From Neoarius graeffei (lineage: Eukaryota; Chordata; Actinopteri; Siluriformes; Ariidae): a stretch of 64,000 bases of DNA. Positions 1 to 64,000 of this stretch are shown piece by piece. The stretch's first letter is position 1. Each line of letters starts with the position of its first letter. The notes under the pieces are model-generated. The model was not told the DNA's origin. It did not search any database and saw only the letters and a list, made by a program, of their open reading frames with translations. The position numbers and the translations under genes were made by a program. The DNA lies in the NCBI RefSeq assembly GCF_027579695.1, contig NC_083575.1, forward strand, positions 34,487,382 through 34,551,381, written 5' to 3'.

Positions 1-324
1 TTACCTTCAACTTCTGATGTCGTCCTCTACTGCATCTTCCTGGCATCTCTCCTCTACAGCATAGTCAGGATGAAAGAAAAGTTGAACTGCCTCATGTTTA
101 TTATATAATTTGATCATTGTGCTGCCACAGAATGAACTGCCAGCAAGGCCTGAAACAAAGCTTTATAGACCAGAGCTGCAAGAAAAGTTTTGTGTACTCC
201 TGAAATATTGTGACATTTTATTTATTTATTTATTTTTGTGAGTGCCAAGAAGTGCAGCTATCATGGGAGAAAGACTCTACTGGGGAAAGTGTCCTGTGGG
301 GGTAACCGTGAGAGGCAAGAAGGG

Positions 325-361
<37 letters not shown>

Positions 362-619
362 TGAGAGAGAGAGAGAGAGAGAGAGAGATCTGTGTCCACC
401 TGATGATAGGGCATACCTGCTCAATTTTACAGAGTAATTGTAAGCTAACCTACTCATTTCTAATGTCCGTTCATTTTTGACCGGGAACACTACAGGTGTA
501 CTAAAATAATATGCTCAAAATTTCATGAAAATGGTAATAAGTGTGTTCAGATGCCCAGTCTGGATAAAGTCATGGAACCTCATGACTGTCAGATTAAAGG
601 AAGTACATTTTTTAGAAGG
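1..619. other. Non-coding; (GT)n(GA)n microsatellite at 327-388
   Basis: No gene is recognisable. A run of GT (about 327-358) passes directly into GA (about 359-388). The antisense ORF across it is low-complexity SLSL/THTH and is not a gene. Confidence 0.8.
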
Positions 620-635
620 AAAACTTTTAACTTGG

Positions 636-977
636 TAAGGTGGTGTCGTGGTTAGCATGGTCGCCTCACAGCAAGAAGGTTCCGGGTTCGAACCTCACAG
701 CCCACAGGGACCTTTCTGTGTGGAGTTTGCATGTTCTCCCCGTGTCTGTGTGGGTTTCCTTTGGGTGCTCCGGTTTCCCCCACAGTCCAAAGACATTTGG
801 GTTACGTAAAATACCCAGTCACTGGGTTTGTACAAAACAGTGCATACTTAGTGTCAGTCCTAAGCCTGGATATATCGGGGGGGGGGGGTTGCTTCAGGAG
901 GGGTATCCAGTGTAAAACCGATGGCAAATCAAATATGTGGAACAGAACTGCTGTGGTACAGAAGCAGATGGAAGAAG
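636..977 (+). mobile_element. V-SINE, Mermaid/DANA-like subtype, with 16-bp target duplication
   Basis: A tRNA-derived head (GTGGTTAGC A-box, GGTTCGAACC B-box) is followed by the V-SINE core (TTTGCATGTTCTCCCCGTG, then CTCCGGTTTCCCCCACAG). The 3' part (TTGCTTCAGGAGGGGTATCC) differs from the other copies here and ends in GGAAGAAGAAA. Flanks AAAACTTTTAAYTTGG at 620-635 and 978-993 are the target duplication. The 3' end resembles the RTE tails at 45165 and 50230. Confidence 0.85.
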
Positions 978-1094
978 AAAACTTTTAAATTGGTCAAATT
1001 TGACTGGAACACAAAAGGAGGGTTAAGTCTGGAGCTCTGCTATAAGCAGTAAACCAGTCATGAGAACATGAAGCTGTGTAAGCACAGGCACATA

Positions 1095-2638
1095 CAGTGG
1101 GGCAAAAAAGTATTTAGTCAGTCACCAATTGTGCAAGTTCTCCCACTTAAAAAGATGAGAGAGGCCTGTAATTTTCATCATAGGTATACCTCAACTATGA
1201 GAGACAGAATGAGAAAAAAAAAATCCAGAAAAATCACATTGTCTGATTTTTAAAGAATTTATTTGCAAATTATGGTGGAAAATAAGTATTTGGTCAATAA
1301 CAAAAGTTCATCTCAATACTTTTTTATATACCCTTTGTTGGTAATGACAGAGGTCAAACGTTTTCAGTAAGTCTTCACAAGGTTTTCACACACTGTTGCT
1401 GGTATTTTGGCGCAACACGGACTTTCAACTCCCTCCAAAGATTTTCTATGGGGTTGAGATCTGGAGACTGGCTAGGCCACTCCAGGACCTTGAAATGCTT
1501 CTTACGAAGCCACTCCTTCGTTGCCCGGGTGGTGTGTTTGGGATCATTGTCATGCTGAAAGACCCAGCCATGTTTCATCTTCAATGCCCTTGCTGATGGA
1601 AGGAGGTTTTCACTCAAAATCTCACGATACATGGCCCCATTCATTCTTTCCTTTACACAGATCAGTCGTCCTGGTCCCTTTGCAGAAAAACAGCCCCAAA
1701 GCATGATGTTTCCACCCCCGTGCTTCACAGTAGGTATGGTGTTCTTTGGATGCAACTTGGCATTCTTTCTCCTCCAAACACGACAAGTTGAGTTTTTACC
1801 AAAAAGTTCTATTTTGGTTTCATCTGACCATATGACATTCTCCCAATCCTCTTCTGGATCATCCAAATGCTCTCTAGCAAACTTCAGACCTGTACTGGCT
1901 TAAGCAGGGGGACACGTCTGGCACTGCAGGATTTGAGTCCCTGACGGCGTAGTGTGTTACTGATGGTAGCCTTTGTTACTTTGGTCCCAGCTCTCTGCAG
2001 GTCATTCACTACCGGTAGGTCCCCCCGTGTGGTTCTGGGATTTTTGCTCACTGTTCTTGTTATCATTTTGACCCCACGGGGTGAGATCTTGCGTGGAGCC
2101 CCAGATCGAGGGAGATTATCAGTGGTCTTGTATGTCTTCCATTTTCTAATAATTGCTCCCACAGTTGATTTCTTCACACCAAGTTGCTTACCTATTGCAG
2201 ATTCAGTCTTCCCAGCCTGGTGCAGGTCTACAATTTTGTTTCTGGTGTCCTTTGACAGCTCTTTGGTCTTGGCCATAGTGGAGTTTGGAGTGTGACTGTT
2301 TGAGGTTGTGGACAGGTGTCTTTTATACTGATAATGAGTTCAAACAGGTGCCATTAATACAGGTAACGAGTGGGGGACAGAGGAGCCTCTTAAAGAAGTT
2401 GTTACAGGTCTGTGAGAGCCAGAAATCTTGCTTGCTTGTAGGTGACCAAATACTTATTTTACAGAGGAATTTACCAATTAATTCATTAAAAATCCTACAA
2501 TGTGATTTCCTGGATTCTTTCCCCCCATTCTGTCTCTCATAGTTGAAGTGTACCTATGATGAAAATTACAGGCCTCTCTCATCTTTTAAGTGGGAGAACT
2601 TGCACAATTGGTGGCTGACTAAATTTTTTGCCCCACTG
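1095..2638 (-). mobile_element. Tc1-like DD34E transposon, transposase broken
   Basis: Long inverted ends start CAGTGGGGCAAAAAAGT and are flanked by TA (1093-1094 and 2639-2640). The minus-strand transposase starts at 2276 with [20 protein letters not shown], a paired-type helix-turn-helix. It continues after a small deletion near 1870-1885, with catalytic blocks [16 protein letters not shown] and NPIENLWRE. The C-terminal 40 or so residues are missing. It is therefore non-autonomous now. Confidence 0.93.
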
Positions 2639-2981
2639 TAAATATCAGGACAAACACTAAACTGATCCGACTGCCTGAGTACGTCACAAAAATAGTTTCA
2701 GCAACTTTCAAATGAAACAACACTAACCACTAGCTTTAGCATCATAAACAAGCTAACATCGCAGTAATAAGCAATTATTGGACGAGGTTGAATAAAATAT
2801 TGTGATTTGTTCGTGGCAAGCAAGTGTTCACATTCCCAAATGTTTTCACACATCAGTCCTGCAGATGGCGCTCATGCACTAAGGATGCAAGTTGCTAATC
2901 AACTTGAAGAAGAAGGAGGAGGGAGAGAGACAGACAGACAGCAACCAACCACATGGGCACTAGTTCACTGTTCTTCTAAGG

Positions 2982-3237
2982 CAGGGGTGTCAAACCTGAT
3001 CCATAAAGGGCCTTGTGGCTGCAGGTTTTCATTCCAGCCATGCAGCAGCACACCTGACTTGGCTCATTCAATCAACTGAACTGTCTTCACACAGTCAAAT
3101 ACTTGCAGCCACACCCACCCTTGATTAAAGGGTGGGTGTGTCAGTTGATTGAATAAGCCAAATCAGGGTGCTGCTGCATGGCTGGAATGAAAACCTGCAG
3201 CCACACGGCCCTTTATGGATCAGGTTTGACACCCCTG
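2982..3237. mobile_element. Palindromic hAT MITE, 256 bp, perfect 8-bp duplication
   Basis: Ends CAGGGGTGTCAAACCTGATC are inverted repeats and the arms pair over most of the length. The 8-bp target duplication TTCTAAGG (2974-2981, 3238-3245) is intact, so it is young. A sister copy lies at 27583-27838. Confidence 0.95.
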
Positions 3238-3564
3238 TTCTAAGGTCCCCACTTTTATCTGTGTGGGTCCCCCCCGATATGTTTACGCATTTATTTCCGA
3301 ACATATTGATTGTCATTTCTCACAAACCTTTGAAAATGTCTTGTTTGGCTTCTTTTTCTTAATTTACATACCCTTCTTTTAAAACAAAGCAATTCTACAT
3401 TCTTCATCTGATCCTTTTATTTGCAAAATCACATCTCCATGAATCCGTAGCCATTTATCCTGTTCTACAGGGTCGCAGGCAAGCTGGAGCCTATCCCAGC
3501 TGACTATGGGTGAGAGGCGGGGTACACCCTGGACAAGTCGCCAGGTCATCACAAGCCTGACATA

Positions 3565-6363
3565 CAGTGGTGCTTGAAAGTATGTGAACCCTTTAGAATT
3601 TTCTATATTTATGCATAAATATGACCTAAAACATCATCAGATTTTCACACAAGTCCTAAAAGTAGATAAAGAGAACCCAGTTAAACAAATGAGACAAAAA
3701 TATTCTACTTGGTCATTTATTTATTGAGGAAAATGATCCAATATCACATATCTGTGAGTGGCAAAAGTATGTGAACCTCTAGGATTAGCAGTTAATTTGA
3801 AGGTGAAATTAGAGTCAGGTGTTTTCAATCAATGGGATGACAATCAGGTGTGAGTGGGCACCCTGTTTTATTTAAAGAACAGGGATCGATCAAAGTCTGA
3901 TCTTCACAACACATGAAGTGTATCATGGCATGAACAAAGGAGATTTCTGAGGACCTCAGAAAAAGTGTTGTTGATGCTCATCAGGCTGGAAAAGGTTACA
4001 AAACCGTCTCTAAAGAGTTTGGATTCCACCAATCCACAGTCAGACAGATTGTGTACAAATGGAGGAAATGCAAGACCATTGTTACCCTCCCCAGGAGTGG
4101 TCGACCAACAAAGATCACTCCAAGAGCAAGGCGTATAATAGTCGGCGAGGTCACAAAGGACCCCAGGGTAACTCCTAAGCAACTGAAGGCCTCTCTCACA
4201 TTGGCTAATGTTAATGTTCATGAGTCCACCATCAGGAGAACATTGAACAACAATGGTGTGCATGGCAGGGTTGCAAGGAGAAAGCCACTGCTCTCCAAAA
4301 AGAACATTGCTGCTCATCTGCAGTTTGCTAAAGATCACATGGACAGAAGGCTATTGGAAAAATGTTTTGTGGATGGATGAGACCAAAATAGACCAGTTCA
4401 CAGATACGGCAAACCGCAAGGAGTTGTGGGAAAGGTCAAAGGTTAAGGCCTCATAAACGAGAAAAGTAGAGCATGTCAACAATGGCAGAGGCTACAGGCT
4501 CGCTGTGGGGACACTGTTGTGTTGTCGATTGCTACAAAGGACGTCGACTGCTTGAACAGTGGATGCGAGAAGACTGTAGTGTACATTTAAGTGAGTGTAT
4601 ACAGAAAAAATTATGTGAATCCAAGCACACAGTTTAACGCAAAAGTTCGTTTATATCCCGACCTTGTCAGCTGTCAGATTTATGTTAATGGACCCGGTAA
4701 GCTGGTAAATAATATTTATTTTTTTTCTTTACCAAATTCTAACAGAAAACAAGAGCGCCCAAAAGGGAAAACCGAGCCGAGCCGAGCCGCCTCACGGCTG
4801 TAATGCAAATTGCTTTCCTCCTCCGTATACAAGTGCGCTTCCATGGCAGGGAAAAAGAAACTACATTTTGGCGCCTATGTAGCTAGTCCCCTATTTAAAC
4901 AAATAGGAGTCATTCAGGATTCAGCCATGTTTTTGCTCCGTGTTTTTACTCGACCAAAGTTATACAGTATTATGAGCTTTAAATTGCATAAATAAAACCA
5001 TTTGGTGAAACTTTGAAGAAGAGATTGTACTGGTTTAAAGTTTTTACCTAACGTTTTCATGTCGACTCCAATTAATACACTAGTAGAATCGATGACTAGT
5101 TTAGGAGGCCAAAACTTTTTTTTCAATTTTTGACTGTACCAGCCTGAAAAAACTTGCGACAGTCAAATGGAAAAAAAGCAAGCTGGTCATGTTGTACTGG
5201 ACTAATCTATGACTGAGTATAGTAAGTGATACTAGTACTGATACAATAAAAGAGACGACTGTAATCTGGTAGGCAGCACGATTTATATTATTTCTCCGTG
5301 TCAGATGTTGACCTGTCAAAAACTGCAGTGGGCGTGGCAGTATCACCGGGTACATACCTCGATTTTCCTTCGTCTTCCTTGGACGGTACAGGCTGGATTT
5401 TCAAAATATCTGTGGCATATGCAAGCACCCTTAACTCTTCTACCCCCATGGTAGTTGGCAATCCCCGTTCTCTCATATCCATAAGGCGCATTTACTAAGG
5501 TTTGGCTTGTTTGCCGCTATGTTTTCATCTCCGATGAGGCCTCGACCTTTGACCCTGCACATGCGCGGCGATATCTGTGAACTGGTCTATAGAACTTTTT
5601 GGTTTAAATGAGAAGTGTTGTGTTTGGAGAAAGGGAAACACTGCATTCCAGCATAAGAACCTTATCCCATCTGTGAAACATGGTGGTGGTAGTATCGTGG
5701 TTTGGGCCTGTTTTGCTGCATCTGGGCCAGGATGGCTTGACATCATTGATGGAACAATGAATTCTGAATTATACCAGTGAATTCTGAAGGAAAATGTCAG
5801 GACATCTGTCCATGAACTGAATCTCAAGAGAAGGTGGGTCATGCAGCAAGACAACGACCCTAAGCACACAAGTCGTTCTACCAAAGAATGGTTAAAGAAG
5901 AATAAAGTTAATGTTTTGGAATGGCCAAGTCAAAGTCCTGACCTTAATCCAATTGAAATGTTGTGGAAGGACCTGAAGCGAGCAGTTGATGTGAGGAAAC
6001 CCACCAACATCCCAGAGTTGAAGCTGTTCTGTACGGAGGAATGGGCTAAAATTCCTCCAAGCCAGTGTGCAGGACTGATCAACAGTTACTGGAAACGTTT
6101 AGTTGCAGTTATTGCTGCACAAGGAGGTCACACCAGATACTGAAAGCAAAGGTTCACATACTTTTGCCACTCACAGATATGTAATATTGGATCATTTTCC
6201 TCAATAAAGAAATGACCAAGTATAATATTTTTGTCTCATTTGTTTAACTGGGTTCTCTTTATCTACTTTTAGGACTTGTGTGAAAATCTGATGTTGTTTT
6301 AGGTCATATTTATGCAGAAATATAGAAAATTCTAAAGGGTTCACAAACTTTCAAGCACCACTG
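3565..6363 (+). mobile_element. Tc1-like transposon carrying a second transposon
   Basis: Ends CAGTGGTGCTTGAAAGT are flanked by TA at 3563-3564 and 6364-6365. The transposase runs from ATG 3925 and is interrupted at the WMDETK block by a 1.2-kb insertion (4390-5588). It resumes with [24 protein letters not shown] and [10 protein letters not shown] and ends at 6143. Damage: TGA as codon 3 (3931-3933), a short deletion near 4340 and a stop near 5778. Same family as 47617-49227. Confidence 0.93.
4390..5588. mobile_element. ISL2EU-like DNA transposon remnant inside Tc1
   Basis: The terminal inverted repeat AGACCAGTTCACAGATA is at both ends with a dinucleotide AT duplication (4388-4389, 5589-5590). 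Removing it restores the Tc1 reading ATAGAACTTTTTGG. Inside, about 4480-4620 (plus) reads CCVVDCYKGRRLLEQW, resembling a decayed THAP zinc finger. A minus-strand ORF at 5288-5491 is unassigned. Confidence 0.75.
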
Positions 6364-6577
6364 TACAGACAAACAACCATTCACAGTCAATTTAGAGCCA
6401 CCAATTAGCCTAACCTGCATGTCTTTGGACTGTGGGGGAAACCGGAGCACCTGGAGGAAACCCACACAGACACCAGGAGAACATGCACACAGAAAGGCCC
6501 TCGCTGGCCGCTGGGCTCAAAACCAGGACCTTCTTGCTGTGAGGCGACAGTGCTAACCACTACACCACTGTGCCGCT

Positions 6578-7602
6578 CCTCCGTGAAGTCAAATTCTCGA
6601 CCATCTTTTCTGATTTTCAAAAAAAGAAATCAAACTTATTCAATTTATTACCAGCTTTATAATAAATTTCATACATTCAATAAGTGTCATAAATAATAAA
6701 TCATAATAATCATAATAATCAATTCTACTGGACTGTCAAAGACTTTTTCTCATGAATAAATACTAACTGAAGCATACAGGTTGCTTTTTCTTCTAAATTA
6801 AAGTACAACAGAAATGTTGTAATGAAAACAAGTTTCAGTTTTCACCCATATTGGAACTCCAATATTTCAGTATCTAAAGGTTGCATATAGGTTATCCTTC
6901 AGGTATATTTTACCATGAACCAAATGAAGCATTTTGTTGAGTTTAAGCTGTGTGTCATAAATTCAGGGCATTTTATTAGCATTTGAAAATGCTTTCATAG
7001 GCCATGAGTGCTGTGCATGCATGCGAACACCACACTTTCAAAAAATCATTTTGCAAAAATAAGGCAGAACACCATCACAAATTTTGGATATGTTAAAAAC
7101 AGACATCTAATCTTTCTAAAACAGTCAATTTTATGTTGGTGGATGCTGTCTTTTTTTTTTGCTATAACATGCCAAAAACGTCACCAAATTATTTTTTTTT
7201 CCATTTTTAAACTTTAATATCTTCCAAACCGCTCATCAGAGAAGGGCAGTTTTAGAATACAAAGTACAAAGTATAAATGGGAAGGTGTTTGTACAATATC
7301 AAGCCTCTGTCTTTGAAATTGCACTTTCCACAGTCCTTCAAATATACTGCCACAGAGCATAGTGTAGAATTTCCGAACAAATTCAAGCCCCCAGAATTCT
7401 ATGATAAACCAAAAGCACACATGTAAAAGTCCATATTCTACAAGTACTGGTGCCAGATTTTGGCCCTTGAAAATGTGAAGGTCCTAGCTTAAATACTTTT
7501 CTAGTTACAGCAATCTCAAAGTGGCTCCCCAAAAAACTCTGCTCAAAACAGGTCCGAGGTTAGTTGCAAAAATGTTTTTTAATGACAAAACTATATAAGG
7601 AG
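6578..7602. other. No recognisable gene; A/T-rich unique sequence
   Basis: Only short shadow ORFs are present. I see no transposon ends, splice-consistent exon or RNA gene. Confidence 0.6.
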
Positions 7603-7918
7603 GGCGGCACGATGGTGTAGTGGTTAGCGCTGTTGCCTCACAGCAAGAAGGTCCGGGTTCGAGCCTCGTGGCCGGCGAGGGCCTTTCTGTGCAGAGTCTG
7701 CATGTTCTCTGCGTGGGTTTCCTCCAGGTGCTCCGGTTTCCCCCACAGTCCAAAGACATGCAGGTTAGGTTAACTGGTGACTCTAAATTGACCGTAGGTG
7801 TGAATGTGAGTGTGAATGGTTGTCTGTGTCTGTGTGTCAGCCCTGTGATGACCTGACGACTTGTCCAGGGTGTACCCCGCCTTAGAACAGGATAAAGTGG
7901 CTACAGATAATGAGATGA
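7603..7918 (+). mobile_element. V-SINE
   Basis: Full head, core and GATAATGAGATGA tail. It lies tail-to-tail with the next SINE, about 10 bp away, so the two form a large inverted repeat upstream of ppm1g. Confidence 0.93.
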
Positions 7919-7927
7919 ACTATAAGG

Positions 7928-8836
7928 AGTTCTCATCTCATCTCATTATCTCTAGCCGCTTTATCCTGTTCTACAGGGTCGCAAGCAAGCTGGAGCCTAT
8001 CCCAACTGACTACCCTTACGAAAATCTACCATGGTTTACTATGGTTTTACCATGGTTTTTATGTAGTAACCATGATTCTACCATGGTATCTCATGGTTAT
8101 TCTAAGTACTATGAACCAACCATAGTATTACTATGGTTCATCCATGGTAGTAACCATGGATCTACTATGGTATTTCATGGTGATTCTAAGTACTATGAAC
8201 CAACCATAGCATTACTGTGGTTTATCCATAGTACTGCAGTAGCTGTGGTAACATCATAGTTGTATGTGTAATAGGTCATAGTAACTAGGAAATTAGTTTA
8301 AAAGGGATAGTATGGTTTTTAAAAGGATGCACTAACTGTAGTATTACCATGCTTTCGTCCAACAGTCAATGCTGTAGAGAAGGATCTCGATTAACAGCCC
8401 AGATACATTAACATTTACTTAGAACCTAAAAATTTAAGTGAACATTGATGTAAAATGCACCATGGTTTTCATGGTTGCCCAAAAAACCATGAAAACCATG
8501 AATAACTATAAACCATGGTAAATTTTCATAGTAAAACCATGGTTAATTTTCATAAGGGTACGGGCGAAGGCGGGGTACACCCTGGACAAGTCGCCAGGTC
8601 ATCACAGGGCTGACACTGACAACCATTCAAACTTACGGTCAATTTAGAGTCACCAGTTAACCTAACCTGCATGTCTTTGGACTGTGGGGGAAACCGGAGC
8701 ACCCGGAGGAAACCCACGCGTTCATGGGGAGAACATGCAAACTCCGCACAGAAAGGCCCTCGCCGGCCACGGGGCTCGAACCCGGACCTTCTTGCTGTGA
8801 GGCGACAGCGCTAACCACTACACCACCGTGCCGCCC
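7928..8836 (-). mobile_element. V-SINE interrupted by a MITE
   Basis: The tail part 7928-8010 and the rest 8561-8836 are contiguous in the consensus (CTGAC-TA-CGGGCG) once the 546-bp insertion is removed. Confidence 0.92.
8013..8558. mobile_element. MITE with CCCTTAYGAAAAT ends and many CCATGG palindromes
   Basis: Inverted ends CCCTTACGAAAAT and CCCTTATGAAAAT have a TA duplication (8011-8012, 8559-8560). The interior is built from repeated ACCATGGT and CTATGGTT words and has no coding capacity. The TA target suggests a Tc1/mariner-type source, but the family is not identified. Confidence 0.88.
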
Positions 8837-9514
8837 ACTCCTATTGTATGATTGTATTTGTCAATTTAAAAACTTAAAAAATGACTCTTCTTCAGAAGGA
8901 TCCGACACGGAAGGACTCGTTTTCCCAAGGAAGCATCCTTGACATTGAGAAGCACTCGTTCTTGTTTTCCTGCGTAAATGTCACGCAGCCAGTGTTTTCA
9001 CCAGCGCGAGCTCTCTTTCGTGTATGTGTCATGCGCAAAAGCTCGAGCTTCCGCTTCCGGGTAGAATCTCAGTCAGCCCTGTGTGAAATGGATGTGATGG
9101 GCTGTTGATTATGTTAGCTCTTACACGTGTTAGATTACTTGTGTATTTTGGAAGAGAGCTCATTTGCATCGGAGTTTGAACCGAAGCGCGGTTCGGGTTG
9201 TGTTCGATTGTTAGAGCGCTCGTTTCTGACTGCTTACAGGTTCGAGTTCGGTTAAAAATAAATAAATAAATAAATAAAAATCCCGCAGCATCTCTTGTGT
9301 TAGCAGTGAGTGAGTGATCTGGTTAAAGTCCCGGGTGGACGGACAGCTAGGTTTCTCAGAGTGAAATGTGTGACAGACCCGTTGTGTAGACACACACACA
9401 CACAGCACGCCTTTAAGACTTTTAAATACTCTTTCGTGACCCTTTAGCGGGTTTTGTTTGTCCTGCTTGCTGTTTTGTTTTAAACATTACCCCGGTCGGA
9501 GGCTGTAGGACAGC
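8837..9514 (+). promoter_or_regulatory. ppm1g promoter and 5' UTR region
   Basis: The interval between the last SINE and the ppm1g start codon has no competing ORF. It contains an NRF1-like ATGCGCAA (about 9031) and an ETS-type CTTCCGG (about 9054), typical of TATA-less housekeeping promoters. The transcription start cannot be fixed from sequence. An A-rich AAAT repeat lies at about 9255-9280. Confidence 0.5.
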
Positions 9515-12502
9515 ATGGGGGCGTACCTGTCGAAGCCCAATACGGAGAAAAGCATAGCTGATGGAGGAAACCACAAACTGAGCTACGGACTCGCGGCCAT
9601 GCAGGGATGGCGCGTCTCAATGGAGGTAAACATGTCGCTTAGCCTCCTGCGCCTCAGAAACAGCGGTTTCACTTTCACACGCAGATGGACTAGTGAAGAA
9701 AGATTCATTGTGTGCTTTAGGAAGAAGGAAAAGCTGATTGATTGATTAATAATCCTCCCAGCAGTGTTTGTGTGCTTTAGGAAGAAGGAAAAGCTGATTG
9801 ATTGATTAGTAATCCTCCCAGCAGTGTTTGTGTGCTTTGGGAAGAAGGAAAAGCTGATTGATTGATTGATTAGTAATCCTCCCAGCAGTGTTTGTGTGGT
9901 GTGCAGCTTTTCGCGCCTTTCGCTCTGTGTGTTTGACGTCAGGGATCATGGCGCTGCTCTGTGGCTTCTCACTCCTCCAATCCTCATGATTCTCCTGTGT
10001 GTTGTTTTCAGGACGCTCATAACTGCATCCCTGAGCTGGATGAAGACACGGCGATGTTCGCGGTTTATGATGGACACGGAGGTAAACACGGCTTTAATGT
10101 GCTGCTCGAGAGATTTCTTAAAGCAAGCGAAGCGATGGAAATATTCAATCTCTTGTGAATTTCTTTCTCTTTACTGCCAGGTGAAGAGGTTGCTCTGTAT
10201 TGCTCCAGGTATTTACCGGATATCATAAAAGAGCAGAAAGCATATAAAGATGGGAAACTGCAAAAGGTAAGCTGGGTTACACTGTACACAAACCTTTCTT
10301 TCTTCTCTACAAAGCACAACTTTATCAAGTCAACTTTATTGTCAAATATGCTATAGACCCCTTTCACTGACGTCACCCGAAACCGGAAGTAAACAGACCC
10401 TGCGCCATTTTGGAAGACCAACAAACTCGTGATAACGGCAGCGGTATGTGAACCCACGAGAATAAAGTGGAGTGGCAAACGACTTAAACAAACAAATCTG
10501 AGCCGTTTTATTTATGATTTATTGGCCCAACAGTAGACTTGAAAGAAACCTGTGTGAGACTTGGCAAAAAACTGTGGATATAATGGTTAAGTCTGTGCAT
10601 GATCTGTGGACACTTTGAGGTAAGCAAACGCAAGAAATTCAGATTTAAAACATGCTAAATTGGCCTCAAGTTGATAACTGTATGAGGAGCAAGCCTCCCA
10701 GACTTCTACAATTTAATAATAATAATAATTTAGGATGGTTTGGGGCTTGCTCTCCCTCCTATTATATAAATAAAGCATAGTTATTGTGTAGGCATATATC
10801 ATAAATACATATGTATAATTTGGATAAATTAACCTAAATTATGGATACCTTAATAGTAACAAAGTATTAATTTTTCAACTGAAAAGATATATTATTAAAA
10901 GATAAATATCAACAAGATTACCTTGGCCATAACTATGTGTAGGTTATTCTTAACAACAGCTGTAATATCACGAACCAAGCCACTAACAACATAATTGTAA
11001 GCCTGTAGCCCTTTGTAGGCTTTCAAGTCATCAGCAGTGTAGGCACTGGGTGTAAACAACAAATAGTTTACAATGTCTGGGTAGCAAACAGATGGCAGAA
11101 TTGGTGTCAGGTCCTCCTTATGTTTCCATTCTCCCTTGCCGCGAGTCTTATCATATGGGTCAAACCCATCAATCACAGCCAGTTTCTCCACATACCGCGC
11201 CCTTTCTGCAGCTGGTAATGTACTCACATAACCCGAATTATCAGCCATCATGTCACTTTACTCTCGCTCGTACTTTGTTTTATATTGTGAGTGCATGTAC
11301 TTGGTCTTCCAATATGGTGCTTAACAAAATCTCGCGGCGCGGTGACGTCATGCGGTAGCCCTCTATAGAGGGCTGCCGCGTGACATCACCGTACCGCGTG
11401 ATTTTGTTAGGGCGCCATATTGGAAGACCAAATACATACATACATACATACTCACAATACAAAACAAACTACAAGCGAGAGTGAAGTGATATTACAGCTG
11501 TTGTGAAGTGACACGATGGCTGATAATTCTGGTTATGTGAGTACATTACCAGCTGCAGAAAGGGCATGGTATGTGGAGAAACTGGCTGTGATTGATGGGT
11601 TTGACCCATATGATAAGACTCGGGGCAAGGGAGAATGGAAACATAAGGAGGACCTGACACCAATTCTGCCATCTGTTTGCTACCCAGACATTGTAAACTA
11701 TTGCAATCTGTATTCATGCTGTTATGGATTTTTTTTTAATTTCATAATTTATTTTTAATTTACTACTTATCTGTTTTTTTATTTATATATCTTTGAATTA
11801 TTTGGACATGGGGGGAAAAACTATATTTAAAATCCAAAGAGGGATGGAGGGAGGAAAATTAAAACAAAAGAAAGAAATGAAATGTATAACATAAATGTGA
11901 TAAAATTAAGGATGTTTTTATTCAGTAAACATTTAAAAAATGTTCTACAACACTCTAGCCTAGTGACTTACCAGTAACAAAATGGTCTGAACATATTCTG
12001 TACTGCTGTAGACTTGAAGTATTCAGATCCGCTCTGCATAAAGCAGCTAAATCCTCTCTCTGTCTCCTGGCAGAAAGCTCCTTGGGTTGCTCCCCTTGTC
12101 TCTCAATCACAGCTGGTATTCTGTAGAAAGACTTCTTTTCACCTTTCCCATCAGCTTTGTTAGAACACCCTAACACAGCACAAAAGTTTACCATTGTAGG
12201 TTTTTGATGAATCAAGTGCCTCGTGGGTTCACATGCCGCGCGCTGCTGTTATTTCCCCCTAATCACGAGTTTGTTGGTCTTCCAATATGGCGCAGGGTTT
12301 GTTTACTTCCGGTTTCGGGTGACGTTAGTGCAAAGGATCTATACATGCTCGACATACAGCACAGATGAAATTTCAGTCCTCTCTGACCCACGGTGCAAAC
12401 AGGCAATGCAATAAATAAAAATAGAATAATTTAAAAAAACAAACAACAATATAAACAGCATAAACACTCTAGATATGAACTAGACATAGACTAAACACTC
12501 AT

Positions 12503-12571
<69 letters not shown>

Positions 12572-15500
12572 CACACACACACACACACACACACGCGCGC
12601 GCGTGTGTGTGTGTGTTCATCACATGCTTGTGAAATTTCCTCTCTGCATTTAACCCACCTGAAGCAGTGGGCAGCCATGTTAACAAGGCCGTAACCATAT
12701 TAACCTAACCGCGTGTCTTTGGGGGAAACATGCAAACTCCACACAGAAAGGCCCTCGCTGGCTGCTGGGCTCGAACCCAGAACCTTCTTGCTGTGAGGTG
12801 ACCGTGCTAACCACTTACACCACCGTACCACCATTAGAGGGTTCCCTCAGGGAAATTAAGATTCCAGCAGCATCATTACAGGATAAAAAGAGAGAACTTC
12901 TCATCTCATTATCTCTAGCCGCTTTATCCTGTTCTACACATAGACAACATGGTTGACACATATGCTGTGTTCACACTTATACCGGTACGAAAGTGGTATA
13001 ACTGTATCGATACAAAGTATACCGGTACAGTTTAGTGCATCTGTCCACACTAGCGAGAAATGTTTGCGGTTTTCTTTCACAGAAGTTGAAGTGCGCGGAA
13101 TGTTTCCGTGGTTACCGAGTAACTTCCTTCTGAGAATATATGGCAGCCGTTATTTTGAGATCTCGAGAAAACAAAACAATTATTTCATGATCTCAGCTGG
13201 ATCACTGTATCTCCGTCGGTAGAGACGAAGCCGGGCCAGTCTTCTGCGGAGGTGCCGCGGACTAATTTTGAAATTATCCCTTATTAAAAGACTTAATGCA
13301 ATCTCTCCCTGTGTCAACTCCTGATCAAAATATTGCCTTATTAGGTGATCGATTATTCCAGACATTCTAATGACCAAAGTTGCGTCTATACAGAATGAGA
13401 AACAGCCCCAAAGTCAGCATATCACAAGTCTCTTGGCGCACCTGAGTAAACCATTTCTCAGCTGTTTACTCAAGATCATGAAATAATTGTTTTGTTTTCT
13501 CGATCACGGAATAATTTTGTTTTCTCGATCACGGAATAATTGTTTTGTTTTCTCGAGATCTCGAAATAACGGTTTTGTTTTCTCGAGATCTTGAATTAGT
13601 TGTGTTGTTTTCTCGAGATCCTGAATTAATTATGTCATTATCTCGGGATAACAAGGTGAATAAAAAAAAAAAAGCATTATATGAAGGGCCTCTCTCGGCT
13701 TCCGTACGGTTGAAACAACGTGTGTGTGCTTTTTGTTGTCAGTGTACAGTCTGTATTTCTGGTGGTCATTTATTCGGTCGAATCGTATAAAGCGCGCGAG
13801 GCAGTTGAGAAAGAAACAAACGAATCTCCGTTCTTCACTATTTTATTCAGCGAACACATCGATTGAGGTGTGTGACTTTGCGCATGTGCATTATATTTGT
13901 ATCAATACAGAGCTGCTTCATCTGTCCACACTACAGCGAAGCGCTACAGTACCGATACTGTACCGGTACGAAACCCATACATTTGTGGGTTTCGTACCGA
14001 TAGTTATACCGCTACAGTACCGGTATAGTTGCTAGTGTGGACAGGTTGCGGTACGAAAGTAGTTTCGTATCAGTACAAAATCCCTAGTGTGGACAGGGTA
14101 ATAGACAACCATTCACACCTACGGTCAATTTAAAGTCACCAGTTAACCTAACCTGCATGTCTTTGGACTGTGGGGGAAACCGGAGCACCCGGAGGAAACC
14201 CACGCGGACACAGGGAGAACATGCAAACTCCGCACAGAAAGGCCCTCGTCGGCCACAGGGCTCAAACCCGGACCTTCTTGCTGTGAGGCGACAGCGCTAA
14301 CCACTACGCCACCGTGCCGCCCCACGTGTACAAATATAAAAACGATAAGATATGGGGAAGAGAGGAGGAGGAAGGGGCCGGCAGGAGAGGCATTGTACAT
14401 TGTCCAGTATTGCTCAACCGGGGTGCCGTCAAAAAATTTTATATTCTAACATTGAAATAAATAAAATGAATTAAAATTCCAAAAAACGATAGTTACACTC
14501 ATGCAGATCATCGCCGCCGCCTCATGCATCATCAAAATTTGTCTCACAGCCCCCTTTCCCATGTCACAGCGTGACTGCGTATGTTTTATATGGGGGCACC
14601 TTGAGAATTTGCATACTTCCTAAGGGTGCCGTGACTGAAAAAAGTTTGAGAAATGCTGGGCTAGGCTACTGCTCCTTCCCGTCCTCTGTCCTCCTGTTAC
14701 ACACACCCCCCAGAGAGGATTTGTACAGTCTGATGGCGTGAGGGACAAAGGAATTTTTAAGTCTGTTCGTCCTGCACTTGCGAAGGAGCATTCTGTCACT
14801 GAACAGGCTCCTCTGGTTGCTGATGACGGTGTGCAGAGGGTGACTGGCATCATCCATGATGTTCAATAGTTTGTCCATAGTCCTCTTCTCTGCCACCGTC
14901 ACCAGAGAGTCCAGCTTCATGCTGACCACAGAGCCGTCCAGCCTGGATGTGTCCTCCTTGGATGTGCTGCCCCCCCAGCACACCACGGTGTAAAACAGGA
15001 CACTGGCGACCACAGACTGATAGAACATCCACAGGAGTTTCCTGCAGATCTTAAAGGACTGCAGCCTCCTAAGGAAGTATAGCCTGCTCTGTCTGTCTCT
15101 TCCTGTATAGATGACTTGCAACCATGTGATCAAAATGTGCTGCGTCATGAGTGTCCGCCATGATGGTGGATATACAAAGCAAGTAGAATGGCAGCCGTTA
15201 AAAGCGTCTGTAAACAATGCTGAATTTTCTCAGTATCACTACGATTTGAACAGTCGAGCGAAGGTTCGATATAAAGAGAAGATAGATGTGTGGTTTTGAC
15301 CCGTATTATTTTAAAAAGTCAGACTTTTCTGAAGATAAGACGCTTCTACCGACCATCAAGTACCCAGATATCGCATTCTATCTGGTTTGGCTGCTGAAGA
15401 ATCAAATCCGACCTTGGATGAAACGCAGCCCATGTTCTGAGCGGGTGCCCAGTCTGGATTGCTTCTATTGTACAATTTTGCTGGAGCTCCTAGAAGTGAA

Positions 15501-18500
15501 ATGGTAAGGGTAGTATCTCACTGGGCTGCGACAGCCTGCGACTAGTTGGAGACACAACAATTGCGATAAAATATGTGAATTGGCGACAATTTTCACTTAG
15601 AATCGCACTGAATTGATATTTTATTGCAATTGTTGTGTCTCCAACTAGTCGCAGGCTGTCGCAGCCCAGTGAGATCCACTCGCACTTCCTGTCTCACAGA
15701 AACTGACTTGAGAAGGGTTCGTGACGGCTTTGCGACGCATTTGCGGCTATTTTGAGATTTTGTCGTAGGAATTTTTTTGAACATGTTCAAAATTTCAGCA
15801 ACGAAGGAGCGGCACTTTGCGACTCATGCGAGGAAATTGAGAAGCCCCGTGAATGTTTCAAGACACTTCTGAAACTCTCTCGCGAATGACGTTTGCAATT
15901 TGTCGCAAGCTGTCGCAGCCCAGTGAGATACATGTGTTTAAAATTATGACAATGACCAAGTGAACCATGACAACTTGTCATGGCATGTGACAATAAAAAT
16001 CAAAGTTATTAGATTAAGAATATTTCCACTACGCTAGAAAGCACTAGAAAAGACCTTTAAAATGATGCATGAACCAACTATCTATGATAAATATTAAAGT
16101 TATGAATTTTTTAATTTTGAAAAATCAAGCCCTTAATTACACACTAAAACAATAGAACTGTGACCGATATCAGCAACTTCCACCTGTAATTGACCATAAC
16201 TTGCTTAATTTTTATCCTACTTCAAAAAGTAAGGCATCAGCTGAAAGCTTATGATAAGGGGAACAAGAAAATAACAAAATCACATAAATAACTGCAAGTA
16301 AACTTTATTTATTCATTCAAGAGACTGTCTAAGATGAATCAGTTGTTTTATCGTGAATTATAAATGAAACAATGGATTCATAAAGCTCTCGTCCTCCCAA
16401 GTTAGCGGTAGAAATCAGTCATGGCCGCCTGTCCGCTAGCAGCACTTGGACACATTAGTTTTCTAATGTTAGCAAAACCATATGCTAGTCTTTTGATTAT
16501 GATGAAACTTGGCAATAATCAAGAAAAATACCTAAGCTATCACTTCTATACATTTAGAAAATACAACCTACTCACCATTGATGGTAGCAGAAGTCGGATG
16601 ATGAGGGTTGACTTCATAAACAATTTTTTTCCACTTCCCATTGTGACATCGCGAAAATTCGAGAACCACGAGGTTACTGAGAATACTGACTACATCAGTA
16701 TTTGTGTACTGAGGAAATCGAAACAGGAATCGATAACGTAGAAAGTAAAAACCAAAACGTCACGCATGAATAGCCGCTGCAGGCTGCTAGCGGTAGGCAG
16801 AAACAATACAAGCGCTATGCAGATCATCGTAGTGTAACTACGACAAGAGAACGCTGATTTTATAGCAAAATTCTATCAGCACGAAATAAAATTCTTCCAG
16901 GATATCATCGAGAAAGCTTTTGAATCTCATCTGAGATAAAATGATGACTGCAAACATGAGCTGTTTTGGTTTTAGCCTCTGTTAGATCAGCGCTGCTGAT
17001 GTTGTTCAGCCGTGTTCGTCTCCTCTCCGTACTGAGCCTCGGAGTTTCCTCGCCCTCTTTCCAAATCACGGACGGAATTCTAAAAAATCGGAACGTGCCA
17101 CGGTCACAAGTACTGATGTGACCACAACCATATACAGCACAAAGATATGGCAGAGCTAAAAGAATGCTTCAAGCAGTGGAAAAATAAAGAGTTGCACACG
17201 TGTGACTGTTTTGTATGGAATGTCACTTGACCCCGCATTTGTATCTCCACCAACATGGCCGACATCCAGGTTTCTTTTTTGCTTTTGCGTCACTTGCAAG
17301 TCAAGGATTGTCTATAATCCTAAGCAGGTATTCAGCAATAGGAATTCAACACCACCTGAAATGATTTCTTTGTACCATTTAGACTGCCTGCTGGAGATAT
17401 ACATGTTCCCCTCCAGCTGTGGAGACTCTAGCGCTCTCGCCAGCTTTTGTGCTTTTTTTTTTTTTTTTTTTTAATTATTATTTACTTTTATTTTTTTTAA
17501 ACAGTACTGCTTCTTTTTTCACCCTTGTGTTCTGTTTGCTAGGCACAAAATAGTACAGTACTTGCTTGGCTTATTGCAGTGGGTTAAACCTCAGATCTTC
17601 CGTCATCTCAGATTAATTTATAAAATGTCAAGATTCGTCAATCGTTTCACATTCCCTGGTTGTTCGTTTGTGTACCATGAGATGTTGTGGCATTGTATCG
17701 TTCAGTTATAACATTAAGATCTAGCTCAATTCCTCTCTGGAAAAGTTCCACATCTGTTAAACCTCGCTGCTTTTCTACAGTTAATAAATAGGGCGATAAC
17801 GTATTTTTATCATAAGGCTTTGTTTGGGTGCACTCATAACCATTCCTGCAGACTTCTCATGTTCAACAGGAGCATCATCACTGATGCTACTCAACCAGGG
17901 TACAGAGAGTTCTCTACCCAGATGTGTAATTGTCTGATGGGAAAAGTGCTATGAGAGATGAGCGAAGGTGGGATGACCACTCCGTAGTGGTTCACGTCCA
18001 AACTTAAAAATACATCGACTGACTAGCTAACGTCTTTACTTGTGGATTGTATGGTTGCAGGCTCTGGAAGACGCTTTCCTAGCTATAGACAGCCACATTA
18101 CCTCCGAGGAGGTTATCAAGGAGCTTGTTCAGATTGCTGGCCGCCCACAAGAGGAGGCAGCACCAGAAAAAGTAGCAGACGAAGATGATGGTGAGAAGCG
18201 TTTTGATAAATTGCCTGACTGAATGCAGCATTAAAGCTTGGGCTATAGTTCATTGTGTTTTTGTATCTTCTCTTGCTTTAGTGGATAATGAGGAAACGGC
18301 TCTTCTGCACGAAGAGGCCACAATGACAATTGAGGAGCTGCTTGTCCGCTATGGGCAGAACCTGAATAAATTGGCCAAAAAGCCTGGACAGGACGCCCCC
18401 AAAGAGCTGGGAGACAGAGCGAACATCCATGCAGATAAAGGGATCAACGGTGAGACGGAATGCGGGGCATCTGAAATGGACAGCAATGGAAAAGCAAAGT

Positions 18501-21500
18501 TGGACGAGACAGCTGGAGCCTCCAAAGTGAGGGCATGCAGGAGAGCAGCCGGCTCCTGTGGGGGGAGCTCTGCAGCTGGAGACTCGTCTGAGGGGGAGAA
18601 AGCAGGAGCCACAGTGGACGCTGGTCCTTCCTGTTCCTCCTCTGCAGCACCCACACCAGGAAGTACCAAATCCAAGTTCTTTGAGGACAGTGATGAATCA
18701 GATGAAGGGGAGGATGAAGAGGAGGGCAGTGATGAAGAGGTGAGTAAGGGGATGTTTGAGTGGATTTATAAATGAAACTAGATTTAGACCCTGTCCACAC
18801 GTAGCCGGGTATCTGCTAAATCGAAGATATTTTTCTACGTTTTGGCCTGTCATCCACATGAAAACACATCAAAAATGAATATTTAAAAAAAACTCCGGGC
18901 AAAGTGAAGATTTTTGAAAACTCCGTGTATGCCTTTTCGTGCAGACAGAGATAACCAGAGTTTTGCGTTTTAGAACGTCACAATCTGCGCCAAAAAAATG
19001 GCGACAAATCTGCCCTGACGTCAAACGTGCGACCTTTGTTTACTGCAGAAGCCAGATTAAGTTTATACTCCAAAATTGTGTTTAGAAGCAATTCTGTCCA
19101 GACGAACGAGCTTGGCGCCATGTTTTATGTTTAGGCGGAAGTGACGCCAACAGAGGGCTATTCTAATGCAATTTGGGGAAATAATGCCATCTACAGGTTT
19201 GGAATGCTTATGAATGTGATTGAAAACGCAGATGTTCGGTTATGTGTGGAAGGGATTTTTTTTCGAAGACGAGGTGGTGTGGATAAAACATTTTTATAAA
19301 CGGGGGGGGGAATGTTCGGTTTTAAAAATACCCGGCTACGTGTGTACATGGCCTTAATCTGTCGAGTCTTTCATGATGCATGTCAATATGCTGGAATAAT
19401 AGAGCAATTTTTTTTTTTTTTTTTCCAAATTCCTTTACCTGTTTCTATGCTGCTGGAGAGTATTGATTTAAAAGCACTCAATATGGTATGCTGAAACAGA
19501 GCAGAAAAGACATGAACAAGTTATCAGGAAAGTGATTTTTTTTTTTTTGTGCATTCATGGTCTGCTAGGACTGCAGTGAGCAGGACGGTGAGGACAGCAG
19601 TGAGAATGAAGAGGATGACACGGAAGAGGAGGAGGACACCGATGAAGAAGAAGAAATGTGTTTGCCAGGAATGGATGGGAAAGAAGAGGTAAGTGTGCCC
19701 TCGTTTGGGTGGATTTAGGAAATGTTATACAGAGGTATAAGAAAAGAGTTTTCCCAAACTGCACATGCAAAGTTGGATGCAAATGTTGTACTTTCAAGCT
19801 TAGTACAGGAACACACTGACTTGGTCTTAAACTTGACAGTTTTATTTATTTATTTATTTTAAAGTCCGATCTGATCTTCATGTTCAAAAGTCCAGTTTGT
19901 AGAAGTCAGTGCCGTCATCTTTAATCTGATTGAACTCCATTGCTAATTAAAGCACATGGGAGTTGAGGGAGAACAAACTGTTTTTCTTGGAGTAAATCTG
20001 TTTGCAAAGAGTTTTGCACTATTAATATTGCATGTATGGCTGCAGCAAGTTATCTTTTAAGTAATTTATTATTCGTCATCCATTTATTTTATAACTTGTT
20101 CTGTGAAGTCCATTATCTTCACTGAAAGAACAATGAAAGAATGTGGCATTCAGCCTCGTTCACAGAGGATGGATGTTTCTATCAGCCAGCAAAGTGTTGG
20201 TAGTAGCTGTATATGAACTTTCTAGCTCATATGGATGTGAAATTGCTGGCTGTGGCCTGGAAATTGGAATGCAGTATGTGATAGCATGCATTGGCCCATA
20301 ACCCGGTGTAGTAGTCAGGCCAGACAAAAAAAATTGTTTTTCCTATTATGTGCCTTGAAAAATTAGGGTAGGTCGGTAGGGGAATTTTTATTTTTTTAAA
20401 TGTTTCCATGGCTATCACCACTCTTTTTCCCCCCATGTTCACAATAAAATGTCTGCCCACCCAGCGCTCTGTTTGAATGCATGTTTTCAGAAATAAACAC
20501 TAAAGAACACTTTTCAAATATTTATTTCGAGCCATACACAAACTTCTCACACTGAACATGTGCATTGAACTGTAAAGATCAGCTGTTCGATGTCTGCTTC
20601 CCATATGGCCTGTAGCAAATGTCTTTTATGCCTTTTTGAAGGCACTCGTCATATACTTCAATAACTGTTTTAAATCTTTTTCTCAGATCTGGTTTAACAC
20701 AGTCTTTAAGACAATATGGACAAATATCTGTTCTTCCAAATCCACTGCTATAGTAGGCTATTTCAACAGGATCTGCACAGTTGAGGCATTCTGACACCAC
20801 AAACTAAGGCAAGAAAATGTTCGGGTGGGGGTAATTACTGGTGTCCCGCAAGACTACTCGAACTCTGACAGCAACACAGTGAGTGCTGTTTGTTGTCGGT
20901 GTGTCAACCGATGCTTTGCATAGAGCAGGGGTCACCAAACTTTTTTCTCTGGGGGCCACATTGTCGTTCCTGACTGTGATGGGGGGCCGGGGTCGGGTCA
21001 GCTATATAACACAGAATTGTATGACCCAGACAAATATGACCACCAGCAGGCCTCATTGTGTAGTAGAGATTACTAGCCTGGCACAGCCATCCACACTACT
21101 ATATCCACACTTGATTCCTGGCACATATTTGTTTTTTACTAGTGGTTTGCAAAAGTAGTAATCGAGTCTTCACACTTGGTTTTAATTTGAAATTCCACAG
21201 ATATCCCATTTATTTATTTTCTAATAAAAATAACATCAAAGCTGTCAAGGTAAGAAACATCTGTCTAGTTGAGGTGATTGACACTGGCAAAGGTGAGTGG
21301 AAAATTATAAATTGTAGGTAGGCCTGTTGATTATTATTATTATTATTATTATTATTAATAATAATATTAATAATTGTGTGCAGCACTTAATAAAGGTCAA
21401 ATAAATAGGCCTATAAAATAAATTATAATAATATGAGCAATAGAGGATTTCGACGTGACGTGACGCCCCGGTGTCCGCCATTTTGAAGGTCAAGCTAGCT

Positions 21501-24500
21501 AATGTCAACAACAGTAGCTAGTATGTTACTGTAGCAATGTTTACGTTCAGTCATTTGGATGACTGTTAAAACCTTTCAGTCTCAAGTTTTTCCTTTACTG
21601 GATTTACTAGTTTACTGAGCTAGCGCGCTCGGGCAAGGCTGGGAGCGAGCGCGCTCGCTAGCTCCCAGCCTGCCCGAGCGAGCGCGCTCGCTAGCTCCCA
21701 GCCTGCCCGAGCGAGCGCGCTCGCTAGCTCCCAGCCTGCCCGAGCGAGCGCGCTCGCTAGCTCCCAGCCTGCCCGAGCGAGCGCGCTCGCTAGCTCCCAG
21801 CCTGCCCGAGCGAGCGCGCTCCGTAAACTAGTAAATCCAGTAAAGGAAAAACTTGAGACTGAAAGGTTTTAACAGTCATCCAAATGACTGAACGTAAACA
21901 TTGCTACAGTAACATACTAGCTACTGTTGTTGACATTAGCTAGTGTTAACAGCTAGCTGCTAGTGCACTGCTACAACTACACCGACCCTAATAATAATAC
22001 AGTTCTTGGTCATTGCCTGGTAACAGCAAATTTATAACGGGCCATGTCTCAACAGACTAAGAAGTTATTTCAATGACATTTAATAACATTTTGTTTATCC
22101 TGAGGACCGAAAGTAAATGAAAATGTGAACAAACCTTAGCTGTAATAAGATGGCGACCACCGGCTCCAGGGACGACCCGCTGATGTAGGCATGTTACCCA
22201 GCCTGGTTTTTAACGACATAGGTATACAGATCATGTGGGCCGAAGTCAGGTAAAGATGAGGGCTTCGTGTGCTTCCGTACGTCAGTGAACAATCCTGGTG
22301 GAAGCAGGTAAACGTCGTTCTCTAAGCCTGCTAACCTCAATTTTTGCAAATACCTCTCCCTCTGCTCGCCCTGTAAATGCCCTACGTCGCTGGATAGTGA
22401 AGGTGTTTTCTGCATCTCGCTCCTTTTTCTTTTATGTTTTTTCCCTGGTATTTCCCACACGCCTGACTGCAGGTCAGGAAGGTCACCCGCGCTGCAAAGC
22501 CAGAAAAATATAGCCTGGTAACGTGTACGGATCACGTACACCAGCATCATTGATTTTCTGGTGATATCGCTTCTTGCTCGCGTCATCTAGGCTGGATAAA
22601 ATGCTCAACAATGAGACTTCGTCATGATCAACAGTGTATCGCTACCGGTAGTTGCCATATTTGTGACCGTCAAAATGGCGCCGTCTACTTGTTGACATGG
22701 CAACGGTCACGTGGGTCGAAAACCTCTATAGATCAATAGATCACAGCAGTTGTGCTGTGTCCTGCACGTCATTGCTCTCATCCATGGCCAAAGCAAAAAA
22801 CTCGAATTCTGACGCTCTCTCATTCAGCTGGTCATACACGTTGTCCCCCAAATCTTCGGTTCGCCTGGTCATAGCAGGTGTGGAGAGACTCACCGTATTG
22901 AGCGCATCCTTCTTGTCGGGTCACACCTCCTCGGCCACAGCAAGCACGTGTACTTTAACAAAGTCCCCATCAGTAAACGGCTTTCCATGGGTAGCTAGTA
23001 GGTGAGCTACCTTATAGCTAGCTCGGACAGCAGCCTGGTTGATCTGGGTTTGGCGGAGGAATACATTCTGTTGTGCAGCCAGTCCACATTTCATCCTCCG
23101 AATCCTGTCTTCTCTTGTTTGCCCTCGCAAACTAGCATACTCTTTGTGGCGGGTTTCGTAGTGACGACGCAGATTATATTCTTTGAAAACCGACACACTT
23201 TCTTTACATACAAGACAAACTGCACGGTCCTTACACCGAACAAAAAAATAATCGGTGGTCCACTGTTCTTTAAAAACTCTGCACTCTCTGTCAGCTTTTC
23301 GCTGACCGCTAGCCATTTTGCTGTCCTGAACACTGACAGTTCTCTGCGCGTGCGCTGCCTGTCACTGCTTGATCGCGAGCATATGGCGAAAATTCGGAAA
23401 ATATGAATAGTTCATTTTATAACTAAATATCAATTTTAATTGATAAAATCAACAAAATACAAGATGCAGGCATGTTGTTATTTGCCAAAAAGCAATTTAA
23501 AAAAATAGGCCATAACTACTTTTGGGGATTGCCTCATAGGGCCGGTTCAAGTGGTGGGGGGCAGAGGGGCTGGGGGGCCGGTCAAAGAGGGGTGGCGGGC
23601 CGGAGTCGGCCCGCGGGCCGTAGTTTGATGACCCCTGGCGTAGATTATTTCTATATTTACTCTAGAACTACTGGTGCAAGCTAACAAGTCTTCAATGTCT
23701 TTTAAATGTCTCTTTTTCGAGTGACATAACTTGTCTAAGACTGGGCTTGCGATATGCAAGACACGTGTCTTTCAGCACACAAACCACCGCCATTTTCGTT
23801 GCTTCCTGTTAGAGGTAGTCATGCACATGCATACAATCGGCTGTTTATGATGCAAGAGACACTCGTGCTATGCATAACGAACGGACGTTGGCTTATGACC
23901 AGGGACAACCACACTGTGTGCATCGCATGAACGTTTTGTAGCCTGAGAGGGAGTTGGAGTCACGGGGGGGGGTCGAGGGTCGGTTGGGTAACCGGAAACA
24001 ATTTTAATTTTTTTTGTTTGGCCTAATAGGTTACCTGCTAATAATCAGTGAAGTCACTCTTGAGTTTTCTTCCTTTTGGCAGGCTTCAGCTGATAAAGGC
24101 TTCAAGTTTTTCCAGCCAGATTTTTAAAAGTTGGATGCGTCCCATTTAGGCACACAGAGTAACTCCTAGGAAGCTACTTTGTAAATTAAGTTGCATGGAA
24201 AGCCCAGGTACTCTTTTTAGTATTACTTCATAGCAATTTTGTGAATGAAACCATGTAAACACTTGCGTTATTTGATCATTAAAATGCAGTTTCTCTCATT
24301 ATATGATTGTAAATAGGGATGGACAGAGAGGTGACATTTTTGAGAGATAGCACTTGATATCCTATCGATGATGTACATGTGGCTCTCCGTTAACAAAAAA
24401 AATGACAATAGGAAGAAAACCATGTTATAGAATTGAACAAAAATTATTTGCACGTTATTTGCATCGATGCATAGTTTTCATGGAAAAACAGTCCTGACAG

Positions 24501-27500
24501 CGCTTATGAATGCCGCGAGAGATTTGCATAGTTTTACTTACAGAGAAGGTGAGTTCCACAGTTCTGCAGCACCGAACGTGAAAGTTTTATCACCGATAGA
24601 ATGATTAAAAACGTGGCAGGACAACGTTCGTGTTTGCATGTCCTTCCATGGACCTCTGCGAAAGTAACAAACCTTTTCATCTGCTGGCTCAGTATCACAT
24701 TAGATTTCCCAATCCGATTCACTGAAGTATGTAATGTTGTAAACGTGGACTGAGTGACTGAGTACATGGTTAGTTTGGCTTGCTTACAGTGAGGGTGTTC
24801 GGTTTTAGTATTGACAAATGCCTAGAGCTTTGACACCTGCATACTACTGAAAATGGCCCTAAAACTGGATTGGCTCACTAAGTTTTCAATTTTCATTTGC
24901 TTGTTTTTCAGCCCGGTTCAGACAGCGGGACTACAGCTGTAGTGGCTCTGATCCGTGGCAAACAGCTAATAGTAGCTAATGCTGGAGACTCTCGCTGTGT
25001 CGTCTCGGAGAGGGGCAAAGCAGTGGACATGTCCTACGATCACAAACCAGAAGATGAATTGGAGCTGGCCAGAATAAAGAACGCAGGAGGCAAAGTCACA
25101 ATGGACGGCCGTGTCAACGGAGGTCTAAACCTCTCCAGGGCCATTGGTGTGTACGCTGTCTACTGCTTCTTTCTTTAAGTTTTTAGATTTTGGATATTTG
25201 TCTGGAATAAAGGATTCCTTTGACTGTTTTCTTGGGTTTAGGGGACCACTTTTACAAGAGGAATAAGAACCTTCCGCCTGAGGAGCAGATGATTTCTGCT
25301 TTACCAGACGTCAAAGTACTGACTCTAAATGAAGAGCACGAATTCATGGTGGTTGCTTGTGATGGAATCTGGTGAGGATAACAATGAAACTTCATAGCTC
25401 TTTAAATGGTGACATTTGGCATAAATTTTTTTTCTTTGTTTAATTACACTACCGTTCAAAAGTTTGGGGTCACTTTGACATTTCCTTATTTTTGAAAGAA
25501 AAGCACTGTTCTTTTCAATGAAGATCACTTTAAACTAATCAGAAATCCACTCTATACATTGCTAATGTGGTAAATGACTATTCTAGCTGCAAATGTGTGG
25601 TTTTTGGTGCAATATCTCCATAGGTGTATAGCGGCCCATTTCCAGCAACTCTCACTCCAGTGTTCTAATGGTACAATGTGTTTGCTCATTGCCTCAGAAG
25701 GCTAATGGATGATTAGAAAACCCTTGTACAATCATGTTAGCACAGCTGAAAACAGTTGAGCTCTTTAGAGAAGCTATAAAACTGACCTTCCTTTGAGCAG
25801 ATTGAGTTTCTGGAGCATCACATTTGTGCGGTCGATTAAATGCTCAAAATGGCCAGAAAAATGTCTTGACTATATTTTCTATTCATTTTACAACTTATGG
25901 TGGGAAATAAAAGTGTGACTTTTCATGGAAAACACAAAATTGTCTGGGTGACCCCAAACTTTTGAACGGTAGTGTATTTCAGGTTTTGTAGGTGTAAGTA
26001 ATCTACAATACCAGTCAAAAGTTTGGACACCCTGACTCTTTCACAGGATTTTCTGCATTGTAGAACAATACTGAAGACATCAAAACTATCCCTGTGTCTG
26101 AAATCGCTCACTCGTTCACTACTCCCTATATAGGTAATTACTATATAGAGGACTATATAATGAGCTTGTTGGTAAAATGAAAGCACGCTTTCGGACACTA
26201 GTCCGTCGCGCTGGTATTTACGTCATTACTGTCGCACAATTAAAACGTACCAGATCAGTTGGCTGGTGGGTTTTCAAAATAATAAATGCATACATCTATT
26301 TTTGTGTTAAATCCATATTATACTGAGTGTATTTCCCACATTAATCAATACAAAGTACCTGCATCTTTCAGGTTTTTTTTTTTTTTTTTTTTTAAATCAA
26401 GGCTTTCTCCTTTGCCGCTGCCTTTTATTAAATCAAATTTGAGACTTTTGATTTCTTTCAGCGTGACTGCAATGCATGATGGGATGTATTGCTTTGGTTA
26501 GAGACCATCGGTTGTACACTACTTTTCGTGATGCCTTGTTGGATGCTTTTGACTGCACTATATAGGGTGTAAATAATCCTCACTAAGGTTTCGGCAGCAC
26601 TACAAAATGATGTCCCCGCTATATAGTGAGTAGAGGGCGATTTCGGACACGGGGTAGCAAATAACATGTGGAACGTGTATGGAATTATGTGATGGTGTTA
26701 ATGTTTTAATATTTTAGATTCTTCAAAGTAGCCAGAGTTTACCTTGACACTTTAGGGGTGTTCACACGGCACATATTTGCATCGATGCTGCACCGATGTA
26801 TTTTGTTGCGATATATCTTACACCGGTGTAAATTTTGTGGAGCGTTCACACGTCACAAACCTGCTTACTAGAGAGAAGCGTGTTAGCACCGGTGGGTGCA
26901 GCCCCACTTGCGTTCACACGGCAGTTTTTGCGACCGTGCTATACGATAGTAATAATGCGGAAATGAAATATGCGCATGCGTGAAAATGTACTTCCTTTTC
27001 CCGGTTGTCATGGCATCACCAAGCACCAGGAAAACAACGTGGATGAAGTGTTGCCAGATGCTGCTGATGTTTTCTAGCCCAAAATATGTTCAAATCTGCC
27101 AAAATGCACTTAAAACCGCCCAATCTGGCAACACTGGAAGACACGCAGTTCTGTTGTTGATATTCGACATTTTGGAAGCGCAAAATACCAGGATGCAAAT
27201 TATGCAATGCCCGTATGTAATCAACTCTCCTCACGCGTAGCGAGTCTACCCCTGTAGCGTTCAGACGTCCCATTTTATATCGGTGCTGCCCCGCAAACTA
27301 GCATTTATTCCGGAGTAAACTTCTTAAACCACCTCCCGAGCAGGGTTAGATTTGCACCGGTTTAAGCAGCTTTCAGGGGCTATACCGGTATCACTTTGTA
27401 CCGTGTGAACGCTCTACCGGGGCAGCCCCGGTGCTACACCAGAGTAAAAGTTGCTGTGTGAACACCCCTTTTGTACACTATTGGCATTATCTTAACCAGC

Positions 27501-29799
27501 TTCATGAGGTCGTCACCTGGAATGCTTTTCAATTAACAGGTGTGCCTCAAGTTAATTGGTGCAATTTCTTGATGCCTTAATGCAGGGGTGTCAAACCTGA
27601 TCCATAAAGGGCCTTGTGGCTGCAGGTTTTCATTCCAGCCATGCAGCAGCACACCTGACTTGGCTCATTCAATCAACTGAACTGTCTTCACACAGTCAAA
27701 TACTTGCAGCCACACCCACCCTTGATTAAAAGGTGGGTGTGTCAGTTGATTGAATAAGCCAAATCAGGGTGCTGCTGCATGGCTGGAATGAAAACCTGCA
27801 GCCACACGGCCCTTTATGGATCAGGTTTGACACCCCTGCCTTAATGCATTTGAGATCAAATAGTAAACACTAAACATACAGTAAATAGCCCTATTCCACA
27901 ACTGTAGTAATCCATATTATGTCAAAAGAGAAACCTCGATCATTAAGATATGAAGTGTGTGGGGTTTTTTTTTAATTAAAAAAAAAACAACAAAATCATT
28001 ATTGAATTGAACTATTGAAGGCATGTCCAAATATTTGACTGGTACTGTATGCAAGAGATCCATTTTGTGGATTAAAGTGAGTTACAGCAGCCAAGTTAGC
28101 TTTTAGGGTTTCTGAAATTTGATTGAATGCCTGCCATGATTGCAACCTGATAAAACTGCACCAGTCCCCTTCCCTCTCTAGTGCTGTAAATGGAGAACAG
28201 CTTCCACTTCAGTCCTTCCCTTAAGATTTTTTTTTTTAAAGTATTAAGCATGGGGTCAAACGCAAGGTCAGCACTTCTTGTTGGCATCCACAGTGGACAC
28301 CAGATATCCTGGCAGTGCCATCACGTTAATGGGCCATATTGCAAGCATATTCCAGCCTCTGTGTTTGTGCTATTCAGGATGTCATAACCTGTCGCTATTA
28401 TACCTGTTTATTACAGGAATGTAATGAGTAGCCAGGAGGTTGTGGACTTTGTAAATGAGAGATTGAAAACAGAAGGAAATGAAGCCAAGCCACTGTCTGC
28501 TGTTATTGAAGAGGTGCGTATGACTTGCTTGATTGTACTATTGTGCTTTATTCTCAAAGCAGTAAAGAAAATACAGTAGTTGGAAGAGCTAATTATGGAA
28601 TAAGAGAAATCAAATCAGGTTTTTTTTTTTTTTTTTTTTTAAGCTGTTAGTTATTTGCAACTTTTCTATTTATCACTCGAGGTACAGGACTGCTGGTCAG
28701 TTAGACCCCGTCCACACGTAGCCGGGTATCTGCTAAATCGAAGATATTTTTCTACGTTTTGGCCTGTCATCCACATGAAAACACATCAAAAACGAATATT
28801 TAAAAAAAACTCCGGGCAAAGTGAAGCTTTTTGAAAACTCTGTGTATGCCTTTTCGTGTAGACAGAGATAACCGGAGTTTTGCGTTTTAGAACATCACAA
28901 TCTGCGCCAAAAAAACGACAACAAATCTGCCCTGACGTCAAACGTGCGACCTTTGTTTACTGCAGAAGCCAGATTAAGCATGGACAAAGAGTAATGGATC
29001 GGAGTAGTGCCTTGAAAGCGTTAATTATTGTGCAGGTGCTATTTACATGTTTAATTTTAGAAGCCCAACTACTGACAAGATTCCCAATCAACGTTTTCTT
29101 GCGTCTTTTGAAGTTTATACTCCAAAATTGTGTTTAGAAGCAATTCTGTCTCCGAGTCTGTCTAGACGAACGAGCTTGGCGCCATGTTTTATGTTTAGGC
29201 GGAAGTGACGCCAACAGAGGGCTATTCTGATGTGATTAGGGGGTAGGATTTGGGGAAATAATGCCATCTACAGGTTTGGAATGCTTATGAATGTGATTGA
29301 AAACGCAGATGTTCGGTTATGTGTGGAAGGGATTTTTTTTCGAAGACGAGGTGGTGTGGATGAAACATTTTTATAAACGGAGGGGGGGAAATGTTCAGTT
29401 TTAAAAATACCTGGCTACGTGTGTACATGGCCTTAATCTTATTTAGAACAAGTCTATATGATTTGTTGATGCTTTTAATCAATCAATACAACCAAGAAAC
29501 TTTTGTTTATCCAATCCTACTTGGTTGAAAACACTTGCTTGGGAATGTTTTTCCACGGCACGTATCCAAAGCTAGACATGAACTGATGGAAATGTTTGTT
29601 TGTATTCCAGCTGCTTGACCACTGCTTGGCACCAGACACATCTGGCGATGGAACAGGCTGTGACAACATGACTTGTATGATCGTCACATTCAGCCCCCAC
29701 ACCGGTAACAACATGGCTGAGAACGCCAAGAAACGCAAGCTGGAGGAGCAGGTGTCCGAGGAGAACGGCAACGACAGCAAAAAATCCAAAACAGAATAA
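9515..29799 (+). CDS. ppm1g: Protein phosphatase PPM1G (PP2C-gamma), complete, 10 exons
   Basis: Metal-dependent Ser/Thr phosphatase of the PP2C family. The family member is nuclear and acts on splicing factors and histones. Exons: 9515-9625, 10012-10081, 10181-10266, 18061-18190, 18282-18739, 19569-19688, 24912-25146, 25242-25371, 28417-28513, 29611-29799. All junctions are GT-AG and in phase, giving 541 codons against about 546 in mammals. The start has a good Kozak context (A at -3, G at +4) and begins MGAYLSKP, a possible myristoylation site. PP2C motifs in order: GWRVSMED (Arg33, Glu37, Asp38), VYDGHGG (about residues 55-61), ANAGDSR, VACDGIW and GCDNMTC, so the metal-binding Asp residues are all present. 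The family's hallmark acidic insertion, rich in Asp and Glu, is encoded by exons 5-6 (about residues 260-325). The tail has basic nuclear-localisation-like stretches KKRKLEEQ and KKSKTE. Intron 4 is only 91 bp, while introns 3, 6 and 8 are swollen by transposons. No disabling change was seen. Confidence 0.97.
9711..9894 (+). repeat. Three tandem 60-64 bp units in ppm1g intron 1
   Basis: Three consecutive copies begin with TGTGCTTTRGGAAGAAGG at 9711, 9771 and 9831. The first two are 60 bp; the third is 64 bp because GATT is repeated once more. Near-identity shows a recent local duplication. Confidence 0.95.
10355..12340. mobile_element. ISL2EU-like element(s), head-to-head palindrome, in ppm1g intron 3
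   Basis: The outer ends AGACCCCTTTCACTGACGTC and its counterpart at 12340 are flanked by AT. They share an inverted repeat of about 80 bp that includes CACCCGAAACCGGAAGTAAA. Around the centre 11365-11366 (CTCT-AT-AGAG) two similar halves are mirrored. Each half carries the N-terminus of a YqaJ-type accessory protein (minus 10895-11251, plus 11516-11758; shared [12 protein letters not shown] and [20 protein letters not shown]). A minus-strand ORF at 11955-12215 is a THAP C2CH finger ([20 protein letters not shown] ... ICSDHF). THAP plus YqaJ is the ISL2EU signature. No full transposase remains. Confidence 0.8.
12506..12616. repeat. Compound (TA)n(CA)n(CG)n(TG)n microsatellite
   Basis: About 60 bp of TA are followed by CA, CG and TG runs. 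The purine/pyrimidine alternation is Z-DNA-prone. Confidence 0.97.
12617..12836 (-). mobile_element. Partial SINE, type B (short 3' module)
   Basis: Head and core remain, while the 3' module TCTGCATTTAACCCACCTGA marks the second subtype seen also at 34340, 38920, 44078 and 61682. The middle is shortened by deletion. Confidence 0.8.
12898..14324 (-). mobile_element. V-SINE split by a TIR element
   Basis: The tail fragment at 12898-12947 and the head and core at about 14104-14324 are in one orientation. Part of the middle is lost and the element at about 12963-14099 lies between. Confidence 0.7.
12963..14099. mobile_element. TIR element with integrase-type HTH fragment and TTTTCTCGAGATC repeats
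   Basis: The ends resemble CTGTGTTCACACT and its complement CTAGTGTGGACAGG, with several GGTATAACTGT/CGGTACGAAA words near both ends. A minus ORF at 13180-13377 ([18 protein letters not shown] ... [12 protein letters not shown]) looks like the N-terminal helix-turn-helix of integrase-like transposases (Ginger/IS3EU type). From about 13470 to 13655 a degenerate repeat of about 35 bp around TTTTGTTTTCTCGAGATC appears, and its inverted copy lies at 13153-13200. Two nested elements are likely. The family assignment is tentative. Confidence 0.55.
14403..14657 (-). mobile_element. hAT-like MITE, sister of 59590-59882
   Basis: Ends TGCTCAACCGGGGTGCCGTC and AAGTTTGAGAAATGCTG match the copy at 59590 in inverse orientation, including CATGATGCATCA-like and AATTTTAATT interior words. 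Confidence 0.8.
14658..15108 (-). mobile_element. Non-LTR retrotransposon fragment (L2/CR1/Rex1 group), RT C-terminal end
   Basis: The minus strand reads [54 protein letters not shown] and [12 protein letters not shown], the conserved region after the RT domain. It is cut at 15108 by the ISL2EU-like element and has one small deletion near SRLDGSV. Confidence 0.85.
15109..17313. mobile_element. ISL2EU-like element in ppm1g intron 3
   Basis: Termini AGATGACTTGCAA and AGACAATCCTTGACTTGC (inverted) are flanked by AT (15107-15108, 17314-17315). GTCCGCCATGATGGTGG near one end mirrors ACCAACATGGCCGAC near the other. Plus-strand fragments at about 15240-15390 encode a decayed YqaJ-type N-terminus ([36 protein letters not shown]). 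A MITE is inserted at 15513-15930. The ORF at 16421-16741 is unassigned. Confidence 0.72.
15513..15930. mobile_element. MITE with GTATCTCACTGGGCTGCGAC ends
   Basis: The terminal inverted repeat GTATCTCACTGGGCTGCGAC is at both ends, and a third, internal copy at about 15655-15676 makes 15513-15676 a hairpin by itself. Non-coding. Confidence 0.85.
18786..19355. mobile_element. MITE, short copy, in ppm1g intron 5
   Basis: Starts near CCCTGTCCACACGTAGCCGG and ends in the inverted ACCCGGCTACGTGTGTACATGG. It is about 90% like the copy in intron 9 (28706-29440) but lacks about 160 bp of that copy's interior. Confidence 0.85.
21442..22727. mobile_element. ISL2EU-like element inside the hAT
   Basis: Termini AGAGGATTTCGACGTGACG and AGAGGTTTTCGACCCACGTG (inverted) are flanked by AT (21440-21441, 22728-22729). 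A minus ORF at 22194-22586 carries the YqaJ-protein N-terminus ([20 protein letters not shown] ... [11 protein letters not shown]). A hairpin with a GC-rich minisatellite fills 21496-21943. Confidence 0.78.
21496..21943. repeat. Long hairpin (about 120-bp arms) enclosing a 33-bp GC-rich minisatellite
   Basis: The arms 21496-21615 and 21823-21943 are near-perfect inverted copies (e.g. GTTTACGTTCAGTCATTTGG and its complement). The loop has five units of 33 bp containing CGAGCGAGCGCGCTCGCTAG then CTCCCAGCCTGCC, with GCTCCC at 21661, 21694, 21727, 21760 and 21793. Confidence 0.95.
25447..25974. mobile_element. Tc1-derived MITE in ppm1g intron 8
   Basis: Inverted ends CACTACCGTTCAAAAGTTTG are flanked by TA (25445-25446, 25975-25976). 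The 528-bp interior has no transposase. Confidence 0.93.
26100..26654. mobile_element. MITE with CCCTGTGTCTGAAATCG ends
   Basis: The inverted termini CCCTGTGTCTGAAATCGC and CCCCGTGTCCGAAATCGC are followed on each side by repeats of ACTATATAG. The flanks TAT and TAG suggest a 2-3 bp duplication (Harbinger-like), not certain. Confidence 0.75.
26754..27469. mobile_element. TIR element with AGGGGTGTTCACAC ends
   Basis: Termini AGGGGTGTTCACACGGC and AAGGGGTGTTCACACAGC (inverted) enclose repeated CACCGGTG-like words. Non-coding. T-rich short flanks suggest a 3-bp target, Harbinger-like. Confidence 0.75.
27583..27838. mobile_element. Palindromic hAT MITE, second 256-bp copy
   Basis: Same length as 2982-3237 and almost the same sequence. 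Perfect 8-bp duplication CCTTAATG (27575-27582, 27839-27846). Confidence 0.95.
28706..29440. mobile_element. MITE, long copy, in ppm1g intron 9
   Basis: Homologue of 18786-19355 with extra sequence at about 28983-29110 and 29148-29245. Ends CCGTCCACACGTAGCCGG and CCTGGCTACGTGTGTACATG. Confidence 0.85.
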
Positions 29800-30680
29800 A
29801 GCTACCACCAGTGTTCACGATACACTTTTAATGCTCTCCTGATGAAGTCAAATCAGACACTGTTTTTCTCGCTACACGACTCAACCGGACTTTTTATGAT
29901 GGATGACTCCCCAAGAAAATATTTTAGTTTGAAATAATTTGAAGGTGCAAGAAAATTGAACTGTATACCAGCCATTTGTCGTCATTTTTTTTTTGTAAAG
30001 AATTTGTTTTGAGACCCTTAACGCATCGACATGAACGAGTGGAGCTGTCACTCAAAGGACAGCAGTCACTTCAGTTAAAAATTGTGAACATTTATGTGAA
30101 CATAGCCTTGTATATAAGTTTTCAAGGAACTACTTGTAATTTTTTTTTTCCATTGTTGGTATCTGTGATGCTCTGCACAATTGTTCAAATACACTTTTTT
30201 GTAAATTGTGATTGATGCAATTGTTTTAAATTTGGAGACAAAACAAGCAGATCAGCAGGAAAGAATAATAAGAGATGAAATCCATGCAAGCTACATTTGA
30301 AACGTTACTAATCAATCCTTTTGTTTGTGGTATGTATCAACAAATGTTTATGTATTTTATCCGTCCTCTTGAGGCTCACAGTGTAACGAGTTTTTTTTTT
30401 TTTTTTCCGGTTCTTGAGTGGACATACAAATTGAATGACTTGATGTCTGCAGAGATTCAGTAGTGCAGCTGTAGGGTGGGAGCCTTCAGTGAGAGCCAGT
30501 CATCTGTACATATGTCTTGTGTCTCCCTCATACAGCTCAATAAGGTTTCTATACAAGGTATTTTGGAAAATATATTTTGGTACTTTTTAGCATCTTTGGG
30601 AGTTCTCTGAGACAACAGTGAACAGTGCTTAGGATGACCTTTTCCTGAAACAATAAACAAGTGGAGACAAACTCGTAATG
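29800..30680 (+). terminator. ppm1g 3' UTR with poly(A) signal
   Basis: Non-coding sequence follows the stop. An AATAAA at 30652-30657 sits about 20 bp before a GT-rich stretch and is the best cleavage signal. The UTR length of about 880 bp is an inference. Confidence 0.6.
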
Positions 30681-30689
30681 TTTTTCTTT

Positions 30690-31092
30690 ACTCAAGCAAA
30701 AAGCCAAGGCACATCAGACGACTGATTATAGATGGAGATAGTATTCTACTGATCAGTCTTGTTTTAAACATAGTCAAGCCTCCTAGTGGGAATAATGAAA
30801 CCTGCAAAATTCTTTCCTATGAAATAATAGTCTGACTGTTAAGCAACAAAAAAAGAGGGGGGAATTGTTCGTTTTGTGATAAAAACAGGAAATTTGGCAC
30901 ACTAGCTCAAGTTGATCTATATAATGATTTAGATATATGGGCATTTGATTCATTCTGGTTGCAAGAAAGAGTGTTCAGGTCAATGTAAATGTATGAAAGC
31001 TAATCTTCAGTGTACAGCGTTATGCTTTTGTGGCAGGGATTGTAATTAGTAATGGCGAGAGGTATTTTTTCAATGCTTTGATATCACATGAT
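30690..31092. other. Non-coding spacer downstream of ppm1g; one arm of an inverted repeat
   Basis: No gene. The stretch 30860-30950 (with AATTTGGCACACTAGCTCAA) is inverted at about 32115-32210. Confidence 0.6.
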
Positions 31093-31468
31093 CATTTCAT
31101 CTCATTATCTCTAGCCGCTTTATCCTGTCCTACAGGGTCACAGGCAAGCTGGAGCCTATCCCAGCTGACTACGGGCGAAAGGCGGGGTACACCCTGGACA
31201 AGTCGCCAGGTCATCACAGGGCTGACACATAGACGCAGACAACCATTCACACTCACATTCACACCTACGCTCAATTTAGAGTCACCAGTTAACCTAACCT
31301 GCATGTCTTTGGACTGTGGGAGAAACCGGAGCACCCGGAGGAAACCCACGCGGACACGGGGAGAACATGCAAACTCCACACAGAAAGGCCCTCGCCGGAC
31401 ACGGGGCTCGAACCCGGACCTTCTTGCTGTGAGGCGACAGCACTAACCACTACACCACCGTGCTGCCC
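31093..31468 (-). mobile_element. V-SINE, near full length
   Basis: Complete head (TACACCACCGTGCTGCC at right) and tail (TCATCTCATTATC at left). Confidence 0.95.
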
Positions 31469-31515
31469 TCACATGATCATATGAATCCATATTAACAGCT
31501 AAAACACTCTTCTGG

Positions 31516-31895
31516 GGGCGGCACGGTGGTGTAGTGGTTAGCGCTGTCGCCTCACAGCAAGAAGGTCCAGGTTCGAGCCCCGTGGCCGGCGAGGGCCTTT
31601 CTGTGTGGAGTTTGCATGTTCTCCCCGTGTCCGCGTGGGTTTCCTCCGGGTGCTCCGGTTTCCCCCACAGTCCAAAGACATGCAGGTTAGGTTAACTGGT
31701 GACTCTAAATTGACCGTAGGTGTGAATGTGAGTGTGAATGGTTGTCTGTGTCTATGTGTCAGCCCTGTGATGAGATGACCTGGCGACTTGTCCAGGGTGT
31801 ACCCCGCCTTTCGCCCGTAGTCAGCTGGGATAGGCTCCAGCTTGCCTGCGACCCTGTAGGACAGGATAAAGCGGCTACAGATGATGAGATGAGAC
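31516..31895 (+). mobile_element. V-SINE, near full length
   Basis: Head-to-head with the preceding copy, 48 bp apart, so both can pair as a long inverted repeat. Confidence 0.95.
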
Positions 31896-32453
31896 GCCCT
31901 TCTGGCAGCCTTTTCATTAATACTGTATCCCTGTGTCATGTGACTAATCATGTAATATCTTTGAGAACAAGAAATTCTCTGAGAGGTAGACGTTCAATGG
32001 GTCATTTTTTGTAAGCAATCTTATAAAAATACCTTGAAAACAAAATTTGTTTAGCCTCGTTTTCACATTAGGTCGATTTTGTACGTGTATTCCAAGGTTT
32101 AGAAGACGAATTTGAAATGCTCTCATATCTAGAATTATTATATAATCTATATTAACTTGAGCTAGTGTGCCAAATTCCATGCTTCTATCACAAAGTGAAC
32201 AATTTCTCACCTTAACAGCCCGACTATAACAGGTGAAAAAGGTTGACTGGCACTGTGTGTGAACAGCTACACTTTTATAATCCAAAATTACTACCATAGA
32301 AAGCCTGCTTCTCTACAGTATCCACCATCACAATATGACAAAAGAAAACAGGTGACTTATGTTGTGAAGGATTCACTGACATGGTTTCGCTCCACTTTGT
32401 CCCATGGGTGGAAGGGCTACGGCAAGTCGGTACAGTGATCAGGCCTATGATGA

Positions 32454-35060
32454 TCACTTCTGTCCTGATGGGAAATGGAAATGGGAAGTCTCTTCCAAGG
32501 GCACAAGGACTCGCTGAGTGGTTTGAGTAAATCCAAGGTGGCCCGACACCTTACAAAAACGCTTTTTTTAAACTTTAGTATCTATGATATCAGTGGTAGA
32601 ATTCTTTGGTAAGTGTTATTAGGTAAACAAGTTGAGTACACAGCTTATCTGTTTGAAAAACACCCAAATTCCCTGCCATTTACACATGAGGTTGGAGTGG
32701 AGTGGGGGGGCAAGAATCACCAGAGTGGTGCTCGATTAAACATTCCCTCCCAGCAGTATGACTCTGCCATCTGTTGAAACATACAAGTCATTACATATAG
32801 AAAAGGGTGTGGCATATAAAACAAGTGTGGTATTCTGGGACAGGAACCCACCCCTCACCTGCATTCTTTTGTGTAGGAATATCAGCTTCTGGTTCAACAG
32901 CTCAATGTCCTGCAAAAAAAAACAAAAAACGTTAGACTCATCTCATTATCTCTAGCCGCTTTATCCTGTTCTACAGGGTCGCAGGCAAGCTGGAGCCTAT
33001 CCCAGCTGACTACGGGCGAAAGGTGGGGTACACCCTGGACAAGTCGCCAGGTCATCACAGGGCTGACACATAGACACAGACAACCATTCACACCTACGGT
33101 CAATTTAGAGTCACCAGTCAACCTAACCTGCATGTCTTTGGACTGTGGGGGAAACCGGAGCACCCGGAGGAAACCCACGCGGACACGGGGAGAACATGCA
33201 AACTCCGCACAGAAAGGCCCTCGCCGGCCCTGGGGCTCGAACCCGGACCTTCTTGCTGTGAGGCGACAGCGCTAACCACTACACCACCGTGCCGCCTCGT
33301 GTTAGACTGGTATTTTTAAAAATGGCATTATTTGTTTCTGAATTTAAGCAGTTCAGGTGAATTCAGACATGATCAGTGGTGAGCTGCTTTAAATTCCTCC
33401 TTTACCTTCACCATCTTCTCATTCTGCTTTTGCTCGATTTGAGGCAGGAGTTCTTCCAGTCTTTCAATCTAAAACAACAGCAATCTTGATATAAATCAGG
33501 CTGCAAAAGATGCACTTATAAACTGAACAGAGATTTGATTAGTAATATAATTTTCCCATTATTTATTAATTAAATGTGACAACAGCACACTTACCCTTTT
33601 CACAATACTCTGTAGCCTTGACTTCAAGCTCCTATTTATCACCGTCACGGCAATGTTTCTGGGTTTTGCATGAACTTCATGTAGACAAGAGACGAGTTTT
33701 ACAAAAACGCATTTAGGATTTAACTGATCATAACTCACATGCAGCAAAACCTTTGTGAGAAACCATACCGTGCTGAAAATATCTGGCCACCTCCAAGACA
33801 TAAGGCCTAAGAGACCAAATGAAAATAATCAATGATGTACGTTATTGGTAATTTAATAGCCTACAGCATGTTGAAACAGGAAAAAGAAAAGTCATATTCT
33901 TTATCGTGCACACAGACGAAACACTATTACATACTGTTAGTACATTCAGGTTGTGTTCCTGAAGTGTGAGAAACTCTATTTGCTTTAAAAACCGAGTCGA
34001 TAAAATGCACATGGGGGAAAATGCCACCTACATTTGTTTGGTGTTCACTGGTATGCAGCCATTCAGAGGGATTAAAAAGCCTTGACTGTTTCGTATCTGT
34101 GATGAGATACGAACGTTTTATTCTTTCAGTAGAATTTCATATGCAGTTACATTATATGAGGTAGTACAATACGAATAAAAATAACCAATTTTTATTCATC
34201 AGTCCTCAGCCACATTTCTAGAAATACCTTGAAGGTGACCTGAGCAACGTCCAGTCTGAAAGAATGAGCTACAATCTGTGAAGAAATGGAAAAATGGATT
34301 ACCTCAGAAAGCAAAGAAAATAAAAAAAGAAAGCACAACTTTGTTCATCACACACTTGTGAAATTTCCTCTCTGCATTTAACCCATCTGAAGCAGTGAAC
34401 ACACACATGCGAGCAATGAGCACACACACATACATATATAGATACCCAGAGCAGTGGGCAGCCATGCTAACAGTGCCCAGGGAGCAGTTGGGAGTTAGGT
34501 GCCTCGCTCAAGGGCACCTCAGCCCAAGGCCGTCCCATATTAACCTAACCGCATGTCTTTGGGGGAAACCGGAGCACCCAGAGGAAACCCCACGCAGACA
34601 CGGGGAGAACATGCAAACTCCACACAGAAAGGCCCTCACTGGCCGCTCGGTTTGAACTCAGAACCTTCTTGCTGTGAAGCGACCGTGCTAACCACTACAC
34701 CACCGTTCCGCCCAAGAGAAGAAGAAGGAGAAGAAGAGGAGGAGTACCTGTCTCACTGTGGTAATTTTTGTCCCTCTGGGGATGTGAACTTCTCTCAGAG
34801 CTATAACTCTGTCATCTACAAAACAACCAGTCATCACTCAGTAATGCAGAAAACTCAATGTATAGCTTCACTGCACTGATTCATGCGTGGCATGACTTCA
34901 ATGCCAATCAATCTATCAATGAATGAAGGAAGGAAGGAAGAAATCTTTGCTAACTAACTCAACCTGCACAGCTCACTCATATTGTTGTCTCTATCAGCTG
35001 CACCTGTTAAAAGCTGAGGGCTCTTTAAACCCTCTTACAGCCACTTCTAGCATCCAACAT
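32454..35060 (-). CDS. Unrecognised eight-exon gene, coiled-coil C-terminal half
   Basis: Rebuilt by splice sites and phase on the minus strand. Exons (plus-strand coordinates, gene order): 35039-35060, 34748-34815, 34228-34275, 33931-34027, 33595-33806, 33406-33468, 32859-32909, 32454-32549. Each internal junction is AG/GT and the phases join without a stop, giving 218 residues plus TGA. The best-supported exons are the last four: ...FSTVWFLTKVLLHV..., IERLEELLPQIEQKQNEK, DIELLNQKLIFLHKRMQ and VSGHLGFTQTTQRVLV. Exon 2 contains ALREVHIPRGTK. Exons 6-7 form an amphipathic, Leu/Glu/Gln-rich coiled coil. No signal peptide is evident and I recognise no domain. The gene is tail-to-tail with ppm1g (ends about 1.8 kb apart). 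Exon 1 (MLDARSG) and the donor of exon 4 are the weakest calls, because a donor 4 bases upstream in the transcript would break the phase. It could also be a decayed gene. Two SINEs sit in its introns. Confidence 0.6.
32936..33297 (-). mobile_element. V-SINE in an intron of the minus-strand gene
   Basis: Lies between exon 7 (32859-32909) and exon 6 (33406-33468) of the unnamed gene, in sense orientation to it. Its tail starts about 27 bp upstream, in transcript order, of exon 7 and abuts that exon's acceptor tract. Confidence 0.93.
34340..34714 (-). mobile_element. SINE, type B
   Basis: V-core plus the B 3' module (CTCTGCATTTAACCCATCTG, GGGAGCAGTTGGGAGTTAGG). It lies in intron 2 of the minus-strand gene. 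Confidence 0.9.
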
Positions 35061-35070
35061 CAAGACTGAA

Positions 35071-35094
35071 TATATATATATATATATATATATT
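35071..35094. repeat. Short (TA)n tract just upstream of minus-gene exon 1
   Basis: Twelve or so TA units are about 10 bp upstream of the proposed start codon on the minus strand. If the start is right, this lies in the 5' leader or core promoter. Confidence 0.9.
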
Positions 35095-35557
35095 TAACAG
35101 CTCAACCATTTACTGAAGTGAGTTGTTAAAGCACTGAGACATAAATAAAAGGGAAATTCTGAACTTATGTACCATGCATAGACTGGGTGTTGCTATGGTA
35201 ACCAAGACGCTCAAGCACAAGTGTCCTCCCTTATAAATCAGATTTGAATTAAATATTTAAAAATAATAATAATAACAGTAAATAAAAATAGCACAATTAC
35301 TGGAAAGCCTTACAAACCATTAAGGTCAAGCCTCTTCAGTGCAATCCATACTGACACATGTGTATTTTCTGTATGAGCCATCGGGCCGCTGAGCTGAGTG
35401 ACTGAGTTCACACTGCTGCTGTTTCAGACCACTGAGCTCGATAGAAAATCTGGAGAGCTCATTGGCTTGTCAGAGTGAAGCCAGCTGCCCGCCATCTTAC
35501 GACTCACATCGCGGAGCGGAACTGTCATTTAGACTACTGGAAGCTACACAAAATTAG

Positions 35558-36060
35558 TATAGGTAATCGTATGGGGCCGAGTAAAATTAAGGATTAATTT
35601 CACGAGCCGGGGCGGCACGGTGGTGTAGTGGTTAGCGCTGTCGCCTCACAGCAAGAAGGTCCGGGTTCGAGCCCCGTGACCGGCAAGGGCCTTTCTGTGC
35701 GGAGTTTGCATGTTCTCCCCGTGTCCGTATGGGTTTCCTCCGGGTGCTCCGGTTTCCCCCACAGTCCAAAGACATGCAGGTTAGGTTAACTGGTGACTCT
35801 AAATTGACCGTAGGTGTGAATGTGAGTGTGAATGGTTGTCTGTGTCTATGTGTCAGCCCTGTGATGACCTGGCGACTTGTCCAGGGTGTACCCCGCCTTT
35901 CGCCCGTAGTTAGCTGGGATAGGCTCCAGCTTGCCTGCAACCCTGTAGAACAGGATAAAGCGGCTACAGATCATGAGATGAGTTTTCGAAGTTTTGAAAA
36001 TTTTCAAAACTTCGAAATCACGAGTGAAATTGATCCTTAATTTTACGAGGAACCATACGA
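35558..36060. mobile_element. Hairpin MITE with a V-SINE inserted
   Basis: The left arm GGTAATCGTATGGGGCCGAG and following TAAAATTAAGGATTAATTTC pair with the right arm ending at about 36060. The hairpin tip is CGAAGTTTTGAAAATTTTCA at about 35990-36015. The SINE at 35610-35982 sits in the stem. Confidence 0.8.
35610..35982 (+). mobile_element. V-SINE inside a hairpin MITE
   Basis: Full length, tail GATCATGAGATGAG, so the SINE is younger than the MITE. Confidence 0.94.
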
Positions 36061-36061
36061 T

Positions 36062-36725
36062 TACTTGTTTATAATATATAGGGCCAAATTCATACTTCGG
36101 AAGCCATTCAAGTTCACAACATTTGTTATTCACGTTTTCTGAACCAATCAGGGCGCACGTTTGAATCAGTTTCTAAAGCATTCCTTGTTTTCGCAAATCT
36201 CTCGCTTTTCCCTTGAGGACTTTTCGTGATTCTTGAAAAGTAACATCTTTCAGGATTGATCCCGGATATTTCTCTTGTCTCAGATGCCGATCCAATGCTG
36301 CCTGCATTACTTTAAGAGAGTCTGGTTCGTAGTTTTCCCCATTTTCTTTCCTCACTTCTGCATAAAACTGTGATAGCACCTTGTCTAACTCACAGCATTC
36401 ATATGCCACTAGAGAGGCGTTTATTTGTCTTTCTGCGGCCCATTTCTTAAACACGGAAAGCCAAAAATTTGTACTTTTTTTTGGCATTTTCATTTTTGCT
36501 TGCAGCTTTCAATTGGTTTATCATTTTTTCGTCAAATATAGCGAAACGCGACCTTGCTGAGTCAGCTATTTTGTTGACAAAATTTGCTAATTTTTGCAAC
36601 CGTAACCAAGCAACGAACTAGCCAATAGCATTTCAGAAATACGGCCCCGTGTTAAGGGAAAAAGCCCTCCTTGATTGACCAATCAGAATTGAGTAATTTG
36701 GCCCTATGTATTATAAGACAAGTTA
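36062..36725 (-). mobile_element. TIR fragment with DUF3504 (KIAA1958-like, Crypton-derived) N-terminal ORF
   Basis: Inverted ends around TATAGGGCCAAATT at 36077-36090 and 36696-36710 extend outward through ACTTGTYTATAATA. The minus ORF 36173-36493 reads KMPKKSTNFWLSVFKKWAAE, QFYAEVRKENGENYEPDSLK and MQAALDRHLRQEKYPGSIL, the N-terminal module of Crypton-like tyrosine recombinase relatives (KIAA1958-like). The catalytic domain is absent. Confidence 0.75.
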
Positions 36726-36759
36726 TTCATGGAGTTGGTGAGAAAAATTAGAAGAAAAA

Positions 36760-36830
36760 TGCCTGCATGTGCAGCAGTGAACTGTACAAACCGTCAGGCC
36801 AAAGGTTGTGGCCTGAGTATAATATATATA
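36760..36830 (+). pseudogene. THAP zinc-finger N-terminus cut by a SINE
   Basis: ATG at 36760 starts MPACAAVNCTNRQAKGCGLS, the first half of a THAP C2CH finger (Cys-x4-Cys). It is truncated by the SINE at 36830. It is likely a transposase exon, since it adjoins the TIR fragment, and not a host THAP gene. Confidence 0.6.
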
Positions 36831-37166
36831 TCATCTCAAGCCGCTTTATCCTTCTACAGGGTCGCAGGCAAGCTGGAGCCTATCCCAGCTGACTACAGGC
36901 GAAAGGCAGGGTACACCCTGGACAAGTCGCCAGGTCATCACAGGGCTGACACATAGACAACCATTCACACTTACGGTCAATTTAGAGTCACCAGTTAACC
37001 TAACCTGCATGTCTTTGGACTGTGGGGGAAACCGGAGCACCTGGAGGAAACCCACGCGGACAACATGCAAACTCCACACAGAAAGGCCCTCACCGGCCCC
37101 GGGGCTCGAACCCAGGACCTTCTTGCTGTGAGGCGACAGCGCTAACCACTACACCACCGTGCCGCA
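36830..37166 (-). mobile_element. V-SINE
   Basis: Core and head complete, tail shortened to TCATCTCAAGCCGC. Confidence 0.93.
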
Positions 37167-38300
37167 TGCATATGGAAGAAAAAATATACGGAAGAGAAAT
37201 TTACACTGTATAAGAGAAAAAAACTGAAATTATTAAAAATAATTATAGTGGTAAAAAAAGAGCCATTCCAAAAAATGATCAGAGACTGAACTGGAAAAGG
37301 GGGGAAAACAATAACAGTGAAGGGGGGCGCTATACAGATATGTAAGGAATGCACTGCAAAAACCCGGCTTACAAAAACAAGAAAAAAAAGTAATAAAATG
37401 AGGAATATTTTACTTAAAATAAGCAAAATTATCTGCCAACAGAACAAGAAAATTTGAGTTGGCAAGATTTTTAAAAACAAGTAAATATATCTAGCTTTAG
37501 AAACCCCACAGATGTCTTAAAACTAGTGTAAACAAGTAGATTTGTACTACTCACTTTAACATGCTAGATACTTTGTCCCCCAACCAACAGTTTGACTATT
37601 TCATCTGGGCATATTGGTGTACTCTGTTTAAGTAAGTGTTTATACCAACTGAGACCGCCAAATAAATCAAAATCAAAACAACAAACCAATCCATTTTGTA
37701 GCCTATTTTTGTTGCCAGATTGACAATACAACAATTCATTTAATTTAGTTATCTGTTTTGTGTTAAGAGATTAAAAGAAAGGATAAGATGCTTGAAATAA
37801 GAAATTCTGACTTTGACAAACTTGTCATGGTTAATATAACACCGATGAAATTATGGTAATTCTCATTTTAAGACAGAACTTACTCATAACCAGTAATAAA
37901 ATCTCAATAACAAGTTATAATACCTTATTAAGATAATTGAGGGAAAAAATGCTTAAAGTAAGTGAAATACTCTGACACAAAACCTGCCTGGAAAGGAGAA
38001 TTATCTTGGCAGACAAATAACAAGCATATTTTGTCTTGATTTAAGATATTTAATCTTGGTTAGATTTTACTTTTTGCAGTGTGTGGGTAAATGTGAGAAA
38101 ATAAGAGGAGGTAATGAAAGGGAGAAAAAAAGTCAGGAGATTCTTTTCTTGGGGCAAATTTGATCACAATTTAACACAAGCCAAATATACGCGATGGGAG
38201 TGGTAAGATGGCGGCCAAATGGCTTCACTCGTCTCCACAGCGGGGAATGGGCTGTGAGCTCGCCATGTTTACAGACAGCTCAGTGTCTCAGACACTTTTT
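37167..38300. repeat. Left arm of an inverted repeat, carrying a hAT MITE
   Basis: 37167-37352 and 38084-38300 match, inverted, the block 41650-42085 (e.g. CGCGATGGGAGTGGTAAGAT, TCAGAGACTGAACTGGAAAA). Arms lie about 3.4 kb apart and are interrupted here by the MITE at 37353-38083. Confidence 0.75.
37353..38083. mobile_element. hAT-type MITE with CACTGCAAAAA ends
   Basis: Termini CACTGCAAAAACCCGGC and CACTGCAAAAAGTAAAATC (inverted). A/T-rich, non-coding interior of about 730 bp. Confidence 0.85.
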
Positions 38301-38919
38301 ATGCTTACAGCGATAACCAGTTCCTGTAGGCGGAAGTAAATTTAATTTCATAATAAAAGCGTAATTTAAAAAAATCCCGGAAAATATAGAAATTCAGAAA
38401 ACCTTAAAAAAAAAACACTTTATTGAAAAAGTATCAAATGTACAAAACCAATATGGCAACTCGATCATATTATCATCCTATTAAATATAGGGAAGAACAG
38501 AGAAATTATCAAAAGGAACAATCTGATAAAAATCCAGTTTCAACAACTTATAATATGAAATCGGAAATAAATTATGTCGGAAATGCTGCAGTTAAAGATG
38601 TCCATGGACAGAAAGGGAAAAAAGGGAAACAAATAAACAAGCAAGAAAACTAATAACACTTTAAAAAAAACATACATACATACATACATACATACAAGGG
38701 GAAACAGTTTTATCTCAGTTATCTAATTTAGTGGGGAAATGTTTTAAAATATACAATCTTTCTGTTTTTGCTCCTTTTACAAATTTTAAGAATCTTAAAT
38801 AGAATTTAAATTCGTTCAAGAAAAAAAAAATTGGAGCAGGATTTTAGGATTCCTTTCTTGTGTATTTAAAAACCCCAAAACCCTTAGCCAGGCATAGAAG
38901 AAGAACACAAGAACAACAA

Positions 38920-39030
38920 CTTTATTCATCACATGCTTGTGAAATTCCTCTCTGCATTTAACCCATCTGAAGCAGTGAACACACACACATACCCAGAGCA
39001 GTAGGCAGCCATGCTAACAGCGCTTAGGGA
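38920..39030 (-). mobile_element. Type B SINE, 3' module only
   Basis: Contains TTCATCACATGCTTGTGAAA and CTCTGCATTTAACCCATCTG but no head, so it is a truncated copy. Confidence 0.8.
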
Positions 39031-39099
39031 AGAAAAAAATAAAAACCCTTAGCCATAGAATTAGATTAGTAGAGAATTCATCGTGGTTGTTTTGCAAGA

Positions 39100-39462
39100 T
39101 CATCTCATTATTTCTAGCCGCTTTATCCTGTTCTACAGGGTCGCAGGCAAGCTGGAGCCTATCCCAGCTGACTCCGGGCGAAAGGCGGGGTACACCCTGG
39201 ACAAGTCGCCAGGTCATCACAAGGCTGACACATAGACACAGACAACCATTCACACTCACACTCACACCTACGGTCAATTTAGAGTCACCAGTTAACCTAA
39301 CCTGCATGTCTTTGGACTGTGGGGGAAACCGGAGCAAACCCACGCGGACACGGGGAGAACATGCAAACTCCTCACAGAAAGGCCCTCACCGGCTGCGGGG
39401 CTCAAACCTGGACCTTCTTGCTGTGAGGCGACAGCGCTAACCACTACACCACCATGCCACCT
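39100..39462 (-). mobile_element. V-SINE
   Basis: Full length apart from a 12-bp loss in the core (GAGCACCCGGAG missing). Confidence 0.94.
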
Positions 39463-39737
39463 TGCAAGATCATACCAAATGTTATATTGTCTCTCGAAAT
39501 AAGAGTCGGGAAATGATGAGACTTTTTGTTTTATACATTTGTGAATGTGAATCCAGGAAATCCAGAAAATGTGGAAAACAAACAACCAAATAAGCAACAA
39601 CAACAATAATTTTCTATTGTCAGACTTATGACTTTGGCAACATTGTGCTGTCTTGAGAAATTTACTTCTAACATCCATACACATATTGCACAGTGCTCTT
39701 AATGGGGGAAAAAAACTTAAAAATGTAAAAATATGGG

Positions 39738-40110
39738 GCTGCACGGTGGTGTAGTGGTTAGCGCTGTCGCCTCACAGCAAGAAGGTCTGGGTTCGAGTCC
39801 CGTGGCCGGCGAGGGCCTTTCTGTGCGGAGTTTGCATGTTCTCCCCGTGTCCGCGTGGGTTTCCTCCGGGTGCTCCGGTTTCCCCCACAGTCCAAAGACA
39901 TGCAGGTTAGGTTAACTGGTGACTCTAAATTGAGCGTAGGTGTGAATGTGAGTGTGAATGGTTGTCTGTGTCTATGTGTCAGCCCTGTGATGACCTGGCG
40001 ACTTGTCCAGGGTGTACCCCGCCTTTCGCCCGTAGTCAGCTGGGATAGGCTCCAGCTTGCCTGCGACCCTGTAGGACAGGATAAAGCGGCTAGAGATAAT
40101 GAGATGAGAT
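39738..40110 (+). mobile_element. V-SINE, first of the triplicated set
   Basis: Own duplication GTAAAAATATG on both flanks. Diagnostic bases: C at 39826, G at 39934, and TGTAGGACAGG in the tail region. Confidence 0.96.
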
Positions 40111-40112
40111 GT

Positions 40113-41266
40113 AAAAATATGTTTTTTTAAAAACAAAAACTTAGGATATTGGGACGGTTAAAAAGATAGTTAGATAGAGAGGAAAAAATTTTAAAAATAA
40201 TATTATCAATTATCAGTATTAATAATAATAATATTACTTTTTCACACACACGTATGCTGAAGTGGTCTGCAATTTATTTTAATAGGAAAAGACAAATTAG
40301 GGATAAAATTAACTCATATTTAAAGCCTTTAATTTTCTCTAAAGCTGCGATGCAACAATATCTATTGTTAAAAGCGCTATACAAATAAACTTAACAAGAC
40401 CCTGGTCAGTGTAAACTCATAAAATTTCGCTCTATTTCATCGTACAAAAGTTGTGCGAAATATTAATTAAAGCATATTTTATAGCCGCATCATTAAATAA
40501 GGCGGCACGGTGGTGTAGTGGTTAGCGCTGTCGCCTCACAGCAAGAAGGTCCTGGGTTCGAGCCCCGGGGCCGGCGAGGGCCTTTCTGTGTGGAGTTTGC
40601 ATGTTCTCCCCGTGTCCGCGTGGGTTTCCTCCGGGTGCTCCGGTTTCCCCCACAGTCCAAAGACATGCAGGTTAGGTTAACTGGTGACTCTAAATTGAGC
40701 GTAGGTGTGAATGTGAGTGTGAATGGTTGTCTGTGTCTATGTGTCAGCCCTGTGATGACCTGGCGACTTGTCCAGGGTGTACCCCGCCTTTCGCCCGTAG
40801 TCAGCTGGGATAGGCTCCAGCTTGCCTGCGACCCTGTAGGACAGGATAAAGCGGCTAGAGATAATGAGATGAGATGTAAAAATATGTTTTTTTAAAAACA
40901 AAAACTTAGGATATTGGGACGGTTAAAAAGATAGTTAGATAGAGAGGAAAAAATTTTAAAAATAATATTATCAATTATCAGTATTAATAATAATAATATT
41001 ACTTTTTCACACACACGTATGCTGAAGTGGTCTGCAATTTATTTTAATAGGAAAAGACAAATTAGGGATAAAATTAACTCATATTTAAAGCCTTTAATTT
41101 TCTCTAAAGCTGCGATGCAACAATATCTATTGTTAAAAGCGCTATACAAATAAACTTAACAAGACCCTGGTCAGTGTAAACTCATAAAATTTCGCTCTAT
41201 TTCATCGTACAAAAGTTGTGCGAAATATTAATTAAAGCATATTTTATAGCCGCATCATTAAATAAG
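40113..41266. repeat. Two tandem 765-bp units (spacer plus SINE)
   Basis: The spacer 40113-40500 is repeated at 40878-41265 with no difference that I could see. Corresponding points are 765 bp apart. Origin is explained in the findings. Confidence 0.96.
40502..40877 (+). mobile_element. Chimeric V-SINE produced by unequal crossing-over
   Basis: The left flank and 5' half match the copy at 41267. The 3' half and right flank match the copy at 39738. Flanks CATTAAATA and GTAAAAATATG are not a duplication of each other. Confidence 0.95.
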
Positions 41267-41638
41267 GCGGCACGGTGGTGTAGTGGTTAGCGCTGTCGCC
41301 TCACAGCAAGAAGGTCCTGGGTTCGAGCCCCGGGGCCGGCGAGGGCCTTTCTGTGTGGAGTTTGCATGTTCTCCCCGTGTCCGCGTGGGTTTCCTCCGGG
41401 TGCTCCGGTTTCCCCCACAGTCCAAAGACATGCAGGTTAGGTTAACTGGTGACTCTAAATTGACCGTAGGTGTGAATGTGAGTGTGAATGGTTGTCTGTG
41501 TCTATGTGTCAGCCCTGTGATGACCTGGCGACTTGTCCAGGGTGTACCCCGCCTTTCGCCCATAGTCAGCTGGGATAGGCTCCAGCTTGCCTGCGACCCT
41601 GTAGAAGGATAAAGCGGCTAGAGATAATGAGATGAGAT
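41267..41638 (+). mobile_element. V-SINE, third of the set
   Basis: Own duplication CATTAAATAA on both flanks. Diagnostic C at 41464 and tail TGTAGAAGGATAAAGC. Confidence 0.96.
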
Positions 41639-41649
41639 CATTAAATAAC

Positions 41650-42085
41650 AGGAAGCAGAGTGTTGCTGCTGACTTCACTCTCCCACATCCACCAGTGATG
41701 GAAAGTTCGCTCTGAGCTCTGTATAAAACCTGGAGAGCTCAGACGCCAGTGGGTCCCCGCTGGAGACACGAGTGAAGCCGTCTGGCCGCCATATTACCAC
41801 TCCCATCGCGTGTATTTGGCTTATGTGTTAAACTGTCGTATCCGATCAAATTTGCCCCAAGAAAAGTATCTCCTGGCTTTTTTCCCTTTCACTACCTCTT
41901 CTTATTTTCCCAACTTTACCCACATTCCTGACACATCTTTATAGCGCTCCCCTTCACTGTTATTGGTTTTTTTCTTTTCCAGTTCAGTCTCTGATCATTT
42001 TTTTTGAATGGCTCTTTTTTTTATGACTATAATTATATTTACGGAGATTATTTCAGTTTTTCCTCTTATACCATGTAGAGAGAGA
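41650..42085. repeat. Right arm of the inverted repeat with 37167-38300
   Basis: Uninterrupted arm. It includes GGCCGCCATATTACCACTCC, the inverse of the YY1-like word in the left arm. Confidence 0.75.
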
Positions 42086-42093
42086 GAGAGAGA

Positions 42094-43052
42094 TGACGAC
42101 ATGGTGGTGTAGTGGTTAGCACTGTTGCCTCAAAGCAAGAAGGTCCTGGGTTCGCGGCCGGCGAGGGCCTTTCTGTGTGGAGTTTGCATGCTGTCTGCGT
42201 GGGTTTCCTCCAGGTGCTCTGGTTTCCCCTACAATCCAAAAACATGCAGGTTAGGTTAATTGGTGGCTCTAAATTGACCGTAGGTGTGAATGGTTGTTTG
42301 TCTCTATTGCCGCTTTTCCACTACCAACGGGGCTGTTGGAGTTGCATTTCGACTACAACCGTGCTGAACCGTGCTGGCTGGAAGTGGGTGGACACATTGG
42401 GTGGAGTTAGCGAAAGTGGGTGGATGTCATGTGATGTCGTTAAGCGGCGCAAACAGTGACATCAGTGACCTTTTAAGCGATAGTCTCACGACCCGGATAG
42501 TAAACAATAGACATGGAGTTGTTAGTGTTGCTGGTCTTGGTGCTGTGGCTTGTTGTCACCAACAACGCCAACAGATACTGGCAAGAGCGTATAGATGAGG
42601 CGAGGTGCATAAGGCTTCAGAAATTCTCGTAATTCGTAATTCTTCCTCTTCTGGGTTTACGGTGTTTACAGATCCCAGCGTGCTCGCGGGGCATGTGTGG
42701 GCATGTGAGGACACTCCTCCTCACCAATCAGTGCACAGGGGAGTGTCTGCTCACGCCCCTAGCCCCACTCGACTCGGTTTGGCTCGCTTCAGCCCCACTC
42801 CAAAACCGTGCGAGTTTTGGGTGCTGAGTAGGGCTGAAGCGAGCTGAGTCGTGCTGCTCTGAGGTAGTCAAAACGCGAGCCGTGTTGGGCTGAAGTGAGC
42901 TGAAAAAGGGTAGTGGAAAAGGGCCAAAAGTGTCTGCCCTGTGATGACCTGGTGACTTGTCCAGGGTGTACCCTGCCTCTCACCCATAGTCAGCTGGGAT
43001 AGACTCCAGCTTGCCCGTGACCCTGTAGAACAGGATAAGTAGCTACAGATAA
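42094..43052 (+). mobile_element. V-SINE split by a MITE
   Basis: The 5' part ends at about 42302 (TTGTCTCTAT) and the 3' part resumes at about 42930 (GTGTCTGCCCTGTGATG). The 3' end runs into a (TA)n tract. Confidence 0.92.
42303..42929. mobile_element. MITE with GCCGCTTTTCCACTACC ends
   Basis: Inverted termini TGCCGCTTTTCCACTACC and TGGCCCTTTTCCACTACC are complementary across 627 bp. The interior contains repeated GAGTCGTGCTG/CCCCACTCGACTC words and is non-coding. Confidence 0.88.
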
Positions 43053-43053
43053 T

Positions 43054-43055
<2 letters not shown>

Positions 43056-43116
<61 letters not shown>
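43056..43116. repeat. (TA)n microsatellite at a SINE tail
   Basis: About 30 TA units immediately follow the SINE end. Confidence 0.98.
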
Positions 43117-43119
<3 letters not shown>

Positions 43120-43329
43120 TATTATACCAACAAAAAGGCTGTACAATACTTCCTTTTTATTTAGGACAGTTCTTGAAACAGGATTATTTTCTCATGTTAT
43201 TTGTTATTTAACCGTGCACATTTTGTCAATTTGTGCAACTGGGTGTGATATGTGTAGATGATCTACATAGTCAATTGTGCTTAGCCTGAGGTAAATGAAA
43301 ATAACTACTGACAAAACTAGAATAACATC

Positions 43330-43700
43330 CATCAATTATCTGTAGTCACTTATCCTGTTCTACAGGGTCGCAGGCAAGCTGGAGCCTATCCCAGCTGACT
43401 ATGGGCGAAAGGCAGGGTACACCCTGGACAAGTCGCCAGGTCATCACAGGGCTGACACATAGACACAGACAACCATTCACACTCATATTCACACCTACGG
43501 TCAATTTAGAGCCACCAATTAACCTAACCTGCATGTCTTTGGACTGTGGGGGAAACCGGAGCACTCGGAGGAAACCCACGCAGACACGGGGGGGAAGATG
43601 CAAACTCTACACCGAAAGGCCCTCACCGGCCACTGGGCTTGAACCCAGCACCTTTTTGCTGTGAGGCAACAGTGCTGACCACTACACCACCACTGTGCTC
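43330..43700 (-). mobile_element. V-SINE
   Basis: Complete but more diverged (GGGGGGGAAGATGC in the core, GCAACAGTGCTGACC in the head), so an older copy. Confidence 0.93.
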
Positions 43701-44077
43701 TTTTTATTTGCATCCCTCACTGCCATTTCCACCTAAGGCTATGGTCCTTCTTTCATTTAGGCTACTGATGCTAATTTACTCAGTGCATTTTTCTTTTTGA
43801 ATTTGAGCCCTTGAGGTTGAGCTCTCACATTCAATATCAAACATGTCTCAACTTCAGCTTTGATCTAATCTGGGACATTTCCATCAAAAATCTCACAGTG
43901 TTCATCCCAGATATCAATGTCAGATTTTCAACAAAAACAGACAAGATGATGAGACAGATATTTTTTTTCTCTTCCTATAGGGGGTCCACACAAATGGCAC
44001 TGTGCACGTGTAAAAATGATCACGCACTAGCTATCAATACTCACAGGTGAAATGTCTGTCCACAACCTTTGACCTTT
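43701..44077. other. Non-coding spacer
   Basis: No gene or element ends were recognised. The ORFs across it are short and unrelated to known families. Confidence 0.6.
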
Positions 44078-44400
44078 GGGCGGCACGGTGGTGTAGTGGT
44101 TAGCACTGTCTTTCTGTGTGGAGTTTGCATGTTCTCTCCATGTCAGCGTGGGTTTCCTCCGGGTGCTCCGGTTTCTCCCACAGTCCAAAGACATGCAGTT
44201 GAGTAAACATGGGGCGGCCTTGGGCTGAAGTGCCCTTGAGCAAGGTACCTAACCCCTGACTGCTCCCCGGGTGCTGTAGTATGGCTGCCCACTACTCTGG
44301 GTGTGTATGTGGGCGTGTGTTCACTTCTTCAGATGGGTTAAATGCAGAGGATGAATCTCACTGTGCTTGAAGTGTGCATGTGACAAATAAACGTTTCTTC
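44078..44400 (+). mobile_element. SINE, type B
   Basis: The head lacks the B-box region (jumps from GTTAGCACTGTC to TTTCTGTGTGG). The 3' module is complete with GGGGCGGCCTTGGGCTGAAG and ends CATGTGACAAATAAACG. Confidence 0.92.
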
Positions 44401-44429
44401 TTTGCAACCTTTGACCTGATGATTTGTCA

Positions 44430-44620
44430 AGTCAAGTTTGTTTGTATAGCACTTTTAACAATAGACATTGTCCCAAAGCAGCTTTACAGAATCTGAATGA
44501 CCCAAGACATGAGCCAATTTTATCCCTAATCTATCCCCAATGAGCAAGCCCGTGGCGACGGTGGTAAGGAAAAACTCCCCCAGATGACACGAAGAAGAAA
44601 CCTTGTACAGTTCACTGCTG
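44430..44620 (+). repeat. Dispersed fish repeat fragment (family unnamed)
   Basis: GTTTGTATAGCACTTTTAACA, then CTATCCCCAATGAGCAAGCC and GGCGACGGTGGTAAGGAAAA. I recognise the type as a common teleost repeat but cannot name the family. A short related piece is at 40355-40390. Confidence 0.5.
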
Positions 44621-44691
44621 CCCATGCAGGCATTTTTCTTATAATTTTTCTCATCAACTACATAAATAACTTGTCTAATTTTGTGTAGCTT

Positions 44692-45010
44692 TCAGTAGTA
44701 GAGCGCATACTGACTTGCTGCATCTCTGTCTGGTCAGGAGCCTGCAGGGCCTCAGACTGGAAGTCCCTGCAGAGGGTGGTGAAGACAGCGGAGAAAATCA
44801 TCGGGACTTCACTTCCTCCGATACAGGATATTGCAGAAAAATGCTGCCTGACCAGGGCTTGCAACATCAACAGAGACACCTCCCACCCCTACTATGGATT
44901 GTTCTCGCTGCTGGTTTCTGGAAAGAGGCTATGCAGCCTCTAGAGTAGAACAGCCAGGTTCTACAACAGCTTTTTCCCACATTCCATAAGACTGTTGAAC
45001 CGAATTAATC
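44692..45010 (+). mobile_element. L2-type LINE fragment (end of ORF2)
   Basis: Reads [53 protein letters not shown]-like sequence and then a stop, followed by FYNSFFPHSIRLLN. Same family as the minus-strand copy at 50730-51368. Confidence 0.88.
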
Positions 45011-45159
45011 CCACCACCACCACCACCACCTCCACCTAGGCAATATATATTCAGGCAATACACTTTATATTGTACATAGGATTTTATCCACAGTTTTCTT
45101 TTATATATATATATTTATTTATTTATATGTATATCTTCTTTCTTCTTCTTTTGGCTGCT

Positions 45160-46322
45160 CCCAATTAGGGGTCGCCACAGCGTATCTTTCGTCTCCATTG
45201 CTCCCTGTCTTCCGCATCCTTCTCTACCACACCTGCCACTTTCATGTCCTCTCTCACCACATCCATGTATCTCCTCTTTGGCCTTCCTCGTTTCCGTTTG
45301 CCTGGCAGCTCCATCCTCAACATTCTCCTTCCATGATGCTCTGCATGTCTTCTCAGGATGTGACCATACCATCTCAGTCTCATCTCTCTTAGCTTAATTC
45401 CTAAGCTCTCCACATGTGCTGTCCCTCTGATGTGCTTGTTCCTTATCCTGTCCAACCTCGTCACGCCCATCGCAAACCTTAACATCCTCAACTCCGCCAC
45501 CTCCAACTTTGCCTCCTGTCTCTTCGTTAAGGGTACGATTTCCAATCCATACATCACAGCTGGTCTCACTACTGTCTTATACATCTTACCTTTCACTTTT
45601 GCTGGGACTTTCCTATCACAAATGACTCCCGAAATCCTTCTCCAACTGCTCCACCCTGCCTGCACTCTCTTTCTCACCTCACCATCGCAGCCCCCATTTT
45701 CCTGCGCAGTTGACCCCAGGTACTTGAATTCACCAACTTTTTTTACGTCTACTCCTCGCATCTTCACTACACTCTCATCCCCATTCTCATTGATGCACAT
45801 GTATTCTGTTTTGCTACTGCTCACCTTCATTCCTCTTCGTTCCAATGCATACCTCCATCTCTCCAAACCCAACTCAACCTCCTTTCTACTTTCACCACAT
45901 CTCACATCATCCGCAAACATCATGTTCCATGGTGACTCTTGCCTCACTTCGTCCGTCAAGCTATCCATCACTATGGCAAACAAGAAAGGACTCAAAGCAG
46001 ATCCTTGATGGAGTCCCACCTTCACCTTGAACCATTCAGTCATTCCAACTGCACACCTCAATGCTGTTTCACTGTTCTGATACATGTCTTGCACTGCTCT
46101 GATATACTTCTCATTCACTCCGCACTTTCTCATACAATACCAGAACTCATCTCTCGGCACTCTATTGTATGCCTTCTCCAGTTCTACAAACACAATGTAG
46201 CTTTCTCTGGCCTTCCCTGTACTTCTCCATTAACATTCTTAAAGCAAAAATTGTATCCGACGTGCTCTTCCTTGGCATAAACCCATACTGCTGTTCACAG
46301 ATTGCTACCTCTCTTCTCATAT
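45160..46322 (-). mobile_element. RTE-clade LINE, 5'-truncated, mostly open RT end
   Basis: The minus ORF 45165-46193 (342 codons) carries RT blocks [39 protein letters not shown] and MMFADD, then [26 protein letters not shown] and RKIRCGDP. One residue pair after FADD is lost compared with the copy at 49443, and a frame change separates the block QYGFMPRKSTSDTIFALR (about 46200-46310). The 3' end GGGAGCAGCCAAAAGAAGAAG is the RTE tail. Confidence 0.92.
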
Positions 46323-46325
46323 ATC

Positions 46326-46697
46326 TCTTATCTCATCATCTCTAGCCGCTTTATCCTTCTACAGGGTCACAGGCAAGCTGGAGCCTATCCCAGCTGACTA
46401 CGGGCGAAAGGCGGGGTACACCCTGGACAAGTCGCCAGGTCATCACAGGGCTGACACATAGACACAGACAACCATTCACACTCACATTCACACCTACGGT
46501 CAATTTAGAGTCACCAGTTAACCTAACCTGCATGTCTTTAGACTGTGGGGGAAACCGGAGCACCCGGAGGAAACCCACGCAGACACGGGGAGAACATGCA
46601 AACTCCACACAGAAAGGCCCTCGTCGGCCACGGGGCTCGAACCCGGACCTTCTTGCTGTGAGGCGATAGCGCTAACCACTACACCACCGTGCCGCCC
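46326..46697 (-). mobile_element. V-SINE
   Basis: Full length, directly abutting the truncated 5' end of the RTE copy. Confidence 0.95.
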
Positions 46698-46734
46698 CTG
46701 ATGTGTATTGTTTGATGCAAATCTGAATTACAGT

Positions 46735-47217
46735 TCCACTCCGTGGTGGGAGTGGTAAGATGGCGGCCAACAGGCTTCGCTCAGGGAGCCTATGAACACG
46801 CCAGATTTTATATAGAGCTCAGTGGAAGTTCGGATCTTTTGACTGACTTGGATCTTTGAATCTTGTTCAGTAAAACGAATGAATCTTTTTTTTAAATCAT
46901 TCGTTCATTGAAGTGAGTATGATGCTGTAGCCACCCAGTACGGTTCATGAACGGATGAGTTCTCCATGCTGAGAACACACAGCCGTGATGAGATGTGATC
47001 GAGAGACTCAGACCCGGAAGACCAGTTTGTGAATCGCTCACTGAGTCGACTCTTGACTCCCGAGTCACATAAAATATTCGTTCAAAATGAACGAATCGTT
47101 CAGACAGATCAGTGCAGTAACGGAAACCGAGCTGTATCCAGTGTAAACGAGGCTCTTGGCTGGGATTATACTTATTCTGGACATAACAGTAGGAAGTGAA
47201 AGGTCAGACATTTCAGT
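46735..47217 (+). promoter_or_regulatory. Probable apmap promoter and 5' UTR, with YY1-type motif
   Basis: The sequence upstream of apmap exon 1 contains AAGATGGCGGCC at about 46757, a match to the YY1 consensus. It lies inside a short repeat also found at 38190, 41700 and 35430. From 46860 to 47110 there are direct and inverted copies of an ATTCGTTCA-like word, suggesting a decayed MITE. Promoter function is inferred from position. Confidence 0.4.
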
Positions 47218-50200
47218 ATGAATGAGGCAGAAGGACTGCGATTCAGGAAGCTCAATCGAGCTCAGATATTAACAGATGAAGCTCATGAACCCCAAAACAA
47301 GAGCACGAGGTGAGCAGGTTACTAGCTCTGCTATTACAGTCATTTGTTTTTCTTTGTCTTAAGGTGGCTCTAATACCCCAAAGGTGATTAGAATTATTTG
47401 TGTTTACATGTACAACTTGGACACATACACTGATCAGCCATAACATTATGACATTACAGTGGCACCTCTCAAGGGGTGGGATAGATTAGGCAGCAAGACA
47501 ACAGTCAGTTCTCAAAGTTGATGTGTTGAAAGCAGTAAAAATGGGCAAGTGTAAGGATCTGAGTGACTTGCCAAATTGTGATGGCTAGATGACTGGGTCT
47601 GAGCGTCTCCAAATTACAGTGGTGCTTGAAAGTTTGTGAACCCTTTAGAATTTTCGATAGTTCTGCATAAATATCACTGAAAACATCATCAGATTTTCAC
47701 AGAAGTCCTAAAAGTAGATAAAGAGAACCCAGTTAAACAAATGAGACAAAAATATTATACTTGGTCATTTATTTATTGAGGAAAAATGATCCAATATTAC
47801 ATATCTGTGAGTGGCAAAAGTATGTGAACCTCTAGGATTAGCAGTTAATTTGAAGGTGAAATTAGAATCAGGTGTTTTCAATCAATGGGATGACAATCAG
47901 GTGTGAGTGGGCACCCTGTTTTATTTAAAGAACAGGGATCTATCAAAGTCTGATCTTCACAACACACATTTGTGGAAGTGTATCATGGCATGAACAAAGG
48001 AGATTTCTGAGGACCTCAGAAAAAGCATTGTTGATGATCATCAGGCTGGAAAAGGTTACAAAACCATCTCTAAAGAGTTTGGACTCCACCAATCCACAGT
48101 CAGACAGATTGTGTACAAATGGAGGAAATTCAAGACCATTGTTACCCTCCCCAGGAGTGGTCGACCAACAAAGATCACTCCAAGAGCAAGGTGTGTAATA
48201 GTCAGTGAGGTCACAAAGGACCCCAGGGTAACTTCTAAGCAACTGAAGGCCTCTCTCACATTGGCTAATGTTAATGTTCATGAGTCCACCATCAGGAGAA
48301 CACTGAACAACAATGGTGTGCATGACAGGGTTGCAAGGAGAAAGCCACTGCTCTCCAAAAAGAACATTGCTGCTCATCTGCAGTTTGCTAAAGATCACGT
48401 GGACAAGCCAGAAGGCTGTTGGAAATATGTTTTGTGGATGGATGAGACCAAAATAGAACTTTTTGGTTTAAATGAGAAGCATTATGTTTGGAGAAAGGAA
48501 AACACTGCATTCCAGCATAAGAACCTTATCCCATCTGTGAAACATGGTGGTGGTAGTATCATGGTTTGGGCCTGTTTTGCTGCATCTGGGCCAGGACAGC
48601 TTGCCATCATTGATGGAACAATGAATTCTGAATTATACCAGCGAATTCTAAAGGAAAATGTCAGGACATCTGTCCATGAACTGAATCTCAAGAGAAGGTG
48701 GGTCATGCAGCAAGACAACGACCCTAAGCACACAAGTCGTTCTACCAAAGAATGGGTAAAGAAGAATAAAGTTAATGTTTTGGAATGGCCAAGTCAAAGT
48801 CCTGACCTTAATCCAATCGAAATGTTGTGGAAGGACCTGAAGCAAGCAGTTCATGTGAGGAAACCCACCAACATCCCAGAGTTGAAGCTGTTCTGTACGG
48901 AGGAATGGGCTAAAATTCCTCCAAGCCAGTGTGCAGGACTGATCAACAGTTATCGCAAATGTTTAGTTGCAGTTATTGCTGCACAAGGGGGTCACACCAG
49001 ATACTGAAAGCAAAGGTTCACATACTTTTGCCACTCACAGATATTTAATATTGGATCATTTTCCTCAATAAATAAATGACCAAGTATAATATTTTTGTCT
49101 CATTTGTTTAACTGGGTTCTCTTTATCTACTTTTAGGACTTGTGTGAAAATCTGATGATGTTTTAGGTCATATTTATGCAGAAATATAGAAAATTCTAAA
49201 GGGTTCACAAACTTTCAAGCACCACTGTAGACTTGGACAACCTTTATTGTCATTCATTATGCAACAAGTGTAATGAATGACAATAAAGGTTGTCCAAGTC
49301 TAATTTGGAGATGCAGGTGTGCAGTTGGAACAACTGAATGGTTCAAGGTGAAGGTGGGACTCCATCAAGGATCTGCTTTGAGTCCTTTCTTGTTTGCCAT
49401 AGTGATGGATAGCTTGATGGACGAAGTGACACAAGAGTCACCATGGAACATGATGTTTGCGGATGATATTGTGATGTGTGGTGAAAGTAGAAAGGAGGTT
49501 GAGTTGGGTTTGGAGAGACAGAGGTATGCATTGGAACGAAGAGGAATGAAGGTGAGCAGTAGCAAAACAGAATACATGTGCATCAATGAGAATGGGGATG
49601 AGAGTGTAGTGAAGATGCAAGGAGTAGACGTAAAAAAAAGTTGGTGAATTCAAATACCTGGGGTCAACTGTGCAGGAAAATGGGGGCTGCGATGGTGAGG
49701 TGAGAAAGAGAGCACAGGCAGGGTGGAGCAGTTGGAGAAGGATTTCGGGAGTCATTTGTGATAGGAAAGTCCCAGCAAAAGTGAAAGGTAAGATGTATAA
49801 GACAGTAGTGAGACCAGCTGTGATGTATGGATTGGAGACCATACCCTTAACGAAGAGACAGGAGGCAAAGTTGGAGGTGGCGGAGTTGAGGATGTTAAGG
49901 TTTACGATGGGAGTGACGAGGTTGGACAGGATAAGGAACGAGCACATCAGAGGGACAGCACATGTGGAGAGCTTGGGAATGAAGCTAAGAGAGATGAGAC
50001 TGAGATGGTATGGGCACATCTTGATAAGAGATGCAGAGCATGTTGGAAGGAGAATGTTGAGGATGGAGCTGCCAGGCAAACGGAAACGAGAAAGGCCAAA
50101 GAGGAGATAGATGGATGTGGTGAGAGAGGACATGAAAGTGGCAGGTGTGGCAGAGAAGGATGCGGAAGACAGAGAGCAATGGAGACGAAAGATACGCTGT

Positions 50201-53200
50201 GGCGACCCCTAATCGGGAGCAGCCAGAAGAAGAAGATGATTATGCAACAAGTGTAAATAGAATGAAATTTTATTGCAATTTGGGCGGCACGGTGGTGTAG
50301 TGGTTAGCGTTGTCCTGGGTCCTGGGTTCAAGCCCCGGGGCCGGCAAGGGCCTTTCTGTGCGGAGTTTGCATGTTCTCCCCGTGTCCGCGTGGGTTTCCT
50401 CCGGGTGTTCCGGTTTCCCCCACAGTCCAAAGACATGCAGGTTAGGTTAACTGGTGACTCTAAATTGAGCGTAGGTGTGAATGTGAGTGTGAATGGTTGT
50501 CTGTGTCTATGTGTCAGCCCTGTGATGACCTGGCGACTTGTCCAGGGTGTACCCCACCTTTCGCCCGTAGTCAGCTGGGATAGGCTCCAGCTTGCCTGCG
50601 ACCCTGTAGAAGGATAAAGCGGCTAGAGATGATGAGATGAGATTGCAATTTGGTTCAGCAGTGAATTAAATAAAATTAAATTATGCAGCAGCAAAAATAT
50701 TATAAAGTGATCTGTGGAATTAGGAATGTTCAAGTTATAAATAGAAGTTTGGATTTGGAGTTCAGCAGTCTGGTGACCTGGGGGAAAAAGCTGTTACAGA
50801 ACCTGGTGGTCCTGCACCAAATGCCGTGGAACGTCTTTCCAGAGGCCAGGAGGGAGAACGGTTCATAATGAAGGTGTGAGGGGTCACTGATGATGTTTCT
50901 GGCTCGAGACATGTAGCGCCTTGTTGCAATGTCCTGAATGGAGGGAAGAGAAGTCCCAATGATTTTCTCTGCTGTCCTCACCACTCTCCTCACATTCTTC
51001 CAGTCAGAGGCACTGCAGCCTCCAGACCACACAGAGATGCAGCTGGTTAGAACACTCTCTGTGGTGCTTCTGTAGAATGTAGTGAGGATGGGCAGGGGCA
51101 GGTGGGTTCTCCTCATCCTACGCAGGAAGTGCAGACGCTGCTGTGACTTCTTGACCAGGGATGCAGTGTTCACAGACCAGGTGAAGTTGTCTGTGATGTG
51201 CACCTGTAGGAACTTGGTGCTATTGACCATCTCCACAGCCGTGTTGTTGATGAGAAGTGGAGCGTCGCTGGGTTGGTTTTTCCTGAAGTCAACAATGATC
51301 TCTTTAGTTTTGTCCACGTTCAGGATCAGGTTGTTTTCCCTGCACCAGCCCACCAGCTGCTCCACCACCTCTCTCTATATAAAATAGCACACCTTGTGGT
51401 TTGTTCCTGGTATGCAGTGGTTAGTACTGACCAAAAGTGTTCCAAGGAAGGTGAACCAGCGACAGGGTCATGGGTATCAAAGGCTCATTGATTCGCATGT
51501 GGCACGAAGGCTAGGTCATATGTTCCAATCCCACAGAAGAGTTACTGTAGCACAAACTGCTGAAAAAGTTCATGCTGACTAAAACAGAAGGCTGTCTTTT
51601 GGTAGGTACTAACCACTGCATTACCAGGAACACTCTACAAGATGCGCCATTTTGGAGAGGCTCGTACCCAGGCTTCTCGCCATTACAATTTGGCCCTTGT
51701 CAAAATCGTTCAGATCCTTCCTTACGCTTGCCGATTTTTCCTGCTTCCAGCACATTAACTTTGAGAACTGACTGTTCTCTTGCTGCCTAATATATCCCAA
51801 CCCTTGACAGGTGCCATTGTAATGAGATCATCAATGTGAGTCACTTCACCTCTCAGTAGTCATAATGTTATGGCTGATCAGTGTATAGGTACATGAATTT
51901 GTAGAAAGAGAAGGAATAAAACATTCAGCATCTGCATTTAGTCCCTGTATGTGCTTATTATTGTACAGGTGCATTGCAGTTAAACCCTGCATTTATTTAT
52001 ACACAATATACAACGGTTTCGCATCATACAGCTTCAGAAACAAAGGGGTGTCAAGCTGTTTTGTATGAAACACCCTGTTTTTTTTTTTTTTGCTGCATCT
52101 ACCATGATTAATTCAGTACATAGCACTTACTGCTGAAAATCTTCTTCACATGGTCTTCTATGGGAGATTTTGGAGCAACATGTTAACTCACTCCACCACC
52201 ATCACTATCACACATGCAAATTGAGGAAATATCTCGAGAAGCTCTGCTAAAGGCATGTTGAAGCTGTTCTGGGAGCTCATGATCGCGCCCAAGTCTTTGC
52301 TAGGACATCTGATTGTGTTGTTTTCAATCTAGGTTATATATCGCATTATCTGTTATTATGTATCGTATATATTTCAGCACGTACAGTGGGAAGGTGTTCC
52401 GGGTCACTCTGCTGTCTCTGACTGTGTTCCTGATTCTCCCAATCCTGGTGGTCACTTTTCTCCTGGAGTCCCCCATTCAGCCAGAAGCGTTCAGGTAGTC
52501 TTTCTTTCTCTTTCTTTCTTTATAGATATACTTACATACATACAATCCCGATTCCAAAAAAGTTGGGACAAAGTACAAATTGTAAATAAAAACGGAATGC
52601 AATGATGTGGAAGTTTCAAAATTCCATATTTTATTCAGAATAGAACATAGATGACACAAATGTTTAAACTGAGAAAATGTATAATTTGAAGAGAAAAATT
52701 AGGTGATTTTAAATTTCATGACAACAACACATCTCAAAAAAGTTGGGACAAGGCCATGTTTCCCACTGTGAGACATCCCCTTTTCTCTTTACAACAGTCT
52801 GTAAACGTCTGGGGACTGAGGAGACAAGTTGCTCAAGTTTAGGGATAGGAATGTTAACCCATTCTTGTCTAATGTAGGATTCTAGTTGCTCAACTGTCTT
52901 GGGTCTTTTTTGTCGTATCTTCCGTTTTATGATGCGCCAAATGTTTTCTATGGGTGAAAGATCTGGACTGCAGGCAGGCTAGTTCAGTACCCGGACCCTT
53001 CTTCTACGCAGCCATGATGCTGTAATTGATGCAGTATGTGGTTTGGCATCATCATGTTGGAAAATACAAGGTCTTCCCTGAAAGAGACGTCGTCTGGATG
53101 GGAACATATGTTGCTCTAGAACCTGGATATACCTTTCAGCATTGATGGTGTCTTTCCAGATGTGTAAGCCGCCCATGCCACACGCACTAATGCAACCCCA

Positions 53201-56200
53201 TACCATCAGAGATGCAGGCTTCTGAACTGAGCGCTGATAACAACTTGGGTCGTCCTTCTCCTCTTTAGTCCGAATGACACGGCGTCCCTGATTTCCATAA
53301 AGAACTTCAAATTTTGATTCGTCTGACCGCAGAACAGTTTTCCACTTTGCCACAGTCCATTTTAAATGAGCCTTGGCCCAGAGAAGACGTCTGCGCTTCT
53401 GGATCATGTTTAGATACGGCTTCTTCTTTGAACTATAGAGTTTTAGCTGGCAACGGCGGATGGCACGGTGAATTGTGTTCACAGATAATGTTCTCTGGAA
53501 ATATTCCTGAGCTCATTTTGTGATTTCCAATACAGAAGCATGCCTGTATGTGATGCAGTGCCGTCTAAGGGCCCGAAGATCACGGGCACCCAGTATGGTT
53601 TTCCAGCCTTGACCCTTACGCACAGAGATTCTTCCAGATTCTCTGAATCCTTTGATGATATTATGCACTGTAGATGATGATATGTTCAAACTCTTTGCAA
53701 TTTTACACTGTCGAACTCCTTTCTGATATTGCTCCACTATTTGTCGGCGCAGAATTAGGGGGATTGGTGATCCTCTTCCCATCTTTACTTCTGAGAGCTG
53801 CTGCCACTCCAAGATGCTCTTTTTATACCCAGTCATGTTAATGACCTATTGCCAATTGACCTAATGAGTTGCAATTTGGTCCTCCAGCTATTCCTTTTTT
53901 GTACCTTTTAACTTTTCCAGCCTCTTATTGCCCCTGTCCCAACTTTTTTGAGATGTGTTGCTGTTATGAAATTTCAAATGAGCCAATATTTGGCATGAAA
54001 TTTCAAAATGTCTCACTTTCGACATTTGATATGTTGTCTATGTTCTATTGTGAATACAATATCAGTTTTTGAGATTTGTAAATTATTGCATTCTGTTTTT
54101 ATTTACAATTTGTACTTTGTCCCAACTTTTTTGGAATCGGGGTTGTACATGCATACTGTTCTGTCCACGATTATTAGCACCCCTCTTGCGCTTCTCGTCT
54201 TCAGCTCACCCTACAGGTTTTCAGTGGGTTTCAGCTCAGGGGACTGAGATGGCCACATGGCAGAAACTTGATTCTGTGGTCAGCTAGATCAAATGATGAC
54301 CCAGTTTTAATTTCCTGGCAGAGGCAGCCAGATTTTGATTTAAAATGTCCTGGTATTTCATGGAGTCTATGATGCCATGAACCGTAACAAGGTCTCCAGG
54401 GCCTTTGGAGGAAAAACAGCCCCCAAAAAAACCCATCACAGAACTTCCAGCATATTTGACAGTTGGGATTGGGTTCTTTTCATTATAGCTGTCTTTCTTT
54501 TTACGCCAAACCCACCTTGAGTGTTTCTTGCCAGAAATCTCCATTTTTGTTACATCAGACCAAAGAACACGGTTCCAGTCAAAGTTGTTGTAACCTTTTG
54601 CAAACTCCAGACACTTACATTTGTGGTTAACTGCCAGAAAAGGCTTTTTTTTCTGGAATACCTTCCAAATAATCTATTGGCATGGAGGTGGCGTCTGCTG
54701 GTGGTTTTGGAGACCTGGAAACCCCAAGATTTTATTTTTTCTTGTAATTCACCAACCGTGATCCTTAGGGATATATATATTTTTTTGCCTCTCTTACCCT
54801 CCTCCTCACTGTACATGGGGGCAAAATAAACTCTCTGGTCCTCTTCCAGGCAAGTTTGTAACAGTTCCAGTTGGTGTTCACTTTTTATTATTGTCCCACC
54901 AGTAGAAATAGACATTTTCATTCGAGTAGCTTTTTTATTTTTATGACCATTTCCTGACTTATGAAGGTGAATATGCTTCTCCCTCATTTGGTTTGGGTGT
55001 TCTTTCATCTTCCCCATGTTGATGGATGACTAAGGGAATTTGGCCTCTGTGTCACCTCATATTTGTTCCCCAGTTAATCAGGAAGTCATGGATTGCAGCT
55101 TGAAAGTTCCCACACACTCCAATCAACTCAAAAATGTCCAATTTAAATGGGAAACATGGTTCAGTTATATTTGTGTTCACTATAATTTCCAGGGGTGCCA
55201 ATAATCATGGCAGGCACCGTACATACATGTACATGCAACTTTGGAAAATGGTGGTCACCATTCAATGTGGCCTCTTAGTTTTGTTTTTCCCCCCATAGCT
55301 GTATATACACCAATCATCCATAACATTTTGACAGGTGAAGTGAATTACATTGATTATGTTGTTACAATGGCAACTGTCAAGGGGTGAGATATATTAAGCA
55401 GCAAGAGAACGGTCAGTTCTTGAAGTTGATGTGTTGGAAGCAGGAAAAATGGGCAAGTGTAAGGATCTGAGCGATTTTGACGAGGGCCAAATTATGATGG
55501 CTTGATGACTAGGTCTAAGCACCTCCAAAATGACATATCTTGTGGGGTGTTCCCAGTATGCAGTGGTTAGTACCTACCAAAAGAATCCAAGGACGGTGAA
55601 GAGATGGGACCAGGATGCACTATGGGAAGAAATCAAGCCAGTAGAGGCAGTGTGATGCTCTTGTCAATGTTCTGCCAGGAAACATTGGGTCCTGGCATTC
55701 ATGTGGATGTTAATTTGATACATACTACCTACCTAAATATTGGTGCAGCCCAAATACACCCCTTCATGCTAACAGTTTTCCCTAACGGCAGTGAACTCTT
55801 TCAGCACAATGCCCTGGCACACTGCAGAAATAGTTCAGGAATGGTCTGAGGACCACGACAAAGATGTTAACTTGGACTCCGAATTCCCCAGATCTCAATT
55901 CGAACGAGCATCTGTGGGATGTACTGGACAAACAAGTCCAGTCCATGGAGGCCCCATCTCACAACTTGCACACCTTCAGAGGTCTTGTAGAGACCATTCC
56001 TCAATAGGTCAGAACTGTTTTGGCATCACAAGGGGGATCTACACAATATTAGGCAGGTTGTTTTAATGTTGTTTGTATATTTTTGGCTTTGTGTTGTTTT
56101 GGAGGAAGCATGTACTGTCCTTCCTGGACAATACTTGTCAAATGGTAGGCAATTGGTAAGAGTGGGAGATTATTGTCAAGTGAACAAATTGAGGATCACT

Positions 56201-57881
56201 TGGGTTAAAAATAAAGAATGGAAATCGTTAAATTGTGCTCTACTTGTAGCAGCTCATTTATCCTGCTGTCATTTGGTTCTGTTATATGCTCCAACATGTA
56301 GGATTTGACATGATCAGTCTTGTTCAGAAATGTTACATAAGAAGGAACTTATTTTTCCTTGATTTTTGCATGGGCCTTTCCAGGTGTTTAGCAAATGGGT
56401 GTGGAGCTTTTTCATTTTCAAAAGCCTGAGTCAGTTGTTTAATGTTGTCATTAGTGCGCAGACATATGACAGATATTTCAGGACAATTTCATACTACTTC
56501 CTCCATTTAATTCTCGACCGTTGGGAAAGTTGTCTGATGGGGTTTCAATGTGACCACTGTATACTGTATGTAAATGAGTTCTTTTTTTTTTTTCTGTGAT
56601 AGTGACGAGCTCCCTGCATTCACTGCCTCGTGTTGCTTTTTCTTTTCTGAGTGAACTCCCAAAGCACTGCTGCATATTTAAATACCCTTGGCACTAAGAT
56701 CAAACTGATCTGCAAACATGTCTCATATGTATTCATTTCTCAGTTCTGTGTCATGGCTTAATGATTGATCTTATTCCTGCTCCTGTTGGACACTGCAGTA
56801 TGCCTCCACTCATGTTATTGCGTGTGCTGGGAACTGGTTTTCCCAAGAACCCAAGCCTTAACTAATGTTCTCATTTTTATGCACTTTAAGTTTTGTTTTT
56901 TGTTTTTCTGTAGTCTCAGTGAACCACCGCTCATGACTGGTTGCTTTGAACCCAACCTAAAGTTGAGACAGGCAGAAAGACTGTTTGAGGACCAGCTCAT
57001 TGGGCCTGAATCCATCGCAAATATTGGAGGTCAGTACCGGTATATGCAGCCAGTGTGATCTCTGTCATTCATTATCTTTTACCCATTCTGTTCTTGTGTA
57101 AGACACAGTGCTACATTAGGAGTGTCAGTCAAGTGGGGTAAAGGTCGCATGCTTTTAATGTCTGTTTTGTTAATCTGTAATGTCTCATATCTGTGCCAGT
57201 CTGTTTTGGTCTGTATATTTACTGTCTCTATTTGGTCACATCACATCCTTATGTTCTTTTATTTATATAATATAATATAATATAATATAATATATGTGGG
57301 CGGCGGCGGCACGGTGGTGTAGTGGTTAGCACTGTCGCCTCACAGCAAGAAGGTCCGGGTTCGAGCCCCGTGGCCGGCGAGGGCCTTTCTGTGTGGAGTT
57401 TGCATGTTCTCCCCGTGTCCGCGTGGGTTTCCTCCGGGTGCTCCGGTTTCCCCCACAGTCCAAAGACATGCAGGTTAGGTTAACTGGTGACTCTAAATTG
57501 ACCGTAGGTGTGAATGTGAGTGTGAATGGTTGTCTGTGTCTATGTGTCAGCCCTGTGATGACCTGGCGACTTGTCCAGGGTGTACCCCGCCTTTCACCCG
57601 TAGTCAGCTGGGATAGGCTCCAGCTTGCCTGCGACCCTGTAGAACAGGATAAAGCAGCTAGAGATAATGAGATGAGATGAGATAATACAGTATGTATGCG
57701 TGTGTGTGTGCGTGTAATTTGTTTTTTTTTTCCTGAATTTACATTATTTGTGTTTTATCTTTTTATGACAGTTTTTTTTCCCTTGCAGATATTCTATACA
57801 CTGGTACTGCAGATGGAAGGATTGTGAAAATTGATGGGAGGAAAATCAAGGTTGTAGCAACACTGGGCAAACCTCCGTGTG
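47218..57881 (+). CDS. apmap: Adipocyte plasma membrane-associated protein, exons 1-4 (partial)
   Basis: Exons 47218-47309, 52378-52494, 56914-57029 and 57789-57881 have GT-AG borders and matching phases, giving 139 codons. The family has about 415 residues, so two thirds lies beyond the window. Exon 1 starts [14 protein letters not shown], a cytosolic tail. Exon 2 encodes the single type II membrane anchor (about residues 40-60, hydrophobic [16 protein letters not shown]). Exon 3 has the conserved [12 protein letters not shown] and GPESIANIG. Exon 4 opens the strictosidine-synthase/arylesterase-like beta-propeller with [14 protein letters not shown]. The protein is a membrane-bound glycoprotein with reported arylesterase activity. 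Intron 1 (5.07 kb) consists largely of nested transposons. No later exon was found up to 64000, so intron 4 exceeds 6 kb. Confidence 0.93.
47617..49227 (+). mobile_element. Tc1-like transposon, nearly intact, 1611 bp
   Basis: Ends CAGTGGTGCTTGAAAGTTTG with TA on both sides (47615-47616, 49228-49229). The inner TIR parts are conserved and the copy is complete end to end. It inserted at the mariner/L2 junction. Confidence 0.96.
47985..49007 (+). pseudogene. Tc1 transposase, open except for TGA at codon 3
   Basis: 341 codons. ATG at 47985, GCA, TGA (47991-47993), then an unbroken frame to TAC-TGA at 49007. Order: paired-like helix-turn-helix ([35 protein letters not shown]), a GRPTK AT-hook-like box, then the DD34E triad in WMDETK (about residue 150), [10 protein letters not shown] and [10 protein letters not shown]. 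The sister copy at 3925 has the same TGA. Initiation downstream would remove part of the DNA-binding domain. Confidence 0.92.
49274..50238 (+). mobile_element. RTE-clade LINE copy with 18-bp duplication and inverted 5' junction
   Basis: Coding (decayed, one frame change near 49640) from [20 protein letters not shown] to [11 protein letters not shown], including [14 protein letters not shown], and tail GGGAGCAGCCAGAAGAAGAAG. The duplication ATTATGCAACAAGTGTAA is at 49256-49273 and 50239-50256. The first about 41 bp (49274-49314) are not RTE but an inverted copy of the left flank. Confidence 0.93.
50281..50643 (+). mobile_element. V-SINE in the L2 3' region
   Basis: Target duplication ATTGCAATTTGG on both sides. 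The head lacks the first A-box half (TTGTCCTGGGTCCTGGG). Confidence 0.94.
52543..54145 (-). mobile_element. Tc1-like transposon, full length, in apmap intron 2
   Basis: Termini CAATCCCGATTCCAAAAAAG (complement CAACCCCGATTCC... at the other end) with TA flanks. The transposase from about 53836 reads [20 protein letters not shown] and continues in one frame to SPIENIW, with LRSDESKF and [10 protein letters not shown] as the other catalytic blocks. Two in-frame stops (at about 53513 and 52979) are the only interruptions seen. Confidence 0.95.
54150..55222 (-). mobile_element. Tc1-like element, decayed
   Basis: Minus fragments [20 protein letters not shown]-like sequence, then [53 protein letters not shown] and [18 protein letters not shown]. 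The 3' catalytic end (DND, PIE) is missing. Ends are near CACGATTATTAGCACCCCTC and GGGGTGCCAATAATCATGG. Confidence 0.82.
55308..56072 (+). mobile_element. Mariner-type element, internally deleted, sister of 47428-51883
   Basis: Begins CACCAATCATCCATAACATT and encodes decayed [17 protein letters not shown]. It then jumps to catalytic-region remnants (CTATGGGAAGAAATCAAGCC, AACTTGGACTCCGAATTCCC) and ends GGCAGGTTGTTTTAATG. The right terminal repeat is not seen. Confidence 0.8.
57303..57682 (+). mobile_element. V-SINE in apmap intron 3
   Basis: Full length. The tail is extended as repeated GAGAT, preceded on the left by a (TATAA)n tract at 57268-57294. Confidence 0.96.
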
Positions 57882-58439
57882 GTAAGCGAAAAGGACAAAC
57901 TGTTTCCTCACTGGCTGTGTTGCAACATTTTACAATGGTGTCAGTGTTCGTCAATAGAGCTGAGGATTTTAAAGGACAATTTACAACTGATACAGCACGG
58001 AGAAATGCTTTGTCATTCTCGATCATAGATTTCTCACTCAGCACAAGCATGTCTAGGACCGGGTTATTGGGTTGAAGCCCCGGATAGTTTTTCTATAACC
58101 CTGAACCTGTCCTGCTGGTTGTAGGTTGCATTCCCTTTTGAATGGTGTTGTAACGTTATTATCGCATACTTTCAACGAGGTTGACCATTTGGATGTTGAA
58201 ATCTGATCCTCTGCAATTGACTGCCCCCCCCCACCACCACCACTATTCCCCTTACCTCAGCCTGTTCAAATGTCTTGTTTTGATTCTAACCAAATGCACA
58301 CGTTCACACCGACTACATTGCCTGATTGCTCCAGGTTTTTCAAATACTTATTAGGACACAAGAGGTAAAACTTTTGTTGACATTATAGTTACCCTGGTTA
58401 ACAATGTTGTAGTTATTCCATAAACTGTGAGATCACATT

Positions 58440-58570
58440 ACATTACTTGACAGGCATTTAGCAGACGTGCTTATCCAGAGCAGTTGAGGGTTATATGCCT
58501 TGCTCAAGGGCATTTCAGCCATTCCTTTTGGTCTCAAAGCTGCTTCGCTAACCATTAGGCCATGGCTTCC
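58440..58570 (+). repeat. Dispersed SINE-like fragment
   Basis: ACTTGACAGGCATTTAGCAG, then CTTATCCAGAGCAGTTGAGG and GCCTTGCTCAAGGGCATTTC, a common fish repeat type that I cannot assign to a named family. It ends GCTAACCATTAGGCCATGG. Confidence 0.55.
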
Positions 58571-58590
58571 TACTGTGGCCTAATCACACA

Positions 58591-59399
58591 GGGTTTCCCG
58601 CAGAAAATCAGTTAGTCAAGGTGGTGACCAGGGGGGAGGGGGCGTTGCCTGGGGGGCAGTGGTGGCGGCGACAGTCGAGTCGGGGGGGTGTCCTGTTTGG
58701 GCGACATTGGCGAGAAATCTGGATCACAGGGCCAACAACTTCTTTAAGGGCAACAGCCTTGTTTTATTTAATGAACTCTTTATAAATAAACAAAACAGTT
58801 AAAGTGCAATAACAATAACAAGATAACAACATACAATCACACAACATGTGCAAGTATTCTAGTGTGATACAACTTCACATAGTTGTCTGTAAACTCTGAA
58901 GGGGCACTGTTGAGTTTTGTTTGTGATTTGGGTGGAGGTAGGTGTTTACAGGATCATAAGGGAAACAACATCTTATTTACTCTTTATAAATAAAGCAGTA
59001 ACTAAGCGCAAGGTACGGCATACAATTGCACAACAAATGCATGGGCAAGCAGTTGATAGGACACTCTAAATATGTTTAGTTTAGATGAATAATTATCTTA
59101 CCTCCACATGTCCTTCCCACGACGACGACAGGTTGTATGATATCCAGTTGCTGGATAATTAGCCTCTTCCTGTTAAAAAAAATAATGTTGGCGTAGCAAC
59201 AGGTGATAGATGGCGCAGTAACATATTTAACCAGCAGATGCCGCTATTCTGCCTCATCGTGATGCGGCCGTATTTTAATTGTCTATGTATGCGTGGATGC
59301 GGCAGATTTTTTTTTTTTCCCGGGGGACCGTAGTCAAGGTGGGGGGCAGTTGTTGTTAGGGCGGCTGCCTTGACTATAAAGCGCTGCGGGAAACCCTGT
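58591..59399. mobile_element. hAT-type non-autonomous element with CAGGGTTTCCCGCAG ends
   Basis: Inverted termini CAGGGTTTCCCGCAG and CAGGGTTTCCCGCAGCG. The sub-terminal GTCAAGGTGG is also inverted. No transposase ORF. The 8-bp duplication is not clear. Confidence 0.88.
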
Positions 59400-59589
59400 C
59401 ACATCATAATTTGCTATCAGGTGGATTAGCCTACAGCCCGATAGCTATGTTAGCTGGCGAATGTTGGAGCCAACTTTTCTGCTCAGTAAAAGCCAATAAT
59501 TTGTATTTAAAAAGCATACTATATGTTTCCTACGACATTTCTTGTTTTGTGTGTTTACTTAAATTCTGGCTTATTTAGGCTAGCTAGAT

Positions 59590-59882
59590 CAGTGTTTCTC
59601 AACCTTTTTTCAGTCACGGCACGCTTCAGAAGTATGCAAATTCTCAAGACACCCCCAGATAAAATATACGCAGTCACGCTGACCCCGGCAGTGACGTTGT
59701 GACATGGGAAAGGGGGCCGTGAGACAACTTTTGATGATGCATGAGGCGGCGATGATCTGCATTAGTGCAACTATCATTTTTTGAAATTTTAATTAATTTT
59801 ATTTATTTCAATGTTAGAATATATATATTTTTTGACGGCACACCTAACAAAGCCAGACGGCACCCTGGTTGAGAAAGGCTGA
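59590..59882 (+). mobile_element. hAT-like MITE, sister of 14403-14657
   Basis: Ends AGTGTTTCTCAACCTTTTTT and GGCACCCTGGTTGAGAAAGG. Confidence 0.82.
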
Positions 59883-59899
59883 GCTAGAGAACGACGGAC

Positions 59900-60230
59900 A
59901 TCAGAAGGGTTTTTTTTTTGTTTGGTTGGTTTTTTTTTGCTGCTCATTGGAGAGCTGGAGCTGGAGATGAGGGTACAGTTTAGCAGGAAACAGTTAATAG
60001 TAGACTACAACTAATACGGCTCACACACTGGCTTTGTGGTCAGGGTGCAAGTTTGGTACCGTAGACCTAGGTTCAAGGCCAGGTGGGGTGACTGCTCTCT
60101 CCTTTCTCTACATAGACCTACATTGCAGAGGAACATATTTTAAATACACACACACCTGTATATGTTACTTCTCTTTACATGCTCGCTCACTCCCCCTCCC
60201 ATCTCTCTCTGTTACATACACACATGCGTG

Positions 60231-60262
<32 letters not shown>

Positions 60263-60465
60263 GACGCCTGTCTTTGGCCACTAGTTTTTATCCTCCGCTA
60301 ACCGAAAGGCCCAAAGGGGGATTATGTCGTGGCAATGTCCGTGCATCCTGGGAAGGCTTCTCTTCTCTTCTCTTCTCTTCTCTTCTCTTCTCTTCTCTTC
60401 TCTTCTCTTCTCTTCTCTCATCTCCTCTCATCTCATCTCATCTCATCTCATCTCATCTCATCTCA
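59900..60465. repeat. Non-coding with (CA)n and (TCTTC)n/(TCATC)n microsatellites
   Basis: CA runs are at about 60145 and 60232-60255. From 60357 a pentamer TCTTC array changes into TCATC and runs to about 60473, into the tail of the next SINE. ORFs here are low complexity. Confidence 0.9.
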
Positions 60466-61523
60466 TCTCATCATCTATAGCTGCTTTATCCTGTTCTACA
60501 GGGTCACAGGCAAGCTGGAGCCTATCCCAGCTGACTACGGGCGAAAGGCGGGGTACACCCTGGACAAGTCGCCAGGTCATCACAGGGCTGACACATAGAC
60601 ACAGACAACCATTCACATTCACACCTACGGTCAATTATGGCTACGTTTACATTAGACCGTATCTGTCTCGTTTTCTTCGTGGATGCACTGTCCGTTTACA
60701 TTAAACCGCCTGGAAATGCCTGAAAACGGGAATCCGCCAGCGTCCACGTATTCAATCCAGATCGTGTCAGCTCCGGTGCTGTGTAAACATTCAAAATACG
60801 CGGATACGTTGTGCTGAGCTCTAGCTGGCGTCTCATTGGACAACGTCACTGTGACATCCACCTTCCTGATTCGCTGGCGTTGGTCATGTGACGCGACTGC
60901 TGAAAAACGGCGCGGACTTCCGCCTTGTATCACCTTTCATTAAAGAGTATAAAAGTATGAAAATACTGCAAATACTGATGCAAATACTGCCCATTGTGTA
61001 GTTATGATTGTCTTTAGGCTTGCCATCCTTCCACTTGCAAGTAGTAAGTGATATGCGCTGGGATCACACACACAGCGGCTCAGTCCCGAATCACTGCTTG
61101 TGCACTTCACTCGCGCACTCTGTGAGCTGCGCAGGGCCGGAGTGCGCACCCTCCAGAGGGCACTCGCTGTTCAGGGCGGAGTGATTTGGAGCGCAGGATG
61201 CCTGCGGAGCCGAGCGTATCCGTGTATTGGTGTTGCTGTGTGCACGGCTAACGGTTTTAGTGTAAACGCGAATTGTTTTAAGAACATTAATCTGATGATC
61301 CGCTGATTCGACGTAATGTAAACGTAGCCTTAGAGTCACCAGTTAACCTAACCTGCATGTCTTTGGACTGTGGGGGAAACCGGAGCACCCGGAGGAAACC
61401 CACGCGGACACAGGGAGAACATGCAAACTCCGCACAGAAAGGCCCTCGCCGGCCATGGGGCTCGAACCCGGACCTTCTTGCTGTGAGGTGACAGTGCTAA
61501 CCACTACACCACCGTGCCGCCCC
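60466..61523 (-). mobile_element. V-SINE split by a Harbinger-like MITE
   Basis: The pieces 60466-60637 and 61330-61523 rejoin at CAATTTAGAGTCACC of the consensus. Confidence 0.93.
60638..61329. mobile_element. Harbinger-like MITE with GGCTACGTTTACATTA ends
   Basis: Termini GGCTACGTTTACATTAGAC and its complement at 61329 have a TTA duplication (60635-60637, 61330-61332). A 3-bp TWA target is typical of PIF/Harbinger. The minus ORF 60652-60933 shows no family features. Confidence 0.85.
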
Positions 61524-61681
61524 GGGAAGGGTACTCACTTTCTGAAATCAACTCCTCTCACAGTTTTTGGAGGAATTTCACGAAACTTGACAGGATTCTT
61601 TGTTCTATGTCGGTAATATGCATATTGCAATTTCATTCAATTCAGTCGTATTTTACCAGAGTTATGGCATGGTTGCCTGCA

Positions 61682-62040
61682 GGCGGCACGGTGGTGTAGT
61701 GGTTAGCACGGTCGCCTCACAGCAAGAAGGTTCCGGGTTCGAACCCAGCGGCCGGTGAGGGCCTTTCTGTGTGGAGTTCGCATGTTCTCCCCGTGTCTGC
61801 GTGGGTTTCCTCCGGGTGCTCCGGTTTCCCCCACAATCCAAAGACATGCAGTTAGGTTGACGTGGGGCGGCCTTGGGCCGAGGTGCCCTTGAGCAAGGTA
61901 CCGAACCCCTGACTGCTCCCCAGGCGCTCTGGTGTGGCTGCCCACTGCTCTGAGTATGTGTGTGTGTTCACTGCTTCAGATGGGTTAAATGCAGAGGATG
62001 AATTTCACTGCGCTTGAAGTGTGCATGTGACGAATAAAGG
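61682..62040 (+). mobile_element. SINE, type B, complete
   Basis: Has the head with both boxes, the V-core and the complete B 3' module (GCCTTGGGCCGAGGTGCCCT, GGTTAAATGCAGAGGATGAA), ending TGACGAATAAAGG. The LTR begins at the next base, so the retrotransposon entered at its 3' end. Confidence 0.95.
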
Positions 62041-62316
62041 TGTAGAGCTCTCTTAGGTGTGGGTGGAGCACAGAGGACGGCAGGACAACACTTCAGGTAA
62101 TAACAGGCTTTTATTGCCAGACTTTTCAGTATAACAATAGTTCTATTGGGCAAATACACACACACACACACCCTGTGTTCTTGTCCCGGGAAGAGCTCCT
62201 CCCTCTGCCTCCTTAAATAGGGCGCGGTTACTGGGAAGACACACAAACACAGGTTAATTACCGTCAGGTGTAGTGATTCTGCCACTCACCTTCCCTGGCT
62301 CCGCCCTCCTGTCACA
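62041..62316 (-). mobile_element. LTR of a Ty3/Gypsy element
   Basis: On the minus strand it begins TGTGACAGGAGGGCGGAG and ends CTAAGAGAGCTCTACA (TG...CA). It has a TATTTAAGG box and an AATAAA signal in the expected order. Only this LTR is in the window. Confidence 0.8.
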
Positions 62317-64000
62317 GACCGGCGCTTGACCACGCCCCCACTGCCACATACCCCTACCGCCTGACTCAGGCCGGGCGGCTGTCCGGCCCGCAGCCAACTC
62401 CCCCCCCCCCCCTTGACGGGAGAGGAAGTCCGCCACGACCATCTGCACCCCCAGCCTGTGGACCACCTTGAAATTGAAGGGTTGGAGTGCCAGATACCAA
62501 CGGGTGATCCGCGCGTTGGCATCTTTCATGCGGTGGAGCCACTGGAGGGGCGCGTGGTCCGAACAGAGGGTGAAAGGGCGCCCCAGCAGGTAGTAACGGA
62601 GGGCGAGGACCGCCCACTTGATCGCCAGGCATTCTTTCTCAATAGTGCTGTAGCGCCCCTCACGCACCGACAGCTTCCTGCTAATGTACAGGATGGGGCG
62701 GTCCTCCCCCTCCACCTCCTGGGACAACACCGCCCCCAGCCCTCTGTCCGACTCGTCGGTCTGCAACACAAAAGGGAGAGAAAAGTCAGGGGAGTGTAAT
62801 AGTGGCCCCCCCACACAGTGCAGCCTTTACCTCAGAGAAAGCCCGCTGGCACTGCTTCGTCCACTGGACCGGATCTGGCGCCCCCTTTTTAGTGAGGTCA
62901 GTCAGCAGGCTGGTGACGTCCGAATAATTAGGTATAAACCTACGATAGTAGCCAGCCAGCCCCAGGAACTGTCTCACCCCCTTTTTGGTCTTGGGCCTCG
63001 GGCAGGCCGCAATCGCTGCTGTCTTATTAATTTGGGGACGCACCTGCCCGTTGCCCAAGTGGAAGCCCAGATACCATACTTCCACCCGCCCAATCGCACA
63101 CTTCTTCGGGTTGACAGTGAGACCCACCCGCCTCAGCGACCTAAGGACGGCCCTCAGGTGTTGCAAGTGCCGCTGCCAGTCGTTACTATAAATGATTATA
63201 TCATCAAGATATGCGGCCGCATAGGTGGCGTGGGGCCGGAGGACCCTGTCCATCAGCCGCTGAAACGTAGCGGGCGCCCCAAACAGCCCAAAAGGAAGTG
63301 TGACAAATTGGTGTAAGCCGAACGGTGTGGAAAAGGCCGTTTTCTCCCAGGATAATGGAGTCAAGGGGATCTGCCAATATCCCTTCGTCAAATCCAGTGT
63401 CGAGCAAAAGCGAGCCGTGCCTAGTCGATCGAGCAGCTCGTCAATACGAGGCATTGGGTACGCGTCGAATTTAGACACCGCGTTGACTTTTCTATAGTCC
63501 ACACAGAACCGGACCGACCTGTCGGCCTTGGGTACCAAGACCACCGGGCTGTTCCAGTCACTGTGGGATTCCTCGACGATGCCCATTTCGAGCATGGTCT
63601 GAAGTTCTTCCCGAACCACCGTTTTTTTGTGTTCGGGTAGCCTGTAAGGGTGGCTACGCACTACCACCCCCGGGGGCGTCTCTATGTGGTGTTCTATGAG
63701 GTTAGTGCGACCGGGCAGGGGCGAGAACACATCTGAAAACTCGGCCTGCAACTGGGCGACCTCCGTGAGTTGGGTCGGGGAGAGGTGGTCTCCACAGGGG
63801 ACCGGAGAGGTACGTGATGCCAATGTCCTTTTTTGAACCTCTGGCCCCAGCTCCGCCTTCTCCAGAACTACCGACACCAACGCCATGGGGACCTCCTCGT
63901 TCCAGAGTTTAAGCAGATTGAGGTGGTAGATCTGTAGCGCCCCCCCCGTCCGTTCGCCTCACCTCATAGTCGACATCCCCGACTCGCCGTGTGACCTCAA
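62317..64000 (-). mobile_element. Ty3/Gypsy retrotransposon pol fossil, RT and RNase H, runs off the window
   Basis: Minus-strand coding shows the reverse-transcriptase core (FCVDYRKVN, YLDDIIIYS, FLGLAGYYRRFIPNY), then RNase H (LGAVLSQEVEG, LYISRKL). Protease-side sequence starts near 63886. No intact full-length frame is visible, and at least one or two breaks make it a fossil. The low divergence of its motifs suggests it is not very old. The other LTR, gag and integrase are not in view. Confidence 0.9.

Follow-up and report, generated by a model that had tools for sequence, protein, structure and literature searches.

An intriguing feature of this locus in Neoarius graeffei is that a 5'-truncated RTE-like LINE is preceded by an inverted copy of the flank into which it inserted. 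We regard this scar as the aberrant 5' junction of the LINE insertion, probably made by fold-back self-priming of the overhang at the target. The copied template was the locus itself without the Tc1-like transposon that now interrupts it. The features that bear on this reading are listed below; the window referred to throughout is the whole stretch of DNA analysed, 64,000 nucleotides in length.

47428 to 47614, plus strand: left part of the outer, older Tc1-like element, preceded by TA at 47426-47427 (placed by alignment; 47603-47614 is also outer left arm)
47603 to 47616, plus strand: the 14 nt of the left hairpin arm farthest from the loop, split off by Tc1 and ending in its TA target (placed by inverted-repeat pairing)
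47617 to 49227, plus strand: inner, younger Tc1-like transposon with terminal inverted repeats
49228 to 49259, plus strand: portion of the left hairpin arm next to the loop, made of antisense sequence from the 3' end of a Rex1-like LINE (placed by inverted-repeat pairing)
49256 to 49273, plus strand: left copy of the 18-bp target-site duplication (TSD), an exact match to 50239-50256, holding the 11-nt loop (49260-49270)
49271 to 49314, plus strand: right hairpin arm, an inverted copy of the left flank, with the pre-Tc1 empty site at TA 49301-49302
49315 to 50238, plus strand: body of the 5'-truncated RTE-like LINE, comprising the C-terminal part of the reverse transcriptase and the tail GAAGAAGAAGATG, 95.9% identical to a second copy
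50239 to 50256, plus strand: right copy of the 18-bp TSD, an exact match to the left copy
50257 to 51379, minus strand: rest of the antisense Rex1-like LINE that was the target of the RTE-like insertion (placed as a repeat copy; the edge at 51379 is approximate)
about 50283 to 50641: SINE-like repeat within the Rex1-like LINE, with an 11-bp duplication, ATTGCAATTTG, at 50272-50282 and 50642-50652
51380 to 51883, minus strand: right part of the outer Tc1-like element, followed by TA at 51884-51885 (placed by alignment)

Geometry of the hairpin and its register with the LINE

Removal of the inner Tc1-like element (47617-49227, 1611 bp) joins 47603-47616 to 49230-49259, and this composite arm pairs with 49271-49314. 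The arms are 44 nt long and, read outward from the 11-nt loop, comprise 41 perfect pairs, one mismatch and two further matches, after which the pairing stops. With Tc1 left in place the hairpin is seen as perfect 32-nt arms (49228-49259 and 49271-49302) around an 11-nt spacer, together with a separate 14-nt pair (47603-47616 and 49301-49314) that matches at 93%. A preliminary description of the locus had placed the inverted segment at the coordinates that this pairing re-derives, and had counted the 11 bases of the loop correctly; its arms of about 42 bp are lengthened here to 44 nt. At the single mismatch, G stands in the left flank, C at the opposite end of the outer Tc1-like element, and A both in the copy of that element near 55 kb and in the inverted arm, a distribution that mildly favours A as the presumptive ancestral base.

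Within the 401-bp joined region the longest perfect arm is 41 nt, compared with a maximum of 12 and a mean of 7.8 in 100 dinucleotide shuffles, and a chance palindrome was rejected against that maximum. Palindrome length alone is insufficient, as closely spaced inverted repeats are not rare in the window: 119 such pairs are present, and eight of the 25 longest precede this hairpin when Tc1 is left in place. Many among these 25 are AT runs. The weight of the case lies in the register of the hairpin with the TSD, the LINE edge and the Tc1 TA, rather than in the palindrome by itself. Other long, close inverted repeats in the window are found at 31211-31773 (266-nt arms), 27572-27849 (81 nt) and 2982-3237 (70 nt), and a near-perfect hairpin at 15515-15675 (60-nt arms, 98%, 41-nt spacer) is possibly another fold-back scar or else a palindromic MITE. 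An exact search for the 35-base junction pattern gave no match in viral_contigs, a result of little weight given that the collection is not aimed at animal DNA.

The right arm begins with the closing bases of the left TSD copy, its first three positions (49271-49273) being the terminal TAA of the duplication, and these pair with the duplication's own TTA at 49257-49259; the inner left arm (49228-49259) includes the first 4 bases of the duplication. The arm ends at 49314, and from 49315 onward the sequence aligns over 922 bp, at 95.9% identity, with 46058-45141, part of a second RTE-like copy. Upstream of the aligned part this second copy continues with LINE sequence unlike the arm, indicating that 49274-49314 does not belong to the RTE-like LINE. 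Along its length the arm runs in order through three segments of this same locus, namely the start of the TSD, the Rex1-like 3' end and the outer Tc1-like flank, so that an inverted duplication of target flank lies between the TSD and the LINE body. Because both edges of the copy coincide with edges of the insertion, the comparison supports the view, put forward in the preliminary description, that the inverted piece would have been made during LINE insertion, starting at the left TSD end and stopping where LINE homology begins.

The 18-bp TSD, which the preliminary description does not mention, occurs nowhere else in the window, even when three mismatches are allowed. Its two copies are identical through the terminal GTGTAA and diverge at the very next base (TGAATGA and ATAGAAT, respectively), and the edge of the duplication is uncertain by a few bases, such that the LINE tail could end in GATG or in GATGAT. 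The RTE-like body gives a Pfam match to RVT_1 (E=2.3e-13) in one of three frames and starts inside the reverse transcriptase. Pfam gives only RVT_1, and assignment to the RTE clade, made also in the preliminary description, is presumed from repeat style. Rex3 proper was considered and rejected: the present element is similar in style and has 13 nt between the presumed stop TAA and GAAGAAGAAGATG, with a single GATG, whereas the Rex3 tail set out in passages of PMC6274825 consists of the stop, 3 nt, (GAA)2 and (GATG)n with n of 8-17.

Formation of the inverted copy

We infer that target-primed reverse transcription began here when the LINE endonuclease nicked the bottom strand, and that cleavage of the top strand 18 nt away would have produced the 3' overhang ATTATGCAACAAGTGTAA. 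A LINE target, after second-strand cleavage, carries a 3' overhang as long as the duplication. Before it was joined to the cDNA, this overhang would have folded back, with its terminal TAA pairing to the TTA that starts 14 nt earlier around an 11-nt loop, and the top strand would then be the priming strand. Extension of the folded end by 41 nt would have copied the flank backwards and displaced the complementary strand; the candidate polymerases are Pol theta and Pol delta of the host and the LINE's own reverse transcriptase. The new end and the 3' end of the truncated LINE cDNA would have been united without microhomology, after which the hairpin would have been copied into duplex DNA. At some later time a Tc1-like element would have inserted at the TA of the left arm, interrupting that arm and leaving the empty site in the right one.

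A candidate for the primer that this scheme calls for is in place, since the TTA 14 nt before the terminal TAA offers 3 bp and leaves an 11-nt loop, and copying that started from the TAA/TTA pairing would give the observed arm without further assumption. At the far junction, where the arm meets the LINE, comparison with the second LINE copy reveals no shared bases (0 bp of microhomology), as expected of direct joining. The primer is nevertheless weak: no fold was predicted for the naked 18-nt overhang (0.0 kcal/mol, DNA parameters), and a polymerase would therefore have to trap the 3-bp pairing. TTA also occurs at -27 and -44, making the chosen pairing one of three within the 78 nt examined. 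In passages of PMC11292364, two terminal base pairs are enough for purified human Pol theta to extend a stem-loop. Fold-back inverted insertions at yeast breaks, as presented in parts of PMC11724301, are mostly ~5-34 bp and reach ~150 bp, and their closing junctions share 0-5 bp; they were Pol delta-dependent and were primed from an imperfect inverted microhomology of 10 bp around a 41-nt loop, no close match in length to the 3-bp primer here.

The same product could come from a template jump by the first-strand cDNA, in which the reverse transcriptase leaves the RNA and copies the bottom strand of the left flank towards the nick, the new cDNA end TTA finally annealing to the TAA at the end of the top-strand overhang. 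Such a jump yields an identical final sequence, including the same 3 bp at the near end, and LINE reverse transcriptases, according to passages of PMC6895275, can copy DNA, displace strands and switch from one template to another in the absence of homology. The jump must begin, however, inside duplex DNA, at a point some 40 nt from the nick where 0 bp are shared, and with the bottom nick placed between GATG and ATTATG the T that follows TAA would be without a template left of the nick, unless the edge of the TSD is shifted. We consider the cDNA jump unlikely, and less likely than fold-back priming. The preliminary description had attributed the inverted segment to copying of the flank by template switching; the copying of the flank holds, and as to mechanism, switching is possible and fold-back priming takes fewer steps.

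Quasi-palindrome template switches in replication and inversions from break repair are known in general, and a palindrome as such does not date itself, which would allow the hairpin to have arisen by either route after the RTE-like insertion and before that of Tc1. A later event of this kind is rendered quite improbable by the coincidence of both copy edges with edges of the insertion, one with the TSD end and the other with the start of the truncated LINE body.

Nested elements, the empty site and the order of insertion

The outer Tc1-like element spans approximately 47428-51883 with TA on both sides. Its ends can be aligned both to each other and to a further copy near 55.3-55.6 kb: 47452-47613 is 81% identical to 51824-51651 in inverted orientation, and 47445-47613 is 82% identical to 55353-55529. 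Inside it lies the antisense Rex1-like LINE, the 3' end of which, when read across the TSD, was the target of the RTE-like insertion; the preliminary description does not mention this target either. Its segment 50760-51043 is 74% identical to 45000-44717. The name Rex1-like is one that we assume from repeat style; Pfam gives only PF09004, in one of three frames, and for the second Rex1-like remnant no match was obtained in the two frames searched. Six of the eight frames in this Pfam batch, which covered the Tc1 and Rex1-like frames, were without a match. Within 44717-46322 the second RTE-like copy, ending near 45137, also adjoins an antisense Rex1-like remnant, the match to which runs from 45000, and the two adjacencies may be coincidence or reflect a preference for AT-rich 3' ends. 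The SINE-like repeat within the Rex1-like LINE starts GGCGGCACGGTGG and has many copies in the window.

The inner element ends in CAGTGGTG and CACCACTG, with TA at 47615-47616 and 49228-49229. Pfam matches to HTH_SB, HTH_Tnp_Tc3_2 and DDE_3 occur in one of its three read-through frames, so that the TA duplication, terminal inverted repeats and Tc1-type DDE transposase of the Tc1/mariner group are all present. The transposase frame at 47985-49007 is almost open, with 341 codons including the final stop and one internal stop near its start. The window holds a second Tc1 copy (3563-4392 and 5589-6365), whose two ends lie at the same TA; it is split by other sequence between 4392 and 5589, and a SINE-like fragment (3427-3562) directly abuts its left edge. 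The stretch 52383-52497 reads like an exon of a membrane protein and may resemble vertebrate APMAP, in which case the nested transposons would sit in an intron.

Beyond TA 49301-49302 the right arm crosses into sequence from the far side of Tc1, which 11 of its 12 bases match. The same 12 bases match the adjacent Tc1 end at only 5 positions, and the next-best 12-mer on the plus strand of 47300-49259 scores 9. As the arm past the TA matches the far side of Tc1 and not its near end, the template was this locus without Tc1. The claim of the preliminary description that the inverted segment spans the Tc1 target without any Tc1 is thereby borne out, alignment to the joined flanks giving 44-nt arms through the TA. 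Its proposed order, with the RTE-like LINE inserted first and Tc1 later, is likewise supported by the emptiness of the copied template at the TA, in this one sequence. From the same single sequence we read the full order as the outer Tc1-like element, then the Rex1-like LINE, then the RTE-like LINE with its scar, and last the inner Tc1. Divergence was set aside as a means of dating: the single mismatch among the 44 nt of the arms and the ~96% likeness of the Tc1 terminal repeats give estimates that overlap within error, and the Tc1 repeats were possibly non-identical at insertion, which makes the comparison uninformative.

The palindrome proves a Tc1-free template strand only, not Tc1-free chromosomes in the population. 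Tc1 might accordingly be older on another haplotype, with the RTE-like LINE and its scar arising on a Tc1-free haplotype and recombination later joining the two. This would place the edge of a crossover or conversion tract within the ~44 bp that separate the Tc1 end from the insertion point (49230-49273), and we judge it highly improbable; it concerns the order alone and is compatible with the fold-back mechanism. That the hairpin is merely a stem-loop which the Rex1-like 3' end forms naturally, or an inverse Rex1 copy, is suggested by the ~32 of 44 arm nucleotides that are Rex1-like 3'-end sequence, and can be set aside almost entirely, for the arm continues into the outer Tc1-like flank of this very locus (11 of 12 bases) and not into Rex1.

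Comparison with other LINE junctions and meaning

This kind of junction is rare and already described, and the distinction of the present case is its unusually clean internal time-stamp. Among human somatic L1 insertions, passages of PMC10191854 report three (0.3%) with a short foldback inversion of the upstream target flank and one (0.1%) with foldback and an internal inversion, the extra synthesis amounting to ~52-220 bp. The junction described here resembles the L1 foldback inversion presented there as process C, in having an inverted target-flank duplication directly upstream of the LINE 5' end. It differs from those human L1 cases, found in somatic clones, in that the LINE is a 5'-truncated RTE-like element in a fish genome with 41 nt of new copy, and in that the junction is ordered by a later Tc1.

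Zebrafish LINE 5' ends carry extra nucleotides derived from the flank, according to sections of PMC4245944 and PMC4760211. The likeness to these 5' EX of L2 lies in extra bases between TSD and LINE that are often flank-derived, with annealing at an exposed 3' overhang; they are described in those sections as several extra nucleotides, and no inverted copy of 41 nt like the present one is described there. The Pol theta and yeast fold-backs (in the relevant parts of PMC11292364 and PMC11724301) are similar in that a 3' end copies its own strand and is then end-joined, the substrate being an oligonucleotide or a nuclease break in those systems and a LINE target with 3 bp in this one.

L1 twin priming likewise uses the second-strand 3' overhang as a primer, but it inverts LINE sequence, whereas the target flank is inverted here (compared with the accounts in passages of PMC4245944 and PMC12350158). 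Twin priming was rejected for this junction, the inverted piece being target flank and not sequence of the inserting LINE. For human genomes, passages of PMC12350158 tally 1,047 L1 5' ends with inversions, along with 311 inverted duplications, and those passages do not describe fold-back of the flank at LINE junctions. In the portions of the open-licence literature searched, we found no foldback junction outside L1 that was ordered by a nested transposon.

The locus thus provides a fold-back LINE junction outside L1, in an assembled genome, with junctions readable to a few bases. It agrees with models that have the second-strand 3' overhang exposed ahead of its joining to the cDNA, and thanks to the later Tc1 a single sequence gives the order of events; the case is neat and introduces no new principle. 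A much broader and doubtful proposition is that the RTE-like insertions of this genome are routinely closed by overhang fold-back synthesis, possibly by the LINE reverse transcriptase, with their junctions serving as genome-wide fossil records. If that were true, fold-back fossils of local DNA would order nested insertions without population data.
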